Positions 1-64,000 of a stretch of DNA of 64,000 nt are shown here, piece after piece. The notes under the pieces are model-generated. The model ran no database searches. It saw only the letters and a program-made list of their open reading frames with translations, and was not told the origin of the DNA. How positions within the stretch are numbered: position 1 is the first letter of the stretch; each line of letters starts with the position of its first letter. This DNA comes from Clostridiales bacterium (GTDB taxonomy: Bacteria; Bacillota; Clostridia; Lachnospirales; WQUN01). Location: the NCBI GenBank assembly GCA_031287685.1, contig JAITSQ010000025.1, positions 62,001 to 126,000 of the forward strand, given 5' to 3'. The translations under genes and the position numbers were made by a program.

Positions 1-2
1 CG

Positions 3-605
3 TGCGAGACGGATATTTACGGCGCGCTGACGGAATATATGATAATCCTGGCCACGCTTCAGCCGCCGGCCCTGCTTGACATAAACAACACCGTGCCGCG
101 GGATTTATATGACGAGTTTAAGGAGAACGTGAAGGACTACAAGCCGTGCGATATGTTTATGGGTTTTCATTGCGGCAACGGCACGGCCTGCACGCTGAAA
201 GACCCGGAAATGAAGTATCAGCTTATAATGAAGCGCGCGCTTGAGCCGGACGGAGAGCCGGACATCACCCGAGGGACGCTTGAGGGCGATATAAAGCCGT
301 CGGAAATCACGCTTTTCCGCCTGCAGTCCGCCGCGGACACCGCTCTGAAGGCGTATCTGGCCGAGGGCGAGGTGCTTGATGTGCCGTCGCGGTCCTTTGG
401 GACGATCGGAGTAATCGCCGTGGACGAAATGGCGCGTTTTTACCGCCACGTGCTCGTGGCCGGGCGCTATCCGCACCATGCGGGCGTGGCGTTTAAGAAA
501 GTCGGCAAGGTGCTGTTTGAGGCGCTGAAACTTCTTGGCGTAACGGATATTGGGATAAACCTGCCGAAAGAAGTGCGGTATCCGGGAGAAAATCCCTGGA
601 AGTAA
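3..605 (+). CDS. L-fucose/L-arabinose isomerase family protein, 3' part
   Basis: The reading frame is open from the left edge, so this is the C-terminal part (about 200 residues) of a longer protein. It begins with CETDIYGALTEYM, which resembles the metal-site segment of FucI/AraA-type ketol isomerases, and continues with the family's C-terminal beta domain. Such enzymes interconvert aldoses and ketoses, for example L-fucose and L-fuculose, in the cytoplasm. The true substrate cannot be told from this fragment. A rho-independent terminator follows directly, so it is the last gene of its transcript. Confidence 0.75.
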   Translation, partial: CETDIYGALTEYMIILATLQPPALLDINNTVPRDLYDEFKENVKDYKPCDMFMGFHCGNGTACTLKDPEMKYQLIMKRALEPDGEPDITRGTLEGDIKPSEITLFRLQSAADTALKAYLAEGEVLDVPSRSFGTIGVIAVDEMARFYRHVLVAGRYPHHAGVAFKKVGKVLFEALKLLGVTDIGINLPKEVRYPGENPWK

Positions 606-630
606 GTAAGGCCCGCAAGAAGTAATTATA

Positions 631-661
631 AAAAAACCGCGTCCTGAAGGCGCGGTTTTTT
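631..661 (+). terminator. Rho-independent terminator
   Basis: An 11-bp arm AAAAAACCGCG and its complement are separated by a 9-nt loop and end in a T run. It closes the isomerase transcript and would also work on the other strand. Confidence 0.8.
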
Positions 662-728
662 GCTTTACAGGGCTACTGCGCGCGACACTAATTGTTATAA
701 GTAGACAGCGCGAAAAGGAGCTAATGAC

Positions 729-1013
729 ATGGATATTGACAAAATCACGATAGACTTCTCCGGGGTGAAAAATTTTTGTGATCTGCACCGAGTAATAAGC
801 GAAAGCCTCGACTTTCCAGATTGGTACGGGAAAAACCTTGACGCTCTATGGGACTTACTCACCGGCTATATAGGCGGCGGTTGGGAAATAACATTAAAGG
901 GCTGCGATAAAATCCCTAAACCGCTTCAAGAGTATATGGGGAAAGTGGTGAACATTTTTTTGAGGGCTGAAAAAATGTACGGGCAAATTAAGGTTTTTAT
1001 GGAAGAACTATAG
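729..1013 (+). CDS. Barstar-family protein (barnase inhibitor-like)
   Basis: This is a 94-residue protein, close to the usual size of barstar (about 90). It carries the family pattern DFPDWYGKNLDALWDLLTG, in which the helix with Asp, Tyr, Gly and Asn normally plugs a ribonuclease active site. A ribosome site AAAGGAG lies just before the ATG. Family knowledge: barstars neutralise barnase-like RNases in the cytoplasm. No matching RNase gene lies nearby, so it may be an orphan immunity gene that protects against neighbours' toxins, or a relic of one. Confidence 0.85.
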   Translation: MDIDKITIDFSGVKNFCDLHRVISESLDFPDWYGKNLDALWDLLTGYIGGGWEITLKGCDKIPKPLQEYMGKVVNIFLRAEKMYGQIKVFMEEL

Positions 1014-1184
1014 AACTCGGGGGTGATTTGTGTGAGAAAAACAGCGGCCTCTCTCATTTATCGGGCGGTACGTATAAGCATAAAGGGAAACGAGGGCGGA
1101 TAAGCCCCGCTTCCCTCAGAACCGCGCGTTTAAGCGCGTTGTTAACGCTTAGTCGCGGCGCGCCGAAAGGCCTTTTTTGTTTTC
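1014..1184 (+). other. Structured non-coding stretch after barstar
   Basis: The gap holds several inverted repeats, such as AGGGAA...TTCCCT with GGGCGG/GCCCCGC inside, and a GC-rich segment ending in AAAGGCCTTTTTTG, which may be the barstar terminator. A GTG-started frame of 67 codons crosses it, but its composition is not protein-like. I see no convincing gene. Confidence 0.4.
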
Positions 1185-2477
1185 CTACTTCGCTCCCGCC
1201 GCCAGATATGGCCGCTCCGCAAGGAACCTGAGCGAATCATATGAAATTTTATTTTTTTCAATATCGGCTTCGGCTTTCATAACGCCAAGCTCCGCCTGCT
1301 TCACTTGAAACTCAATTATATTGCCCGCCTTGAAGCTCAGGAGAGCGTTGTTATAGGTGTTCACGGCTTGGGCGCGGACCGCCTCGAGGGCCTTCCGAGC
1401 GCTCTCAAGCTGGCTTATATTGTCGCACAGGCCGCGTATCGTTTTTTCTAAATCGGCCCGCGCGTCGGAAAGCGCGCGCTCGGCGGAGTTCACGTCGTTT
1501 TCGAGCTGGATGTCGTGCTGCTCGACCTCGCTCAGGGCGAACATATCTTTTTGACCCGTCACCCAGTCGTAGCCAGTGCCGGACACGCTTTTCGCGTACC
1601 GCGCGGCCTCAAGCGCGAATTCCTTGGACTTGACCGTGGGCGCGTCGTCTATCGTGTCGTACATCTGGACGATGTATTTCTCCGGGTTCATTTTCGTTTC
1701 GTCCGGCTTATAAGCCACAGGGGATTTATCCGCCATATCGCGCCCAAGAGCGCGGTTTATGGCCGTCATAGAGCCGTCCGCGGACATTTTAAGGGCCGCC
1801 AGGTTCGCCTTGTCCGCCTGCAGAGACAGCTTCGCCGCCTCCAGCTCGCTTTGCGATTTTACGCCCAAACCCACCTGAAGCTCCAGGTTCTTGGCGTTTT
1901 GCTCCCCAAGCCCGACTGAGCGCTCAAGCAGGGCTATGTCAATCTTTTTGGTCTCTAAATCCGTCACGGCGGAGAGCAGCACGTATTCCGCGCTTTCTTT
2001 GAGCATACGCTCCGAGTACCGCGCCGCGTCCGCGTTCGCTTCGAGGGATTTCAGGTTCACGAGCAGATTTACAACCGTCGCGTAGGGCAGACCCATATTA
2101 GACATAAAAGTGTCTTGCCCGACCTTTATATTCTGGTTAATAAGGCGCGCGCTGTCGCTCAGGTTCTCAACGCTTGAATTGGCGGCGATTGCCTGTTTCA
2201 TCGCGTCCGCGTATGAAATGGTCCCCGCGCCGTTCGCGTAATATGATTTAAGAAACATATATCCGTCCGCGGCTTTTTCGTCCGTTTTCGACGCGGGGGG
2301 GTTATCAGACGGTTTGTCCGGCAATACCGGCTTTTCGGACCGCGCCGGCGGTTTTATCGCGGCAGGCGGGCGGGCGCTCGCCGGGATAACCAAACCCGCC
2401 GCGCGAACACTCGTCGAAAGCGCGCCCGCGCAAACCGCCGCCGCGATTATTTTAACAATCTTCCGGTACTTTTTCAC
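1185..2477 (-). CDS. TolC-family outer membrane efflux-like protein
   Basis: This is a 430-residue protein with a signal peptide (about residues 1-27, ending near VRAA), a Pro-rich linker to about residue 65, then two long alpha-helical coiled-coil halves. The GLGVKSQSELEAAKLSL stretch is typical of the TolC/OEP family. Such proteins form or resemble the outer channel of type I secretion and efflux systems. The GTG start has AGGGGGAA upstream. It follows a small membrane-protein gene by 11 nt and probably shares its transcript. No inner-membrane pump or adaptor is visible nearby. In a monoderm the protein could be an exported coiled-coil protein with another role. Confidence 0.7.
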   Translation of the reverse strand: MKKYRKIVKIIAAAVCAGALSTSVRAAGLVIPASARPPAAIKPPARSEKPVLPDKPSDNPPASKTDEKAADGYMFLKSYYANGAGTISYADAMKQAIAANSSVENLSDSARLINQNIKVGQDTFMSNMGLPYATVVNLLVNLKSLEANADAARYSERMLKESAEYVLLSAVTDLETKKIDIALLERSVGLGEQNAKNLELQVGLGVKSQSELEAAKLSLQADKANLAALKMSADGSMTAINRALGRDMADKSPVAYKPDETKMNPEKYIVQMYDTIDDAPTVKSKEFALEAARYAKSVSGTGYDWVTGQKDMFALSEVEQHDIQLENDVNSAERALSDARADLEKTIRGLCDNISQLESARKALEAVRAQAVNTYNNALLSFKAGNIIEFQVKQAELGVMKAEADIEKNKISYDSLRFLAERPYLAAGAK

Positions 2478-2488
2478 AAAAATTCCCC

Positions 2489-2923
2489 CTAAAATTTAAT
2501 TATCATTTTGAGCTTCTTAAGCATTTCCTCGTTCGGCTCAATTATAATTTTCGTCGGCACACCGTTATATACGCAAAAAAACGCTAAAGTATTACCGCCG
2601 CCGCCGCTTGAAAAATTTTTTACAACCCGAGCGGACTGCCCGCCGTATGGCTGAAAATCGCGCAAAGCGGCGGAAAAAGCCCGTTTCCGCCGCGATTTGT
2701 TATAAATCACGTCTATGTCAAGCTCCCCGTCCGCGAGGATGTATTCATACTCGACATTTAGAAACAAATTATGGGAAACCACCGCCAGAGGCAATACCAG
2801 CAACGCGATGGAAAAGTTTATAAGAAAGCCGACCGCAAAAAATATCGCCAAGACTGCGAATTTCACAACCGCTATCAAGCGCGCGTCGGTTTTCCGTTTT
2901 ATAAGCTGTTCGCAAAAACCCAT
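2489..2923 (-). CDS. Small membrane protein, DUF6106-like
   Basis: A 144-residue protein has two closely spaced hydrophobic segments at about residues 20-55, followed by a cytoplasmic-type beta-rich tail with YEYILADGELDIDVI and an RKRAF basic patch. This layout resembles DUF6106 proteins of Clostridia, whose role is unknown; the match is from memory and not searched. The ATG has GGAGG five bases upstream. It lies upstream of, and probably in one transcript with, the TolC-like gene. Confidence 0.6.
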   Translation of the reverse strand: MGFCEQLIKRKTDARLIAVVKFAVLAIFFAVGFLINFSIALLVLPLAVVSHNLFLNVEYEYILADGELDIDVIYNKSRRKRAFSAALRDFQPYGGQSARVVKNFSSGGGGNTLAFFCVYNGVPTKIIIEPNEEMLKKLKMIIKF

Positions 2924-2945
2924 AGCTTCCTCCGTTGCCCGGTGT

Positions 2946-2982
2946 TTTGAGCTTCCAAATAGAAGCTCAAAGCCACCTCCTT
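2946..2982 (-). promoter_or_regulatory. Leader hairpin with an extra Shine-Dalgarno
   Basis: On the minus strand a near-perfect AAGGAGGTGG (2973-2982) is followed at once by a 10-bp hairpin TTTGAGCTTC/GAAGCTCAAA (2946-2971). This lies about 50 nt before the real ribosome site of the 144-residue gene. A short frame starting TTG after the extra site would end inside that gene in another phase. Confidence 0.4.
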
Positions 2983-3062
2983 AATCTGCCCTGTTTTAAT
3001 AATTATATCATAAAAACGCCGCCCTGCATATAATGTAACAATTATTTAATACGGGGTAATGT

Positions 3063-4115
3063 ATGTATCCATTATTTGACGCCCATTGCGACGCTCCGAC
3101 AGAAATTTTCCGCAAAAACGAGGACCTGCTTTCAAACTCCGGCCACGTTGATATTAAGCGCCTGCTGGCGTTTAAGAACCCGGCTCAGGTTTTTGCCGTG
3201 TGGCTCGACCCGAAGCTCCCGCGAGAGGGCGGCGCGTTCGAGTCCGCCGCGCGGATTATCAGCTTTTTCGGCGAGCAAATCGTCAAGTACAAGGATTTTA
3301 TAAGCCGGGTAACCTCCCCGGAGGACCTTGCGGCCTGCGCCGGGACAGGCAAAATAGCCGCGCTCCTTGCCGTTGAAGGCGGAGAGCCTCTTGAGGGCAA
3401 ACTGGAAAATTTATCTAAATTGCGTGAAATGGGCGTATGCTCCATAACGCTCACCTGGAACGACCAGAACGAGCTTGGGTGCGGCTGCCTCGGCGGGGAA
3501 GCCGGGCTTACCCCCTTCGGCTTCGAGGCTCTGCGGGAGGCGCGGCGGCTCGGAATGACCGTTGATATTTCCCACCTTTCCGAAGCGGGCTGCCGCGATG
3601 TTCTGGGCGCGTGCAAAGCTCCCGTCATAGCCAGCCATTCAAACGCCGCCGCCCTTTGCCGCAACAAGCGCAACCTGAGCGACGAAATAATCCGCGACAT
3701 AGCCGAAAAAGGCGGCGTGGTCGGCGCGACGCTCTACCCTCCGTTTCTGGCGGAGGCGAAAGTAGCGTCAATCCCCGACGTTCTCCGCCATGTGAATTAT
3801 ATGGTAAACCTGGCGGGGGCGGAGCACGTGGGCTTAGGATGCGATTTTGACGGAATCGAGCAGACGCCGGCCGACCTGCGGGATTTAAGCGCGATGCCGC
3901 GCCTGCTTTACGCGCTTGAGCTGATGCTTGGGGCGGAGACGGCGGAAAAAGTGGCGAGCAAAAATTTTTTTCGCGTATTTATGGAGACGCTTAAAACAAG
4001 TCCCGGCGAAAAAAGCCCGGCCGCCGAATTTTCGACCGCGTCTTTGGAAATTTCCGCCGCGTCCGTCGGCTCCTCGGCTAAAAAGCGCAAAAAAATAATG
4101 CGTAACTGGTTTTAA
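3063..4115 (+). CDS. Membrane dipeptidase (peptidase family M19)
   Basis: A 350-residue TIM-barrel metalloenzyme. The two-zinc site of family M19 can be read in order: His8 and Asp10 in FDAHCD, Glu105 in AVEGGEP, His171 in DISHLSE, His192 in IASHSN, and Asp261 in GCDFDG. Family knowledge: these enzymes hydrolyse dipeptides, including D-amino-acid forms. There is no signal peptide, so it is probably cytoplasmic. The tail after about residue 315 is low-complexity, rich in Ser, Ala and Lys, and probably disordered. It appears to be a single-gene transcript before spoIIE. Confidence 0.92.
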   Translation: MYPLFDAHCDAPTEIFRKNEDLLSNSGHVDIKRLLAFKNPAQVFAVWLDPKLPREGGAFESAARIISFFGEQIVKYKDFISRVTSPEDLAACAGTGKIAALLAVEGGEPLEGKLENLSKLREMGVCSITLTWNDQNELGCGCLGGEAGLTPFGFEALREARRLGMTVDISHLSEAGCRDVLGACKAPVIASHSNAAALCRNKRNLSDEIIRDIAEKGGVVGATLYPPFLAEAKVASIPDVLRHVNYMVNLAGAEHVGLGCDFDGIEQTPADLRDLSAMPRLLYALELMLGAETAEKVASKNFFRVFMETLKTSPGEKSPAAEFSTASLEISAASVGSSAKKRKKIMRNWF

Positions 4116-4154
4116 GTTTTCCTGTCGTTAAAAAAACTATTCTCATTGTCAGGC

Positions 4155-4189
4155 TTCGACAATTCCCCCGCGCCGACATGGTTTATAAT
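4155..4189 (+). promoter_or_regulatory. spoIIE promoter with Spo0A box
   Basis: TTCGACAA (4155-4162) is the exact complement of TTGTCGAA, matching the Spo0A box TTGNCGAA. It lies 21 bp upstream of a perfect TATAAT (4184-4189). Family knowledge: Bacillus spoIIE and spoIIG use sigma-A promoters with this unusually long spacing, and phosphorylated Spo0A bound near the -35 switches them on. The position just before spoIIE supports the same control here. Confidence 0.75.
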
Positions 4190-4208
4190 TGCTCATCGGG
4201 GGATTTTT

Positions 4209-6551
4209 ATGGATAAACTGCTTTCCCGCGCGTTTTACCGCGCGTACCTGAATGTAAAAAACGCGGCTTCGGGCAGGGGCGCGGAGTGCCTCGCGTCCTC
4301 CGTGGTCGGCTTTTTTCTTGGGCGGGTTATGCTTCTGCGTTTCCTGAATCCGGTGGCGATGCCTTTTCTCGCGGCCTCCGCGGGGGAAAGCCCGCGCTTT
4401 TATTTTATCCTTGTTTTTTCCCTAATCGGGCTTTTCACGAAGCTTGAAGGCGTCTTTTTCCTGAAATATCTCGCCTGCGCCGCTTTTGTGACGGCGGGAC
4501 ATGTCATAATATCAAAAAGCGCTAAAAAGCGCGGAGGGGTTCGCCCGCCGGCTTATCTGGCTGTCTGCGGAGCCGCCGCCGCGCTGTCGTCGTTCGGGTT
4601 CTCGGCTCTGTACGGCCTGACGCCGTATTTCGCGGTAATGTCGCTGTTCGAGACGGGGCTTTCCGTTTCGGTCGCCTGCGTTATGAAAAAGACGGCGGGG
4701 GTAATCTCCGGCGGAGAAAGGAAAAACCTTTCGGCGGAGGAGCTTATAAGCCTTTCTATTTTGGCGGCGAGCGTCACGGCGGGGTCGGCGGATGTGTACA
4801 TAGGCGGGTTTTCGCTGAAATACGCCTGCCTTTGCCTTATCATTATGACTGTTTGCTATATAAACGGGGCGGCGTCGGGCGCTTCGGCGGGGGTGTTGTC
4901 CGGCTTCATACTGCTTTTCACCGGCGGCGGAAACCTGGCCCTGCTCGCGGCGCTTTCCGTCAGCGGGCTGATTTCCGGGCTTTTCAGGAGGTTCGGGAAG
5001 GCGGGAATAATCCTTTCCTTCCTTGCCTGCGGGGCGCTCGTTTCGTTTTACCTTGACCGGCGGATGATAACAAAGGAGCTTTTCCTCTCCGCGGGAGTGG
5101 GCGCGTGCGTGTTCGCCTTTCTGCCGGCAGGGTTCAGCTTCGGCGCGGCCGGCGCTTCGGAGGACGGCGCGGAGGAATACGTGGGCAAACTGAAAAGCCT
5201 GACCGTGCGGAAACTCTCGGCGTATTCAGAGGCGTTTACGGCGCTTTCAAAGAGTTTGACTGAAAAGCCCGAAGTATCGGCGGAGCTTCAGAGACCGGAA
5301 ATGGTGCGGCTTATAGACGCGGCGGCGGATGCAGCCTGCGCGTCGTGCGAGCTTCAAAAAAAATGCTGGGAGGAGCGTTTTGTGGAGACCTACGCCGCCG
5401 CCGAGTCTATGCTCGACGAATGCGAGCGGGAGTCGCGCATAAGCCGCGAAGCTATGCCTGAAAGTTTTAAAAATTTATGTACGCGAATAAATATTTTTGC
5501 GGACGCGCTGGCCCGCGCTTACATTTCACGGAAAACGAATCTGCTGTGGACTTCGCGCCTTTTTGAGATTCGCGGGCTCGCGGCGGCTCAGCTTTCAGGC
5601 GTTGCGGAGATTATGGGGCGCCTCCCGCAGGAGCTTTATTTTGACACGGCGTTCGACGCGGAGCTTGAGCGCGCGCTTCTCGCGGAGCTTGAGCGCGGGG
5701 GCGCGCCTATGCGGAGCATCGTCGTAACGCGCGGAAAAGGCGGGCATATAGAGGCGAACGTCGAGCTTTCACCCTGCGGCGGCGAAAGGGTTTGCGAAAG
5801 CGTCGTCTTGCCCGCGCTCAATAGCCTCATTGGGCGGAAAATGCGCAAAACGAAAGATTTCTGCGATTGCTCCGGCGGGGTGTGCAGCCTGTGCTTCGCT
5901 CCGGAATACCGCCTGCGCGTGTCCGCGGGGGCGGCCCGCGCCGTCAAGCACGGCAGCCCGGAATCCGGCGATTCTCATTCATTTATGGAACTCTCCTGCG
6001 GAAAATACCTGCTGGCCCTGTCCGACGGTATGGGTTCCGGCGAGGCCGCCTTGTCGGAGAGCGCTTCCGTGGTCGGGCTTCTGGAGGAATTTATGGACTG
6101 CGGTATGAGCGGCGAGCTGTCGGCGCGGCTAATAAACTCCGCGCTCGTGCTCAAAAACGCGGACGAGTCCTTTTCAACGCTTGATATATGCCTTATTGAC
6201 CTGCAGAGCGGTTTCGCCGAATTTATAAAAATCGGCGCGGCGTCGGCGTTTATCCTGCGCGGAGGGGAGGTCATACCCGTGCGGTCAAGCTCTCTGCCGA
6301 TGGGGATGTTATCCCGCGTTGACCTTGAAACGCGCACAAAAAAACTCCGCGACGGGGACGTGGTGGTGATGATGACGGACGGGGCGGCGGAGGCCTTCGG
6401 CGGGGAAGAGGCGGAGTTTCTGCGCTCCGTCAAGCGCGCGCGGCCCAAGGACTTCGCGGAAAGCGTGGCCGCCGAGGCGGTGCGCCGCTCCGGAGGAAAA
6501 CCCGCCGACGATATGACGATAATCGCGGCGCGGATTTGGGAAAAAGTATAA
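4209..6551 (+). CDS. spoIIE: Stage II sporulation protein E, PP2C-type phosphatase
   Basis: A 780-residue protein from the ATG; a TTG 63 nt upstream would lie inside the promoter and is rejected. The N-terminal half (about residues 30-320) has roughly ten membrane segments. A middle region with a Cys-rich patch (CASCELQKKCW) follows, then a C-terminal PP2C phosphatase domain with LALSDGMGSGE and VVMMTDGAAE metal-binding aspartates. SpoIIE sits at the asymmetric septum and dephosphorylates SpoIIAA, which releases sigma-F in the forespore. The Spo0A-type promoter fits this. Its presence is strong evidence that the organism sporulates. Confidence 0.95.
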   Translation: MDKLLSRAFYRAYLNVKNAASGRGAECLASSVVGFFLGRVMLLRFLNPVAMPFLAASAGESPRFYFILVFSLIGLFTKLEGVFFLKYLACAAFVTAGHVIISKSAKKRGGVRPPAYLAVCGAAAALSSFGFSALYGLTPYFAVMSLFETGLSVSVACVMKKTAGVISGGERKNLSAEELISLSILAASVTAGSADVYIGGFSLKYACLCLIIMTVCYINGAASGASAGVLSGFILLFTGGGNLALLAALSVSGLISGLFRRFGKAGIILSFLACGALVSFYLDRRMITKELFLSAGVGACVFAFLPAGFSFGAAGASEDGAEEYVGKLKSLTVRKLSAYSEAFTALSKSLTEKPEVSAELQRPEMVRLIDAAADAACASCELQKKCWEERFVETYAAAESMLDECERESRISREAMPESFKNLCTRINIFADALARAYISRKTNLLWTSRLFEIRGLAAAQLSGVAEIMGRLPQELYFDTAFDAELERALLAELERGGAPMRSIVVTRGKGGHIEANVELSPCGGERVCESVVLPALNSLIGRKMRKTKDFCDCSGGVCSLCFAPEYRLRVSAGAARAVKHGSPESGDSHSFMELSCGKYLLALSDGMGSGEAALSESASVVGLLEEFMDCGMSGELSARLINSALVLKNADESFSTLDICLIDLQSGFAEFIKIGAASAFILRGGEVIPVRSSSLPMGMLSRVDLETRTKKLRDGDVVVMMTDGAAEAFGGEEAEFLRSVKRARPKDFAESVAAEAVRRSGGKPADDMTIIAARIWEKV

Positions 6552-6666
6552 AATCCGCAGGCTTGGCAAAACTTCCCTTATAGGAACCCGACGAACAAGG
6601 GCGGCGCGCCGTTTTCGCCTTGAGGCGGCGAAAATTCCGAAAACAAGAAATTACAGGAGGTTTCCG

Positions 6667-6984
6667 ATGTCCGACAGGATTATACTTATAAAAGGCGACT
6701 GTTCAAACTGGTACGAACAGGCGATTTTCATACTCCGCAAACAGCAGCCTGGCCGCGCCCCCAAGGATTTCGTCGCGGAGGCGGAGAACATAATCGCCAA
6801 CTATATGGAGCGGTGCGAAGGTAAACGCGGCAACTTGGTGAAACGGTATAAAAACAACCCGGACGCCCCTTTCGTCCGCGCGCCCGAAAAAAAGGCGGGA
6901 AGCGGCGGCATAGACGCTTTTTTATACGGCGGGCTGATTATATGCGCGCTTGTCCTCGCTTATATCGTAATTTCAAGGGCGTGA
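6667..6984 (+). CDS. Conserved hypothetical, tail-anchored small protein
   Basis: A 105-residue protein with an excellent ribosome site (AGGAGG) before its ATG. The soluble N-terminal part opens with IILIKGDCSNWYEQAIFILRK and is predicted helical. A basic linker follows, then a single C-terminal membrane helix (about residues 86-103). I recall similar short proteins in other Clostridia but no known function. Its 3' end overlaps the end of the convergent rsmA gene by 12 nt. Confidence 0.7.
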   Translation: MSDRIILIKGDCSNWYEQAIFILRKQQPGRAPKDFVAEAENIIANYMERCEGKRGNLVKRYKNNPDAPFVRAPEKKAGSGGIDAFLYGGLIICALVLAYIVISRA

Positions 6985-7827
6985 CAGGTCCGCGCGCTCT
7001 CTTAGCGCCTTTGCGACCGCTGTAAAATCGTTCAGCGTCAGCGCCTCTCCGCGCGCGTTTTCGTCAAACCCGGCGGATTTAAGCGCCTTCGCGGCCTCCG
7101 CTTTGCTTGGGGAGATTCCCTCCGAGACGACGCAGTTCACTAAGGTTTTTCGCCGCTTGGCGAACGCCGCCTTAACCACTCGAAACATAAACTCCTTTTC
7201 CGGCGGCGGCAGCGGCAGGTTTTTTTTCGGCGTAATACGGAGTACCGCCGAATCCACGTTCGGCCGCGGATAAAAGCAGTTCCGGGGTACGTTCGCGGCT
7301 ATTTCGGCAAAAGCGTAATACCCGGCGATTACCGACAGCGCGCCGTAATCCTTGCTTCCCGGAATAGCGCAGAACCGCGCCGCCACCTCCTTTTGCAGCA
7401 TTACGACAAGGTTTTGCAGGCCGTATTCCCCGCGAAGCAGCGTCATAACAATATCCGCCGCTATGTAATACGGCAGGTTAGCCGTCACCTTGGCCGGACG
7501 CGAAAAAAGAGCCGGGAGGTCGGTTTTAAGGATGTCTTCGTTAATTACGCGGACGTTGCCGTATGGGGCGAGCCGCCCGCGCAGAACCGGCAGCATATCC
7601 GGGTCTATCTCGACCGCCGCCACCTCTCCCGCGCTCTGGGCCAGCCGTTCGGTCAGATGTCCTATGCCCGGCCCTATTTCGACGACATAGTCGTCTTTGC
7701 AAACATTTGCCGCCGCCATAATTTTATCAAGCACGAACGCGTCAATTAAAAAATTCTGCCCATACCGCTTTTTTACGCGGAGCTTCGCTTTCTTTATAAT
7801 TTCAGTCGTCTGATTGTGTAGAGAGAT
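6973..7827 (-). CDS. rsmA: 16S rRNA A1518/A1519 dimethyltransferase (RsmA/KsgA)
   Basis: This enzyme dimethylates two adjacent adenines at the 3' end of 16S rRNA. Visible motifs are YGQNFLID, the SAM loop VEIGPGIG and the catalytic NLPYYI. Starting at the first normal codon (GTG at 7734) would remove QNFLID. Upstream to the in-frame TAA at 7861-7863 there is no ATG, GTG or TTG. GAGGTG followed by seven bases precedes an ATC codon (7827-7825), giving a 284-residue protein of normal length, so I place the start there. A sequencing error is the main alternative. It ends convergently with the tail-anchored gene. Confidence 0.9.
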   Translation of the reverse strand: MSLHNQTTEIIKKAKLRVKKRYGQNFLIDAFVLDKIMAAANVCKDDYVVEIGPGIGHLTERLAQSAGEVAAVEIDPDMLPVLRGRLAPYGNVRVINEDILKTDLPALFSRPAKVTANLPYYIAADIVMTLLRGEYGLQNLVVMLQKEVAARFCAIPGSKDYGALSVIAGYYAFAEIAANVPRNCFYPRPNVDSAVLRITPKKNLPLPPPEKEFMFRVVKAAFAKRRKTLVNCVVSEGISPSKAEAAKALKSAGFDENARGEALTLNDFTAVAKALRERADLSRP

Positions 7828-7852
7828 ATACGGACACCTCGTTTCTTTGAAT

Positions 7853-8917
7853 TTAATTCCTTACCACTTCAAAGGAAGTATCGTCCGTCAGCTTTACATA
7901 GACGCCGCTGTAGGGCTTTCCGTCCGCTTGGACGAACACCTGCTCGACCCCAAGAATATGCCCGATTGTCTGCGCCGCGCCAAAAAGCATACCGCGCTCC
8001 TCATTCTCGGACTCAAACTGCCGCCCGTAAATCGACTTGTCAAAATTTACCATAGCCGCCGAAGTATTCGTGGCGAATTTAATGTCAATCACCTTGCCGG
8101 AGGTCATTATAGGCGAAAATTCGGCGCTTTCGGGCGCTGACGAAAGTAGGGCGTTTATTTTCGCCAACAGGTCGTAATTTGTGTTCAGGGAGATTTTTTT
8201 CTCCTCAAGCCCAGCCTCGCTTTCGCCTTTTATAGGATAGTACACGTCCGCCGGAATATTCAGCGTGTAATTCTCGGTGATTTTTTTAAGCGTTGAGGAA
8301 ATGGGCGGCTGCCCGTTGACGGAATATTCCATTTTGACGTGCCCTATGTCTTTGACGTACCAGTCCTTCTGGTCATAACGAGCGCCGGTCGGGCCGACGG
8401 AGGAGGTGCTGATTTCAAGCGCTTTCAGCTTCCCCATTGGCGTGTCCACCTCCACGTCCACTCCGGTTACCTCCGAAGTGTCCGTGCCGGAGACGGTCCA
8501 TTTCTCCCCAAGGGAAAGAGGCTCTCTCAGCACGAGCATTTCCTTTTTAGGGTCGGGCGGCAGGACGGTCATATCCTCAAAGTGATATTTTGCCGTATCG
8601 CCGTTTATCAGGCGAAGCTCCCCGCCCTTAAGGCTCAGTACCTGCGTCTGCCGGTTATAGTCAAGAGCCGGCTCAAGCCGCTGCTGAACAATTGTCTCTC
8701 CTTCGTTTTCTCGGATAAAGGTGTTGAAAACATTGTAGGAGGCCAGCTCGTGGCCCTTGCCCTCATACTCATAGCAGGTGTTCGCCTTGAACGGCCAGTA
8801 CTCCGCTATTTCGGAGCCGGGCGGCGGCGGCGCGTCTTTTTTGGATTTAAGCGTAACGATAACCCCCGTCGCTATAAGCGCGATAACTATGACGACTGTA
8901 AGTATTGTTTTTTTCAT
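7853..8917 (-). CDS. GerMN-domain protein, membrane anchored
   Basis: A 354-residue protein with an N-terminal membrane anchor (about residues 3-22) and a short Pro-rich linker. A beta-rich middle domain (about 40-215) resembles lipoprotein-type folds. The C-terminal part (about 230-350) resembles the GerMN domain of Bacillus GerM. GerM takes part in sporulation and germination at the engulfment interface. The ATG at 8917 has GAGGAGG seven bases upstream and overlaps the rsfS stop; a GTG two codons earlier is possible. It stands where a LytR-type gene often lies in related nadD-rsfS clusters. Confidence 0.7.
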   Translation of the reverse strand: MKKTILTVVIVIALIATGVIVTLKSKKDAPPPPGSEIAEYWPFKANTCYEYEGKGHELASYNVFNTFIRENEGETIVQQRLEPALDYNRQTQVLSLKGGELRLINGDTAKYHFEDMTVLPPDPKKEMLVLREPLSLGEKWTVSGTDTSEVTGVDVEVDTPMGKLKALEISTSSVGPTGARYDQKDWYVKDIGHVKMEYSVNGQPPISSTLKKITENYTLNIPADVYYPIKGESEAGLEEKKISLNTNYDLLAKINALLSSAPESAEFSPIMTSGKVIDIKFATNTSAAMVNFDKSIYGRQFESENEERGMLFGAAQTIGHILGVEQVFVQADGKPYSGVYVKLTDDTSFEVVRN

Positions 8918-9264
8918 TCGCACGCCTCCTCCGCTACGCTCAGTTTTACCGCGTCCGCCCAGACGCGCTCAAGGTCGTAAAACGCCCTGTCCGCCTGGGT
9001 GAAAATATGGATTATGAGCGCGCCGAAATCCAGCAGATACCACGGCGATTCCGGCGAACCTTCGGTATGTTTCAGGAAAACGCCGGCTTTACCAAGCTCC
9101 GAAACGGCGGACTGCATAAGCGCGCGCGCCTGCGGGGGGCTGCCCGCCGAAACTATGACAAAATAATCCGCGATTGTTGACACGCCGCTTATATCAAGCG
9201 CCGCGACGTTTTTTCCGCGCTTTGCGAAAAGAGCGCGGCAGGCGGTTTTAACAATGTTTTCCAA
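8914..9264 (-). CDS. rsfS: Ribosomal silencing factor RsfS (YbeB/Iojap)
   Basis: A 116-residue protein matching the full RsfS length, with DYFVIVSAGSPPQARALM and EGSPESPWYLLDFGALIIHIF, the family core. RsfS binds L14 and blocks joining of the ribosomal subunits during starvation. The start is TTG with GGGAGG eight bases upstream, and that ribosome site overlaps the last codons of nadD-yqeK, which suggests translational coupling. Its TGA overlaps the start of the GerMN gene. Confidence 0.93.
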   Translation of the reverse strand: MENIVKTACRALFAKRGKNVAALDISGVSTIADYFVIVSAGSPPQARALMQSAVSELGKAGVFLKHTEGSPESPWYLLDFGALIIHIFTQADRAFYDLERVWADAVKLSVAEEACE

Positions 9265-9268
9265 AAAT

Positions 9269-10465
9269 TCAGCCTCCCGTTTTTGAGGATAAATCGCTCA
9301 GAGCGTCCCTGCTGAGCCGGTGGATTTCCCGCCCGCGCTCGTCGTTTACGGCGATGGTTGCCCTAAGGCCCGCCAGCACGGCTTCGTCCAAGTCCGTAAA
9401 AGCCCAGGCGCGGATTTCGTCAAGGCCCGGATACGGCTCCCGGTAGCTGTCTATGCAGTCCGCGACGTACACGATTTTATCAAGCAGGGTCATACCGCTC
9501 CTTCCCGTCGTGTGGTAGGAAACCGCGTCGAGGATTTCCGCGTCGTCCACGCCTAACTCGGTTCGGGCTATGGCCGCCCCGATAAACGAGTGGGCCAGGT
9601 CAATCTGTTTCCTGAGCGCGTCGTCAAGCGCTATCCCGTATTTTTCGCAGGCGGCGAATTTCTCCTCGTGGGGCATATCTTTGGCGCAGTCGTGCAGCAG
9701 CGCCGCAAGCTCGGCTTTGGCGCAGTCCGCGCCGTAGCGCCGGGCCAGCTTAACCGCGGAGTCCGCCACGCCCAGCGTGTGGATAAACCGGCGCTCGGTC
9801 ATTTTCCCGCGGACGGCGTTTTTAAGCGCGTCCAGGCTGAGTTTGCGCGCGGGGTAAAGGTTCCGCTCCGCAATGTAGGAGAGAACCTCCTCCGGCAGCA
9901 TATACCTGACCGAAAGGCCGTCCTGTAGGCGCGCCCTTATTTCGGTGGAGGACACGCCTATAAGCGGCATAGCCGCCGCCGCCGCCCGCCCCTCAAGCTC
10001 CGGGGGCACGCGGCAGGCGGAGCCGTCTCTCGAAACAGCTATGAAAAAGCACAGGCCGAGCAGTTTGCGGTAATCCTTCCATTGCGGTATGAGCGGCAGG
10101 GTGTCCGCGCCGACGATGAAAAACAGCCGCGCGTCCGCGTCCAAAAATTTACGGATTTTTTCCGCCGTGTCCGCGCTGTAGGAGGTTTCCGCGCGCTCGG
10201 CCTCGATTTGCGATACTTTGAAGCGTTTGTCGCCCTTTACGGCAAGGTAGGTCATATTCAGGCGGTCCTTCGCGCCGGCGCCCGGACCGGCCGGTTTATG
10301 CGGCGCGCGCCCTGTCGGAATGAAAATAACGCGGTCTAGGCCGAAGGCCTCCGCGGCCGACTCTGCGGCGAGCAGATGACCCATATGCACAGGGTCGAAG
10401 GACCCGCCCATAACGCCTATTTTCTTATGACCCGCCAGGTTTTTGAGGTTGTAGTCCTTGTACAT
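9269..10465 (-). CDS. nadD: Fused NadD (NaMN adenylyltransferase) - YqeK (HD hydrolase)
   Basis: A 398-residue two-domain protein. Residues about 14-200 are NadD, with GGSFDPVHMGH, the PTGRAPHKP substrate loop and a GVSSTEIRARL nucleotide motif; this enzyme makes nicotinate adenine dinucleotide. Residues about 207-398 are a YqeK-type HD hydrolase with RRFIHTLGV, LLHDCAKDM and VSYHTTGRSGM; YqeK cleaves diadenosine tetraphosphate. In many Firmicutes the two are adjacent separate genes, and here no stop separates them. The ATG has GAGGTA upstream. Confidence 0.93.
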   Translation of the reverse strand: MYKDYNLKNLAGHKKIGVMGGSFDPVHMGHLLAAESAAEAFGLDRVIFIPTGRAPHKPAGPGAGAKDRLNMTYLAVKGDKRFKVSQIEAERAETSYSADTAEKIRKFLDADARLFFIVGADTLPLIPQWKDYRKLLGLCFFIAVSRDGSACRVPPELEGRAAAAAMPLIGVSSTEIRARLQDGLSVRYMLPEEVLSYIAERNLYPARKLSLDALKNAVRGKMTERRFIHTLGVADSAVKLARRYGADCAKAELAALLHDCAKDMPHEEKFAACEKYGIALDDALRKQIDLAHSFIGAAIARTELGVDDAEILDAVSYHTTGRSGMTLLDKIVYVADCIDSYREPYPGLDEIRAWAFTDLDEAVLAGLRATIAVNDERGREIHRLSRDALSDLSSKTGG

Positions 10466-10521
10466 AGCGTACCTCTATCGTTTTTAGATGATTATACATT
10501 ATTTTCCGATAATTTTCAACA

Positions 10522-11052
10522 CTATTTTAATCGAGCCGGCGAAAACCCTAACACCGTCGGCGCGGCCTGCTCCAGTTTTTCAGCGCGGCCCGGCTCCTCC
10601 CCGGTGGTTTCCTCGTTCAGCTTACCCGCCAAATCCGCCGTAACGGAGACGCTTGTTATGTCCTTATCCGCCGAAAGGACGGCCTTTTTCACCTGTTCCT
10701 TGAAGGTTTTAAGATTTTCGTCCGTCAGCTCCGCCTCAGGCTCTATCACGACGGAGACGTGTTTTCCGCTTATAATGGCGGACGCGCCCTTTATTCCGGG
10801 GATTTTGCCCGCCTCCGCGCAGAGCCGCTCCGCCCGCTCGGACTCGTTATCGCCGTCCGCGTCCCGCTCCGCGCCGTAAGGCACGGCCTTGTTGGGGTAA
10901 GCCGTCTTGCGCCCGTCAAAAAACTTAAACCTTGCGGCGCTGTCGGAAAGCCTCCCTTTTTGCGCGTAGTCAGAGCCGCAGGCGCACAGCGCCAGTATCC
11001 CCCAAACCGCGAAGATGCCCGAAATTTCAATAACAACCCGTTTTGCGGTCAT
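10522..11052 (-). CDS. YhcN/YlaJ-type sporulation lipoprotein
   Basis: A 176-residue protein with a signal peptide ending in the lipobox-like LALCACG, so it is probably lipid-anchored. The mature part contains the YhcN/YlaJ pattern: AERLCAEAGKIPGIKGASAIISG, then VSVVIEP and a DKDITSVSV strand. Members of this family are found in the spore inner membrane or germinosome area. GCAGGAG lies before the ATG. An AT-rich palindrome lies 28-53 nt upstream. Confidence 0.8.
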   Translation of the reverse strand: MTAKRVVIEISGIFAVWGILALCACGSDYAQKGRLSDSAARFKFFDGRKTAYPNKAVPYGAERDADGDNESERAERLCAEAGKIPGIKGASAIISGKHVSVVIEPEAELTDENLKTFKEQVKKAVLSADKDITSVSVTADLAGKLNEETTGEEPGRAEKLEQAAPTVLGFSPARLK

Positions 11053-11079
11053 TCGTTCTCCTGCCTTTCAAAAGTTGAG

Positions 11080-11105
11080 TTTACAATAATAAATATTATT
11101 GTAAA
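11080..11105. promoter_or_regulatory. AT-rich palindrome upstream of yhcN-like gene
   Basis: An 11-bp arm TTTACAATAAT, centre AAAT, and the exact complementary arm ATTATTGTAAA. The symmetry and A/T richness suggest a protein-binding operator in the promoter area of the minus-strand lipoprotein gene. It resembles Fur/PerR-type boxes only loosely because the centre is 4 nt. Confidence 0.45.
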
Positions 11106-11189
11106 TCGGCCGCCGCCGCAAGCAGGTATTTTAAGGGATTCCGCGGACTCGGGGCTTTTTCGGAGCGGACCGCCGCAAAAGCCGCTTTC

Positions 11190-12722
11190 TTACTGGCCGG
11201 AGATTCTTCGGTCAAGGCTCCTGTACGAAATGGCCTCCGCGACGTGCCTCACGGAGATATTTTCGGCTTCGTCCAAATCCGCGACGGTCCGCGCCACTTT
11301 CAGAATTTTATGGTACGCCCGCGCGGACAGACCGAGGCTGTCGAACGCCATTCTCAGCATGTCGCGGCCGGCCGCGTCAAGACGGCAGTATTTTTCGACG
11401 CCCTCCGCGCCGAGCCGGCTGTTCAGGGCGGCGCCGCGCCCTTTGTAACGCTCCTTCTGAACCGCCCGCGCGCGTATGACCCGCTCCCTCATCGAAACAG
11501 GCTTCGCGCGTTCCTTTTCCTGAGCCTCCGCGAGTTCATTATATTTTACGGGGGACACGTCTATCTGTATGTCAATCCTGTCGAGCAGGGGTCCGGAAAT
11601 TTTTCGTTGGTACCTGGCGACTTCAGCCGGGGTGCACCGGCATTTGTCAAGATTTCCCAAATACCCGCAAGGGCACGGGTTCATCGCGGCCAGCAGCATA
11701 AAATCGGCGGGATAGACGAGCTTCGCCTTCGTGCGCGTCACGGTGATAAAGCCGTCCTCCAGGGGCTGGCGCAGGGCCTCCAGCACGTCGCGGTGAAACT
11801 CGGGCAGTTCGTCAAGAAAAAGCACGCCGTTATGCGCCAGGCTTATTTCACCCGGGCGCGGATATCCGCCGCCGCCGGTCACGGCTGAATACGGCGAGGT
11901 GTGGTGCGGCGCGCGGAACGGACTCTTCCGCATAAGCGAGCCGGCGCCGTCAAGAAGGCCCGCCACGCTGTAAATTTTTGTGACCTCCATGCTTTCCTCA
12001 AAGCCGAGCGGCGGCAGAATGCCGGGCATTCTTTTGGCCATCATAGTTTTGCCGGAGCCGGGCGGGCCGGACATTATGAGGTTATGCGCGCCCGCCGCCG
12101 CCACGAGGAAGGCGCGTTTGAGGCTGTCCTGCCCGCGCACCCCGGCAAACTCCTCCTCGTCTTGGGCGCCGCGTTGTTTTTCCGTGTTTTCACGCCTTAT
12201 TTTCTCTAAGTTTCCAGTTTTGAGCAGGTTGACAAGGACGCTTAAATCCGGCGCGGCGTAGACGGCGGCGCCCGCCACGAGCGCGGCTTCCTCTCCGTTT
12301 TTCATCGGGACGATAAAAGAATCCACACCGGCCTGAAACGCCCCGTGGATTATGGGAAGAACGCCCGAGACCGGCTTTATTTCCCCGTCGAGCGAAAGCT
12401 CGCCCAGGAAGAGCGCGTCGCGAAGCGCCTCCGCTTTAATGACCCCGCACCCGGCCAGAACGCCGAGCGCAATCGGCAAATCAAAAGCGGAGCCTTCTTT
12501 TTTTGTGGCGGCGGGGGCCAGGTTGACGGTGATCCGTTTTACGGGGAAATCAAAGCCCGCGTTTTTGACTGCGGCGCGGACTCGCTCCCGGGCTTCCTTA
12601 ACCGCCGAATCCGGCAGGCCCACCACGTCAAAAGACGGCAGGCCCGGGCTTAAATCCGTCTCGACCGTCACTAAATATCCGGAAATACCCGCGACCGCGC
12701 CGCTTATAATCTTTGTGACCAC
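11190..12722 (-). CDS. YifB/ComM-family AAA+ ATPase (Mg chelatase-like)
   Basis: A 510-residue protein of normal family length. The N-terminal Lon-like fold (GISGYLVTVETDLSPGLPSFDVVGLPD) is followed by the AAA+ core with Walker A GPPGSGKTMMAKR, the HHTSPYSAVTGGG loop, Walker B VLFLDELPEF, and a Cys-rich NPCPCGYLG insert. ComM-type proteins are hexameric helicases that help integrate DNA during natural transformation. The prepilins elsewhere in the window would be consistent with competence, though this is only inference. GTG start with AGGTG upstream, 8 nt after smpB. Confidence 0.9.
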   Translation of the reverse strand: MVTKIISGAVAGISGYLVTVETDLSPGLPSFDVVGLPDSAVKEARERVRAAVKNAGFDFPVKRITVNLAPAATKKEGSAFDLPIALGVLAGCGVIKAEALRDALFLGELSLDGEIKPVSGVLPIIHGAFQAGVDSFIVPMKNGEEAALVAGAAVYAAPDLSVLVNLLKTGNLEKIRRENTEKQRGAQDEEEFAGVRGQDSLKRAFLVAAAGAHNLIMSGPPGSGKTMMAKRMPGILPPLGFEESMEVTKIYSVAGLLDGAGSLMRKSPFRAPHHTSPYSAVTGGGGYPRPGEISLAHNGVLFLDELPEFHRDVLEALRQPLEDGFITVTRTKAKLVYPADFMLLAAMNPCPCGYLGNLDKCRCTPAEVARYQRKISGPLLDRIDIQIDVSPVKYNELAEAQEKERAKPVSMRERVIRARAVQKERYKGRGAALNSRLGAEGVEKYCRLDAAGRDMLRMAFDSLGLSARAYHKILKVARTVADLDEAENISVRHVAEAISYRSLDRRISGQ

Positions 12723-12730
12723 AAAAACAC

Positions 12731-13201
12731 CTACGTTCTGATTTTCACCTTGAAATCCCGCTCGGCTTCCCGCCGGCTGTCCTTTGAGGCCATATCGCCG
12801 CGCTTGTCGTACAGCTTCTTGCCCTTGGCTATGGCCAAGTCCATTTTTACAAGGCTCCCGCTGAAGTAGATTTTTACGGGGATGAGAGTGGCCCCCTCCC
12901 GCGCGGCGGCGCCGAGCAGCCGCCGGATTTCATATTTGTGCAGAAGGAGCTTTCTGTCGCGCAGCGGGTCGCGGTTGAATATATTGCCCTGCTCGTAAGG
13001 GCTTATGTGCATATTGAAAATGTACGCCTCGCTGCCGCGTATTTTCACGTAAGCGTCCTTGAGGTTGCACCGGCCTTGACGAAGGGATTTTACCTCCGTC
13101 CCCGAAAGCTCTATCCCCGCCTGAAAAGTTTCTTCTATAAAATAATTAAAGTGCGCGGACTTGTTCTGGGCTATAAGTTTGAACAATTTTTTGTCTGACA
13201 C
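12731..13201 (-). CDS. smpB: SsrA-binding protein SmpB
   Basis: A 156-residue protein with [31 protein letters not shown] and the conserved lysine/arginine-rich tail [20 protein letters not shown]. SmpB carries tmRNA to stalled ribosomes for rescue and tagging. The GTG start has AAGGAGGGTGA upstream. No tmRNA gene was found next to it. The 5' leader contains a long stem-loop right after the probable transcription start. Confidence 0.95.
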
Positions 13202-13231
13202 GTCGTCACCCTCCTTTGGTATAGTCGTTTC

Positions 13232-13290
13232 AGGGCGCGTTCACACCTCCGGGCGCGCGGCGGCTTTGTTGTGAACTCGCCCTAATTATA
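13232..13290 (-). promoter_or_regulatory. smpB promoter -10 and 5' leader stem-loop
   Basis: On the minus strand a TATAAT (13285-13290) precedes an inverted repeat: AGGGCG then TCACA-type arms at 13232-13245 pairing with 13270-13283, each arm with one bulged base. The stem would form at the very 5' end of the mRNA and leave the ribosome site free. I see no good -35 hexamer. Confidence 0.45.
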
Positions 13291-13307
13291 CCACAAAAAG
13301 ATTTACA

Positions 13308-13333
13308 AAAAAAAGGCGTTTGACCGCCTTTTC
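13308..13333 (-). terminator. Terminator of the transaldolase-like gene
   Basis: On the minus strand AAAAGGCG, a short loop and CGCCTTTT are followed by more T residues. It ends transcription coming from the transaldolase-like gene after it crosses the miniature element. Confidence 0.75.
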
Positions 13334-13358
13334 AATAAAAAATTACCGAAGCGTGTTT

Positions 13359-13541
13359 TTTAGAGCCTGTTTACGTCTCGCTTTTGATGGATTTCAGAAG
13401 TTCCGCTTCGCGGAACCGGCGCTGGGAGCGCGGTTGAAGCCCCGCGCTCCCAAAACGCGCCGCCCGATGTCTTTCGGGTTCGATTCGAGCGGATTTTTCG
13501 CCGAAAAGACGTTAAAATGGAGATGTTAAACAGGCTCTTAA
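13359..13541. mobile_element. MITE-like element with GAGCCTGTTTA ends
   Basis: About 183 bp bounded by terminal inverted repeats: TTTAGAGCCTGTTTA at the left and TAAACAGGCTCTTAA at the right. The inside holds two strong hairpins, TTCCGC/GCGGAA and GGGAGCGCGG/CCGCGCTCCC, and no credible coding frame. It is the size and form of a miniature inverted-repeat transposable element. Its right end supplies the TAA stop of the transaldolase-like gene. A degenerate single end may occur near 48793-48840. Confidence 0.65.
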
Positions 13542-14257
13542 CCCAGCACAGAAAAGCCAAGCTCTTTTATGTCTTTGCAGAACGTCGTCACGGTGTCGAG
13601 GGACATTTCGTTAATATTCCGCCCGAAGCCGGGGAGCTTTTTCAGGATGTCGTTGGGCACGGTTATTATGTGGCAGCCGCATTCCTGAGCCTGGATAATA
13701 TTATAGACCTCCCGAGTGCTGGCCCAGAGGCACTCAAGGCCCGCGACGGAGGAGCAGATTTCCGACGCCTCGCGCATTATCGGCAGTGGGTCTATGCCTA
13801 TATCCGCTATGCGCCCGGCGAACACGGAAGCGTAAGCGCCCGCGCCGGGCTTGACGGCGGAGGCGACGTCCCTGACCTGGTCAAGGGTGAAGATAGCGGT
13901 CACGTTGAGGCGCAGGCCTTCGTGAGAGAGCTTCTTTATAAGCGGTATGGAGCTTTCTCCCTTGGAATTGATTATAGGGATTTTGATGTATACGTTGTCC
14001 GCCCAGCTGCCGATTTCGCGGGCTTCCTTTTCCATCGTGTCAAAATCGTCCGAAAAAACCTCAAAGGAAACCGGCACGCTCTTAATCTCCGCCAGGGCTT
14101 CTTTGGCGAATTTTTTATAGTCCGTAACGCCGCCCTTTTTCATAAGCGACGGGTTAGTGGTAAGCCCCGCCAGCCAAGGCTCCCCGGCTATCGCCTTCAT
14201 ACCCGCCAAGTCCGCGCCGTCCGCGAAAATCTTAATTTTGACGTCAGATAAAGTCAT
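13538..14257 (-). CDS. Transaldolase / fructose-6-phosphate aldolase-like protein
   Basis: A 239-residue TIM-barrel protein of the short transaldolase class. IFADGADL opens the barrel, GLTTNPSLMKKG is the family signature, and the Schiff-base lysine is in NVYIKIPI. NVTAIFTLDQ and ASVFAGRIADIG complete the active site. Short members act as fructose-6-phosphate aldolases or transaldolases; which one cannot be decided here. The stop codon lies inside the end of a MITE-like repeat, so the last residues may have been altered by its insertion. Confidence 0.88.
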   Translation of the reverse strand: MTLSDVKIKIFADGADLAGMKAIAGEPWLAGLTTNPSLMKKGGVTDYKKFAKEALAEIKSVPVSFEVFSDDFDTMEKEAREIGSWADNVYIKIPIINSKGESSIPLIKKLSHEGLRLNVTAIFTLDQVRDVASAVKPGAGAYASVFAGRIADIGIDPLPIMREASEICSSVAGLECLWASTREVYNIIQAQECGCHIITVPNDILKKLPGFGRNINEMSLDTVTTFCKDIKELGFSVLG

Positions 14258-14362
14258 AAAACCATCTCCCTAAATAAATTTAGATTGCAAGATTAGTATA
14301 CATTTGATAAAATTACAATGCAAGGGGTTTCGCAAAAAAATTTGAGCGGTGCGGTGATAAAA

Positions 14363-15343
14363 ATGGTTGCGGATAAAAACGCGGAATGTTTTGAAATAAT
14401 TAAAAAGGCGGACACTATAGCCCTGGCGGGGCATATCGACCCCGACGGGGACGCGGTGAGCGCCTGCTGCGCGGCGGCGCTTTTCATTAAGGGGCTGGGC
14501 AAGACGCCGCTCCTTTTGTTTGACGCTATCCCCCAAAGATACGAGATTATTCCGGGGCGGGAGCTGCTTTTCACGGGGGGCTTGAGCGGCGTTTCGCCGG
14601 ATTTATTCATAGCCTTTGACTGCGGGGACAAAAACAGGATCGGCTTCGGCGCGGAGCTTTTCGACAGGGCCGCGCTCACGATGAACATAGACCATCACGT
14701 CAGCAACCCGGGCTTCGCGGATTTTAACCATATCGAGTCCGGGGCCTCTTCGACCTGCGAGGTGCTTTTCGGCGTTATAGACCTGGCGGGCGGCTTGACT
14801 AAGGAAATCGCCTCCGCGATTTACGCCGGGATAGTCTTTGACACCTCGGCTTTTCGCAACGACGCTACGGGCGTCAACACCCACGTTATAACAAGCCGCC
14901 TCCTGGAGTTCGGCATACCGTACACGCAAATTTATGACGAAATCGTCAAAACCCATTCCCGCGAGGAGATGTTCGGCCTGAAGCTGGCCATAGAAAACTC
15001 GGTCGTTCTGCCCGCGCCCGGGCGAGGCGGGGAAGCGTCGCTGATCTACAGCGTAATCACCACGGGGGATATGGAAAGGGCCGGAATTACGAGAAAGGAT
15101 TTTGAAGGGGCCGTCAACTACCTGCTTTCCCTGCGCGGCGCGGTTTTGGCGATTTTTATATATCAAGCGGGGCCGGACGATTTCAAGATAAGCTTCCGCT
15201 CGAAAGACGCTAACGTTTCCCTCGCGGCGAAAAGCCTGGGCGGCGGCGGGCACGAGCGCGCGGCGGCCTGCCGCGTGTCGGGGGATAAGGACGCGGCGAG
15301 GGATATGGCGCTCCGGGCGGCGTTTGAAGCGTTGGGTGAGTAA
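14363..15343 (+). CDS. nrnA: DHH-family phosphoesterase, NrnA-like
   Basis: A 326-residue protein from the ATG preceded by GGTG; an upstream start 15 codons earlier is less likely. It has the DHH motifs HIDPDGDAV, IAFDCGD, NIDHHVSN and the DHHA1 motif LGGGGHERAAAC. NrnA-type enzymes degrade nano-RNAs of 2-5 nt and dephosphorylate 3'-phosphoadenosine 5'-phosphate. Its stop overlaps the truB start (TAATG), matching the frequent nrnA-truB-ribF order of Firmicutes. Confidence 0.9.
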   Translation: MVADKNAECFEIIKKADTIALAGHIDPDGDAVSACCAAALFIKGLGKTPLLLFDAIPQRYEIIPGRELLFTGGLSGVSPDLFIAFDCGDKNRIGFGAELFDRAALTMNIDHHVSNPGFADFNHIESGASSTCEVLFGVIDLAGGLTKEIASAIYAGIVFDTSAFRNDATGVNTHVITSRLLEFGIPYTQIYDEIVKTHSREEMFGLKLAIENSVVLPAPGRGGEASLIYSVITTGDMERAGITRKDFEGAVNYLLSLRGAVLAIFIYQAGPDDFKISFRSKDANVSLAAKSLGGGGHERAAACRVSGDKDAARDMALRAAFEALGE

Positions 15344-16251
15344 TGCGAGATTTATGCGGGATAATAAATATTTATAAAGAAACGGGCTATACTTCTCACG
15401 ACGCGGTGGCCGTCGTCAGGAAAATCCTGGGGGTCAAGCGCGTGGGCCACACCGGGACGCTTGACCCGGCGGCCGAGGGCGTTCTGCCGGTGTGCGTCGG
15501 CCGGGCGACGAAACTCGCCGATTATATACAGGCGCAGACGAAGGTTTACCGCGCGGGAATCCGCTTCGGCCTTGTGACCGACACGGACGACATAACGGGA
15601 AACGTGACCCGCCGGGAGGACGCGAACATACCGGAGGCGGAGCTGAACAGGGTTCTGGAGGCCTTTATAGGGGAAACGGACCAGGTTCCGCCGATGTATT
15701 CCGCCATAAAAATGGGCGGGCGCAAGCTCTATAGCCTGGCGCGGGAGGGGAAGGAAATCGAGAGGCCCGCGCGGCGCGTAATTATTCATAAAATTGAGCT
15801 TCTTACATCCGGCGGGCAGGCCGCTGAAATAGCCGTGACCTGCGGCAAAGGGACTTATATCCGCGCGCTTATCCGCGACATAGGCGAAAGATTAGGCTGC
15901 GGCGCGTGTATGGAGAGCCTGCTCAGGCTGAAAAACGGGGATTTTGCCATAGAAGACTCCGTGACGCTTGGGAAGCTGGGGGAAGCGGCCCGCGCCGGTG
16001 ATTTTTCCGCCGTCGCTCCGGTGGATAAGATTCTGCGCTTCCCGGCGGTTTACGCAAAAAAAGAAGCTGGGAAAATCCTTGAAAACGGAGGACGTCTGCC
16101 GCTTTCGCTGACGGAGGGCGCCCGTCCGCCGGCGGGCGGGAAATGCTTCGTTTACGGCGGAGAGGGGGAGCTTGCCGGGCTTTACGAGGCGGACGGGGCG
16201 GAATTAAAAGTACGCGTGAAAATCGGCGCGGATTTCACGCGCACCCCTTGA
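15343..16251 (+). CDS. truB: tRNA pseudouridine-55 synthase TruB
   Basis: A 302-residue enzyme with GHTGTLDPAAEGVLPVCVGRA, in which the Asp of TLDP is catalytic, followed by AQTKVYRAGIRFG and CGKGTYIRALIRDIG. It converts U55 of tRNA to pseudouridine. The C-terminal part after about residue 225 corresponds to the PUA-like extension. Translation is coupled to nrnA through a one-base overlap. Confidence 0.96.
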   Translation: MRDLCGIINIYKETGYTSHDAVAVVRKILGVKRVGHTGTLDPAAEGVLPVCVGRATKLADYIQAQTKVYRAGIRFGLVTDTDDITGNVTRREDANIPEAELNRVLEAFIGETDQVPPMYSAIKMGGRKLYSLAREGKEIERPARRVIIHKIELLTSGGQAAEIAVTCGKGTYIRALIRDIGERLGCGACMESLLRLKNGDFAIEDSVTLGKLGEAARAGDFSAVAPVDKILRFPAVYAKKEAGKILENGGRLPLSLTEGARPPAGGKCFVYGGEGELAGLYEADGAELKVRVKIGADFTRTP

Positions 16252-16283
16252 CAGGGCGCGTTTTTTTGGAGTATAATGAAAAA

Positions 16284-17204
16284 ATGGAGCATATTACGGT
16301 CAGGGATATAAAAGTAAATAGAGAGACGGTTATAGCGCTCGGTAAATTCGAGGCGCTGCATATAGGGCATACCTACCTTATCGACGCTATGATGAGCTAC
16401 AGGTCGCGCGGGCTTTCGGCGCTTGTTTTTTCGTTTAATCCAAGCCCGTCCGAGTTTTTTTCGGGCGGGGATTATAAATATTTATTCACAAGCAGTGAGC
16501 GCGCCCGCCTTATAAAAGATACGGGCGCGGATTATTTTGTGGAATATCCTTTCGACGAGGCCTTTTCGCGGACAAGCCCGGAGCGGTTCATAGAGTTTAT
16601 GCGCGGCCGGCTGAACTGCCGGAGGATTGTCGTGGGGGAGTCTTTCCGCTTCGGCTATCAGAAAAGCGGGGGCAAGGCTGTCCTTCAGGCGGCGGCGGGG
16701 CGCTTCGGCTTCGGCACGACGATTGTGCCGCGCGTCGTGGATTACGGCGGCGAAACGGTCAGCTCGTCGCGGGTGCGCGGGGCGGTGCTCGCGGGGGATA
16801 TGCCCACGGCCCGGCGGCTTTTGGGGCGCGCTTTTTTCATAGACGGGGCGGTGCAAACCGGCAAGGGCCTGGCGCGGACAATCGGCTTCCCTACGGTGAA
16901 TCTGAAGGTGCCGAAAGAGAAACTGACTCCGCCGGACGGCGTTTACGCCGCGACGGTGGAGGTCGGGCGGGAACGCTTTCCGGGAATAGCCAACGTCGGC
17001 ACAAACCCCACTTTTGACGAGCGCGAAAGAAAGTGCGAGACGCATATTCTGAACTTTTCGGGCGATTTATACGGCAGGGAAATAACCGTGCGCCTCGAAA
17101 GGTTCATAAGGAGCGAACGGAGGTTCTCCGGCGTGGAGGAGCTGAAAGAGCGCATCACGGAGGATATAACGGAGGCGTATGGGGAAAAATGGCGTAAATC
17201 TTAA
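16284..17204 (+). CDS. ribF: Bifunctional riboflavin kinase / FAD synthetase
   Basis: A 306-residue protein. The N-terminal FAD synthetase domain has ALGKFEALHIGHTYLI (the HxGH nucleotidyltransferase motif) and SSRVRGAV. The C-terminal riboflavin kinase domain has GRTIGFPTVN-like ARTIGFPTVNLKVP, GVYAATVEV and the NVGTNPTF signature. It makes FMN and FAD from riboflavin. I chose the ATG at 16284 because the upstream extension is GC-rich run-through from the truB 3' end and matches no family feature. Confidence 0.94.
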   Translation: MEHITVRDIKVNRETVIALGKFEALHIGHTYLIDAMMSYRSRGLSALVFSFNPSPSEFFSGGDYKYLFTSSERARLIKDTGADYFVEYPFDEAFSRTSPERFIEFMRGRLNCRRIVVGESFRFGYQKSGGKAVLQAAAGRFGFGTTIVPRVVDYGGETVSSSRVRGAVLAGDMPTARRLLGRAFFIDGAVQTGKGLARTIGFPTVNLKVPKEKLTPPDGVYAATVEVGRERFPGIANVGTNPTFDERERKCETHILNFSGDLYGREITVRLERFIRSERRFSGVEELKERITEDITEAYGEKWRKS

Positions 17205-17230
17205 ATTTTTCTTAATTCTCGCGGAATATA

Positions 17231-17259
17231 TTGACAGCGGCAAAACTTTGTACTATCAT
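17231..17259 (+). promoter_or_regulatory. Sigma-A-type promoter for the Cys-rich small gene
   Basis: TTGACA, 17-bp spacer, TATCAT. It lies about 70 nt before the ATG of the 99-residue gene. Confidence 0.75.
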
Positions 17260-17326
17260 AAAAATGACATTTTGTTACTTGAAATAAGAGCGAAGAAGCT
17301 CCCTTTGCGCCAAAGGAGGTGCCGCT

Positions 17327-17626
17327 ATGAGAATGGAATACGTGGTCTTGGAATGTTACTGTGATTTGAACGAAGGCCAGTTGGGCAGGTGCCCGAGGGG
17401 CGGCGGGAATATATGCAAGGAATGCTTTGGCGATTATATTGAGGACCACTGCCGGTTTTTAAGCGTTTTGAAAGCCCCCTACGAGATTCGGAGCCTTTGC
17501 GGTATAGTCTCTCAAAAGAAAATGATTAAGGCTTGGAAAGAATATATGGAGGTAAAGGGAAGGCCTGAGGAACCGGACGGCGAAGAAGACGAAAAACCCT
17601 TGAAAAAGAATAAAAATAAAATGTAA
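17327..17626 (+). CDS. Hypothetical Cys-rich small protein
   Basis: A 99-residue protein with a strong ribosome site (AAAGGAGGTG) and its own promoter. Cysteines at residues 10, 12, 22, 30 and 33 (CYC, RC, ICKEC) could bind a metal. The tail is very acidic and then basic (EEDEKPLKKNKNKM), probably disordered. I recognise no family. The next gene is another unknown, separated by a striking hairpin. Confidence 0.65.
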   Translation: MRMEYVVLECYCDLNEGQLGRCPRGGGNICKECFGDYIEDHCRFLSVLKAPYEIRSLCGIVSQKKMIKAWKEYMEVKGRPEEPDGEEDEKPLKKNKNKM

Positions 17627-17632
17627 AAAAAC

Positions 17633-17681
17633 AAAAGCGGTACCGCTTTTAGTAAAGGCGCAACGCGCCTTTACTAAAAGC
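17633..17681. repeat. Overlapping perfect hairpins
   Basis: AAAAGCG, GTAC, CGCTTTT form one palindrome (17633-17650). Its right arm is also the start of a second, 17-bp perfect stem (17645-17661 with 17665-17681) with an AAC loop. The two structures share bases and are mutually exclusive. No clear T run follows, so it is not a standard terminator. Confidence 0.7.
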
Positions 17682-17719
17682 AAACTTTAATTAACATAAG
17701 CGAAAAGGAGAATAACCCC

Positions 17720-18040
17720 GTGACCGACGACGAAAAAGCGCTTAAAAGCGAAATAGACCACTTGGAATCAAAAATTTGCGACAAGATAGCGTTTTTCCTT
17801 GAAAAACTAATGAAATACACGCCTAAGGGAGACAGGGGCGCGGTCAGCGGGACTCTAAAAACGCTTGCCTCAGCCGTGGCGGCGATGGATAAAATAAAAT
17901 ACGACGAGGATACGGAGGCCGGGGCCGACGAGCTTGAATGGGTTTCGGACGAATTTGAGAATCAAGAGGAGCGGCGGGAGGAGGAAGAATTTAAAAACAG
18001 CAGAGCGGGCAGGGGCAGAACGAAACTTAAGTTTGACTGA
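17720..18040 (+). CDS. Hypothetical acidic protein
   Basis: A 106-residue protein starting at GTG with AAAAGGAGAA upstream. It looks largely helical: a coiled-coil-like N-terminus (ALKSEIDHLESKICDKIAFFLEKL), a middle with a basic patch, and an acidic stretch EERREEEEF before a basic end. No family is recognised. It may be co-transcribed with the Cys-rich gene. Confidence 0.55.
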   Translation: MTDDEKALKSEIDHLESKICDKIAFFLEKLMKYTPKGDRGAVSGTLKTLASAVAAMDKIKYDEDTEAGADELEWVSDEFENQEERREEEEFKNSRAGRGRTKLKFD

Positions 18041-18198
18041 ATTATTTAACGACAGCAATCGGGAAAGCCCGCCTCAAGCCGCGGGGCTTCCCCGCGCTCG
18101 AAAACTCTCAAGCGACATAGCCGTGACCGCCGCCTCCGCTAATAATAACACGAGCGAAGCCGAAAAGGTCGCGTAAAATTTTCCGTTAAAATTTTTTC

Positions 18199-18227
18199 TT
18201 GCGTGGGGAGCTTTGCCGTGGTATAAT
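18199..18227 (+). promoter_or_regulatory. tRNA-Arg promoter
   Basis: TTGCGT, 17-bp spacer, perfect TATAAT, 28 nt before the tRNA. Confidence 0.75.
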
Positions 18228-18255
18228 GTTCTCTGGTATAATTAAGATGCCTCTC

Positions 18256-18328
18256 GTATTTGTAGCTCAGAGGATAGAGCGACCGCCTCCTAAGCGGTAG
18301 GTCGGGGGTTCGACTCCCCCCAAGTACA
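18256..18328 (+). tRNA. tRNA-Arg (CCT)
   Basis: A 73-nt cloverleaf. The acceptor GTATTTG pairs with CAAGTAC, the D arm starts GCTC, and the anticodon stem ACCGC/GCGGT holds the loop CTCCTAA, giving anticodon CCT. The T loop is TTCGACT. CCA is not encoded. It reads the rare AGG codon. Confidence 0.95.
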
Positions 18329-18382
18329 ATTTTTTATTACGGCCGCTTTAGGTTAAACGGCTTACTGAAAGGGCTGATTATT

Positions 18383-18592
18383 ATGACAGTAAAAACAGTT
18401 TTGAAGGTTGACGGTATGTCGTGCGAACATTGCGTGAAGGCGGTGGAGGGCGCGGTTATGGCGCTCTCGGCGGAGAGCGTGTCGGTTGACTTGGCGGAGG
18501 GCACCGTGGCCGTTGAGCACGACCCGGAGCGCGTGCCTGTCGAAAGCATTAAAGAAGCGATTGACGACCAGGGATACGAAGTAATTTCATAA
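18383..18592 (+). CDS. Heavy-metal-associated (HMA) protein, copper-chaperone-like
   Basis: A 69-residue single HMA domain with the metal motif GMSCEHC (the two cysteines of MxCxxC) and the typical beta-alpha-beta-beta-alpha-beta order. CopZ-type proteins carry Cu(I) to P-type ATPases. No copper ATPase is close by, so the metal and partner are not known. It lies between two tRNA genes. Confidence 0.88.
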   Translation: MTVKTVLKVDGMSCEHCVKAVEGAVMALSAESVSVDLAEGTVAVEHDPERVPVESIKEAIDDQGYEVIS

Positions 18593-18639
18593 ATAAATCG
18601 GAATAAAAAAGGGCGGGGAACCGTCCTTTTTTAGTTTAG

Positions 18640-18713
18640 TCGGATAGACAGGATTTGAACCTGCGGCCTCTTGGTCCCGAACCAAGCGCTCTACCAAGCT
18701 GAGCCACTACCCG
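18640..18713 (-). tRNA. tRNA-Pro (CGG)
   Basis: A 74-nt cloverleaf on the minus strand. The acceptor CGGGTAG pairs with CTATCCG with one G-T pair, and the anticodon stem CTTGG/CCAAG has loop TTCGGGA, giving anticodon CGG. CCA is not encoded. Confidence 0.94.
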
Positions 18714-18726
18714 TTTACAATTCGAT

Positions 18727-18755
18727 ATTATATCACAGGCCGCCGGGCATTGCAA
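18727..18755 (-). promoter_or_regulatory. tRNA-Pro promoter
   Basis: On the minus strand TTGCAA, a 17-bp spacer and TATAAT, ending 13 nt before the tRNA. Confidence 0.7.
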
Positions 18756-18818
18756 GGGGAATTTGCAAAAAAAATAAAATTGTGTTAAAATTAAAAAAAA
18801 CTTAAAGGAGCGATAATA

Positions 18819-19262
18819 ATGGCGGAACAGAATTACGAAAGTTACGAGCAGTATCTGAAAAGCTCGTATGCTCTGTCAGAAAAAGCTAAGGACACCACGG
18901 AATTTTTCAATATGGCGCAAAATCTTTTTATAATGCGCGACAAAGCCATAGAGTCCGCGCAGGAAATCTCAAAGTCGGGCTGGCGCACGGACACCCAGAC
19001 AATGGCGGATTTTTACGGCTTGCTTGAGGAACGCGGCGCGAACCCCGACATAATCGTGATTATGATAAATATGAAAAAGTTCGCGGATTGGAAAGAGGCC
19101 GCGGACGTCCAGATTTGCCGTATTCTGGCTCAGCATTTCGTAAGCGGCGAGACGCTCAGCAAGGAGCAGGCGGCGGCGGTTAAAAAGCTGATTGACGAAT
19201 CCCGCGCGCCGAAAGAGATTAAAGGGTCGCTCGCGAGGTATATCAAGGATTATCTTGGGTAA
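18819..19262 (+). CDS. Hypothetical helical protein upstream of argS
   Basis: A 147-residue soluble protein with a good ribosome site (AAAGGAG). It is probably all-helical, with no membrane segment or signal. Distinct stretches are GWRTDTQTMADFYGLLEERG and KQAAAVKKLIDESRAPKEIK-like C-terminal helices. I recognise no family. It lies 22 nt before argS and is probably co-transcribed. Confidence 0.65.
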   Translation: MAEQNYESYEQYLKSSYALSEKAKDTTEFFNMAQNLFIMRDKAIESAQEISKSGWRTDTQTMADFYGLLEERGANPDIIVIMINMKKFADWKEAADVQICRILAQHFVSGETLSKEQAAAVKKLIDESRAPKEIKGSLARYIKDYLG

Positions 19263-19284
19263 AAGCGCATAAGGAGGAAAATCA

Positions 19285-20988
19285 GTGGATTTCAAAAACG
19301 AGGCGGCCAGCCGCCTGCACGCCCTGCTTTCAAAAGACGGCGCGGAGCTTTCGGAGATTCTTTCGGCAATCGAGACCCCGCCGGACCCGGCAATGGGGGA
19401 TTACGCTTACCCCTGCTTCAAGCTGGCCAAGATTATGCGCAAAAGCCCCGCCGCCATAGCGGAGGAAATTTCCAGAAAAATCCCGCCGGACGCGGTTATC
19501 AGCAAAGTCGCCGCGGCGGGCGCATATGTCAACTTTTTCGTTGACAAGACGCTTTTCGCCCGCGCCGTCCTTTCGAGGGTCGCGGAGGAGGGCGCGGATT
19601 ACGGGAAAAGCGCCGTAAACGCTGGGCAGACCATAGTAATGGATTATTCGTCGCCGAATATCGCCAAGCCTTTTCACGTGGGGCATATCCCGACGACGGT
19701 CGTCGGCGCGGCGCTTTATAAGATTTTCAGATTCACGGGCGCGGACGTAATCGGCATAAACCACTTGGGCGATTGGGGGACGCAGTTCGGCAAGCTCATT
19801 GTCGCGTACAAAAGATACGGGAGCAGGGCTGAAGTGGACGAAGGCGGGGTGACGGAGCTTATGCGCCTTTACGTCAAATTTCACGAGGAAGCGGAGAAAG
19901 AGCCGGCTATGGACGAAGAGGCCCGCGCCTGGCTTGTGAAAATGCAGAACGGGGACGAGGAGGCCCTCTCGCTCTGGCGGTGGTTTAACGACATAAGCCT
20001 GGCCGAATATAAGGAGAAAACATATAAGCGGCTCGGCATAGACTTTGATTATTACACCGGGGAAAGTTTTTATAACGACAAGATGGCCGATGTGGCGGAC
20101 GAACTGTCGGAAAAGGGCTTGCTTAAAGAAAGCGGCGGCGCGCGGATTGTTGATTTAGAGGAATTTAATATGCCGCCGTGCCTGATTCTGCGGAGCGACG
20201 GCGGCACGCTTTACCCCACGAGAGACATAGCGGCGGCGTTTTACCGCAAAAAGACCTATAATTTCGACAAATGCCTCTACCTGACCTGTATGGACCAGAG
20301 CCTTCATTTCGCGCAGTGGTTTAAGGTCGTCGGGCTTATGGGCTATGACTGGGCGAAAGACCTTGAGCACGTGCCTTTAGGGATGATTGCTTTTGAGGAG
20401 GGGAAGCTCTCCACGCGCAAGGGGCGCGTAATCCTGCTTAACGACCTGCTCGACGACGCGGTGAGGAAGACGCTCGGCATTATCAACGAAAAAAACCCCG
20501 GCCTTATTAATAAGGAAGAAACCGCCGAAGCTGTCGGAGTGGGAGCGGTGGTGTTCGCCAACCTGTATAACGGCAGGGCGCGGGACGTCTGCTTCTCTTG
20601 GGAGCGGGCGCTCAGCTTTGAGGGAGAGTCCGGGCCGTATGTGCAGTATACCCACGCGCGCGCGCGCAGCATTTTGCGCAAAAGCGGGGCGGCGGCGGGG
20701 GATATTGACTACAGCCGCCTTTCGGACGCGGAGAGCATTGAGGTAATATCCTGCCTGGCGGAGTTTCCGGAGCGGATAGAGGCCGCCGCGCGGGAGCGGG
20801 AGCCGTTCCTGGTAAGCCGGCATTTAGTAAATTTATGTCAGTCTTTTAACAAATTTTACAATAAACACATAGTCCTGACAGAGGAGGCGGAGATTAGAAA
20901 AGCGCGGACAGCCCTTGTCGGCGCGGTGAGCGTCGTGCTTAAAACGGGCCTGACCCTGCTTGGGATAAAAGCTCCGGAGGAGATGTGA
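19285..20988 (+). CDS. argS: Arginyl-tRNA synthetase
   Basis: A 567-residue class I synthetase. The N-terminal Add-1 domain (about 1-110) is followed by the catalytic core with SSPNIAKPFHVGHIPTT, which holds the HIGH-type motif HVGH, then NHLGDWGTQFGK and GKLSTRKGRVI in the KMSKS position. The C-terminal DALR anticodon-binding domain contains GPYVQYTHARARSIL. It charges tRNA-Arg. GTG start with AAGGAGG upstream. Confidence 0.96.
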   Translation: MDFKNEAASRLHALLSKDGAELSEILSAIETPPDPAMGDYAYPCFKLAKIMRKSPAAIAEEISRKIPPDAVISKVAAAGAYVNFFVDKTLFARAVLSRVAEEGADYGKSAVNAGQTIVMDYSSPNIAKPFHVGHIPTTVVGAALYKIFRFTGADVIGINHLGDWGTQFGKLIVAYKRYGSRAEVDEGGVTELMRLYVKFHEEAEKEPAMDEEARAWLVKMQNGDEEALSLWRWFNDISLAEYKEKTYKRLGIDFDYYTGESFYNDKMADVADELSEKGLLKESGGARIVDLEEFNMPPCLILRSDGGTLYPTRDIAAAFYRKKTYNFDKCLYLTCMDQSLHFAQWFKVVGLMGYDWAKDLEHVPLGMIAFEEGKLSTRKGRVILLNDLLDDAVRKTLGIINEKNPGLINKEETAEAVGVGAVVFANLYNGRARDVCFSWERALSFEGESGPYVQYTHARARSILRKSGAAAGDIDYSRLSDAESIEVISCLAEFPERIEAAAREREPFLVSRHLVNLCQSFNKFYNKHIVLTEEAEIRKARTALVGAVSVVLKTGLTLLGIKAPEEM

Positions 20989-21045
20989 AAATACGCGCGT
21001 TTCGCGCAAAAGTCTGATTTTTTTACAAAAAATATTAAAAACCCC

Positions 21046-21074
21046 TTGACAAAATATTACTAATATATTAAAAT
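21046..21074 (+). promoter_or_regulatory. Promoter of the SH3 protein gene
   Basis: Perfect TTGACA, 17-bp spacer, TAAAAT, about 40 nt before the ATG. Confidence 0.8.
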
Positions 21075-21113
21075 TGTGACAAAAGAAAACTTTTTGTTAA
21101 GGGAGAGGTTTCG

Positions 21114-21827
21114 ATGTCACTTAAGTTTTTTGTAAAATTGACGGGAAAATTTATAATAGCGGCGGGCGCGGTTCTGACCGTGTGGGCCGCGGCGCCTAAA
21201 ACAATTTTGGCGGACGACCTTGTTATCACCGGGGATAACGTGCATTTTCGGGCAGGCCCGTCCACAAGCGCGGGCATAATCTCCACCCTGCGAGTAGGCA
21301 CGCAGGTTTCGTCCTCCGAGGATAACGACGGTTGGTCTCTTGTGAGCTACAACGGCCAGAACGGGTATATAATAGACGATTACCTCCGCCCGGCGGGCCA
21401 AGGCCCGGTCGTCAGCGCGTCCGGAGTGGAGCTTACCCCTTGGAGCGAGGCGAAGGGAGTTTTCACCGTAGGGAAGGACGCGCTTATCGTGGACGTGCGC
21501 ACAGGCGCGCAGTATTACGTGCGGAGCTTCAGCAACGGCAATCACGCCGACGTTGAGCCGGTGACGGAGCAGGACACTCAGATTATGCTTTCGACCTACG
21601 GCGGCCGCTGGGAATGGGACCCGCGCCCGGTTTGGGTCACGATAAACGGGCGCACGATGGCGGCGTCGATTAACGGCATGCCGCACGGCGGTGGCGTGAA
21701 CCACCATAACGGAATGAACGGTCAGGTTTGCATACACTTTAAGGGGAGCAAAACGCATAACGGGAACGTCTCTTTTGAACACGAGCACCAGGCGGCCGTG
21801 GACGAGGCGTTCCGCGCGGCTCAATAA
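21114..21827 (+). CDS. Exported SH3b-domain protein with an uncharacterised C-terminal domain
   Basis: A 237-residue protein. A signal peptide (about residues 1-34, ending near ILADD) is followed by one bacterial SH3 domain (about 36-95; VHFRAGPSTSAGIISTLRVG), which usually binds cell wall. The C-terminal domain (about 105-237) has many conserved-looking His and Trp positions: NHADVEP, GRWEWDPRPVWV, GMPHGGGVNHHNGMNGQVCIHF and GSKTHNG. I recall this domain in other Clostridia without a named function. It could be a wall-acting enzyme related loosely to L,D-transpeptidases, but that is a guess. Confidence 0.75.
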   Translation: MSLKFFVKLTGKFIIAAGAVLTVWAAAPKTILADDLVITGDNVHFRAGPSTSAGIISTLRVGTQVSSSEDNDGWSLVSYNGQNGYIIDDYLRPAGQGPVVSASGVELTPWSEAKGVFTVGKDALIVDVRTGAQYYVRSFSNGNHADVEPVTEQDTQIMLSTYGGRWEWDPRPVWVTINGRTMAASINGMPHGGGVNHHNGMNGQVCIHFKGSKTHNGNVSFEHEHQAAVDEAFRAAQ

Positions 21828-21844
21828 ATTTGGAGGTAAATTTT

Positions 21845-22246
21845 ATGATATGGAATAAGAATCTTGAGACAGGCGTGGCGAAAATTGACGAGGAGCACAA
21901 GGAGCTGTACAGGCGGCTCGAAATGATGACGGACCCCGCCAACGCGAATAAGGCCGACCAAATGATTAAATTTATGAGCGACTACGTGGTGAAGCACTTC
22001 ACGGACGAACAGGCTATCCACGCGGGTTCGGCTTATCCCAAGGCGGGAATCCATAAGGGTTATCACGAGGCGTTTATCAAGGCGCTTGACGATAAAATTA
22101 AGGAATATCGCTCCGCCGAGGGGAACAGGCTGACGGAGGCGAAAACGGCAATGCAGATAAACTCCTTGGTGGTGAACTGGCTGACGCAGCATATTTTAGT
22201 ACACGACATGGAGTTTGCCAAGTATTATAAAGAAAAAAATAAATGA
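21845..22246 (+). CDS. Bacteriohemerythrin
   Basis: A 133-residue four-helix protein from the ATG preceded by TGGAGG. The di-iron ligands are seen in order: DEEHKEL, HFTDEQ, HKGYHEAF and WLTQHILVHD. Bacteriohemerythrins bind oxygen or related gases through a non-heme di-iron site. In an anaerobe this suggests oxygen sensing or scavenging. It stands 18 nt downstream of the SH3 gene and may share its promoter. Confidence 0.93.
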   Translation: MIWNKNLETGVAKIDEEHKELYRRLEMMTDPANANKADQMIKFMSDYVVKHFTDEQAIHAGSAYPKAGIHKGYHEAFIKALDDKIKEYRSAEGNRLTEAKTAMQINSLVVNWLTQHILVHDMEFAKYYKEKNK

Positions 22247-22271
22247 CGCGGAGGACAGGCGGTTTGTTTCG

Positions 22272-23021
22272 TCAAGTAGTTTCATTGATTAGCCGCCAAG
22301 CCGTTTCCGTCACGAAATCCTCAAAAAAGTTGTCTTTTCCGCTATGTTTAATATGTTTTTTCGCCGACACGCTTAAACCCTCCGGCGTTATGGCGAAGTC
22401 CGCAAACTCAAGCATACTGGCGTCGAGGGAGGAATCCCCCGCGCAGATTACGGGGCGGCTGCCGTAAATTTCTACATATCGCCGCAACGCGTCCCCTTTG
22501 TTCAAAACTTTGGGGATTACATAAACCTTGCCGTATTCGGGCGCGGCGTACAGAGTAAAGCGCGAATCGGTAATTTTTTCCAATACGCCGAGCGTCGCGG
22601 AGATATCGTGAGTTTTGGCGAAAATAAACGCTTCGTCCACAAAGCGCAGGTCGTAGGCGTTTTCATCGGACTCGAGGGCGGCGCGGGCGCGCTCTATTCC
22701 GTCGGCACAGTTTTTAAGGAGACTTTCAGTACGCGCGGCCCACTCCCTGTCGGGCGCGCCGTTTTTCAGCAAAACCGCGCCGTTGCTGACAAGCGCGGCG
22801 CGCGGCGAGACGGGCAGGTTCAGCCGCGAATACTGCTCGGCCGAGCGGGTCGTCACGGGCAGAAAGACGCATTTTTCCGCGACCTCCGCCAAAGTCCGCG
22901 CCGCGCAGGGGGTCATAAACGAAAGCTCCCGCCCCTTGTGGATTTCAACGCAAACATCGCGCGGGGTGAGCTTCATTTTTGAGTGAATCAGGGTTTTGTC
23001 AAGATCGGAGGCGAATAACAT
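22272..23021 (-). CDS. HAD-superfamily phosphatase of the Ter module
   Basis: A 249-residue HAD hydrolase with motif I ASDLDKTLI (nucleophile Asp plus DxDxT), motif II PVTTRS, and motif IV CAGDSSLDASML. The opening and size resemble the HAD phosphatase found in TerD-linked biosynthetic operons. There it is thought to dephosphorylate a nucleotide-like intermediate. It is the last gene of the minus-strand Ter group and lies just after the interrupted zinc-ribbon gene. Confidence 0.82.
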   Translation of the reverse strand: MLFASDLDKTLIHSKMKLTPRDVCVEIHKGRELSFMTPCAARTLAEVAEKCVFLPVTTRSAEQYSRLNLPVSPRAALVSNGAVLLKNGAPDREWAARTESLLKNCADGIERARAALESDENAYDLRFVDEAFIFAKTHDISATLGVLEKITDSRFTLYAAPEYGKVYVIPKVLNKGDALRRYVEIYGSRPVICAGDSSLDASMLEFADFAITPEGLSVSAKKHIKHSGKDNFFEDFVTETAWRLINETT

Positions 23022-23031
23022 AGCAACTTCC

Positions 23032-23779
23032 TTAAATCAGATAATAGTTATATAAAAATGGCTCATTACTTTGGTCATAAAGGTCGCGGCCTTCTATTCT
23101 ATACGCGGGGTGATTTTCGTAATCTACATAAACCGCGCCGCAATGCGGGCAGCAAAGGGATTTTGAGGTATCATAATTTTTATTAGGGTCGTCATTTGGA
23201 GATAGCGAGATTAAAGTGAACGACTTTTCGCAGCAATCGCAGATACAGACAAAATATGTGCCGCTGAGGGTGTAGAAATGGCCTGAGTAATGAAGCCCTC
23301 TGTAGAGCATATTGCGCCCCTTAAAATCCTCTTTTGGAGCGCCGCTTAAATACACGTTTTGAAATCTGAAAAAAGGGCGTTCCTTCATCCAATCGACTTC
23401 GCTTTTGTAAGAAGGCAAATCTTTCCGCTCCGACGTATTTCCGCGCAAGCGAAAAGCGGGAATATTCGCGAACCAAATCGCCAAGTGCAAATACTTATGG
23501 AGTATAGCAAAGGCAGTTTGAATCCGTGAAGCCGAGCGAAGCGCAAAACCAGAGGGCTTTGCGCGTTTTGAGCGAAGGCTGAACGGTTTTCAAACGCCTT
23601 TGCTATATGAGGCTTTTGGGAATTTCATACTCGCGAATCAAAGCCGCGTCTTCAAAAATTTGGAATTTATTATCCTCCGCCGAAATAGGTATACACGCGG
23701 AAAATTCTTTATTTAACGCGATTTTTGCAAGTATTGAGTTAAAGATTATTTTTTGCTCGCGTATCTTAAACGGTTTCAA
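23032..23779 (-). pseudogene. Zinc-ribbon protein gene split by a MITE
   Basis: Two pieces on the minus strand, 23779-23606 (58 codons from a TTG preceded by GGGAG) and about 23504-23032, flank a 101-bp inverted-repeat element. If the element and one TA copy (103 nt) are removed, the two frames join exactly (KSLI followed by LHKYLHLAIWF) to give about 214 residues. The C-terminal part carries a likely zinc ribbon: CICDCC then 27 residues later CCPHCG. Family unknown. The downstream half could still be made from the TTG at 23490. Its place between StiP and HAD genes suggests a Ter-linked role. Confidence 0.7.
23505..23605. mobile_element. 101-bp MITE-like element, TAGCAAAGGC ends
   Basis: Perfect 10-bp terminal repeats TAGCAAAGGC/GCCTTTGCTA extend imperfectly to about 30 bp, flanked by TA on both sides (23503-23504 and 23606-23607). 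TA duplication is typical of IS630/mariner-type transposition. The element brings an in-frame TAG to the upstream half of the zinc-ribbon gene. Confidence 0.75.
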
Positions 23780-23814
23780 TTTGCCGAGTCTCCCTTCCGC
23801 ATTCCGCCGAATCG

Positions 23815-24867
23815 CTATATATCCGCCAGCGCCTTGATTATCCCGCAGGAGTTGTAGTTGACGAGCGGGTACGGCGAGACGGGCACGCCGCGTTCCGCCG
23901 CGAGCTGGATTATATGCGCCGTCAGCGCGGGGTTGGCGGTCTCCTTGACCAGTACGCGCTCGGGCGCGCGGCGGAGGAGAACCCGAGTGGTTTCGCCGAT
24001 TCCGGGCTTTACGAAGTTTATGTTGGATATTCCGAAACGCGCGGCTATTTGGCGGGTTTCGTCGAAGCCCGATATTTCGGGGGTTTCCTCGCGTTCGGGC
24101 GGCGGGTCGCCATAGTCAAAGCAGGCTTCGACGGCGTTTATAAATTCGTATGTCCTGTCCTCTCCGGCCAGATGGCCGAAAAACGCCGCTCCGTGAAAAT
24201 CCTCCGGCCCGATAATGTCCGGGCGGTAGAGCGTGCGGCTTATGAGCCCGCTTATCGGCGCGTTCAAGCACGACGAGGCAATAAGAAAATCCTCCGCCGA
24301 GCCGCGCAGGCGCGCGAGCCGCGCGGGGTCGGCCAAGACGCATAGCCCCGCGCACACGCCCGGATAGTCCGCGATAGCGGACTCAAGCTCCCGCGAAATC
24401 GCTCCTTTGCCTGTCCAGCCGTCCACGAAGCGGAGGGCCGCCGCGTCGTGGCGGTCGAGTATGTATCGCATAGCGTTTTTGTCGACGCCGCCGCCTCGCA
24501 GGATCGAGAGGGAATAGTGAGGCGGGGAAACCCCGTATCTTCGGGAGAGGTATCGCTTGACCAAAATCCCGGCGCAAACGCCAGCGCGGGCCAGGGATAC
24601 AAGAACGGTTTTTTCGCCCGTATCGGCCCAGATTTTTTGGGCGAGCCGCGCCGCCGCGTCCGCCGTCATTCGCTTGAAATTCTCAAGCGCGTAGGAGTAT
24701 TGCTTAAGGTACGCGGCGGTGGGCGCGTACTCCACCGGCAGAGTCTCGTAATAGGGCGCGCCGCGCTGAATAAGCCGCTCGCGCTCGGCGGCGGGCTGGG
24801 CGGGCACAAGCCCCGTTATGTCTTTAAGAAGCAGGGTTACGTCGTCGGGCAGAAAAGTCGATTTCAT
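23815..24867 (-). CDS. StiP-family protein with PELOTA-like C-terminal domain
   Basis: A 350-residue protein of the Ter biosynthetic module. The N-terminal part (about 20-260), with LVSLARAGVCAGILVKRYL and YSLSILRGGGVDKNAM, matches the phosphoribosyltransferase-like domain that databases call StiP N-terminal. The C-terminal part (about 280-350), with RVLLRRAPERVLVKETANPAL and NYNSCGIIKAL, resembles the PELOTA RNA-binding domain. The 'cysteine protease' label in databases is unproven. Its ATG follows the PRTase stop directly, so the two are tightly coupled. Confidence 0.82.
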   Translation of the reverse strand: MKSTFLPDDVTLLLKDITGLVPAQPAAERERLIQRGAPYYETLPVEYAPTAAYLKQYSYALENFKRMTADAAARLAQKIWADTGEKTVLVSLARAGVCAGILVKRYLSRRYGVSPPHYSLSILRGGGVDKNAMRYILDRHDAAALRFVDGWTGKGAISRELESAIADYPGVCAGLCVLADPARLARLRGSAEDFLIASSCLNAPISGLISRTLYRPDIIGPEDFHGAAFFGHLAGEDRTYEFINAVEACFDYGDPPPEREETPEISGFDETRQIAARFGISNINFVKPGIGETTRVLLRRAPERVLVKETANPALTAHIIQLAAERGVPVSPYPLVNYNSCGIIKALADI

Positions 24868-25980
24868 TTAATCAGTCCATTTGAAAATTTTTATGCGATG
24901 GTTGCCGTACCGCCCCAACGCGCCGTGAAGGTCGCGAAGCCCTTGAGCTTCGCAGGGGGAGTCGGTCAGGATAATAACTTCGTCATATTTGCGAAGATTA
25001 TATATAAAAGTTTCACGTCCGTTTTCGTAGAGGCTTGAAAGGGCGCACGCCTCATTGATGGGGCAGGGGAGCGGCGCGGGCAGAATCGGGCTTCTGGTCG
25101 TGGCCTGGACGGATACGCGGGCAAACCGGCTTTTTACGCCGCTTCCGGCCAGCAAGGCGGGATACATAAATTCCTCCGTGCCGATAATTAGCATATCGCC
25201 TTCGCGGCGCGCGCACATAGGTTTCAGCGTATCCGCCAGCTTTTCGCACGAGGCGCGGTACTCCTCCGCCCAAACGCCGAGATTCGGGTGCGGGCGGCCG
25301 CCTATTTCAATAATTTCGAGGGGATTTTCGTTCGGCTCGAACGGCTCAAAAGGAGTCGGCGGTAAATCCGCGTATTTCCGCGCTTTTTCCGCAAGGTTCG
25401 GGTCTGTGCGCTTATCTAAATAAAAATAAGAAACGGGATAATTTATCGCTGATTTGTTTATGCCGTCAAGCAGGGAAGCGACGGAGACTTTAATTGAATC
25501 CTTGAAAACTTTGCTTTTAAGTAGCGCGGACAAAGAATTGTCTATAGTTTGCCCAGTGGTTACTTCATCTTCAACGAAAATAATGCGGTCGAACTCCCGA
25601 AATTCCTCGCGCGGCAGGGAACAGAACAGGGCCTGAGCCGCGGCGTGGCTGTGTTCCTCTGAAAAACGGGCGATTAAAAATTCTTCGGGAAGCCTCTCCC
25701 GCGTGGTCTGGCAGTAATACGCGCCGGGGAGGCGTTCCGCGACCGCCGCTCCTATGGCTGTGGCGGTCTCCGCGAAGCCGATTACAAAAACGCGCTCGCC
25801 GCTTGAGAGGGATTTTTTAACCAGCTCACCCAGGCGGTGAAAATATTGGAGCGCGTCGTCCGGGTCTGCCGGCAGGTGCTTCGCCTGAAGGCGGTTGACT
25901 ATTAGGTAGGGTCGGCGCGTGTTGCCGCGCCGGGCGGCGAGCGCGAAATTTTCGGATTTATCTATGTCTGAAATTTCCAT
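24868..25980 (-). CDS. Ter-module phosphoribosyltransferase with TRSP domain
   Basis: A 370-residue two-domain protein. The N-terminal domain is an orotate-PRTase-like fold with the PRPP-binding loop IIFVEDEVTTGQTIDN. The C-terminal domain (about 240-370) includes LIIGTEEFMYPALLAG, like the TRSP region that follows such enzymes in Ter operons. Family knowledge: comparative genomics predicts that these enzymes build a nucleoside-like compound; the product is not known. It abuts the StiP and CitE-like genes with no gap. Confidence 0.85.
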   Translation of the reverse strand: MEISDIDKSENFALAARRGNTRRPYLIVNRLQAKHLPADPDDALQYFHRLGELVKKSLSSGERVFVIGFAETATAIGAAVAERLPGAYYCQTTRERLPEEFLIARFSEEHSHAAAQALFCSLPREEFREFDRIIFVEDEVTTGQTIDNSLSALLKSKVFKDSIKVSVASLLDGINKSAINYPVSYFYLDKRTDPNLAEKARKYADLPPTPFEPFEPNENPLEIIEIGGRPHPNLGVWAEEYRASCEKLADTLKPMCARREGDMLIIGTEEFMYPALLAGSGVKSRFARVSVQATTRSPILPAPLPCPINEACALSSLYENGRETFIYNLRKYDEVIILTDSPCEAQGLRDLHGALGRYGNHRIKIFKWTD

Positions 25981-26961
25981 TTATTTCCTCACCCCGTAAA
26001 TCTCCGCCAGGGTCACGATTTTTTCGGCCCAGCGGCGGTGGACTTTAACCTCGTTCATTCGCGCCGAGTGGGCGCTTTTTGCAACTCCGGACGCCCCCGT
26101 CCAGCTAAGGAGGCTTCGCGCGTCGGCGAAATCAGCCGCGCTGACTTTCATACATTCGCGGATTACCGGCACCTGCGACGGGTGTATGGCCGTTTTGCCG
26201 ATGAACCCGTTGAGCGCGTCGCGCTCCAGCTCCCGTATAAGGCCGGTTTTCCAGGCTCCGCCAATTCCGGAGTCGAAATATTCCCAGACGGGCGCGGAGA
26301 CGATATATTCGCCGGAAAAAATATTCAGAATGTCGGCGATTACGCCGTTCACCACGGCGACGTCATAAATCGTCTGAGAGACGTTCCGCCGCACGGCGTA
26401 AAGGTTGCAGAAATCGTTGCCGCCGACGCGGATATTCAGCACTATTTCTTTCATAGCGTCGAGGATTTCTTTTAGTCCGAAAAGCGCCTCGACTCTGTTT
26501 CTGGCGCTAATGACGCTTTTGCTTTCAAGAATGGGCATTAGATAAACCGGTTTGTCTGCCCGCGCGTTTATCTCATAGGCGGCGGTTTTGTAGTCAATAG
26601 CGTTGCGGAGGCTGAATTTTGGCAGCACGAAACCGCTCACGAGCGAAATAAGGCCGCCGAGTTCGTGAAAAATTCTCGACATATGCTGCGGGGAGCGTAT
26701 CCGTACGAAAATAAGCGGCAGGCCGTCTATGGAAATTTTGCCGGCGGAGGCGGCGCTCTCTATTTTTTCAAGCGTGGCCGTCAGTTGATTTTGCGCCTTG
26801 GAGAGGCTCGCGTCGGTAATGGAATCCTCAAGGCAGAACGTAATCGAGTCGGGAAGGATGAATTTTTGGGTAATGAGATTCTCCGCGATTGTTTTATTTA
26901 ACGCGGGGGTGTACATAAGCGCGCCGACGCGGTAGGATAAGAGGGGGGGCGAGTTGTTCAT
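25981..26961 (-). CDS. HpcH/HpaI aldolase / CitE-like lyase of the Ter module
   Basis: A 326-residue TIM-barrel protein from the ATG with AAGGAG six bases upstream; an upstream frame overlapping terD is rejected. Features are GALMYTPALNKTI, CLEDSITDASL, LIFVRIRSP, LMPILESKS with the metal-binding Glu, and KTAIHPSQVPVI. CitE-like enzymes make or break C-C bonds of short acyl compounds. In Ter operons this form is thought to work with the PRTases and the HAD phosphatase. A strong hairpin separates it from terD. Confidence 0.85.
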   Translation of the reverse strand: MNNSPPLLSYRVGALMYTPALNKTIAENLITQKFILPDSITFCLEDSITDASLSKAQNQLTATLEKIESAASAGKISIDGLPLIFVRIRSPQHMSRIFHELGGLISLVSGFVLPKFSLRNAIDYKTAAYEINARADKPVYLMPILESKSVISARNRVEALFGLKEILDAMKEIVLNIRVGGNDFCNLYAVRRNVSQTIYDVAVVNGVIADILNIFSGEYIVSAPVWEYFDSGIGGAWKTGLIRELERDALNGFIGKTAIHPSQVPVIRECMKVSAADFADARSLLSWTGASGVAKSAHSARMNEVKVHRRWAEKIVTLAEIYGVRK

Positions 26962-26988
26962 AGATAGCTCCTTGTGTATAAATATAAC

Positions 26989-27017
26989 AACCGCGGGGAC
27001 TTTTCGTCCCCGCGGTT
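26989..27017 (-). terminator. Hairpin between terD and the biosynthetic genes
   Basis: A perfect 12-bp stem AACCGCGGGGAC/GTCCCCGCGGTT with a 5-nt loop. No long T run follows on the minus strand, so it is more likely an attenuator or RNA-stability element than a full stop. Confidence 0.6.
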
Positions 27018-27029
27018 TATAAGCTGGGT

Positions 27030-27611
27030 TTAAGTCGTGGCCATCCCGAAATTCTTGCACAGCGCCTTAATCCCGCCCTCGAAGCCGTTGCCGACGGCGT
27101 TGAACTTCCACTCGCCGGCGTTGCGGTAAAGCTCGCCCACTATAACGGCGGTCTGGGTTGAGAAATCTTCGCCAAGGTCATAGCTGATAAGCCCCGCGCC
27201 GGTGGTCTCGTCAAAAATGCGGATAAAAGCGTTTGAAACCTGGCCGAAATTCTGTTTGCGCTCCTCCGCCTGATGGATAGTCACCGCAAAGTCGATTTTT
27301 TCAACGCTCGCGGGAACGAGCGAAAGGTCAACCTTAATCTGCTCGTCGTCGCCGTCACCCGCGCCGGTCAGGTTGTCTCCGGTATGCTCCACCGAGCCGC
27401 TTTCGTGCTTTTTATTGCCGTAAAACACAAAATCCTTCTCGGAGGCCGCCTTGCCCGCGCCGTTCAGCAAAAACACCGACGCGTCCAAGTCGAAGTCAGA
27501 ACCTCCGTCATACTTGTTCGTGTCCCAACCGAGTCCAACCACGATTTTCGCAAGGCCGGGGTTGGTTTTTGTCAGGTCTACTTTCTGTCCTTTTTGCAAG
27601 CTGATAGCCAT
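27030..27611 (-). CDS. TerD-family protein (first paralogue)
   Basis: A 193-residue TerD-family beta-sandwich protein. The calcium-binding segment is intact: [22 protein letters not shown], with acidic residues at the expected places, followed by [13 protein letters not shown]. TerD proteins bind Ca2+ and give resistance to tellurite, phage and other stress by an unclear mechanism. AGGAGG lies before the ATG. It is about 40 nt downstream of the second paralogue. Confidence 0.95.
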
Positions 27612-27625
27612 AGTTAAATCCTCCT

Positions 27626-27649
27626 GTAGTATAGTAGTATAGTAGTATA
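27626..27649. repeat. Three tandem copies of GTAGTATA
   Basis: An exact 8-bp tandem repeat lies between the second and first terD genes, just upstream of the ribosome site. It could slip in length. Confidence 0.8.
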
Positions 27650-27652
27650 ATA

Positions 27653-28237
27653 TTAAACGCTCACGCCGTAATCTCTGCAGATGGAGTTCAGACCGCCCTG
27701 ATAGCCGCTGCCGACGGCGTTAAACTTCCACTCGCTGGCGTGGCGGTAAAGCTCGCACACGACGACGGCGGTTTCAACGGAAAAATCCTCCACAAGGTCA
27801 AAACGGAGCAGCTCCGTGCCCTTCATATCGTTCTGGTCGGCGCGTTTGGCCAGCCGCACGTAAGAATTGGACACCTGCCCGAAGTTCTGGCTCCGCGCCG
27901 CCGCGTCGTAAATCGTCACCGTAACGGCGATTTTTTCAACGTCGGCGGGCACTTTTGAGAAATCAACCAGAAGCGTTTCGTCGTCGCCGTCGCCCGCGCC
28001 GGTCAGGTTGTCTCCGGTATGGATAACCGCGTCGTTTCGGCTTTTAAGGTTATTATAGAAAATAAAATCCGCGTCCCCGGAGACTTTGCCGGAGGCGTTC
28101 AGCAGAAACGCCGACACGTCCAAGTCGAAATCCGCGCCGCCGTCATATTTATTCGTGTCCCACCCAAGGCCGACAAGAGCCAGGGTCATTGTTTTGTCGA
28201 GCGTGACGCGCTGCCCTTTTGATAAATTAACTCCCAT
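27653..28237 (-). CDS. TerD-family protein (second paralogue)
   Basis: A 194-residue TerD protein from the ATG preceded by GGGAGG. The calcium segment is [20 protein letters not shown] and the second acidic loop [13 protein letters not shown]. Sequence is close to the first paralogue, so they probably arose by duplication. A few extra residues ([12 protein letters not shown]) extend one loop. Confidence 0.95.
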
Positions 28238-28284
28238 TTGAGTACCTCCCATAATATATTGCGCTTTCGATATTTATTATACAT

Positions 28285-28890
28285 CTACATATATCTTTGC
28301 GCAAGCTGTGAAATGCCTATATCTTTAGTGCCCTGGCCTATCGCGCTGAATTTCCACTCGCCGTCACGGCGGTAGACCTCTCCGAAAATAAGCGCGGTGC
28401 ACCCGGAATAATTTTCGGTCAGGTTATAGCGGCAAAGCTCCTGGCCCTTATCCGCGTCAACAAGGCGAATGAAGGCGTTTTGAACCCGGCCGAAGTCCTG
28501 CCGGCGCTTGTCCGCCTCGTAAATATTGACGACAAACACGATGCGCTCAAACTTCGGGGGGACGGCGGAGAGGTCAACGACAATCTGCTCGTCGTCGCCG
28601 TCGCCCGCGCCGGTGAGGTTATCCCCCATATGAAGGATGGAGCCGGAGACGTGTTTGAGGTTGCCGAAATACACCACGTCCTCCTTGGCGGCCAGCTTGC
28701 CGGCGGCGTTGCATAAAAAAGCCGAGGCGTCGCAGTCGATAGCCTGGGTCCGGCCGCCCATAAGGCCGCCGAGCAGGCCCCCGCCGGCGGGGGCGGCTTC
28801 GTCCCATCCAAGCCCCGCGATAATACGGCGCAGGGAGGAGTTGCCTTTCGTTAAGTCTACTTTTTGGCCTTTTTGCAGGTTTACGGACAT
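28285..28890 (-). CDS. TerD-family protein with Gly-rich insert (third paralogue)
   Basis: A 201-residue TerD protein. In the loop where the other two have KYDGGxDFDLD, this one has a Gly-rich insert and ends TQAIDCDASAFLC, so some Ca2+ ligands differ. The later loop [13 protein letters not shown] is kept. It may have weaker or different metal binding. It is the first terD in transcription order. Confidence 0.93.
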   Translation of the reverse strand: MSVNLQKGQKVDLTKGNSSLRRIIAGLGWDEAAPAGGGLLGGLMGGRTQAIDCDASAFLCNAAGKLAAKEDVVYFGNLKHVSGSILHMGDNLTGAGDGDDEQIVVDLSAVPPKFERIVFVVNIYEADKRRQDFGRVQNAFIRLVDADKGQELCRYNLTENYSGCTALIFGEVYRRDGEWKFSAIGQGTKDIGISQLAQRYM

Positions 28891-28910
28891 TTTACCACTT
28901 CTTTCGATTT

Positions 28911-28991
28911 GTTATAAAGCCCTCAGTCAGCGGGGCCGCGAATAGCGCGGCGGCTATAAGTAAGCGGGAGTTTTCGTTAGAAGCTCCCGTT
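28911..28991. repeat. Palindromic spacer before terD
   Basis: TTATAAAGCC...GGCTATAA ends (28912-28959) enclose CCGCG/CGCGG, like a short relative of the TATAGC elements. Next to it GCGGGAG...CTCCCG (28963-28989) forms another hairpin. Together they separate the 50-residue gene from the terD genes. Confidence 0.4.
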
Positions 28992-29144
28992 TTAGTTGTT
29001 GCTGGATTGTTTTATTGATTCTAGAATCTCGACCGCCTGCTGCAAAGTTTTGCCTTCAGCGAGGGCTTTGTTGAGCAGGGCTATTGTTTGTTCCCGTTCA
29101 AGCGCCACCGCGTATTTTATCGCAAGTTCGGTTGCTGTGGGCAT
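28992..29144 (-). CDS. Small protein (50 residues) between Ca-ATPase and terD
   Basis: A short frame read by eye with GGAGGCGGGAT before its ATG. The product is one or two amphipathic helices (TELAIKYAVALEREQTIALL, then AEGKTLQQAVEILESIKQ) with no membrane segment. It starts 31 nt after the Ca2+-ATPase stop and is probably translated from the same mRNA. No family is recognised. Confidence 0.6.
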   Translation of the reverse strand: MPTATELAIKYAVALEREQTIALLNKALAEGKTLQQAVEILESIKQSSNN

Positions 29145-29175
29145 ATCCCGCCTCCCTTCATTAAAAGTAATATAT

Positions 29176-31821
29176 TTAACGCCGCTTGCCTTGTGCCGTC
29201 ACCGCCTTTCTTATAAGGTCAACGGGGATAATCAGAGCCGCCGAGCCGAGCGCGACCGCCCATTCAAGCGGGTTCAGCCCGTAACAGCGGAGCACCGCGC
29301 CGCCCAGATAGGTCATTATAATCTGCACAAGGGCAATCAGACCTATAATCCGGAGGAAACCGGGATTTTTGCCGATGTTGTCAAAGAGGTTGAGCCTGTC
29401 CGTCCGCGCGTTGAAAGAGTTGAACACGGCGGCGAATATGAAAAACACGAAATATCCCGTCAGGACGTAGCGCATATCCTCAGCGCCGCCCCGGAAAGCG
29501 GAGTCGAACGTTTTTGAGAACAGAAACAACATACTCATTATAAAGGTAAAGACCGCGCCCGTCAAGATAGCGCTCCACATATATCCGCTGACGATAGGCT
29601 CGTCCCGGCGTTTGGGGGCTTCGTGCATAAAGCGGGGAAGGGCCGGCTCCCCGCCGAAGGCCAGCGCCGCGAGAGTATCCATTACTAAATTTATCCACAG
29701 AATCTGGGTGATTGAAAGCGGGTTCTCCATACCGAGCAGGGGCGACGCGAAAGACACCAGCACCGCCGTCACGTTGATGGTCAGCTGAAAGATTATAAAC
29801 TTCCGTATGCTGTTGAAAATGGTGCGCCCGTAGAGAATCGCCTTGTCTATGGAGTTGAAATTGTCGTCAAGAATCACGATGTCCCCGGCTTCCTTGGCGA
29901 CCTCCGTCCCGCCGCCCATAGCGAAGCCCACGTCCGCTTTTTTAAGCGCGGGGGAGTCGTTCACGCCGTCTCCGGTCATACCCACGACAAGATTTTTATC
30001 CTGGGCGATTTTGACGAGCCGGCTTTTGTCGGAGGGCAGGGCGCGGGAAATAACGCGGATTTTCGGCAGGATTTCGGCAATCTGCTCGTCCGTCATATCC
30101 CGCAGGTCCTCGGAGGTCAGGGCGACGTCCCCGTCGTCGGTAAGAAGGCCCGCTTCCCTGGCGATTGCCGTGGCGGTGTCCTTTCTGTCGCCGGTAATCA
30201 TAACCACCTGCACGCCCGCGCGTTTAACCTCCGCTATGGCGGTTATGGATTCCGGGCGCACCTCGTCCCGTATGCCGACGACGCCGACAAGGGCGCAGCC
30301 GCCGGACGGGAGCCGGCCTTCGGTGATAGGCTCTTTTGAAACGGCGAACGCCAGAACGCGTATGGCGCGTTCGGCCAGCCGGTCTATGACCGCCTCCACG
30401 TCGGCGATTTTTCCGGCAAAGTCCTGAATATTGCCGCTGCCGTCATAATACCCTGTGCAGCGGGAAAGGATTTTTTCCGGCGCGCCTTTAATCAGGGTGC
30501 ATTCATAGTCGCCTTTTACGGAGGCCAAGGAGTATTTATTCTCGCTGTTAAAGGGCACGGAGTCCGCGACGGTTATACTCGCCGGCTTGTCCTTGCCGAC
30601 GATAAAGCCCAAAATGGCGCGTTCCGTGGCGTTGCCGCCGATGGGGCGGGGGTTGCCGCTCTCGTCGGTCGTCAGGAGCGCGGAGGTGTTGTGGCGTATC
30701 GAGAGCGCGAGCAATTTCGCGCAAGCCTCCGGCAGAGCCTCGAAAGAGTTGTATTCCCGCGCTTCCCCGTCCGCGAAAACGACCGCCTCAAGGCGGCCCT
30801 TGGTAATCGTGCCGGTTTTATCGGAAAAAAGAATATTGAGGCTGCCCGCCGTTTCTATCCCGGCGATTTTGCGCACGAGAACGTTGTCTTTAAGCATTTT
30901 TCCCATATTAAGCGCGGAAACTATGGCGATCATAAGCGGAAGCCCCTCGGGAACCGCCATTACGATTATTATGACGGCCAGAATAACGGCGTTGACCGCG
31001 TCCTGCGCAATCTGCCAGCCCGCGTGGTGGTTCATTATGACCTGCACAAACATAAACGCGGCAGCGATAGCCACGCCGCCGATATATCCGAAGCGGCTTA
31101 TGCCCTCCGCCAAGTCGGAGAGCTTGACTTTCAGAGGGGAATCTCTGTCCTCCGTCCGCTGAAGGTCGCCGGCGATTTTGCCGTAAAGGGTGGAGTCCCC
31201 CACGCTGGCGGCTTTCATAACGGCGTTGCCGGAGCATACGATGGCTCCGCGGAATACGTTGTGAAAGTCAAGAAAATCGACAGTTTCGGGGTTTTCATAA
31301 TCCGCGGGGGCGGCCTTTTTCTCCGCTTCTTTGCTTTCGCCGTTCAACACGGACTGGTCAACTTTTATAGAGCCGGAGATTATGGCGCCGTCGGCGGGAA
31401 TTTTATCTCCGGACTGGAGCAGGACCAAATCGTCAGCCACAACGTCGTCAATCGGGATTTCCGTGATTATGCCGTTGCGGTAGACTTTGCACTTTATTCT
31501 GGACGCCTCGTCCTGGAGCTTCTGAAAGGCGTTCTCGTTGCGATATTCGGAAAATGTGGAGACGAACGTGGCTATAAGCACCGCCAGGGCTATGCCGACG
31601 GATTCGTACCAGTGGGTCTTGCCCAAGAAGGCGAAAACCACGTTGATTATAAGCGCCACGCAGAGAATTTTAATCATCGGGTCGCCAAAATTGCCTATGA
31701 GCTTGTCACGGAAACTTTCGGGCTTGACCTCGCTTAAAAGGTTCGAGCCGCGGGAAAGGCGGGACTCGATAACCTCTTTATCGGTAAGCCCTTTAAAAGT
31801 CGAATTTGCTTCGGTATCCAT
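29176..31821 (-). CDS. Calcium-translocating P-type ATPase
   Basis: An 881-residue P2-type ATPase from the ATG with GGAGG five bases upstream. In order: cation N-terminal region, AVPEGLPLMIAI in membrane helix 4 (Ca2+ site), phosphorylation motif SDKTGTITKG, KGAPEKILSRC nucleotide region, MITGDRKDTA, GDGVNDSPALKKADVGFAMG, and a C-terminal set of helices with NLVMDTLAALAFG. It exports Ca2+ from the cytoplasm. Its position just upstream of three Ca2+-binding TerD genes points to shared calcium handling. Confidence 0.95.
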   Translation of the reverse strand: MDTEANSTFKGLTDKEVIESRLSRGSNLLSEVKPESFRDKLIGNFGDPMIKILCVALIINVVFAFLGKTHWYESVGIALAVLIATFVSTFSEYRNENAFQKLQDEASRIKCKVYRNGIITEIPIDDVVADDLVLLQSGDKIPADGAIISGSIKVDQSVLNGESKEAEKKAAPADYENPETVDFLDFHNVFRGAIVCSGNAVMKAASVGDSTLYGKIAGDLQRTEDRDSPLKVKLSDLAEGISRFGYIGGVAIAAAFMFVQVIMNHHAGWQIAQDAVNAVILAVIIIVMAVPEGLPLMIAIVSALNMGKMLKDNVLVRKIAGIETAGSLNILFSDKTGTITKGRLEAVVFADGEAREYNSFEALPEACAKLLALSIRHNTSALLTTDESGNPRPIGGNATERAILGFIVGKDKPASITVADSVPFNSENKYSLASVKGDYECTLIKGAPEKILSRCTGYYDGSGNIQDFAGKIADVEAVIDRLAERAIRVLAFAVSKEPITEGRLPSGGCALVGVVGIRDEVRPESITAIAEVKRAGVQVVMITGDRKDTATAIAREAGLLTDDGDVALTSEDLRDMTDEQIAEILPKIRVISRALPSDKSRLVKIAQDKNLVVGMTGDGVNDSPALKKADVGFAMGGGTEVAKEAGDIVILDDNFNSIDKAILYGRTIFNSIRKFIIFQLTINVTAVLVSFASPLLGMENPLSITQILWINLVMDTLAALAFGGEPALPRFMHEAPKRRDEPIVSGYMWSAILTGAVFTFIMSMLFLFSKTFDSAFRGGAEDMRYVLTGYFVFFIFAAVFNSFNARTDRLNLFDNIGKNPGFLRIIGLIALVQIIMTYLGGAVLRCYGLNPLEWAVALGSAALIIPVDLIRKAVTAQGKRR

Positions 31822-31880
31822 ATAATCCTCCAGTAAATTTATGAAATTTGAATATATAATTTTTTCCGCATTACCCAAAA

Positions 31881-31909
31881 ATTATACAATAAGCGGCGTG
31901 AAAAAACAA
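31881..31909 (-). promoter_or_regulatory. Probable promoter of the Ca-ATPase/Ter group
   Basis: On the minus strand TTGTTT, 17-bp spacer, perfect TATAAT, about 60 nt before the ATPase start. Confidence 0.6.
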
Positions 31910-32014
31910 GCCTTTTCAATTAATTTTACGCGCTGTTGTGGTAATTTGTCTGACCGTATCGAAAAATTTTATCTGTTTGACTATTGCAAATTCCGATAAA
32001 ATGTAATAAGATTT

Positions 32015-32064
32015 AAGTAGAGCAAAGTGGTGCGAAGTTGTTTGAAGTGGAATGAAGCGGCGCG
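32015..32064 (+). promoter_or_regulatory. MraZ operator, five 10-bp repeats
   Basis: AAGTAGAGCA, AAGTGGTGCG, AAGTTGTTTG, AAGTGGAATG and AAGCGGCGCG follow one another without gaps. MraZ is known to bind direct repeats with a 10-bp period upstream of its own gene and repress the division cluster. The array ends 14 nt before the mraZ ATG and overlaps the leader. Confidence 0.85.
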
Positions 32065-32078
32065 GTGGTGGAGGAATT

Positions 32079-32510
32079 ATGTTTTACGGCGAGTATCAGC
32101 ACGGCCTGGACGCGAAAAACCGCGCCGTGATACCATCAAAATTCCGCGCGGCCCTTGGAAGCCGGTTCATGCTTACGCGCGGGTGGGACAAGTGCCTCGT
32201 CGTTTATACGATGGATAAATGGGGCGCGCTGGCGGAAAAGGTGTCGCCGCTGCCCACCGCGGACGAAGAGGTGCGCTGGTTTACCCGCGCCATGTTCAGC
32301 AAGGCCGCGGAGTGCGAGCCGGACGCGCAGGGGCGCGTGCTTATCCCCGGGAAGCTGCGCGAATACGCGGGCATAGAGCGGGATATAGTTTTCGTCGGCG
32401 CGTTTGAGCGCATAGAAATCTGGAGCCTCGAAAACTGGGATAAATACAATAGCGAGGAACAGTTTGACGCGGAAGCCGTCGCGGCGAAAATGGCGGAGCT
32501 TGGGGTGTGA
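32079..32510 (+). CDS. mraZ: Transcriptional regulator MraZ
   Basis: A 143-residue protein, the standard MraZ length, from the ATG preceded by GGAGG. It has the two MraZ/AbrB-like repeats: LDAKNRAVIPSKFRAAL and EPDAQGRVLIPGKLREYAG. It represses its own division and cell-wall operon through the repeats just upstream. Its stop is followed at once by rsmH. Confidence 0.96.
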   Translation: MFYGEYQHGLDAKNRAVIPSKFRAALGSRFMLTRGWDKCLVVYTMDKWGALAEKVSPLPTADEEVRWFTRAMFSKAAECEPDAQGRVLIPGKLREYAGIERDIVFVGAFERIEIWSLENWDKYNSEEQFDAEAVAAKMAELGV

Positions 32511-32512
32511 GT

Positions 32513-33460
32513 ATGTACGGTCATAAGCCCGTTTTACTTGAGGAAACTATAGAAAGCCTTAATATAAAGCCGGACGGCGTGTATTTAGACGGGACGGCGG
32601 GCGGCTTCGGCCACTCTGCGCGGATTCTGGAAAAACTTGGGGAGCGCGGGCGGCTCATATGCTCGGACCGGGATCCGGCGGCCATAGAGCGCGGCCGGGA
32701 TTTTGCCAAAGACCCCCGCGTGACGCTTATAAACTCGAATTTTGTTTTCATTAAGCGCGATATTGCGCGCTTGAACATAGAAGCCCTTGACGGGGTTCTG
32801 CTTGATTTGGGCGTGTCGTCGTTTCAGCTGGACGAGCCTGAGCGAGGCTTTTCGTATAACCGCGAGGCCCCGCTGGATATGCGTATGGACAACACAAGCG
32901 GCCATACCGCCGCCGACATTGTGGATATGTTTCCGCAGGAGGATTTGGCGCGGATTATAAGAGACTACGGGGAGGAGCGTTTCGCCGCGCGGATAGCCGC
33001 GTTTATAGCCCGCGAGCGGGAAAAGGAGCCGATAACCACCACCACGCGCCTTGCCGAAATCGTCAAAGCCGCAATCCCCGCGAAGCGCCGGCGCCAAGGC
33101 GGACACCCCGCCAAGAGGACGTTTCAGGCGCTCAGAATAGAAGTCAACGGAGAGCTTTCGAGGCTCGGCGAGGCCCTCCGGGGCGCGGCGGGCGCACTGG
33201 CGGGCGGAGGGCGGCTCGCGGTGATTACTTTTCATTCGCTTGAGGACAGGATAGTCAAAACGGCTTTCCGGGAGCTTTCCGCCGGCTGCGTATGCCCGCC
33301 GGAGATACCCGTGTGCGTATGCGGCCGGCTTCCGGAATTCCGCAGGGTCACGGGCAGGCCGGTTTTGCCGGGGCAAGCCGAAACGGACGGGAACCCCCGC
33401 GCCCGGAGCGCGAAACTCCGCGTTCTGGAGCGGATTATAACAGTTGAACAAGGGGGTTGA
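32513..33460 (+). CDS. rsmH: 16S rRNA m4C1402 methyltransferase RsmH
   Basis: A 315-residue enzyme with GHKPVLLEETI, DGTAGGFGHS (SAM loop), DLGVSSFQLDEPERGFSY and RRQGGHPAKRTFQALRIEVN, all diagnostic for RsmH/MraW. It methylates C1402 of 16S rRNA. I chose the ATG at 32513 with GGGGTG upstream; the in-frame GTG at 32507 overlapping the mraZ stop is possible. Confidence 0.96.
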   Translation: MYGHKPVLLEETIESLNIKPDGVYLDGTAGGFGHSARILEKLGERGRLICSDRDPAAIERGRDFAKDPRVTLINSNFVFIKRDIARLNIEALDGVLLDLGVSSFQLDEPERGFSYNREAPLDMRMDNTSGHTAADIVDMFPQEDLARIIRDYGEERFAARIAAFIAREREKEPITTTTRLAEIVKAAIPAKRRRQGGHPAKRTFQALRIEVNGELSRLGEALRGAAGALAGGGRLAVITFHSLEDRIVKTAFRELSAGCVCPPEIPVCVCGRLPEFRRVTGRPVLPGQAETDGNPRARSAKLRVLERIITVEQGG

Positions 33461-33501
33461 TGCGAACTTGTTCGCGGCCCCCCCCTTGCGAGACTGCCGC
33501 G

Positions 33502-33536
33502 CTTTTACTTTCTCACGGTTCAAGAGAAAGTAAAAG
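33502..33536. repeat. 13-bp hairpin between rsmH and ftsL
   Basis: Perfect arms CTTTTACTTTCTC and GAGAAAGTAAAAG with a 9-nt loop. This type of hairpin is common as an intergenic repeat in related genomes (from memory). The rest of the 215-nt gap shows no gene. Confidence 0.65.
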
Positions 33537-33675
33537 TACTATAATAACGGCGAGGCGGTTTTTAAGTTAAACGGCTGGCTTTACTTTATAAAATCGAGGG
33601 GAGCGGCTTTTTCGGCGGAGTCCTTAAGCCGCGAAAATAAGGATTGCTAATGTAACGCACAAAGGAGCGGTAAGT

Positions 33676-34284
33676 ATGAGAAACGCGCGCAGACCACGAC
33701 GGGGCCGGACGGCTCGCGGAGGCGGGGCCGGGTCGTATAACCCGACTTCAAACGCCTATAAGTACGAATATCCGGAACAGCCGCCGGGCAAAAGAAGGCG
33801 CAAAGCCGCCGCCGGCGGGGAAAGCCGGACGGCGGAAAGAAAACGGCGCAAAGCCGCCAGACGCCCGTTGTTTGAATATAAATACGACATTCGGAGGACT
33901 TTTGTACACGGTGAGTTTCTGGCATACGCGGCGGTCATAATCGCCGGGGCGATTTTTCTGCTGTCGAAAAACGCGGAGGTAGTCGAAACGAAAATGCGGA
34001 TAGACGGGCTTAAGCGCCAGATTAAGACGGTCTCGGAAGCTAATCAGGACTTGCGCGTGGACATAACAAAGAGCTATAATGAAAAGGAAATAGCCGAGAT
34101 AGCGCGGACGCGTCTGAATATGGCTCCGCCCAAGGAATATCAGGTTTGTATGATAGACGTGCCTAAAGAAAGCTACGCGGACGTGACCTCAAGCGGCGCT
34201 ATGCCCGAGCCGGAGAAACGCGTTTTTTTTGAAAAATTAAAAAACGCCGTTTCCGCGCCGGGTTTCGGGGATTTCGGGAGGTAA
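33676..34284 (+). CDS. ftsL: FtsL-like division protein
   Basis: A 202-residue single-pass protein. A long basic N-terminal tail (about 1-80, with many RR/KK) is followed by one membrane helix (about 84-101, FLAYAAVIIAGAIFLLS). An extracellular coiled coil (about 103-135) follows and ends in the FtsL/DivIC-like EKEIAEIARTRLNMAPP. FtsL helps build the divisome with DivIB and DivIC. The call rests on the layout and on its place between rsmH and pbpB. The basic tail is longer than usual. Confidence 0.8.
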   Translation: MRNARRPRRGRTARGGGAGSYNPTSNAYKYEYPEQPPGKRRRKAAAGGESRTAERKRRKAARRPLFEYKYDIRRTFVHGEFLAYAAVIIAGAIFLLSKNAEVVETKMRIDGLKRQIKTVSEANQDLRVDITKSYNEKEIAEIARTRLNMAPPKEYQVCMIDVPKESYADVTSSGAMPEPEKRVFFEKLKNAVSAPGFGDFGR

Positions 34285-34288
34285 AGCT

Positions 34289-36742
34289 ATGGAGCGGCTC
34301 AGCTACGACTTAAACGGCATAAGCGAGAACGGAAACGGCGGCAGGCGCGCGGAGCGCGAAAAAAGGCGCCGTGAAAAATCTATGCGCGGCAAGATTAACT
34401 TTATGCGGGCTGTCCTGGCGCTTTCCATAGCCGGGCTTCTGGGGCGCGTAGGCTATATTAAGGCGGTTCTCGGGGAGGAATACAAGCTCATCGTCACGGA
34501 AAACCAGGCCATAAGCTATGAGCAGGGCGTAATTAAGGCGGCGCGCGGCGAAATCACCGACCGCGCGGGCCAGAGCATCGCCGTCGTCGATATGCGCTAT
34601 AACGTCATTCTTGACGTGCGGGAAATGATAAAGGCGGACGAAGCCGCCGCCGAGGAAAACGCTAAAAACCCCAATAGTGACTTTATCGCGCCCTCGCGGC
34701 GCTCCTTCGCGGCGCTTTCGGGGATAATGGGCGTGCCGGAGGAGGAGCTTGAGAAGTACATTCGGAAAGGTTCCGACGGCAAGCCCCTACACGATACCCA
34801 TTACTTCAGAATAGGCGTAATCGACCACGACCAGTATATGAAACTTAAAAATAACAAGGACATTATACGCACCTTCTGGGAGGAAGCCCCGATACGCGCC
34901 TATGTTGACGACAGATTCGCGCCGCAGGTCGTCGGCTTTATACGCGGGGACAACAAATGGGGCGTTGAAAAAAACTACAACTCGTATCTTGAAGGCTCCG
35001 ACGGCGACGTCGGCGGCACAATCAACCAGAACGGGGAAATTGTCGAAAGCCGCTTCAACGCTGTGAACGGCGCCACAGTCGAACTGACGCTTGATTCCCG
35101 CATACAGGGCTTCGCCCAGGCCGCGTGCGACAAAGCGATTGACGAGTTTGAGGCGGAGAACGCCTCCGTGATAGTAATGGACCCGCAGAAGGGCGAAATC
35201 CTGGCTATGGCGCAAGCCCCGTCGTTTTCCTTGAGCGACGTGACGAACATTAATCTTATGAGCGGCGAAAGCCTTAAGAAAGACTGGGATAATCTCACCG
35301 AGGCGGAGCAGAGCGAGCGCATTACCAGAGCGTGGAATAATTTCAACGTGTTCACGCCGTTCGAGCCGGGTTCAATATTCAAGCCCGTGACGGTGGCCGC
35401 CGCGCTCGAGGAGGGGGTTATAACAAAAAGCGTCCCCTCCACTTATTATTGCGGGGGGTACAAGCTCTTTGACGACGCGAACGGCAAGCAGACGCGAATA
35501 AACTGCCACCTGCGCTCCGGACACGGCAACATTGTTCTGGCGGAGACGCTGGCCAAATCGTGCAACGTGGCAATGATGGACATAGCGAGCCTGCTTGAGC
35601 GCGACTCTTTCTATAAATATCAGAGGGACTTCGGGTTCGGCGAAAAGACGGGGATAGACCTGCCGGCGGAGGCTTCGGCCAGGAAGCTTATCTATCCCGT
35701 TGAAAAACTTGGCCCGGTGGAGCTGGCCACGTCGTCCTTCGGGCAGCGATTTAAGGCCACGGCCATACAGTCGGCGACGGCTTTCGCGGCGCTTATCAAC
35801 GGCGGAAACCTTATGCGGCCCTACGTGGTTTCCCGCGTGACCGACCCGAAGGGCAATGTCGTCAAGGAAAACGCTCCGAAAGTTATCCGCAAGGTAATCT
35901 CAAAATCCACCTCCGATTACCTGCGCAACGCTATGGAGCTTACGGTAACGGAGGGCACCGGCAAAAAAGCTCGAATAGAAGGCTATAACATAGGCGGCAA
36001 AACCGGCACCGCCGAGCAGAGCAACGCCAATATCGCCGCTGAGGACAAACGCTGGACGTTTACCTACATCGCGTATCTGCCGGTGGAAAATCCCCAGATT
36101 ATGACAATGGTAACAATCCACAACGTGCCGGGAAGTATGGAAAGCGAGACCACCGCCGCGCCTATGCTTAAGGATATGCTGATTGAGATTATAAAATACA
36201 AGGGCATACCGCCCTCCGACCCGACTGTGAATATCGCCAAATATAACCTTGACGCAAACAAGCGCGTCGTCGGCTCCTACGAGGGCGGCGCTCTCAAGGA
36301 CGCGATCAGCGATATAAACCGGCTCGGCGTAAAGTTTGAGATTGTGGGCGCGGGCGGAAGCAAGGTTGAGCGGCAGATGCCTCCCGCGGACTCGGAGGTT
36401 GACGACACTTCGGTAGTCTATCTTACCGTCAGCAAGGATGCGGACGAAACGCTTATAACCGTGCCTGACCTGTCGGGACTTACTGTATCCCAGGCGGCGT
36501 TTTTTCTTGAAAATACCGGGCTTATGCCGTTTAACCGGGACGTGGGTCCGGCGGCAGACGGCGGCGCGGAGGACGACACTCCCGACAGGTATATGACCGA
36601 AACGCCGGAAACTCCGGCGGCGGACGGGCAGTCCGCGCTCCCCCCGGAGGATGTTCAGGAGGACCCGAAGGTCACGTCCCAGATGCCGGCGGCGGGCGTT
36701 TTTGTGGCAAAAGGAACGCAAGTAAGCATAAGCTCCAGATAA
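34289..36742 (+). CDS. pbpB: Class B penicillin-binding protein with PASTA domains (PbpB/FtsI-like)
   Basis: An 817-residue protein with one N-terminal membrane helix (about 35-53) and a pedestal domain. The transpeptidase domain has active-site motifs PGSIFKPV (SxxK), KSCNVAMM (SxN) and GGKTGTAEQ (KTG). Two PASTA-like repeats lie at the C-terminus (SGLTVSQAAFFLENTGL). An acidic Pro-rich insert lies near residues 750-785. It crosslinks septal peptidoglycan. Ribosome site GGGAGGTAAAG. Confidence 0.92.
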   Translation: MERLSYDLNGISENGNGGRRAEREKRRREKSMRGKINFMRAVLALSIAGLLGRVGYIKAVLGEEYKLIVTENQAISYEQGVIKAARGEITDRAGQSIAVVDMRYNVILDVREMIKADEAAAEENAKNPNSDFIAPSRRSFAALSGIMGVPEEELEKYIRKGSDGKPLHDTHYFRIGVIDHDQYMKLKNNKDIIRTFWEEAPIRAYVDDRFAPQVVGFIRGDNKWGVEKNYNSYLEGSDGDVGGTINQNGEIVESRFNAVNGATVELTLDSRIQGFAQAACDKAIDEFEAENASVIVMDPQKGEILAMAQAPSFSLSDVTNINLMSGESLKKDWDNLTEAEQSERITRAWNNFNVFTPFEPGSIFKPVTVAAALEEGVITKSVPSTYYCGGYKLFDDANGKQTRINCHLRSGHGNIVLAETLAKSCNVAMMDIASLLERDSFYKYQRDFGFGEKTGIDLPAEASARKLIYPVEKLGPVELATSSFGQRFKATAIQSATAFAALINGGNLMRPYVVSRVTDPKGNVVKENAPKVIRKVISKSTSDYLRNAMELTVTEGTGKKARIEGYNIGGKTGTAEQSNANIAAEDKRWTFTYIAYLPVENPQIMTMVTIHNVPGSMESETTAAPMLKDMLIEIIKYKGIPPSDPTVNIAKYNLDANKRVVGSYEGGALKDAISDINRLGVKFEIVGAGGSKVERQMPPADSEVDDTSVVYLTVSKDADETLITVPDLSGLTVSQAAFFLENTGLMPFNRDVGPAADGGAEDDTPDRYMTETPETPAADGQSALPPEDVQEDPKVTSQMPAAGVFVAKGTQVSISSR

Positions 36743-36775
36743 GCCCATATTCTAAAATATGGGGGTGGGGCTTAT
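36739..36775 (+). promoter_or_regulatory. RNA hairpins covering the spoVD ribosome site
   Basis: ATAAGCCC (36739-36746) can pair with GGGCTTAT (36768-36775), which includes the first bases of the spoVD start codon. Alternatively CCCATATT (36744-36751) pairs with AATATGGG (36756-36763), which holds part of the G-rich ribosome site. The pbpB stop lies inside the first arm, so a terminating ribosome would open the structure. Confidence 0.55.
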
Positions 36776-38723
36776 GACAGCTAAAATATCCGTTCTTGGC
36801 AAGAGGAAACAGTTGTTTTTAATGTGCGCGTTCTGCGGGGCGTTGTTTCTGCTTATCCTCCGGGTGTTTTACCTTCAGGCGTTCGAGGCGGATTACTGGC
36901 AGGCGAAGGCCTACGAGCAGCAAACGAGAGACAGGCTGCTGGCCCCGGCGCGCGGCGCCATTTTAGACAGGAACGGCGTGGGCTTGGCCGTCACCAAAAC
37001 GGCGGCCTCCGTCAGCGTAATCAATTCCCAAATTACGGATAAAGAGGAAGCGGCCCGCGCCCTGGCCGAAAGGCTGGGCCTTGATTACGAATACGTTCTG
37101 GCCAAGGTTTCAAAGCGCGTGGCGCTGGAGCGTATTAAAACCAAGGTTGACAGGGAAACCGCGGAGGGGATACGCGCCCTGAATATCCCCGGAGTGGTTG
37201 TGGACGAGGACACGAAGCGCGTTTATCCTTACGGCTCGCTCGCTTCGCAGACGATTGGTTTTGTCGGGAAGGACAATCAGGGCGTGACCGGGCTTGAGGC
37301 CAAATATCACGATTACCTTAAAGGCGGCGCGGGTAAGCTCCTTACGGAGACGGACGCGCGCGGCGTTGACGCCGAAAACGGCGACCAGGAGCGGGCGGCC
37401 CCCGTGCCGGGGGATAATTTAGCCCTGACCATAGACGCGATTCTTCAGCAATATGCCGAGCAGACAATCGAAAAAGCCATCGCGGCCAAACAGGCCGCGC
37501 GCGGCGCGATTATAATGATGGACCCGAGGAACGGGGAAATTTACGCGATGGCGAACAAGCCGGATTTCGACCCGAACGACCCGTTCACTATAAACGACCC
37601 TGCCCTGGCCGCGGTTTGGGACACGATGAGCCAGGAGGAGCGAAACGCCCGCCTGAACCGTATGTGGCGCAATTTTTCAATAAACGATACTTACGAGCCG
37701 GGCAGCACCTTTAAGGTCATAACTTCGGCGGCGGGCTTATCGGAAGGGGCGGTCGGCCCGGAGAGCCGATTCGTCTGCACCGCGAGCAAACTGGTCGGCG
37801 GGCGGAATATAAAGTGCTGGCGCTCGCCGCGCTCTCACGGCGCGCAGAGCTTTACGGAGGGCGTGCAGAATTCCTGCAACCCCGTGTTTATGGAAGTGGC
37901 GGAGCGAATGGGCGCGGAAAATTTCTACAAATACCTGACCGCGTTCGGCTTAAATAAAAAAACGGGAATAGACCTGGCGGGAGAGGCTTCCGGCATAATC
38001 CACAGCTTAGATAAGGTCGGGCCGGTGGAGCTGGCCACGATGAGCTTCGGCCAGAGTTTTCAGATTACGCCGATACAGCTGCTGAGAGCGGCCTCCGCGA
38101 CGATAAACGGCGGGCGGCTTATAACGCCGCATTTCGCCAAAGAGCTTAAAAGCCAGGAGGGAGAAACGCTGAAGGTTTTTGACTACGGGCCGGGGGAGGC
38201 GGTCATAACCCCGGAAACCTCCGCTACAATGCGGGAAATCCTGGAAAGCGTGGTGAGCAAAGGGACGGGCGGGCGAAGCTACATCCCCGGTTTCAGAATC
38301 GGCGGAAAGACCGCCACGAGTGAGAAGCTGCCCCGCCGCAGCGGGAAGTACATAGCCTCGTTTATGGCCTTCGCGCCGGCGGAGGAGCCGCGAGTCATAG
38401 CCCTTGTGCTCATAGACGAGCCGAAAGGCGCGTATTACGGCGGTCAGGTGGCGGGTCCGGTTATGAAAGAGCTTCTGGAGAACGCCCTGCCGTATCTCGG
38501 CGTGGAGCCGGTGTACAGCGAGGCGGAGCTTGAGGCGCCGGAGGCGCGGCGGACGGAAGTGCCGGACTTGGCCGGCCTGCCCGTCAAGGAAGCCGTTAAA
38601 ATTTTGAAAGAGGCGGAAATCCCCTGTCAGATAGAGGGCGACGGGGAGTTTGTTGAAAAAATCTTTCCAATGGCGGGAGAAATTCTGAATTTTGGCAACA
38701 AAATTGTGGTATATACTAATTAG
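36774..38723 (+). CDS. spoVD: SpoVD-type penicillin-binding protein
   Basis: A 649-residue class B PBP from the ATG. One membrane helix (about 14-32) is followed by a dimerisation/pedestal region. The transpeptidase has PGSTFKVI (SxxK), NSCNPVFM (SxN) and GGKTATSEK where KTG is expected. One PASTA repeat lies at the end (AGLPVKEAVKILKEAEI). SpoVD works with SpoVE to make spore cortex; a vegetative role cannot be excluded. Its position after pbpB matches Bacillus. Confidence 0.88.
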   Translation: MTAKISVLGKRKQLFLMCAFCGALFLLILRVFYLQAFEADYWQAKAYEQQTRDRLLAPARGAILDRNGVGLAVTKTAASVSVINSQITDKEEAARALAERLGLDYEYVLAKVSKRVALERIKTKVDRETAEGIRALNIPGVVVDEDTKRVYPYGSLASQTIGFVGKDNQGVTGLEAKYHDYLKGGAGKLLTETDARGVDAENGDQERAAPVPGDNLALTIDAILQQYAEQTIEKAIAAKQAARGAIIMMDPRNGEIYAMANKPDFDPNDPFTINDPALAAVWDTMSQEERNARLNRMWRNFSINDTYEPGSTFKVITSAAGLSEGAVGPESRFVCTASKLVGGRNIKCWRSPRSHGAQSFTEGVQNSCNPVFMEVAERMGAENFYKYLTAFGLNKKTGIDLAGEASGIIHSLDKVGPVELATMSFGQSFQITPIQLLRAASATINGGRLITPHFAKELKSQEGETLKVFDYGPGEAVITPETSATMREILESVVSKGTGGRSYIPGFRIGGKTATSEKLPRRSGKYIASFMAFAPAEEPRVIALVLIDEPKGAYYGGQVAGPVMKELLENALPYLGVEPVYSEAELEAPEARRTEVPDLAGLPVKEAVKILKEAEIPCQIEGDGEFVEKIFPMAGEILNFGNKIVVYTN

Positions 38724-38775
38724 AATAATTTTAAGAAAAAGACCTGTATTTATATTCTGAGGGAGGGCGCGCGGA

Positions 38776-40269
38776 GTGCCGAAGCTCAAGGAACTGCTTG
38801 AAAATGTGGATTATGTTATTGAAAGAAACGGAAATCCCGAGATTTCCGCCGTTTGCGACGACACACGGCGAGTGGCGCCGGGCAGTCTTTTCGTGTGCGT
38901 GAAGGGCCTGCGTTTCGACCCGCACGAAAAAATAGCGGAAATAGCCCAAAAGGCCGCCGCCTTGATTATCGAGAGGGAGGATCTTGATTTAAGCGGCGTG
39001 AAAATTCCGGTGGCGCGCGTGGAAAACGCGCGGGAGGCTCTCTCCCTGGCGGCGGCGGCTTCTTATAAAGCGGCCGGCCGGTTTCCGGACATTCCCGTTA
39101 TAGGGGTCACGGGAACGAACGGAAAAACCTCGACCACGTATTTTATCGAAAATATCTTGAAAGCGGCGGGGCTTAAAGCCGGGGTTATCGGCACCGTGGG
39201 CGTGAAACTCGCGGGGGAGGCGCTGGACGTGAAATTCGACACGTCAACCACGCCGGACACCCTCCCTCTTATGGAAATTTTCGCCGAACTGGGGGAGCGG
39301 GGCGCGGACGCCATAGTCATAGAGACCTCGAGCCACGCGCTCGCCCTCCATAAGCTCCGCGGGCTTCGGTTTAAGGCGGGGGTTTTCACGAATCTGACGC
39401 AAGACCATCTGGATTTTCACGGCGATATGGAAAATTATTTCGCGGCGAAGAGAAGGCTTTTCGCGGACTGCGAATACGCCGTGATAAATATCGACGACGA
39501 ATACGGGCGGCGGCTTGTGAGGGGGCTCGCGGAGTCCGAGAGTAAAATTCTCACCTACGGCCTGTCGGAGGCGGCCGACCTTCGCGCGGTTGACCCCGTG
39601 TGCGGCTCCGGCGAGGTGGTGTACGACCTTAAGTACATTGAGAGCTTCGCGCGGATTAAGGTGCCGGTAGCGGGTAAATTTACAGTCTATAATTCCCTGG
39701 CGGCGATAGCGTCGGCCTTCGCGCTGAACATTCCTTTTAAGCACATTGTGGCGGCTTCAGCGGAAATGCCGCAGGTGGCGGGGCGCGTGGAGAGTATTCC
39801 GAATACCCTCGGCGTTAATTTTATTGTGGATTACGCCCATACCCCGGACGCGCTTGAGAAGCTCCTTGAATCCGCGGCGGACTTTACGGAGGGCAGGGTG
39901 ATTTCCGTATTCGGCTGCGGCGGGGACAGAGACAGGGGCAAGCGCCCGATAATGGGGGAAATCGCCGGGCGGCTGTCGGGGTATTGCGTTATAACCTCCG
40001 ACAACCCGCGCTCAGAGCCGCCGGAGGCTATAATCGGCGAAATAGAGGCGGGGCTTAAAAAAACCGGCTGTCCGTATGAGAAACAGCCCGACCGCCGCGC
40101 GGCTATAGAAACCGCCGTCAGAATGGCCCGGAAAGGCGATACAGTAGTCGTGGCGGGAAAAGGACACGAAAACTATCAAGAATTTAAGGACAAGACGATA
40201 CATTTTGACGACGCGGAAGCGATAAGGGAAATACTGAATAATCCGCCAGGGGCGGATAAAAAGGGGTGA
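38776..40269 (+). CDS. murE: UDP-MurNAc-tripeptide synthetase MurE
   Basis: A 497-residue Mur ligase with the ATP loop VTGTNGKTSTTYF, FTNLTQDHLDFHGDMENYF and the substrate motif SDNPRSEPP. DNPR at this place is the mark of enzymes that add meso-diaminopimelate rather than lysine. GTG start with GGGAGG upstream. It adds the third residue of the peptidoglycan stem peptide. Confidence 0.96.
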   Translation: MPKLKELLENVDYVIERNGNPEISAVCDDTRRVAPGSLFVCVKGLRFDPHEKIAEIAQKAAALIIEREDLDLSGVKIPVARVENAREALSLAAAASYKAAGRFPDIPVIGVTGTNGKTSTTYFIENILKAAGLKAGVIGTVGVKLAGEALDVKFDTSTTPDTLPLMEIFAELGERGADAIVIETSSHALALHKLRGLRFKAGVFTNLTQDHLDFHGDMENYFAAKRRLFADCEYAVINIDDEYGRRLVRGLAESESKILTYGLSEAADLRAVDPVCGSGEVVYDLKYIESFARIKVPVAGKFTVYNSLAAIASAFALNIPFKHIVAASAEMPQVAGRVESIPNTLGVNFIVDYAHTPDALEKLLESAADFTEGRVISVFGCGGDRDRGKRPIMGEIAGRLSGYCVITSDNPRSEPPEAIIGEIEAGLKKTGCPYEKQPDRRAAIETAVRMARKGDTVVVAGKGHENYQEFKDKTIHFDDAEAIREILNNPPGADKKG

Positions 40270-40273
40270 TAAA

Positions 40274-41635
40274 ATGGAGCCTTTAAGCGTTGCGAAAATC
40301 AAAGAGGCGACCGGAGGCGTCACGAAGTTCAAAAAATTCGACAAAATGACCGTGGCCTCCGCCGAGACGGACACACGGTCGGAGGACTTGCGGGGCGGAC
40401 TGTTTATCGCCCTTCGCGGGCCGAATTTTGACGGGCACGACTTTATAGACGTGGCCCTCGACAAGGGGGCCGCCTGCGTCCTCTCCGAGCGGGAGAAAGA
40501 CTTAGAGCGCGACGCGCCCGTAGTTTTCGTCAAGTCGTCTTGTCAGGCGCTCAAAGACCTGGCGAAGTATTACCGCTCAAATTTCAACATACCCATAGCG
40601 GCGGTGACGGGGAGCACGGGCAAGACCACGGTAAAAGACCTCGTCGCTTCCGTGCTTTCAACGAAATACCATACTTTTAAGACGGAGGGCAATTTCAACA
40701 ACGAAATAGGCCTGCCGCTGTCCGTCCTGCGAATGGACAAAACCTGCCAGGCCGCCGTGTTTGAAATGGGTATGAACCACTTTGGGGAAATCCATAACCT
40801 GGCGGAAATCCTCCGGCCGGACATATGCGTCATAACGAATATAGGCGACGCCCACATAGAATTTTTGGGCAGCAGGGAGGGCATACTCAAAGCGAAACTC
40901 GAAATCCTTGACTTCCGCACGCCCAGGACGCAAATAATCCTGAACGGAGACGACCCGCTTCTGGCCGGGCTTCGCGGACAGTATCCCCATATGAAATATT
41001 ACGGGTTAGGGGAGGGGAATTATTTCACGGCGGAGCAGCTTCAGGAGAGGGGGCTGTCCGGCGTGTCCTGCGCGATACGCTACGACAACGCGCGGTTTTT
41101 CGTCAAAATACCGCTTCCGGGGCGGCATATGGCCCTTAACGCGCTGGCCGCCGCCGCTGTGGGGCATTTGCTTAACGTCAGCCCCTCGTCGGTAAAAAAC
41201 GGCATAGAAAATTTCAGGCCGAGCAAAAACCGTATGAACATAAAGACACGCGGAGGCATAACCGTAATAAACGACGCCTACAACGCCAGCCCCGCCTCCG
41301 TGACGGCGGCTATAGACGTAATGTCGGGGCTTAAAAACCGTAAGGTGTGCGTCCTGGGCGACATGCTGGAGCTTGGCGATAAAGCGCCGGAGTTTCACCG
41401 CCAGGTGGGGGAATACGCGGTGAAAAACGGGATGGACTTTATAGTGTGCGTCGGCGAGCTTGCCGAATATATATACAAGGGCGCGGAGAGCGCCGCGGCG
41501 GGCCGGGCGCGGTATTTCCCCACGGTTGAGGAGCTCCTGCCCGAAATGGGCGGGATAGCGCGAGAAGGGGACACGGTGCTCATAAAGGCTTCCCGCGCTA
41601 TGCGGCTTGAAAAAATCGCGGAGGTATTGTCTTGA
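40274..41635 (+). CDS. murF: UDP-MurNAc-pentapeptide synthetase MurF
   Basis: A 453-residue Mur ligase with VTGSTGKTTVKDLV, EGNFNNEIGLPLS, FEMGMNHFGEI and INDAYNASPASV. It adds D-Ala-D-Ala to complete the stem peptide. It begins 4 nt after murE, and its TGA overlaps the TTG start of mraY. Confidence 0.96.
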   Translation: MEPLSVAKIKEATGGVTKFKKFDKMTVASAETDTRSEDLRGGLFIALRGPNFDGHDFIDVALDKGAACVLSEREKDLERDAPVVFVKSSCQALKDLAKYYRSNFNIPIAAVTGSTGKTTVKDLVASVLSTKYHTFKTEGNFNNEIGLPLSVLRMDKTCQAAVFEMGMNHFGEIHNLAEILRPDICVITNIGDAHIEFLGSREGILKAKLEILDFRTPRTQIILNGDDPLLAGLRGQYPHMKYYGLGEGNYFTAEQLQERGLSGVSCAIRYDNARFFVKIPLPGRHMALNALAAAAVGHLLNVSPSSVKNGIENFRPSKNRMNIKTRGGITVINDAYNASPASVTAAIDVMSGLKNRKVCVLGDMLELGDKAPEFHRQVGEYAVKNGMDFIVCVGELAEYIYKGAESAAAGRARYFPTVEELLPEMGGIAREGDTVLIKASRAMRLEKIAEVLS

Positions 41636-42606
41636 ACCTTAACTTTAACATTACGATATACGCGGCGCTTATAGCCTTTGCCGTGTGTATGGCGCTCTGC
41701 CCGGCGCTCATACCGTATCTGACGCGGCTTAAATTCGGCCAGAACGTCCGGGAGGACGGCCCGCAAAGCCACCTTAAAAAGGCGGGCACGCCCACCATGG
41801 GCGGGATTGTGATAGTCATAGCTTTCCTGGCGGGGGGCGCGTTTTTCGCGCTTGGGGACGGCGACGCGGGGGCGGTTATGCTCACGACGGGGCTTTTCGG
41901 CGTGGTGGGTTTTCTTGACGACTACATAAAAATAGTTAAAAAGCGTTCGATGGGGCTTTCGAGCGGACAGAAAATAATCGCCCAGATTGTCGTGACGACG
42001 ATTTTCGCGTTATGCGTTCCGCGAAGCGGGGTTTTAATCCCTTTTTCAGGAAAAACCGTTCATTTGGGCTGGCTGTCCCTGCCCTTGCTTTACTTTGTGA
42101 TGATTGGCGGGGTCAACGCCGTCAACCTGACGGACGGGCTGGACGGCTTAAACGCCGGCGTGACCCTGCTCGTTTCCGTGTTTTTCGCCTTCGCGGCGTA
42201 TCTTTCGCAAAAAAGCGGCGTGATGGCGCTCTGCGGCGCGGCGGCGGGTTCTCTTCTGGCGTTTTTGTTCTTTAACTCTTATCCGGCGCGGGTCTTTATG
42301 GGCGACACGGGTTCCCTCGCGCTCGGCGGCTTCGTCACTTCGACCGCGCTGATTCTGAGGTATCCGCTTTTTCTGGCGCTCGTGGGCATAATTTATGTGC
42401 TTGAGGCCCTTTCGGTGATGATTCAAGTGAGCTACTTCAAAGCGACGGGCGGCAAGAGGTTTTTCAAAATGGCCCCGCTGCACCACCATTTTGAGCTTCT
42501 GGGTTATACGGAGACAAAGGTTGTGTCTATGTTTTACATTGTCACGGCGATTGCGGCGCTAATCGGCTTTCTGGGCCTTAACGCCTGTTTCGCGGGGGGG
42601 AGATGA
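41632..42606 (+). CDS. mraY: Phospho-MurNAc-pentapeptide transferase MraY
   Basis: A 324-residue, roughly ten-helix membrane enzyme with AGTPTMGG-like KKAGTPTMGGIV, the Asp-rich FLDDYIKI, NAVNLTDGLDGLNAG, MGDTGSLALGG and PLHHHFELLG. It transfers phospho-MurNAc-pentapeptide to undecaprenyl phosphate, making lipid I. The TTG start overlaps the murF stop, so translation is coupled. Confidence 0.97.
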   Translation: MNLNFNITIYAALIAFAVCMALCPALIPYLTRLKFGQNVREDGPQSHLKKAGTPTMGGIVIVIAFLAGGAFFALGDGDAGAVMLTTGLFGVVGFLDDYIKIVKKRSMGLSSGQKIIAQIVVTTIFALCVPRSGVLIPFSGKTVHLGWLSLPLLYFVMIGGVNAVNLTDGLDGLNAGVTLLVSVFFAFAAYLSQKSGVMALCGAAAGSLLAFLFFNSYPARVFMGDTGSLALGGFVTSTALILRYPLFLALVGIIYVLEALSVMIQVSYFKATGGKRFFKMAPLHHHFELLGYTETKVVSMFYIVTAIAALIGFLGLNACFAGGR

Positions 42607-43967
42607 GCTGTATGGATATAAAAGGGAAAAAAATCTGCGTTTGCGGAATGGCCAGAAGCGGCATGGCGGCGGCGGAACTCGCGGCGCGGCGCGGCGCGGC
42701 GGTCACGATAACCGACCTTAAACCGGAGGATAAATTAAGCGGCGAAGTAAAGAGGCTTGAGGCGGCGGGAATCAAAGCCCTGTGCGGGAAAAACCCGGAA
42801 AACAGCCTTCTCGACCAGACCGATATTTTAATAATAAGCCCCGGCATACGGCTTGACCTGCCTTTTGTGGAACACGCCCGAAAGGCCGGCGCGCTGATTC
42901 TGCCGGAAATTGAGTTCGGCTGGCGGTTTTGCCGCTGTCACAGCCTGGCCGTCACCGGCACGAACGGAAAAACCACCACAGCGAGCCTTTTGGCGGAAAT
43001 AATGAAACTTCGGCACCCCGCGTCGGCCGCGCTCGGTAATATAGGCGAGCCGCTGTGCGCGCGCGCGGAGGCCCTCCCGGAGGAGGCCTGGGCGGTTCTT
43101 GAGACGTCGAGCTTTCAGCTTGAGGCGATTGTTGATTTTAAGCCGGAAATAGCGGCGCTGACCCAAATAACCCCCGACCACCTCGACCGGCACAAAACAA
43201 TGGAAAACTACGCGGCGGCCAAGGCGCGGATATTTGAAAATCAGGACGCGGACGGGTTTCTCATACTTAATTACGACGACGAGTCCTGCCGGGAAATGTC
43301 AAGAGCCGCGAGGGGGCGCGTCATATATTTTTCGCGCCGGGAGGAACGGGAGGTCAGCCTGAAAGACGGTATGCTCCTGCTTAACCTTGACGGATTGAGG
43401 GAGAGCGTCTGTCATAGGGACGAGCTGCGGATTCTGGGCGACCATAATTTAGAGAACGCTATGTGCGCGATAGCCTGCGCGGCGGCGGCGGGCGTGCCGC
43501 TGGACGATATAAGGAAAGCCGTGACGGGCTTTGCGGGAGTGCCTCACAGGATAGAGTTCGCGGGGGAGGTTCGCGGGGTGCGGTGCTATAACGACTCCAA
43601 GGCCACGAACAGCGACTCGGCCATTAAGGGCCTGCTGGCAATGCGCGGGCCGACGGTGCTAATCGGCGGCGGCTACGATAAGAGCGCCGATTTTTCCGAA
43701 TGGGCGGCGCTTTTCGCCGGGCGCGTCCGAAAGCTGATTCTCATAGGGGAAACGGCCGAAAAAATAGCCGAAACCTGCAGGGCTTACGGCTTTACGGATA
43801 TAGAGAAGGCCAACTCGCTTAAAGACGCGGTGACGGTTGGCTTCGAGCACGCCTCGCCGGGGGATAACCTCCTGCTTTCGCCGGCCTGCGCCAGTTGGGA
43901 TATGTTTGACAATTACGAACAGCGCGGGGATTTATTCAAGGAGTTTGTGGGGGAGATGCGCAAATGA
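42603..43967 (+). CDS. murD: UDP-MurNAc-L-alanine:D-glutamate ligase MurD
   Basis: A 454-residue Mur ligase with GMARSGMAAAELA, ISPGIRLDLP, VTGTNGKTTTASL, QITPDHLDRHKTMENY and NDSKATNSDSA. It adds D-glutamate. The ATG overlaps the mraY TGA (ATGA). A second ATG three codons on is also possible and is better spaced from GGGGAG. Confidence 0.96.
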   Translation: MSCMDIKGKKICVCGMARSGMAAAELAARRGAAVTITDLKPEDKLSGEVKRLEAAGIKALCGKNPENSLLDQTDILIISPGIRLDLPFVEHARKAGALILPEIEFGWRFCRCHSLAVTGTNGKTTTASLLAEIMKLRHPASAALGNIGEPLCARAEALPEEAWAVLETSSFQLEAIVDFKPEIAALTQITPDHLDRHKTMENYAAAKARIFENQDADGFLILNYDDESCREMSRAARGRVIYFSRREEREVSLKDGMLLLNLDGLRESVCHRDELRILGDHNLENAMCAIACAAAAGVPLDDIRKAVTGFAGVPHRIEFAGEVRGVRCYNDSKATNSDSAIKGLLAMRGPTVLIGGGYDKSADFSEWAALFAGRVRKLILIGETAEKIAETCRAYGFTDIEKANSLKDAVTVGFEHASPGDNLLLSPACASWDMFDNYEQRGDLFKEFVGEMRK

Positions 43968-45121
43968 GCAATTTTTATTTGGAGAACAGCGCGCGGAGGC
44001 AGCGCGGCCAGCGGGACGAGCAGGCGCGCCCGACGATAACCATAAAAGTGGGCAACGCCGATTACGTCGTGGCGGTCGTGGTGACGCTTCTGGTGATAAT
44101 CGGCGTAATAATGGTGTTCAGCGCGAGCTACTACAACGCGACGACGCGGCTTGGCCAGGACGCGACGTATTTCCTGAAAAAGCAGGCTTCCATCGCCGCG
44201 CTCGGCTTCGTCGGTATGTATTTTTTGGCGAAATTTCCGTATAAACTGCTGAAACTGCTAGCGGCGCCTCTTTACGCGGCAGGCTGTGCGCTGATGTTGC
44301 TCGTGCAGTTTATCGGGGTCGAGGTCAACGGCGCCAAGCGGTGGTTCAAAGTGCCGATAATCGGTCAGTTTCAGCCCTCCGAGGTTATGAAAATAGGCTT
44401 AATCCTGCTGGCGGCGCTTGTGGCTTCGCGGCGGCCGCTCAAAACTTGGGGAGAGCATATAAAATTCGGGTTTCTCGTGCTTGTGCCGGTGGCGCTTATT
44501 GGCGTGGGCAATATGAGCACCGCCATAGTGGCGGCGCTCATCGGCTTCGGGATAATGTTCATAGCCAGCCCATACATATTGCGGTTTGTGGTGGCGGGGG
44601 TTCTGGGGGCTTCGGGCGCGGCGCTGATACTCGTTTCGGGCTGGCGCAACGAGCGCGTGCTGGCTTGGTTGCATCCGGAGGATTACGCCACGGGCAAGGG
44701 CTGGCAGGTCCTGCAGTCTCTTTACGCCATAGGCACGGGCGGCTTTTTCGGCCTGGGCCTTGGGCAAAGCCGACAGAAGATGGGCTTCGTGCCGGAGGCG
44801 CACAACGACATCATATTCTCCATAATCTGCGAGGAGCTTGGCTTTATGGGCGCGGCGCTTCTGCTGCTGCTGTTTATAATACTCATATGGCGCGGGCTGA
44901 AAATCGCGATGAACGCCGTTGACCTGTTCGCCTCTCTCGTGGCTTCGGGAATCGTCATAATGATAGGCTCGCAGGTGGTGTTCAACATCGCGGTGGTGAC
45001 GAACACTATGCCGAATACGGGCGTGCCCCTGCCGTTTATAAGCTACGGCGGCACCTCGCTCGCGGTTACAATGCTTAGCGTCGGGATATTGCTGAACATA
45101 TCAAGGTTTTCGAGGGAATAA
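43964..45121 (+). CDS. FtsW/SpoVE-type lipid II polymerase (SEDS family)
   Basis: A 385-residue SEDS protein with a basic cytoplasmic N-terminus and about ten membrane helices. Signatures are GVEVNGAKRWFKVP, FQPSEVMKIG, PEAHNDIIFSIICEELGF and GVPLPFISYGGTSL. FtsW (division) and SpoVE (cortex) cannot be told apart by sequence reading; the position after murD is that of spoVE in Bacillus. It overlaps murD by 4 nt and is the last gene before a terminator; murG and divIB do not follow. Confidence 0.93.
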   Translation: MSNFYLENSARRQRGQRDEQARPTITIKVGNADYVVAVVVTLLVIIGVIMVFSASYYNATTRLGQDATYFLKKQASIAALGFVGMYFLAKFPYKLLKLLAAPLYAAGCALMLLVQFIGVEVNGAKRWFKVPIIGQFQPSEVMKIGLILLAALVASRRPLKTWGEHIKFGFLVLVPVALIGVGNMSTAIVAALIGFGIMFIASPYILRFVVAGVLGASGAALILVSGWRNERVLAWLHPEDYATGKGWQVLQSLYAIGTGGFFGLGLGQSRQKMGFVPEAHNDIIFSIICEELGFMGAALLLLLFIILIWRGLKIAMNAVDLFASLVASGIVIMIGSQVVFNIAVVTNTMPNTGVPLPFISYGGTSLAVTMLSVGILLNISRFSRE

Positions 45122-45156
45122 AAAAACCGCTGAACTTTTCGTTCAGCGGTTTTTTT
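45121..45156. terminator. Bidirectional terminator
   Basis: A perfect 15-bp stem AAAAAACCGCTGAAC with a TTTTC loop, bounded by A and T runs. It ends the wall cluster on the plus strand and the pilin group on the minus strand; the pilin stop lies at its edge. Confidence 0.92.
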
Positions 45157-45538
45157 ACGGGGTGATCCCGTCGGGATATTGAACCTGGCCGGACTCCGAG
45201 TCGTACAACCCGTGATACGAACAGTAGGGGATTTCGCCAACGAAAGTATACCCGCCGACCCCGCTGGGGCATTTCGGGATATGATCCAGCAGACCTTTGT
45301 CAACGAGCGCCTGCAAAACCTCGTCGCCGTCGCTGAAGTCAAAATCATCTCCGTAGGAAAGCTGGTAAAGATGAATCGATGAAATGACGGTGCGCATATT
45401 CGCGGCGCAGGTGCGCGTCCGGGCGGTTTTTTGATAATTAAGAAAACCGGGAATCGCAATCATGGCGAGGATTCCCAAAAGTATCATAACGACGATAAGC
45501 TCCACAAGAGTAAAGCCCCGCCGGCTGAGTTTTCGCAT
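45155..45538 (-). CDS. Type IV prepilin-like protein
   Basis: A 127-residue protein with a short basic leader and the prepilin signature RRGFTLVELIVVMILLGIL, in which cleavage before Phe and the Glu at +5 are expected. A hydrophobic helix continues to about residue 30. Four cysteines in the globular part (CAAN, KCPSG, PYCSY) may form disulfides. Such proteins build pili, competence pseudopili or secretion pseudopili. No ATPase or prepilin peptidase is in view. Confidence 0.88.
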   Translation of the reverse strand: MRKLSRRGFTLVELIVVMILLGILAMIAIPGFLNYQKTARTRTCAANMRTVISSIHLYQLSYGDDFDFSDGDEVLQALVDKGLLDHIPKCPSGVGGYTFVGEIPYCSYHGLYDSESGQVQYPDGITP

Positions 45539-45558
45539 ACGCCTGCCCCCTTATGTAT

Positions 45559-45732
45559 TTATTTTTCCTCAATTTCCTTAATATATTGAGCGACCTTTTG
45601 CTCTACAGCCGAAATATCGTCGTCCGAACACATAGCGCTTATCGCTATTATCGCCGAATTAAGCGACTTGGCTGTTTTAAGCTGAAATAATATGGACCTT
45701 AAAATGGCAGTCGTTTCCAGAGCTATTCCCAC
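45559..45732 (-). CDS. Possible small helical protein between the prepilins
   Basis: A 57-codon frame from GTG, reading ILRSILFQLKTAKSLNSAII and ending KVAQYIKEIEEK. It is protein-like in composition and probably two helices. The ribosome site is weak. The frame is open further upstream to the stop of the next prepilin, in the same phase, crossing a hairpin. No family is recognised. Confidence 0.35.
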   Translation of the reverse strand: MGIALETTAILRSILFQLKTAKSLNSAIIAISAMCSDDDISAVEQKVAQYIKEIEEK

Positions 45733-45755
45733 ACCGCCTTGTTTTGTTTTACCAA

Positions 45756-45783
45756 AGAACCCCGCCCAGCCGGACGGGGTTCT
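45756..45783 (-). terminator. Hairpin after the upstream prepilin
   Basis: On the minus strand AGAACCCCG, 10-nt loop, CGGGGTTCT followed by TTGG. It probably terminates or attenuates after the 128-residue prepilin. Confidence 0.6.
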
Positions 45784-45804
45784 GAATAAACTGTTTAGCT
45801 TAAA

Positions 45805-46191
45805 TTAGCTGACGGTTACGTTGGTAATGCCGGCATCCGTCAACGCGCTAGTAACCGCGGTCTGGTGGTCAGCGTCGCCGCCAGTATGCGTTACCTTGCC
45901 GCCAGCAATGTCGTAGGTGGCGCCAGCCGGGCACTTCGGCGTGTTCTCAAGGAAACCGCTGCCGCCGTTTACAAGAGCCGCAAGGTCGGCGGGGTCGTGG
46001 CCCGACGAAGCGTAGTAAACGGACATTGCCGACTTGATGGTGCGGATATTGCCTACGCAGGTCTTAACCGTGGCGGTCTTGCGGTATTCCGTCACTCGCG
46101 GGATTACGAGCATTGCGAGGATACCGAGGATAACGATAACTACAACAAGCTCGATGAGTGTGAAGCCTTTCTTGCTCTGAAGTTTGTTCAT
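45805..46191 (-). CDS. Type IV prepilin-like protein (main pilin candidate)
   Basis: A 128-residue protein with KKGFTLIELVVVIVILGILA, the classic prepilin leader with Glu at +5. Two cysteines (TCVGN and KCPAG) lie at places matching the neighbour, so the two are related. It has a strong promoter and ribosome site (AAAGGGGGAAG), suggesting high expression. The following hairpin would make it more abundant than the downstream prepilin. Confidence 0.9.
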   Translation of the reverse strand: MNKLQSKKGFTLIELVVVIVILGILAMLVIPRVTEYRKTATVKTCVGNIRTIKSAMSVYYASSGHDPADLAALVNGGSGFLENTPKCPAGATYDIAGGKVTHTGGDADHQTAVTSALTDAGITNVTVS

Positions 46192-46250
46192 AAAACTTCC
46201 CCCTTTAGGATTAGTTGTGGGAGGTTTGCTCCCTGTTCTGTTATGAATAT

Positions 46251-46279
46251 ATTGTAACTCACCTGAAATGGTTTGTCAA
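46251..46279 (-). promoter_or_regulatory. Prepilin promoter
   Basis: On the minus strand perfect TTGACA, 17-bp spacer, TACAAT, about 60 nt before the prepilin ATG. Confidence 0.8.
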
Positions 46280-46387
46280 GTACTTTCTTAAAATTTTCTT
46301 AAGTTTTTTTGAAAATTTTTTGAAAACGGCCGGATTTTGGCGGTTTTTCGGGGCTGTTTTGTAATCCGCTTGAAGCCGTTTTGAGTA

Positions 46388-46416
46388 TTGACAAGCCCCC
46401 GCCCCGGTGTTATAAT
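46388..46416 (+). promoter_or_regulatory. tRNA-Lys promoter
   Basis: Perfect TTGACA, 17-bp spacer and perfect TATAAT, 18 nt before the tRNA. Confidence 0.9.
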
Positions 46417-46434
46417 ATATTCTAAGTATTGCGT

Positions 46435-46507
46435 GCGTCTTTAGCTCAGTTGGTAGAGCAATTGACTCTTAATCAATGGGTCCGGGGTTCGAGCCCCCGA
46501 AGGCGTA
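46435..46507 (+). tRNA. tRNA-Lys (CTT)
   Basis: A 73-nt cloverleaf with acceptor GCGTCTT pairing with AAGGCGT (two G-T pairs, one at the first position), anticodon stem ATTGA/TCAAT with loop CTCTTAA, anticodon CTT, and T arm CGGGG/CCCCG. CCA is not encoded. Confidence 0.9.
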
Positions 46508-46536
46508 GGTTCCCCCCTTTCTTTTTCCCCCGTGAA

Positions 46537-47757
46537 TCATTTTGGTTCGCGGGGTTTTTTGCGTAATATCGAAAGCTCCGGCGCGGGCTGTATTGTTTTA
46601 AGGCGCACAAGCTGTTGGGCGTGCGGGGCGCACTCGATAGGCTCACCCTCCGCGCCGCGCAGGTCCTCCGCCGTCTGGAGGAACGCCCCGCCCGGCGTAA
46701 GGAACTCAATCTCCTCCCCCCGGCTGAATTTTCCCCGCTGCTCCACCAGTGCGGTATGAGTTTCTTCATTATAAGCGCGCGTTATGCCGATAAACTCATA
46801 GGGCCGGGGCGCCGGCTCCCCGACGAAGCGCTCCTCCGGGCCGAAGTAAAGCCCGGAGGTGTAGGCGCGGTTCGGGCTTTTGCGAAGCTCCGCCAGGTAT
46901 TGCGGCAGGTTCGCGCGGTACGCCGCCTCCCCGCCGCGCGCCAAGTCCCCCAATGCCCGGCGGTAGGCCGAAGTGACCGAGGCCGCGTAGTGCGGCGTTT
47001 TCATCCGCCCCTCAAGCTTCAGCGCGGAGGCCCCGGCTTCTATGAGTTCCGGCAAAAAAGAAACCGCGCATAAATCTTTCGAGTTCATAATGTAACTGCC
47101 GCGCTCGTCCTCCTCCAGGCCGAAAACCGCGCCGCTTTGCCGCTCCGTAAGGTCGTACCCGAAGCGGCAGGGCTGCGCGCAGTCCCCCCGGTTGGCGCTC
47201 CGGCCGCTCATAAACGCGCTTATGAGGCACCTGCCGGAGTACGACACGCACATCGCCCCGTGGGCGAAGCACTCAAGAGGGAAACCCGGCAGTTTCGCGG
47301 CAATCCCCGCCATTTCCGCCAGGGAGACTTCCCGCGCCAAAACGACGCGCTCCGCGCCCATTTCCCGCCAGACCCGCGCGGATTCGTAGTTGGTCACGCC
47401 GGCTTGGGTGCTGATGTGGATTTTGACGCGTTTGAGCGCCCGCCGCGCCACCGAGAATACGCCCAAATCCGCGATAATAACCGCGTCCGCGCCGATTTCC
47501 TCCAGGTATTCAAAATACTCCGGCAGCCGCTCCAAATCGGCGTTCCCCGCGAAAATATTTACCGCTACGTAAACGCGCGCGTTTAGCCTGTGCGCGTAAG
47601 CGACAGCCTCTTGAAGCTCGCCGCGCTCAAAATTGCCCGCGTGGGCGCGCAGGCCGTATTCCTTGCCCGCCAGATAAACCGCGTCCGCCCCGAACGCGCA
47701 GGCCACGCGGAGTTTCTCAAAATTGCCCGCCGGGGCGGTCAGTTCCGGTATTTTCAT
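46537..47757 (-). CDS. Peptidase U32 family protein
   Basis: A 406-residue protein with ELTAPAGNFEKL, GADAVYLAG, the U32 signature HGAMCVSYSGRCLIS, and NRGDCAQPCRFGY with its iron-sulfur-type cysteines. U32 proteins, once thought proteases, are now known to include RNA hydroxylation enzymes such as RlhA/TrhP; which one this is cannot be decided. In Bacillus, yrrO follows yrrM and yrrL in the same order as here. Confidence 0.92.
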   Translation of the reverse strand: MKIPELTAPAGNFEKLRVACAFGADAVYLAGKEYGLRAHAGNFERGELQEAVAYAHRLNARVYVAVNIFAGNADLERLPEYFEYLEEIGADAVIIADLGVFSVARRALKRVKIHISTQAGVTNYESARVWREMGAERVVLAREVSLAEMAGIAAKLPGFPLECFAHGAMCVSYSGRCLISAFMSGRSANRGDCAQPCRFGYDLTERQSGAVFGLEEDERGSYIMNSKDLCAVSFLPELIEAGASALKLEGRMKTPHYAASVTSAYRRALGDLARGGEAAYRANLPQYLAELRKSPNRAYTSGLYFGPEERFVGEPAPRPYEFIGITRAYNEETHTALVEQRGKFSRGEEIEFLTPGGAFLQTAEDLRGAEGEPIECAPHAQQLVRLKTIQPAPELSILRKKPREPK

Positions 47758-48389
47758 AGAGTACCTTCCTTATAAATGAGCGCAAGCCCGTCTCCAATCG
47801 GCAGGAGGGTCGATTTCAAGCCGTTTCCGTTTATGTAAGCAAGGAAGGCCCGCATACGGCTGTGCGTCGTGCGCCGGCGGCGGGGCACCTCCCCGCGCGC
47901 CTTAAAAATATCCCCGCCCTGAAAACAGTCGTCCGCCAGAATAACCCCGCCCGCGCGGCAAAGCCGGGCGCACAGCGGAATCATATTGATATACTGCGCC
48001 TTGCCCGCGTCCATAAAAATAAAGTCGTAGACCGGCGGGGCGGGGGAGGCGCACATAATCTCAAGCACGCCGACGGCCTCGCCCTCGAGGAGCGTCACGC
48101 GGTCGGACACGCCCATTTTTTGGAAATTTTCCCGCGCCGCGTCGAGCATAATTTCATAGCGGTCGATTGTGGTAATCCGCGCCCGCGGCAGCGTCACGGC
48201 GCAAAGACAGGCCGAAAAGCCCACCGCGCAGCCGATTTCCAGGATTTTCCCCGGCGCGGTTATGAGCAGGAGCGTTTCTAAAAAACGCGCCGCGTCCGGC
48301 GGGATTATCGGTATGCTCTCGGCCATAGCCCGCCGCTGAAGCTCGCCAAGCTCTCCGGAAAAAAGCGGCCCGGGCCCGGGCTTGGTCAC
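47754..48389 (-). CDS. SAM-dependent O-methyltransferase (YrrM-like)
   Basis: A 211-residue class I methyltransferase with LEIGCAVGFSACL (SAM loop), TIDRYEIMLDAARENF and FIFMDAGKAQY, the metal-dependent O-methyltransferase pattern. Some Bacillus members modify tRNA hydroxyuridine as TrmR; that is a plausible role here because the neighbour is a U32 protein. It overlaps both neighbours by 4 nt. Confidence 0.88.
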   Translation of the reverse strand: MTKPGPGPLFSGELGELQRRAMAESIPIIPPDAARFLETLLLITAPGKILEIGCAVGFSACLCAVTLPRARITTIDRYEIMLDAARENFQKMGVSDRVTLLEGEAVGVLEIMCASPAPPVYDFIFMDAGKAQYINMIPLCARLCRAGGVILADDCFQGGDIFKARGEVPRRRRTTHSRMRAFLAYINGNGLKSTLLPIGDGLALIYKEGTL

Positions 48390-48775
48390 GTTTTTTCGCC
48401 CGGCTTGTCCGCTCCGCTCCGGAGAACTTTATTGATTTCGGAGGAACCCATCTGAGTATTTAAATCGTACGTGCCGGCTTTGTACGGTTCGAAGCTCCCC
48501 TTGAGCGTGTATTCGGCCGCGTAGATGTACGCGCTGTGCACAAGCCCGTTTTCCTCAAGGATTTTCGCCGCGTCGAAAAGGCGCGTGGGCGCGGCGAGCG
48601 TCACCGCCACCTCCCGGTAGGGGCGCTCCGCGCCCGCGTCTTTCATATACTTAAACCCGGCTTCGTACCCGCGCCGCGCCGCCAGAAACATCAGAAAGGC
48701 CGTCGCCAACGAAAGCGCCAGGTGCGTCGCCGAGCCGAAAATAAAGCCGAGCGCGCTCAAAAATTTATTGTACAT
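48386..48775 (-). CDS. Short MltG/YceG-like protein without catalytic domain
   Basis: A 129-residue protein with one membrane helix (about 14-34) and a domain reading LFDAAKILEENGLVHSAYIYAAEYTLKGSFEPYKAGTYDLN, like the LysM-like part at the start of endolytic transglycosylase MltG. The catalytic C-terminal domain is absent. In Bacillus the full-length yrrL stands at this place before yrrM. Short versions may be normal in Clostridia. Ribosome site GGGAGG. Confidence 0.72.
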   Translation of the reverse strand: MYNKFLSALGFIFGSATHLALSLATAFLMFLAARRGYEAGFKYMKDAGAERPYREVAVTLAAPTRLFDAAKILEENGLVHSAYIYAAEYTLKGSFEPYKAGTYDLNTQMGSSEINKVLRSGADKPGEKT

Positions 48776-48792
48776 CGGGGAGCCTCCCTTTA

Positions 48793-48845
48793 GAACCTGT
48801 GTTCATAGCATGAAACGCCGTCTTTTCAGTGAATTTTCGCCGTCG
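48793..48845. repeat. Degenerate single end of a MITE-like repeat
   Basis: TTTAGAACCTGTGTTCATAGCATG and a GAAAAGACG-like block resemble one end of the 13359-13541 element. No matching second end is seen. Confidence 0.3.
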
Positions 48846-48856
48846 CGTCTTTACTC

Positions 48857-49105
48857 TTATTTTCCGCGCGAAAGAAGAGCCCTGGCCAGCTGGTCCGGGC
48901 AGGACGTGCCGCGCAGGCCGCACTGAATACCCTTAAGTTTTTCTATGACCTCGTCCTCTTTCATGCCGTTGACAAGAGCGCCGAGGCCGGCCCCGTTGCC
49001 CATGCAGCCGCCCGTGAAACGCACGTTTTTCACCCGGCCGTCCTCTATTTCATAGGTGATTTTGCTTGGGCAGACGCCGACAGGCTTGTATTCATATATG
49101 CTCAT
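48857..49105 (-). CDS. TSCPD-domain protein
   Basis: An 82-residue protein from the ATG preceded by AAAGGA. It contains CPSKITYEIEDGRVKNVRFTGGCMGN and GTSCPDQLARAL, the TSCPD motif. The conserved cysteines suggest metal or iron-sulfur binding. Related domains occur in ribonucleotide reductases and in small stand-alone proteins of anaerobes; the function of the stand-alone form is unknown to me. Confidence 0.85.
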   Translation of the reverse strand: MSIYEYKPVGVCPSKITYEIEDGRVKNVRFTGGCMGNGAGLGALVNGMKEDEVIEKLKGIQCGLRGTSCPDQLARALLSRGK

Positions 49106-49254
49106 ATGTTTATCCTTTCGTTTGAACCGCCAAACTTCCCATTTATAATTTTCCCACAAAAAATAATTTTTGTCAATTTTTTTGTGGTAAGAAACGCGAT
49201 TTAGCGTTATAATAGACGAAGGCTATCCAGAAATAATCCGAACGAGGTGATTTA

Positions 49255-50631
49255 ATGGAAAATTTTACAATAAACGGCGTTGATGACCTTGAGCGGGCCA
49301 TAGAGTCCGTGAGGGCGGCCCAGCGCCGCTTTGCGGGGTTTGCCCAAGAGGACGTTGACAGAATTTTTCAGGCGGCGGCGCGGGCCGCGGCGGAGGCCGC
49401 GGGTCCGTTGGCGGAGCTTGCCGCGAAAGAAACGGGAATGGGCGTGGCGCCGGATAAAATTATTAAAAATAAATACGCCGCGGAGTACGTATATGAAGCG
49501 TACAAAGACGCTAAAACCTGCGGCGTTATAGAAGAGGACGAGGAACTCGGGCTTATCCGGCTGGCGGAGCCTGTCGGGGTGATAGCGGCGGTAATCCCCG
49601 CCACGAACCCGACCTCAACCGTTATTTTTAAGACCTTGCTCGCGCTCAAAACCCGTAACGGCGTAATCATCAGCCCGCACCCGAGGGCCAAGGAGTCGTC
49701 CGCCCGCGCCGCCAAAACGGTGCTCGACGCCGCGGAGGCCGCCGGCGCTCCGGAGGGGCTTATAGAGTGTATCGGCGCTCCGTCCCTTGAAATGTCCCGT
49801 ATGGTTATGCGAGACTGCGATATGATTTTGGCGACGGGCGGGCCGGGTATGGTCAAAAGCGCCTATCAGAGCGGCAAGCCGGCCATAGGCGTGGGCAGCG
49901 GCAATGTCCCCGCGGTTATAGCCGAATCGGCGGACACGGAGCTGGCGGCGCGTTATATAACGCTTTCAAAGACGTTTGACAACGGGCTTATATGCGCGTC
50001 GGAGCAGGCGGTAATCGCTGTTTCCCCGGTTTACGACGCTTTGCGCGCCGAATTTTTGAAACAAGGCGCGTATTTTATGAGCGACGACGAGAAGGAGCGC
50101 GCGCGGCGCGTGCTCTTTGTAAACGGGGCGCTCAACGCCGCCATCGTGGGGCAGCAGCCGTCAAAAATCGCGGCTTTGGCGGGGTTCGCCGCGCCGGAGG
50201 GCGCTAAGCTGCTTATCGGGGAAGTTTCAGATTGTGACTTTAACGAGGAATTCGCCCACGAAAAACTTTCGCCCGTGCTCGCGATGTATCGCGCGGGGGA
50301 TTTTGACGAGGCGTTATCAATTGCCGAAAAACTGATTGACCTGGGCGGGCAGGGGCACACGGCGTCGATATTTATCGACCGGGAAAAAGAGCGCGGGAAT
50401 TTTATGAAATTTATAAACCGGGTGAATACTTGCCGCGTGGTGGTGAACACGCCTTCGTCTCACGGGGCGATAGGCGGCCTGTACAACAGCCTGCCGCCCT
50501 CTCTGACGCTTGGCTGCGGCACGTGGGGAGGCAACTCCGTTTCCGAAAACGTGGGCGCGAAGCACCTGCTGAACATAAAAACCGTCGCCTTCCGCCGGGA
50601 CGGCGGCGAAAGATTCTGGGAGAAACAGTAA
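49255..50631 (+). CDS. Acetylating aldehyde dehydrogenase (acetaldehyde-CoA type)
   Basis: A 458-residue ALDH resembling the N-terminal half of AdhE and EutE-type enzymes. It has VGVIAAVIPATNPTSTVIFK, ISPHPRAKESS, the NAD loop TGGPGMVKSAY and the catalytic cysteine in FDNGLICASEQ. It converts acyl-CoA to aldehyde with NADH, or the reverse. No alcohol dehydrogenase or microcompartment shell gene is adjacent, so the pathway is open. Confidence 0.92.
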   Translation: MENFTINGVDDLERAIESVRAAQRRFAGFAQEDVDRIFQAAARAAAEAAGPLAELAAKETGMGVAPDKIIKNKYAAEYVYEAYKDAKTCGVIEEDEELGLIRLAEPVGVIAAVIPATNPTSTVIFKTLLALKTRNGVIISPHPRAKESSARAAKTVLDAAEAAGAPEGLIECIGAPSLEMSRMVMRDCDMILATGGPGMVKSAYQSGKPAIGVGSGNVPAVIAESADTELAARYITLSKTFDNGLICASEQAVIAVSPVYDALRAEFLKQGAYFMSDDEKERARRVLFVNGALNAAIVGQQPSKIAALAGFAAPEGAKLLIGEVSDCDFNEEFAHEKLSPVLAMYRAGDFDEALSIAEKLIDLGGQGHTASIFIDREKERGNFMKFINRVNTCRVVVNTPSSHGAIGGLYNSLPPSLTLGCGTWGGNSVSENVGAKHLLNIKTVAFRRDGGERFWEKQ

Positions 50632-50653
50632 AAATATAAGGAGGACTAAGTTT

Positions 50654-51406
50654 ATGAATTTGGACACCGTAATAGTTGAGCGAGAAAAAAAGACAATCTA
50701 CCGGAGCGGCAATTTATGCGCCAAAGTTTTCGACGAAAGTTTCAGCAAGGCGGACATACTGAACGAAGCGCTGAATCAAGCCCGCATTGAAGAAACGGGG
50801 CTGGCCATACCCGGCGTCGTCGAGGTTCGCAAATTCGACGGAAAATGGGGCATAGTCAGCGATTTTATAGAAGGAGAGACGCTGTTTTCGCTTATGGAGA
50901 AAGACCCGCGGAAAAACGACGAGCGCCTTGAGCTTTTTGTCGACCTGCAGATCGACGTGCACAGCAGGAACGCGCCGCTTCTTACGAAGCTCAAGGACAA
51001 GATGCACCGTAAAATAAGCGAGACTAAGTTTGACTTGGCCACGCGGTACGAGCTTTACACGCGGCTTGAGTCTATGCCGACGCACACGAAGGTCTGCCAC
51101 GGGGATTTTAGCCCGGGGAACATAATAATCAACCGGGAAGGGAAGGCGTATGTGCTTGACTGGAGCCACGCCACCCAGGGCAACGCCTCAGCCGACGTGG
51201 CGCGGACGTATCTGCTGTTCTGCCTGCGCGACAGCCTTAGGGGCCTGGCGGATAAGTATATGACGCTGTTCTGCGAAAAGACGAAAACTGACAAGCGGTA
51301 TATCCAGAAATGGCTGCCGATTGTGGCGGCTTCCCAATCTGTAAAGGATAAACCGGAGGAGCGGGAATTTTTAAGCAAGTGGGTAGACGTAGTTGAATAT
51401 GAATAA
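50654..51406 (+). CDS. Aminoglycoside phosphotransferase-like kinase
   Basis: A 250-residue kinase-like protein with the catalytic loop VCHGDFSPGNIIINREGKAYVLDWSH, in which the Asp and Asn and the later Asp are the active-site residues of the APH/choline kinase fold. The substrate is unknown, and nothing ties it to antibiotic resistance. AAGGAGGAC lies before the ATG. A palindromic repeat starts one base after its stop. Confidence 0.85.
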   Translation: MNLDTVIVEREKKTIYRSGNLCAKVFDESFSKADILNEALNQARIEETGLAIPGVVEVRKFDGKWGIVSDFIEGETLFSLMEKDPRKNDERLELFVDLQIDVHSRNAPLLTKLKDKMHRKISETKFDLATRYELYTRLESMPTHTKVCHGDFSPGNIIINREGKAYVLDWSHATQGNASADVARTYLLFCLRDSLRGLADKYMTLFCEKTKTDKRYIQKWLPIVAASQSVKDKPEEREFLSKWVDVVEYE

Positions 51407-51407
51407 A

Positions 51408-51458
51408 TAAAGCAATTTTACAAAACGTCGGCAGTCAACGGTTTTGAAAATTGCTATA
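51408..51458. mobile_element. Short palindromic TATAGCAATTTT element
   Basis: TAAAGCAATTTTACAAAAC at the left and the complement of TATAGCAATTTTCAAAAC at the right. The inside is nearly palindromic too (GTCGGCAGTCAACGG centre). It belongs to the same family as the repeats at 23505 and 52086. Confidence 0.65.
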
Positions 51459-51488
51459 AAGCGCAAAAGACTTTAAGGGGGAATTGAA

Positions 51489-52034
51489 ATGGAAAAAACC
51501 GCAAGGGCGGCAAAGGGCGAGGAAAACTTCTTATATCCGGTTCCGGCGGTGATGATAAGCTGCGGGGATTTTGAAAGCGGGGGTAACCTGAACATAATAA
51601 CGCTTTCGTGGGTGGGCGTGCTGTGCTCCGCGCCGCCGTACCTTTACGTCTCCATACGCCCGTCGCGCCATTCGCACGGCATAATCAAGGAGACGGGGGA
51701 TTTTGTGATAAATATCGTCACAACAGAGCTGGCCGCCTCGGCGGATTTCTGCGGAGTGAAATCCGGCAGGGACGTGGATAAGTTTAAGGAAACGGGCTTA
51801 ACTCCCGTAAAATCACAATTCGTTAAGGCTCCGGGGATAGCGGAAACGGCCGTGAATATTGAGTGCGCCGTCCGGGAAATAAAGCCGCTCGGCAGCCACG
51901 ACGTCTTCATAGCGGAGGCTGTCGGCGTGAGCTTCTCCGATTACGACGCGGCGAAGCTGATTTGCAACGCCGGCGGGAAGTATTACGAGCTTGGCAATTT
52001 TATAGGAAAATTCGGATATTCGATTAAAAAATAA
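51489..52034 (+). CDS. Flavin reductase-like FMN-binding protein
   Basis: A 181-residue split-barrel protein with PVPAVMISCGD, NIITLSWVGVLCSAPPYLYVSIRPSRHSHG and GDFVINIVT, typical of the flavin reductase domain family. It probably binds FMN and acts in electron transfer. AAGGGGGAA lies before the ATG. Confidence 0.9.
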   Translation: MEKTARAAKGEENFLYPVPAVMISCGDFESGGNLNIITLSWVGVLCSAPPYLYVSIRPSRHSHGIIKETGDFVINIVTTELAASADFCGVKSGRDVDKFKETGLTPVKSQFVKAPGIAETAVNIECAVREIKPLGSHDVFIAEAVGVSFSDYDAAKLICNAGGKYYELGNFIGKFGYSIKK

Positions 52035-52047
52035 AGGAAACAAAAAC

Positions 52048-52076
52048 ACCCGGATAATTTGTCCGGGTATTTTTTG
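52048..52076 (+). terminator. Rho-independent terminator
   Basis: ACCCGGA, 7-nt loop, TCCGGGT and a T run, just after the flavin reductase gene. Confidence 0.85.
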
Positions 52077-52085
52077 TTCTTATCA

Positions 52086-52236
52086 TAAAGCAATTCCGTT
52101 TTACATAAGCAAAATTCGTTCGCTGAAAACGCGCTGAAGCCCGCGATTTTCAGCAAGAAGGAGGTTTTTTCGCGCGGCATTAGGCGTTAAAAAACGCCAA
52201 GCTCCGATTTTGCAAGCAAAACGCGGAATTGCTATA
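52086..52236. mobile_element. MITE-like element with TATAGCAATTCCG ends
   Basis: About 150 bp. The left end reads TAAAGCAATTCCGTTTT and the right end, inverted, TATAGCAATTCCGCGTTTTG. Inner hairpins (for example GGCGTT..AAAAACGCC) are present and no coding frame. The right end supplies the TAG stop of murA. Confidence 0.7.
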
Positions 52237-53482
52237 ATGTAAGCTCTATCCCCGCTCCAAGCCCTTTCAAATCCTCCTCGATCGCTTCGTAGCCGCGCGT
52301 AACGTATCCGGCGTTTCTAACCGTCGTGACCCCCTCCGCCGACAGAGCGGCTATAATCAGCGCCGCTCCCCCCCGGAGGTCGCTGGCGGAGACGTCCTCC
52401 CCGCGGAGCCGCCCTCCGCCTTTAATCAAAAACGCGCCGTTTTTAATAGAAATGTCCGCGCCCATTTTTACAAGCTCCGCGACGTGTTTATCCCGCGCCT
52501 CAAACACGGTTTCCACTATGGCGCTCCGGCCCCGCGCCTTGGTCAGGAGCGCCGTCATCTGCGGCTGCATATCCGTCGGAAATTCCGGGTGGACCCCGGT
52601 GACAAGCCGCTCTATGGGCTTCAGCGGGCGCGGGGCGCACATTTTCAGGCTCTCGCCCTTAAACAGGACGCCCGCGCCGCATTCGGAGAACCGCGCCGTG
52701 ATGGGCTGAATATGCTCCCGCTCGATGTTATGCAGAATCACGCTGCCGCCGGTGATTGCCGCCGCCGCCAGATAAGTCCCCGCCGCCACTCGGTCGGGCA
52801 TAACGCTGTACTCCGCGCCGTACAGCCGCGGCACGCCCCTGATTACTATCTGGCCGCTCCCGGCGCCTTTTATTTTCGCTCCGCATACGTTGAGGAAGTT
52901 TTGCAAATCGGCTATTTCCGGCTCTTTCGCGGCGTTGACTATGACCGTTTCGCCTTCGGCCAAGACGGAGGCGAGCATAAGGTTTTCCGTCGCGCCGACG
53001 CTCGGAAAAGCCAGGTCTATCCGCGCGCCGCGCAGTTTTCGCGCTTTCGCTGAAATAACGCCGCCGTCTATGGTAATTTCCGCTCCCAGCCGCCGAAGCC
53101 CGTCAAGGTGCAAATCCACCGGGCGCTCCCCTATGGCGCAGCCGCCGGGGCAGCTGGTTCGCGCGGCTCCCGTCCGGCCGAGCAGGGCGCCCAGGAAAAT
53201 AAACGACGAGCGCATTTTCTCGGCCAAATCTTTCGGAATATCCCCCGAACAAAGGCCGCGCGTCTCTATCGCGGCGGAATGTTCCGAAAACGAAGCCCCG
53301 CAGCCGCAGGCCGCCAGTATTTCAAGAGAGACCTCCACGTCCGTAATGCGCGGGCAGTTTGTCAAAACCGTCGTGCCGTTTGTCAAAACCGACGCCGCCA
53401 GTAACGGCAAAGCAGCGTTCTTCGCCCCGCGGACGCACAGCTCCCCTTCAAGCCGCGCCCCGCCAGTAACGCGATATTCCAT
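52232..53482 (-). CDS. murA: UDP-GlcNAc 1-carboxyvinyltransferase MurA
   Basis: A 416-residue enzyme of normal length. The active-site cysteine is residue 115 in GGCAIGERPVDLHL, as in the fosfomycin-sensitive type. KNAALPLLAAS and GVHPEFPTDMQPQM are further signatures. It makes the first committed step of peptidoglycan synthesis. The stop codon TAG lies within the end of a MITE-like repeat, so insertion may have set the present C-terminus (IELTL). Confidence 0.96.
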   Translation of the reverse strand: MEYRVTGGARLEGELCVRGAKNAALPLLAASVLTNGTTVLTNCPRITDVEVSLEILAACGCGASFSEHSAAIETRGLCSGDIPKDLAEKMRSSFIFLGALLGRTGAARTSCPGGCAIGERPVDLHLDGLRRLGAEITIDGGVISAKARKLRGARIDLAFPSVGATENLMLASVLAEGETVIVNAAKEPEIADLQNFLNVCGAKIKGAGSGQIVIRGVPRLYGAEYSVMPDRVAAGTYLAAAAITGGSVILHNIEREHIQPITARFSECGAGVLFKGESLKMCAPRPLKPIERLVTGVHPEFPTDMQPQMTALLTKARGRSAIVETVFEARDKHVAELVKMGADISIKNGAFLIKGGGRLRGEDVSASDLRGGAALIIAALSAEGVTTVRNAGYVTRGYEAIEEDLKGLGAGIELTL

Positions 53483-53575
53483 AAAACCACCTCCGTAACG
53501 CGATAATTTATACTATTCGGAGCGCGGTTAATTGGTGAAAATACGGGCAGAATAGGCTTGGGAAGGAGCGTTTCT

Positions 53576-54277
53576 ATGGACGACGAGGAAATCAAAACAG
53601 AGGAGCCGAGGCGGGAGGAACAGCCGAAAAACGAGCCGGAGGGCTTTATCACAGGGCGCAAGAACCCGCGCGGGCGGCTCCAGTTTCTTAACATAATAGG
53701 GCAGATTGAGGGGCATGTGCTGCTGCCGGCGCAGAACAAAAGCACAAAGTACGAACACGTCATACCGCAGCTTTTCACGGCGGCGGAGGACCCGGAGATA
53801 GACGGCCTGCTGATTCTCCTGAATACAGTCGGGGGAGACGTGGAGGCGGGGCTGGCCCTTTCGGAGCTTATCGCGAATCTGGGCAAGCCGACCGTGTCTC
53901 TGGTGATAGGCGGCGGCCATTCCATAGGAGTGCCTCTGGCGGTGTCGGCGGCTTATTCCTTCATCGCGCCGTCGGCGACTATGACAATCCATCCGGTGCG
54001 CATAAACGGCACCATTGTCGGCGCGCCGCAGACTTTCGACTATTTCAACAAAACGCAGGAGCGCATTATCGAGTTTATAGCGCGGAATTCAAATATAAGC
54101 AAGGCCCGGATAGACGAGCTTATGCTCGACACGAGCAAGCTGGCGCTCGACGTCGGTACGATTTTAATCGGCGAGGAGGCCGTGCGCGAGGGGATAATAA
54201 ACAGCGTAGGAGGCCTGCGCGACGCTATGGAGAAACTGTATGAAATGGTGGAGGAGCTAAGGGGGAGCGGGGGTTAA
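53576..54277 (+). CDS. tepA: ClpP-like protease, TepA/YmfB type
   Basis: A 233-residue protein from the ATG with AAGGAG upstream. After a charged N-terminal tail it has the ClpP-class fold: LLILLNTVGGDVEAGLALSELI, the nucleophile Ser in GGGHSIGVPLAV and the His in MTIHPVRINGTI. Bacillus TepA is linked to protein export and spore formation. It stands alone, followed by a terminator. Confidence 0.9.
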   Translation: MDDEEIKTEEPRREEQPKNEPEGFITGRKNPRGRLQFLNIIGQIEGHVLLPAQNKSTKYEHVIPQLFTAAEDPEIDGLLILLNTVGGDVEAGLALSELIANLGKPTVSLVIGGGHSIGVPLAVSAAYSFIAPSATMTIHPVRINGTIVGAPQTFDYFNKTQERIIEFIARNSNISKARIDELMLDTSKLALDVGTILIGEEAVREGIINSVGGLRDAMEKLYEMVEELRGSGG

Positions 54278-54283
54278 AGCGCA

Positions 54284-54320
54284 AAAGAAGCGCGCGGCAG
54301 CCGGCGCGGCGCGCTTCTTT
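54284..54320 (+). terminator. Rho-independent terminator of tepA
   Basis: AAAGAAGCGCGC and its exact complement flank a 13-nt loop and end in T residues. Confidence 0.85.
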
Positions 54321-54400
54321 ATTTATATAATTAACAAACCAAGCCGAGCGCGGGGTAAATTTGAATAAAATTACATAGGCTGACAAAAATCGATTATATC

Positions 54401-54416
54401 AAACGGAATTGCTATA
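54401..54416. repeat. Solo TATAGCAATTCCG end
   Basis: The inverted sequence TATAGCAATTCCGTTT matches the ends of the 52086 element. No partner end is found nearby, so it is probably a remnant. Confidence 0.5.
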
Positions 54417-54423
54417 CCGGCGG

Positions 54424-54459
54424 AATAAAAAAAGGGCGAATGTTTCCGCATACGCCCTT
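54424..54459 (-). terminator. Terminator of infC-rpmI-rplT
   Basis: On the minus strand AAGGGCG, a 14-nt loop, CGCCCTT and a T run, 16 nt after the rplT stop. Confidence 0.85.
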
Positions 54460-54474
54460 AAGCATTTTTGCCGT

Positions 54475-54819
54475 TTATTGAACCGTCTTGGCTAGCGCCT
54501 CAAAAGCCGCAGCGTCCGACACGGCCAAGTCGGCCAGCATTTTGCGGTTGATGGTTATGCCCTGCTGCTTAAGCCCGCTCATAAAGCGGCTGTAGGACAG
54601 GCCATGGGCGCGAGCCGCCGCGTTAATACGGGAAATCCACAGCCGGCGGTACTCGCGCCGGGTCTGGCGGCGCCCCGCGAAAGAATGGGCCAGAGCGCGC
54701 ATAACGGACTGTTTCGCCGTGCGGTACTGTTTGCTCCGCGAACCGCGGAACCCTCTGGCCAGCTTCAAAATTTTCTTATGTCTTTTTCTGGCGTTTACAG
54801 CGCCTTTTACTCTTGCCAA
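54475..54819 (-). CDS. rplT: Ribosomal protein bL20
   Basis: A 114-residue basic protein with [30 protein letters not shown]-type N-terminus and a globular half [20 protein letters not shown]. It is needed for early 50S assembly. In many bacteria L20 also represses its own operon by binding the mRNA leader. Confidence 0.97.
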
Positions 54820-54868
54820 AATAAAGCCTCCTTAAAAATTTTCTCGGTTTAAATATTTCGCGTCGCCT

Positions 54869-55066
54869 TTACGCGTAAGGCAGCATTTCGCGCACCTGCG
54901 CGGCGTTCGTCTTGTCAACTATACCCGCGCGGCGGAGCTGCCGCTTGCGCTTGGGTGATTTCTTGCCCAGAATGTGCTGCTTATTCGCGCGGGAATATTT
55001 GAATTTGCCCGTGCCGGTGACTTTAAACCTCTTTGCGGCCGCTTTATTTGTCTTTACCTTAGGCAT
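54869..55066 (-). CDS. rpmI: Ribosomal protein bL35
   Basis: A 65-residue basic protein with [20 protein letters not shown] and [12 protein letters not shown], typical of bL35. It lies between infC and rplT as in most bacteria. Confidence 0.97.
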
Positions 55067-55104
55067 AGTCCTGCCATCTCCTTATTTTTCGTGTGATTTT
55101 TTGA

Positions 55105-55614
55105 CTACAGCTTCGGCGCCAGAAACATTGCCATTGTTTTCATTTCCATTTTCGGAGGCTTTTCCACAACTCCGCAGGCGGACAGCCGTTCGGCGAACTC
55201 GTGCAGTATCCCGTAGGCGATTTCCGTGTGCCCAAGCTCCCGTCCGCGGAAACGTATGGTGATTTTTACCTTGTCCCCGCTCTGGAGAAACTCCGTGGCT
55301 TTTTTGATTTTTACGTCCACGTCGTGCTTGTCGATGTTCGGGGAGAGACGAATCTCCTTCGTCTCGACGGTTTTCTGTTTCTTGCGCGTCTCTTTTTCCT
55401 TCTTGGCCTGGTCGAATTTGTACTTGCTGTAGTCCATAATCTTGCATACGGGCGGGCTTGCCGTCGGTGATATTTTCACAAGGTCGAGCCGCTTTTCCTC
55501 CGCGAGCGCCATCGCGTCGCGCAGGGGCATTATCCCAAGCTGGGTGCCGTCGGAGTCTATTATCCTAAGCTCCTTGTCCCGTATTTGTTCGTTTAGCATT
55601 AAATCCGTAATAAT
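55105..55614 (-). CDS. infC: Translation initiation factor IF-3 (AUU start)
   Basis: A 169-residue protein if started at the first of two ATT codons (55614-55612), which has GGAGGTG five bases upstream. This gives the normal IF-3 length. The next ATG (55599) lacks a ribosome site, and the long upstream frame has no family features. Key segments are NEQIRDKELRIID, KIMDYSKYKFDQ, EIRLSPNIDKHD and VKITIRFRGREL. Family knowledge: infC often uses AUU, which lets IF-3 repress its own translation. Confidence 0.95.
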   Translation of the reverse strand: MITDLMLNEQIRDKELRIIDSDGTQLGIMPLRDAMALAEEKRLDLVKISPTASPPVCKIMDYSKYKFDQAKKEKETRKKQKTVETKEIRLSPNIDKHDVDVKIKKATEFLQSGDKVKITIRFRGRELGHTEIAYGILHEFAERLSACGVVEKPPKMEMKTMAMFLAPKL

Positions 55615-55795
55615 TCTTGCACCTCCATACAAAATTAAGATTACGTCTTTTGTCCTAACGAACAAAAAGACGAGCCGTAAAAGCCCGCCAAAAAGATAAC
55701 GCCTAAGCAACATAAGCCGTATCAAATCGTTGACCCGGAGCCGCGCGGATAAACCCGCGGGCAAAAGGTGAGAAGCGGAACTTCTACTTTATACA
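55615..55795 (-). promoter_or_regulatory. infC 5' leader, possible L20-type leader
   Basis: The leader runs about 180 nt from the promoter to the AUU start. It holds GAAGTTCCGCTTC, CGCGGGTTTATCCGCG and, nearer the start, CGTCTTTTTGT...ACAAAAGACG. Such folding leaders of infC-rpmI-rplT are controlled by L20 in Firmicutes. I cannot match the consensus by eye. Confidence 0.45.
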
Positions 55796-55800
55796 GGAAA

Positions 55801-55829
55801 AGTGTAACACGGCAAAAAACTTTTGTCAA
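55801..55829 (-). promoter_or_regulatory. infC operon promoter
   Basis: On the minus strand TTGACA, 17-bp spacer, TACACT. Confidence 0.8.
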
Positions 55830-55833
55830 TACG

Positions 55834-55862
55834 TTGATTAAAGAATTTTTATGTGATATAAT
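55834..55862 (+). promoter_or_regulatory. Aldo/keto reductase promoter
   Basis: TTGATT, 17-bp spacer, TATAAT. Its -35 is only 4 bp from the -35 of the divergent infC promoter. Confidence 0.75.
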
Positions 55863-55909
55863 TATAAGACTGCCGGTGACACCGGATATAAGACGGAAAG
55901 AGGGGTAAT

Positions 55910-56830
55910 ATGAGACACCAGAATCTTGGGGCGACCCAGCTTAAAGTGCCCGTGGTGGCGGTGGGCTGTATGCGCGTTTCCGGAATGGATAAAGCCGCCG
56001 CCGAAAGTTTCGTGAAAACGGCGCTTGACCTTGGCGCGAATTTTTTCGACCACGCCGATATTTACGGGCGCGGCTCGTGCGAAGAGGTTTTCGCGCAAGC
56101 GGCCGGAATGAACGCCTCCGTGCGCGAAAAAATGATTATCCAGTCCAAATGCGGCATCGTGCCGGGGAAAATGTTCGATTTTTCAAAGGAACACATATTA
56201 AAATCCGTTGACGGCATACTTAAGAGGCTGCGCTCGGAATACCTGGACGTGCTTCTCCTGCACCGGCCGGACGCACTCGTCGAGCCGGAGGAGGTGGCGG
56301 CGGCGTTTGACGCTCTCGAAACCTCGGGCAAGGTGCGCCATTTCGGCGTGTCTAACCAGAACCCGATGCAAATCGAGCTTCTTAAAACTTGCGTGAAACA
56401 GCCCATAGCGGCGAATCAGCTTCAGTTCAGCATAGCGCACGCCGGTATGATTTCAAGCGGGATAAACGTGAATATGCTGACGGATGCGGCCGCTATGCGG
56501 GACGGCAGCGCGCTTGACTACTGCCGCGTAAACAAAATAACTATTCAGCCCTGGAGTCCGTTTCAGCACGGGTATTTCGGCGGCGTGTTCCTTGACAGGG
56601 ATAAGTTCCCGGAGCTTAATAAGGTTATCGACAGGCTGGCGGAGAAATATAACGTGGCCAACACAACCATAGCCATAGCTTGGATTCTGCGCCACCCGGC
56701 CCGGATGCAGCCCGTCACGGGGACGACCAACGAGCGCCGCCTCTCCGATATTATGAAAGCCGCGGATATTGAAATCACGCGGGAGGAGTGGTACGAGGTA
56801 TATAAAGCGGCGGGAAACAACCTGCCTTGA
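55910..56830 (+). CDS. Aldo/keto reductase
   Basis: A 306-residue TIM-barrel oxidoreductase. The catalytic tetrad region is visible: FFDHADIYGRGSCEEVF with Asp and Tyr, QSKCG with Lys, and LLLHRPD with His; FGVSNQNPMQIELL follows. It resembles the YdhF group. It reduces carbonyl compounds with NADPH; the substrate is unknown. GAGGGG lies before the ATG. Confidence 0.92.
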   Translation: MRHQNLGATQLKVPVVAVGCMRVSGMDKAAAESFVKTALDLGANFFDHADIYGRGSCEEVFAQAAGMNASVREKMIIQSKCGIVPGKMFDFSKEHILKSVDGILKRLRSEYLDVLLLHRPDALVEPEEVAAAFDALETSGKVRHFGVSNQNPMQIELLKTCVKQPIAANQLQFSIAHAGMISSGINVNMLTDAAAMRDGSALDYCRVNKITIQPWSPFQHGYFGGVFLDRDKFPELNKVIDRLAEKYNVANTTIAIAWILRHPARMQPVTGTTNERRLSDIMKAADIEITREEWYEVYKAAGNNLP

Positions 56831-56910
56831 AAATCCGCGCGAATTAAAAGCCGGGTTTGATAAAATCGGATAGCATAGGGCTATCTTAAAAACCGCTTAA
56901 GAAAGGAAAG

Positions 56911-56939
56911 TATAATGAAACCCCTATGACTTCATTATA
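56911..56939 (+). promoter_or_regulatory. secG leader hairpin with a four-codon frame
   Basis: TATAATGAA and TTCATTATA form a 9-bp stem just before the secG ribosome site. A frame ATG AAA CCC CTA TGA with GAAAGGA upstream starts inside the first arm. Confidence 0.35.
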
Positions 56940-56950
56940 TAAGGTTTTTT

Positions 56951-57193
56951 ATGGACACCTCGGCAACTATTCTGGCTGTTTTGTGCTTGGTTTCGTCGCT
57001 TGCGCTCATCGCGCTGATACTTCTGCAAAAGAAACGCTCGTCGGGCATAGGCAGCCTTTCCGGCGGCGTGGGCGCGCAGCAGACCTATTGGGACAGAAAC
57101 AAGGGGCGCTCGGTGGAGGGTGCTTTAGAGCGCTACACGAAGCTCGGCGCGATCGTCATTTTGATTTTTACAGCCGCCACTTGGTTTATGTAA
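56951..57193 (+). CDS. secG: Protein translocase subunit SecG
   Basis: An 80-residue protein with two membrane helices (about 5-24 and 62-79) joined by the conserved loop LLQKKRSSGIGSLSGG and a QTYWDRNKGRS segment. It supports the SecYE channel in export. AAGG lies six bases before the ATG. The next gene is rimM, starting 2 nt later. Confidence 0.93.
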   Translation: MDTSATILAVLCLVSSLALIALILLQKKRSSGIGSLSGGVGAQQTYWDRNKGRSVEGALERYTKLGAIVILIFTAATWFM

Positions 57194-57194
57194 A

Positions 57195-57698
57195 ATGAGC
57201 GGTTTACCCGAATATTTTAAGCTCGGCGCGGTGATAGGGGCGCACGGGCTGTCCGGCGCGCTCCGCGTCTACCCCTCGACCTCCGACCCGGCGCGCTTCA
57301 AGCTGCTTAAAACCGCGGTCCTCCGGGATTCGGCGGGGCGGCTTTCCGTTTACGGCGTGAAGGGCGCGGCGCTTAATAAAGGAATAGTCCTGCTGACGCT
57401 CGACGGGGTTTCGGACATAGAGGCGGCGCGCGCGCTTAAAAATTATGACATTGTCGTGCCTCGGGCGGAAGCCCTGCCTCTTGAGGCGGACGAGTATTAC
57501 GCCGCCGACCTTTACGGTATGCGCGTTGTGACGGAGGACGGGGAATTTCTTGGCGTGCTCGACGAAATCATAGAAACGGGCGCTAACGACGTCTATTCCG
57601 CCGGAGGCCTGCTCATACCCGCCATAAAGCAGTGCGTGCTTAGAATCGACGTCGCCGGGCGGGTAATGACTGTGCGCCTGCTTGAGGGGCTGAGGTGA
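57195..57698 (+). CDS. rimM: 16S rRNA processing factor RimM
   Basis: A 167-residue protein with the N-terminal RimM domain (LGAVIGAHGLSGALRVYP) and the PRC-barrel domain (YYAADLYGMRVVTEDGEFLG). It helps mature the 30S head. rimM-trmD pairing is near universal. Confidence 0.95.
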   Translation: MSGLPEYFKLGAVIGAHGLSGALRVYPSTSDPARFKLLKTAVLRDSAGRLSVYGVKGAALNKGIVLLTLDGVSDIEAARALKNYDIVVPRAEALPLEADEYYAADLYGMRVVTEDGEFLGVLDEIIETGANDVYSAGGLLIPAIKQCVLRIDVAGRVMTVRLLEGLR

Positions 57699-57702
57699 GG
57701 TT

Positions 57703-58365
57703 ATGAGATTTCACTGCCTTACGCTTTTCCCGGAGATGCTTGAGGGCGGGCTGCTTCACGGCGTTATAAAACGCGCGGCGGAGCGCGGCCTTATTGAGTT
57801 GAATTGCGTAAATATACGTGATTTTTCGGCGGACAAGCATAAGCGGACGGACGACTATCCCTACGGCGGCGGCGCCGGGATGGTGATGACGCCTCAGCCG
57901 GTCTACGACGCTTACAGGAGCCTGGTTCTGCCGCCCGGCACACCCGTTATCTACACAAGCCCGCAGGGTGAAAAACTCAGCGCGAAAAAAGCGCGCGAAT
58001 GGGCCGCCCTTCCCGAAATAGCCGTAATCTGCGGGCGCTACGAGGGCGTGGACGAGCGCGTCATAGAGGAAACGGCCACGGAGCTTGTTTCGCTGGGGGA
58101 TTTTATTATGACCGGCGGGGAAATCTGCGCGATGGCCGTAATCGACGCGGTGAGCCGCTTTATCCCCGGCGTCTTGGGCAACTCCGAATCTCCCATAGAT
58201 GAAAGTTTCGAGGGCGGCCTTCTGGAATATCCGCAATATACCCGCCCCGCCGTGTTTCTGGGGAAAGCGGTGCCGGAGGTCTTGCTGTCCGGGCATCACG
58301 AGAATATACGGCTCTGGCGGCTGGCGCGGTCCGCCGAGCGCACTGAGAAAAGGCGGCGGGGGTAA
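57703..58365 (+). CDS. trmD: tRNA (guanine37-N1)-methyltransferase TrmD
   Basis: A 220-residue SPOUT enzyme with LFPEML, DDYPYGGGAGMVM, ICGRYEGVDERVIE and SLGDFIMTGGE, which form the trefoil-knot SAM site. It makes m1G37 in tRNAs. It begins 4 nt after rimM. Confidence 0.97.
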   Translation: MRFHCLTLFPEMLEGGLLHGVIKRAAERGLIELNCVNIRDFSADKHKRTDDYPYGGGAGMVMTPQPVYDAYRSLVLPPGTPVIYTSPQGEKLSAKKAREWAALPEIAVICGRYEGVDERVIEETATELVSLGDFIMTGGEICAMAVIDAVSRFIPGVLGNSESPIDESFEGGLLEYPQYTRPAVFLGKAVPEVLLSGHHENIRLWRLARSAERTEKRRRG

Positions 58366-58367
58366 TT

Positions 58368-58796
58368 ATGGAAGTATACGAAACCCGGAGTGAAGAGGAA
58401 ACGAAGGCCGTCGCCGAAAAAATCGCCCGAAACGCCCGGCCAGGCCAGGTGTACGGCCTTTCCGGAGAAATGGCGGCGGGCAAGACCATTTTCGCCAAGG
58501 GCTTCGCGCGCGGGTTAGGCGTTTCGGATACTGTCGTCAGCCCGACTTTTACTCTTATAAACGAGTATACCGGCGTAATCCCGTTTTACCATTTTGACGT
58601 GTGGAGGCTCGACGACCCCGCCGAAACCCTCGAAACCGGTTTTTGGGACTATGTTGGCGGCGGCGGGGTGTGCCTTATTGAATGGGCGGAAAAGGTGCGG
58701 GAAATGGCTCCGTGGACATATTTTATCACAATCACTAAAATTTCAGAGAATCACAGAAGGATAGAAGTGGTGCGTTATGATGATTTTGGCGCTTGA
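58368..58796 (+). CDS. tsaE: tRNA threonylcarbamoyladenosine ATPase TsaE
   Basis: A 142-residue P-loop protein with LSGEMAAGKTIFAKGFARGLG (the family usually has LGAGKT), VVSPTFTLINEY, FYHFDVWRL and IEWAEKV. It powers the TsaBDE complex that makes t6A37. It overlaps tsaB by 20 nt. Confidence 0.94.
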   Translation: MEVYETRSEEETKAVAEKIARNARPGQVYGLSGEMAAGKTIFAKGFARGLGVSDTVVSPTFTLINEYTGVIPFYHFDVWRLDDPAETLETGFWDYVGGGGVCLIEWAEKVREMAPWTYFITITKISENHRRIEVVRYDDFGA

Positions 58797-59469
58797 CGCT
58801 TCGGGCAGAACCGTTTCGGCGGCTATTCTCCAAGACGGGCGGGTAGCGGCTTCTCAGATGACGGGAAGCTCCGGCGGCCATTCCGTCACTCTTATGCCGA
58901 TGATTCAGAATATGCTCTCGCTGACGGGGCTGACGGCGCGCGACGCGGACTACATAGCTGTAACAACCGGCCCAGGCTCTTTCACGGGACTGAAAATAGC
59001 CGCGGGAGCGGCCAAAGGCCTGGCGCACGCGGCGGGCGCGCCTATTCTGCGCGTTCCCACCTTAGACGCACTGGCATATAATATTTTTAACGAGAACGCC
59101 GTAATAATCCCGATTTTAGACGCGCGGCGCGGGCAGGTTTACGCGGGTTTCTATAAAAGAGAGGGAGAAGGGCTGACCGCTCTTTGTGAAAACGCGGCTC
59201 TTTCCTTTGAGGGATGCCTGGAAAAGGCGGCCGCGTACCCGGAGCCGAAAATTTTCCTGGGCGACGCGGCGGAGCTTTACGCGGAGAGAATCCGCGCGGC
59301 GGGCGCCGTATGCGCCGATTGCGCCGCGAATTTCATCGACGGGGCAAGGCTCGCCATTCTGGCCGGGCTTCGTATGGATTCCTGCGGATACGGAGAGCTT
59401 TCGCTTAATTATTTCCGCAGGCCGCAGGCGGAGCGCGAGTATTTAGAACGTATGAACGGGACTGTATAA
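58777..59469 (+). CDS. tsaB: t6A synthesis factor TsaB
   Basis: A 230-residue ASKHA-fold protein with ILALDASGRTVSAA, the signature TTGPGSFTGLKIAAGAAKGLA, and IPILDARRGQVYAGF. It is the partner of TsaD. tsaD itself is not in the window. Confidence 0.95.
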   Translation: MMILALDASGRTVSAAILQDGRVAASQMTGSSGGHSVTLMPMIQNMLSLTGLTARDADYIAVTTGPGSFTGLKIAAGAAKGLAHAAGAPILRVPTLDALAYNIFNENAVIIPILDARRGQVYAGFYKREGEGLTALCENAALSFEGCLEKAAAYPEPKIFLGDAAELYAERIRAAGAVCADCAANFIDGARLAILAGLRMDSCGYGELSLNYFRRPQAEREYLERMNGTV

Positions 59470-59471
59470 TT

Positions 59472-59942
59472 TTGGAAAATTCAGATAATTTTGACATTGG
59501 CGCCGTGGAAATAACGGCTATGAAAACGGAGCACTTAGAGCAGGTTTTTGAGATAGAGCGCGGAAGTTTCTCAAGCCCTTGGAGCTACAAGGAGCTTCTG
59601 CGCGAGATTACGGAAAATAATATGGCGGTGTATATCGTGGCTCTTTACGAGGGGAACGTCGTCGGGTACGCCGGGCTTTGGCATATCATAACCGAGGGCC
59701 ATATAACCAATGTCGCCGTCAAGGAGGAATACCGCGGGCGCGGAGTGGGCAGGCTTATTATGCGCCGCTTGATAGAAGCCGCGCGGGAACGCGCAATGAC
59801 GGGGGTTACGCTTGAGGTGCGCGTCAGCAACCAGAACGCCCAGAGAATGTATACAAGCCTGGGCTTTAAACCGGAGGGCTTTCGCAAGGCATATTATGAC
59901 GACACAAAAGAAGATGCGGTCATTATGTGGAAATATATGTAA
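59472..59942 (+). CDS. rimI: GNAT N-acetyltransferase RimI-like
   Basis: A 156-residue GNAT protein with the acetyl-CoA loop VKEEYRGRGVGRLIMRRLI and LEVRVSNQNAQRMYTSLGFKPEGFRKAYY. RimI acetylates the N-terminus of ribosomal protein S18, though other targets are possible. I keep the TTG start because VEITAMKTEHLEQVFEIE is part of the first strand and helix. It lies 2 nt after tsaB. Confidence 0.93.
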   Translation: MENSDNFDIGAVEITAMKTEHLEQVFEIERGSFSSPWSYKELLREITENNMAVYIVALYEGNVVGYAGLWHIITEGHITNVAVKEEYRGRGVGRLIMRRLIEAARERAMTGVTLEVRVSNQNAQRMYTSLGFKPEGFRKAYYDDTKEDAVIMWKYM

Positions 59943-59957
59943 ATGAGAGAGGTTTCT

Positions 59958-62333
59958 ATGCGAGAATTGTCGCCGAAAGAACTTAAACGGGATTTTTCGG
60001 AGTTTGTAGATTTTGAAACAACCGCCGAGATTCAGCCTTTTTATGATATAATCGGCCAGAAGCGCGCCCAAGAGGCGGTAAGCCTGGCTTTTAAGATAAA
60101 AAATAACGGGTACAATTTATATATGGAGGGCGACGCCGGGCTCGGCAAGGCCTCCTACGCCGTGAAATACGCGGCGGCGGCGGCGGGGAAAGCCCCCGTG
60201 CCGCCAGATTTGTGCTATGTGTACAATTTTCAGGAGCCTAAGCAGCCGTCGCTTCTGCGGCTTTCTCCGGGGAGCGGCGCGGTTCTGCGCGAGGAAATGA
60301 AAGAGCTTGTCGAACGGCTTCGCTACGAGCTGCTGAAAACTTTTGCCGACAGGGAGCTTGACGAGCTTCGCGCGGGAATCCTCAAACGCTACAGCGCTCG
60401 GAAGGACGGAATCATAAAAAACATTACGGAGGAGGCGCGCCAGCAGGATTTCGGCATAAAAACCACAAATACCGGTATTTACTTTATGCCGATAGTCGAT
60501 GGGGAAATCATATCGGAGGAGCAGTTTGACGACCTGAGCTGCGAACAGAAGGAACGGATTTCCAAAAATTCGGAGGCTATTTCCCTCTCCGCCGCCACGA
60601 CAATGCGCACCCTCAAGGAGTGGGAAAAGTCCGCCAAAAAAGAAATAAGCGACGCGGAGTTTCAAACCGCGCTGTTTGTCGTGGGCAAGCTGATGGAGCC
60701 GCTTTGCGCCAAATACGCGGACTGCGCTCAGATACTGAATTATCTCAAGGCCGTCAAAGAGGACATTCTTGACAATATAGACGTTTTTCTTGAGGAGGAG
60801 GGCGAGGAGGAGGACATTCAGTCTATAATGCCGTGGTACCAAAAACGCGGGGAGGAGGAGCTTTTCGCCAAATATGGCGTGAACCTGGTTGTGGATAACT
60901 CGCGCCTTAGCGGCGCCCCGGTAATCGTCGAGCATAACCCCACCTACGGCAATCTCGTCGGAGAGGTAGAGTATGACAACGAATACGGCAATTTTTCTAC
61001 GGATTTTATGAAAATAAAAGCCGGCACTTTTCACAAGGCGAACGGCGGATTTCTTATAATCAGCGCGCACGACCTGCTGGCCTCCGTTTCGGCGTGGGAG
61101 GCGCTCAAGCGTATGCTGAAAACAGGGCACGCGGCTATTGAGCCGATTAGAGAATATACGACGGGCATCGCTTTGTCGGGGATAAAGCCGGAAAAAGCGC
61201 CGATTTCGGTCAAGGTGATACTCTTCGGCTCGTATATTTATTACGATATACTCGCTGAATACGACAGCGATTTTAAAAAACTGTTCAAAATGTCGGCAAT
61301 GTTTGACGATGATATGAAGGCGGATAAAGAGAATGTGAGCCGGGTTCTGGGCTTCGTGAAGCGCTTCCTTGAGCGGGAGGGGCTGAAAGATTTAGACCGC
61401 GCGGCTTGCGTCAAAATACTTGAATACGCGGCGCGGGTGGCCGAACACCAGAACAAGCTGACGGCCCGCCTTGGAAAGCTCGCGGACATAATAATGGAAG
61501 CGTCGGTGGAGGCCTCCGGCGGCGTTATAACCGGGGCGGATATTTCCGCCTCGCTTGCGGCTTCGGACGCGCGGCGCGATATGTACGAGGAAAAATTCGC
61601 TGAGCTGACAGACGAAGGCCAGATTATGATAGACGCGGCGGGGGCGAAAGTCGGCGCGCTCAACGGACTTACAGTCATAGATTTTGGGGACTATGAGTTT
61701 GGCCGTCCGGCGAAAATCACCGCTACGACTTACGTGGGCAAGGCGGGCATTGTCAATATTGAAAAAGAGGCCGATATGAGCGGCAGCATACACGACAAGG
61801 GCCTGCAAGTGCTCATCGGCTTTCTGGGGGCGACTTACGCGCGGGATTTTCCCCTGTCGCTCTCCTGCCGTGTGTGTTTTGAGCAGAATTACAGCGAGAT
61901 TGACGGCGATTCAGCGTCCAGCACAGAGCTTTACGCGATTTTGTCAAGCCTGTCCGGTCTGCCGCTCAGTCAGGAAATTGCCGTGACCGGCAGTATAAAT
62001 CAATATGGCGACATCCAGCCAATCGGCGGCGTCACGACGAAAATCGAGGGCTTTTTCGACCTGTGCGCTTCCCGCGGCTTGACGGGGGGGCAGGGGGTCA
62101 TTATCCCCGAAGCGAACACCCGCAACCTTATGTTGAAAAGCGAGGTCATAGAGGCCGTGGCGGCCGGGAAGTTTCACATTTACGCTATAAGCCACGTCAA
62201 CGAAGGCATAGAGATTCTCACGGGAGTTAAGGCGGGAGAACTGAGCGACAAAGGAAAGTTTCCGTCGGACGCCGCGCACGGAATGGTGTATCGGAAACTG
62301 AGAGAGTATTATAAGAAGTCGATTTCTGAATAA
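59958..62333 (+). CDS. Lon-like protease with degenerate ATPase motifs
   Basis: A 791-residue member of the LonB/LonC-type family from the ATG preceded by GAGAGG. The AAA part starts IIGQKRAQEAVSLAF; its P-loop reads GDAGLGKASY with Ala where Thr/Ser normally follows Lys, and the Walker B place reads GGFLIISAHDLL without the usual Asp. The C-terminal Lon protease domain is intact: Ser652 in DGDSASSTELY and Lys695 in GGVTTKIEGFF, 43 residues apart as in E. coli Lon. It may be an ATP-independent protease. It follows rimI closely, where tsaD often lies. Confidence 0.88.
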   Translation: MRELSPKELKRDFSEFVDFETTAEIQPFYDIIGQKRAQEAVSLAFKIKNNGYNLYMEGDAGLGKASYAVKYAAAAAGKAPVPPDLCYVYNFQEPKQPSLLRLSPGSGAVLREEMKELVERLRYELLKTFADRELDELRAGILKRYSARKDGIIKNITEEARQQDFGIKTTNTGIYFMPIVDGEIISEEQFDDLSCEQKERISKNSEAISLSAATTMRTLKEWEKSAKKEISDAEFQTALFVVGKLMEPLCAKYADCAQILNYLKAVKEDILDNIDVFLEEEGEEEDIQSIMPWYQKRGEEELFAKYGVNLVVDNSRLSGAPVIVEHNPTYGNLVGEVEYDNEYGNFSTDFMKIKAGTFHKANGGFLIISAHDLLASVSAWEALKRMLKTGHAAIEPIREYTTGIALSGIKPEKAPISVKVILFGSYIYYDILAEYDSDFKKLFKMSAMFDDDMKADKENVSRVLGFVKRFLEREGLKDLDRAACVKILEYAARVAEHQNKLTARLGKLADIIMEASVEASGGVITGADISASLAASDARRDMYEEKFAELTDEGQIMIDAAGAKVGALNGLTVIDFGDYEFGRPAKITATTYVGKAGIVNIEKEADMSGSIHDKGLQVLIGFLGATYARDFPLSLSCRVCFEQNYSEIDGDSASSTELYAILSSLSGLPLSQEIAVTGSINQYGDIQPIGGVTTKIEGFFDLCASRGLTGGQGVIIPEANTRNLMLKSEVIEAVAAGKFHIYAISHVNEGIEILTGVKAGELSDKGKFPSDAAHGMVYRKLREYYKKSISE

Positions 62334-62374
62334 AACAAAAAACGCGTTGTTAAAACCGCGGTTTTTTGTTTTAT
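62334..62374. terminator. Bidirectional terminator
   Basis: AAAACAAAAAACGCG and CGCGGTTTTTTGTTTT form an imperfect stem between the convergent Lon-like and leuA genes. Confidence 0.7.
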
Positions 62375-62381
62375 TCGTTCG

Positions 62382-64000
62382 CTAACCTTGAAGCATTCGA
62401 TTTATAGCCGAAATAACCGCCTTTATGGAAGACTTCGTTATGCTCGATGACACGCCCGCGCCGAAATATGACTTCCCCTGCTGGTCGGAAATGTTCATAT
62501 ACGTTATAGCGCGGGACTTTGAGCCAAGCTCAAGCGAATGTTCGTTATAGTTTTCGATGTCGAAGCTGATTTGGAGTTTCTCCGAAACCGCTTTGCAGAA
62601 AGCGTCCAGAACGCCGTTGCCGGAGCCGGCAATTTCTGAAACTTCGCCGTTTACAAGAATGGAGGCCGAGACCGCCGTTTCCCCTTCGCCGTCGGTCTTT
62701 TCGCTATAGCGCGACAGCGCCGCGGGAGATTCAAGGTTGATATACTCCCGCTCGAAGAGGTTGTAAATTTCGCCCGGCTCAAGTTCCTTATGGCTTTGGT
62801 CGGAAACGCGGGTGACTGTCCCGCCGAATTCCTGAAGCATAGGCTTCGGCGGCACTATGCCGAACTTACGCTCCAGCACGTAGCCCACGCCGCCCTTGCC
62901 GGACTGGGAGTTTATGCGGATAATGGCCTCGTAGCTGCGTCCGAGGTCCGCCGGGTCAATCGGCAGATAAGGCACCTCCCAGACGTCATAATTATCGCCG
63001 ATATTAGCCATGCCTTTTTTAATAGCGTCTTGATGAGAGCCGGAAAACGCCGTGAAAACAAGGCTCCCGGCGTAAGGGTGCCTGTCGTGAACGGGGAGCA
63101 TTGTCGAGCTTTCGTACATATTAACCACGCGTTCGATGTCCGAAAAATCAAGCCCCGTGTCGATTCCCTGCGAATACATATTCATCGCGATTACCATTAT
63201 GTCGGCGTTCCCGGTGCGCTCACCGTTGCCGAAAAGCGTCCCTTCTACGCGGTCGGCCCCGGCCAGCAGGCCAAGCTCAGAGGCGGCCACGGCGCAGCTT
63301 CTGTCATTGTGCGTGTGGAGGCTGACTATTACGCTGTCTCGGCGGTTAAGGCTGTTGCAGATGTACTCAATCTGGTCGGCGTACACGTTCGGCGTAGTCA
63401 TCTCGACCGTCGAGGGCAGATTGATTATGCACTTATTCTCCGTCGAGGGTTTCCATATGTCAATAACGGCGTTGCAGACCTCCGCGGCGTAGTCCATCTC
63501 CGTTCCGGTGAAACTTTCGGGGGAATACTCAAAAACAAAGCGCTCCCGGCCGTATTTTTCAGCAAGCTCAAGAACGCGGCGCGCGCCGTATTCCGCAAGC
63601 TCTCGGACTTCCTGCCGCGATTTTTTAAAAACCACATCCCTTTGTAAAACAGACGTAGAGTTATACAGGTGCACGACGGCTTTTTTAACGCCGCCAAGGG
63701 CCTCGAAAGTTTTTTCCATAATATGGCCGCGCGCCTGAGTCAGCACCTGAATCGCCACGCCGTCGGGTATAAGCCCGTCGTCTATTAATTTGCGCGTAAA
63801 AATATACTCCGTATCGCTCGCGGCGGGAAAACCTATCTCGATTTCCCGGAAGCCAATCTCGACCAGAAATTTGAAAAATTCAACCTTTTGCGCCAGATCC
63901 ATAGGCACTTGCAACGCTTGATTGCCGTCGCGAAGGTCAACGCTGCACCAAGCCGGCGCTTTTTCTATGTATTTTAAGGGCCACGTCCGTTCGTTAAAAT
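62382..64000 (-). CDS. leuA: 2-isopropylmalate synthase, long (type 2) form, 5' incomplete
   Basis: The frame runs off the right edge, leaving about 539 residues of a roughly 560-residue protein. Near the edge it reads RTWPLKYIEKAPAWCSVDLRDGNQAL, the hallmark of the fungal/actinobacterial-type LeuA. HTHNDRSCAVAA with its metal-binding His, NGERTGNADIMV, and a C-terminal leucine-sensing domain (about the last 130 residues) follow. It condenses acetyl-CoA with 2-oxoisovalerate in leucine synthesis. The usual start and any leader lie outside the window. Confidence 0.96.
   Translation of the reverse strand, partial: FNERTWPLKYIEKAPAWCSVDLRDGNQALQVPMDLAQKVEFFKFLVEIGFREIEIGFPAASDTEYIFTRKLIDDGLIPDGVAIQVLTQARGHIMEKTFEALGGVKKAVVHLYNSTSVLQRDVVFKKSRQEVRELAEYGARRVLELAEKYGRERFVFEYSPESFTGTEMDYAAEVCNAVIDIWKPSTENKCIINLPSTVEMTTPNVYADQIEYICNSLNRRDSVIVSLHTHNDRSCAVAASELGLLAGADRVEGTLFGNGERTGNADIMVIAMNMYSQGIDTGLDFSDIERVVNMYESSTMLPVHDRHPYAGSLVFTAFSGSHQDAIKKGMANIGDNYDVWEVPYLPIDPADLGRSYEAIIRINSQSGKGGVGYVLERKFGIVPPKPMLQEFGGTVTRVSDQSHKELEPGEIYNLFEREYINLESPAALSRYSEKTDGEGETAVSASILVNGEVSEIAGSGNGVLDAFCKAVSEKLQISFDIENYNEHSLELGSKSRAITYMNISDQQGKSYFGAGVSSSITKSSIKAVISAINRMLQG

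Follow-up and report, generated by a model that had tools for sequence, protein, structure and literature searches.

A 101-bp MITE-like element very probably interrupts an apparently acquired zinc-ribbon gene between stiP and a HAD-family hydrolase gene in a Clostridiales bacterium

Two open frames separated by an inverted repeat lie between stiP and a HAD-family hydrolase gene in a 64,000-nt window (the whole stretch of DNA analyzed) from a Clostridiales bacterium. Are these frames two genes or one gene split by a mobile element, and did the product belong to the surrounding Ter-type operon? The locus very probably held a single 214-codon zinc-ribbon gene, itself probably acquired, that was inactivated when a 101-bp MITE-like element inserted at a TA. 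The event is an ordinary gene-disrupting insertion and did not remove a standard component of the operon. The features are as follows, in window positions.

22272-23021, minus strand: downstream neighbor, HAD-family hydrolase gene, in an operon shared with StiP; found straight after StiP in several relatives.
23032-23502, minus strand: C-terminal half of the split zinc-ribbon gene; 156 codons (23502-23035) plus a stop codon (23034-23032); profile match at E 8.4e-15.
23503-23607, no strand assigned: MITE-like element with its TA copies; TA 23503-23504, element 23505-23605, TA 23606-23607.
23606-23779, minus strand: N-terminal half of the split zinc-ribbon gene; starts at TTG 23779 and runs for 58 codons.
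23815-24867, minus strand: upstream neighbor in the Ter-type operon, encoding a StiP and PELOTA_1 protein (Pfam StiP, E 3.6e-87).
24868-31857, minus strand: remainder of the Ter-type operon, encoding PRTase_2/TRSP, C-C bond lyase, three TerD proteins, and a P-type cation ATPase; syntenic in relative G004.

The C-terminal half carries presumed zinc-binding cysteines (CICDCC ... CPHCG). Used as a query, it matched a hypothetical 263-aa protein encoded on Persicobacter psychrovividus plasmid pPP2 (WP_338398743.1, E 4e-6). A first profile, built from the C-terminal half and the Persicobacter protein, detected the domain four more times (loci L061, L062, L063, and L066; E 3e-18 to 6e-18) within three genomes of the same class, in each case as the C-terminal part of a ~600-aa membrane protein. 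The cysteines of the CxxC and CPxCG motifs are unchanged across all six aligned sequences, and no curated zinc-ribbon family scored above its cut-off. No family in Pfam, NCBIfam, PHROG, or PADLOC names the domain, which was uncharacterized and is now documented. The N-terminal parts of the membrane proteins differ among the four class loci, which suggests a mobile cytoplasmic module. Because these relatives carry the domain on the C-terminus of membrane proteins, our guess is that the zinc-ribbon protein was a cytoplasmic accessory or metal-sensing module. On its plasmid, the Persicobacter homolog is grouped with small hypothetical genes and one encoding a DUF4279 protein (L053 1036-4603), which we take to be possibly an immunity-type or conflict cluster.

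Pairwise searches with the C-terminal half alone, covering 392 genomes from the order and 398 from the phylum, returned only chance-level or Hsp33-tail matches. Two weak matches from the profile search of the order were discarded as chance, and a contig match (L052) was discarded as antisense to a dxs-like gene. Phage tblastn matches (E 0.8) lay on the strand opposite to annotated genes. No protein relatives were found in the viral contigs searched, and a PDB sequence search gave nothing useful.

The neighbors of the split gene (StiP/PELOTA, PRTase_2/TRSP, C-C bond lyase, TerD, and cation ATPase) form a known Ter-type module. Together with the HAD gene they match the Ter-type stress operon, from which the locus differs by the extra zinc-ribbon gene. 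All three genes are on one strand, with gaps of 35 bp to stiP (stop codon at 23815-23817, minus strand) and 10 bp to the HAD gene, so stiP, the split gene, and the HAD gene are probably co-transcribed. This arrangement would suit a Ter component that is genuine, specific to the lineage, and recently lost through the insertion, and the preliminary description had suggested that the lost protein would be a new partner of the Ter module. However, of 14 further StiP loci in the order, G004 among them, none has a homolog beside StiP, where the preliminary description had proposed to look. The closest syntenic relative, G004, has the same operon with HAD 8 bp after StiP and no gene between them, and HAD is the next gene after StiP in 6 of the 14 loci. 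The homologs' own neighborhoods (8 to 14 kb each) contain no Ter genes; recurrent linkage to TerD or StiP across genomes, as expected of a Ter component, was not seen. StiP is carried by 2,567 plasmids, against a single plasmid record, that of Persicobacter, with a detectable zinc-ribbon homolog. At 41.2%, the GC content of the split gene is lower than that of any 640-bp stretch in the window (mean 55.2, SD 4.1), and the gene is foreign in this respect. A Ter role is thus very unlikely, and the claim of a new partner is not supported: operon position alone does not make a gene a partner.

Among the relatives checked, a zinc-ribbon gene inside a Ter-type operon was found in this bacterium alone. 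Because HAD directly follows StiP in the closest syntenic relative and the gene has the lowest GC content in the window, it is probably an orphan acquired horizontally. The Ter-type operon of this lineage would then have taken up an extra gene, lodged between stiP and the HAD gene, and lost it to a mobile repeat. Elsewhere in the operon, the C-C lyase and PRTase genes of G004 are separated by a gene that is ATP-grasp-like in sequence (L075 7526-8494); the corresponding genes in the window (24868-27060) are directly adjacent, with no gene between them.

The inverted repeat occupies 23503-23533 and 23577-23607 and reads TATAGCAAAGGC...GCCTTTGCTATA, which corresponds to TA, 101 bp, and TA. The arms are imperfect inverted repeats of ~31 bp with exact terminal 12 bp, and the TATAG end presumably resembles the ends of Correia elements. 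As RNA, the repeat is predicted to fold into a single extended hairpin (-50.9 kcal/mol, z = -7.9), and none of 200 shuffled sequences was equally stable. No protein longer than 34 aa is encoded inside the element, and an Rfam search of the locus matched no family. The element is therefore short and non-coding with terminal inverted repeats, as bacterial MITEs are.

BLAST against the bacterium's own genome gave 11 element matches. Five copies retain both ends and are dispersed over several contigs, with lengths of 35, 57, 65, 105, and 234 bp, consistent with the multi-copy families formed by MITEs. TA is present at both outer ends in four of the five; in the 65-bp copy, one end carries TG instead. 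Apart from the copy at this locus, the full copies lie outside genes as far as read. The 234-bp copy has exact ends (L003 1501-1734, G000:C14:29687-29920) and is located between scpA-like and scpB-like genes, named from their products, just past the stop codon of the first. Outside this genome, G004, a genome of the same family, holds a copy with 78% identity, and G026 holds a weaker one; none was found in the plasmids and phages searched. This TA-flanked miniature repeat family was undescribed before.

The element would be non-autonomous, moved in trans by a TA-targeting transposase, and its insertion in the zinc-ribbon gene would have duplicated the TA. No IS630-type DDE_3 transposase was matched in the bacterium's own genome, nor were the IS630-type ends that an IS630-derived, RUP-like MITE should share; as this genome is 97% complete, the absence is provisional. 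A transposase whose ends match the element was likewise not identified, and another transposase family may serve the element. A recent insertion is plausible because the terminal 12 bp are exact and both flanks are otherwise open.

Translation of the N-terminal half would start at TTG 23779, which has AAGGGAG ~10 nt upstream. Ribosomes on this half would meet UAG as the first codon after the junction AUA, and the C-terminal half would be left out of frame and without a good start site. Might this half still be expressed by re-initiation, with partial function, so that the locus encodes a truncated zinc-ribbon protein? Its frame is open, its cysteines are intact, and a TTG at 23490 is a possible start. 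Against this, TTG 23490 has the strong hairpin just ahead of it and no evident ribosome-binding site, and the N-terminal part of the domain is kept in all homologs. Re-initiation with a functional product is very unlikely. We infer that the gene worked before the insertion and that the insertion abolished its function.

Whether the two halves were one gene was examined through the reading frame. On the minus strand, the N-terminal half ends ...AGC CTC ATA, followed at once by TAG inside the element. Scripted joining with 103 bp removed, which keeps one TA, gave a stop-free frame of 58 + 156 = 214 codons beginning at TTG 23779. When 0, 1, 3, or 4 bases were kept (105, 104, 102, or 101 bp removed), 6-11 stops appeared. 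The frame is restored only with exactly one TA kept, in agreement with a TA target-site duplication and with the TA pairs of four of the five full copies. The preliminary description had reported that removal of the element with one TA joins the halves in phase through codons CTC ATA CTC, and the joined sequence bears out both points.

The restored frame could still be a coincidence of two independent frames on either side of an intergenic hairpin, such as a terminator-like repeat. The chance of in-phase joining is ~1/3, and the location of the other full copies outside genes would fit such a repeat. Removing the scpA-scpB copy in the same way also yields a 377-codon antisense frame, since stop-free frames are cheap in a GC-rich genome. 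Phase alone is weak evidence for these reasons, and a homology test was needed.

A second profile was built from the five homologs only, without the window sequence, and searched against 1,731 six-frame stop-to-stop pieces of the window. The C-terminal half ranked first (51.6 bits, E 8.4e-15). The N-terminal half ranked second in the right frame and colinear order, with a score that is not significant alone (E 1.6) and a similarity that is weak by itself on shuffling (p 0.02-0.05); its evidence therefore rests on rank, position, and frame. The joined protein scored 59.3 bits (E 3.7e-17), compared with 51.6 for the C-terminal half, and its first domain alignment, which covers profile positions 7-170, crosses the junction as a single domain. 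Its junction loop is 3-4 residues shorter than in the relatives. The Persicobacter and class homologs share the domain and its conserved cysteines with the split gene and differ from it in being unsplit: all are single open reading frames, continuous across the junction position and colinear with both halves, and not pairs of separate genes. Coincidence is highly improbable on this evidence. The earlier proposal of one gene split by insertion at a TA is supported by these junction-spanning homologs and by the dispersed inverted-repeat family.

The split locus also has the outward layout of a translational bypass: AUA, UAG at once, a stable hairpin, and a second AUA from which the frame would resume. 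In phage T4 gene 60, matched codons likewise flank a UAG and a hairpin (PMC5009743). On this reading the mobile element would be tolerated in this bacterium because ribosomes skip over it, but the reading is barely credible because a TAG...CTA element gives this layout automatically at any ATA codon and the other full copies are apparently not in genes.

Disruption of the gene by a miniature element has precedent in known repeats, compared here by description. The repeat unit of pneumococcus (RUP) is a non-coding sequence of ~107 bp with terminal inverted repeats and TA ends, and it inserts at TA, at times within genes, which it inactivates (PMC2229807). The element shares its size, terminal inverted repeats, TA ends, and insertion in a gene. 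It differs in its low copy number and the lack of a DDE_3 match, whereas RUP has 108 copies and IS630-Spn1 is proposed as its mover. Correia/NEMIS elements of Neisseria are ~107-155 bp long and have inverted repeats, 5'-TA-3' ends, a target duplication, and a foldable transcript (PMC2229807). The inverted repeats, TA ends, and foldable RNA of the element are similar; the organism is different, and the copies here span 35 to 234 bp in total. The 57-bp (L005 1501-1557), 65-bp (L007 1501-1565), and 35-bp (L027 1501-1535) copies keep their ends and have nearly no interior, so the internal length of the repeat family varies greatly.
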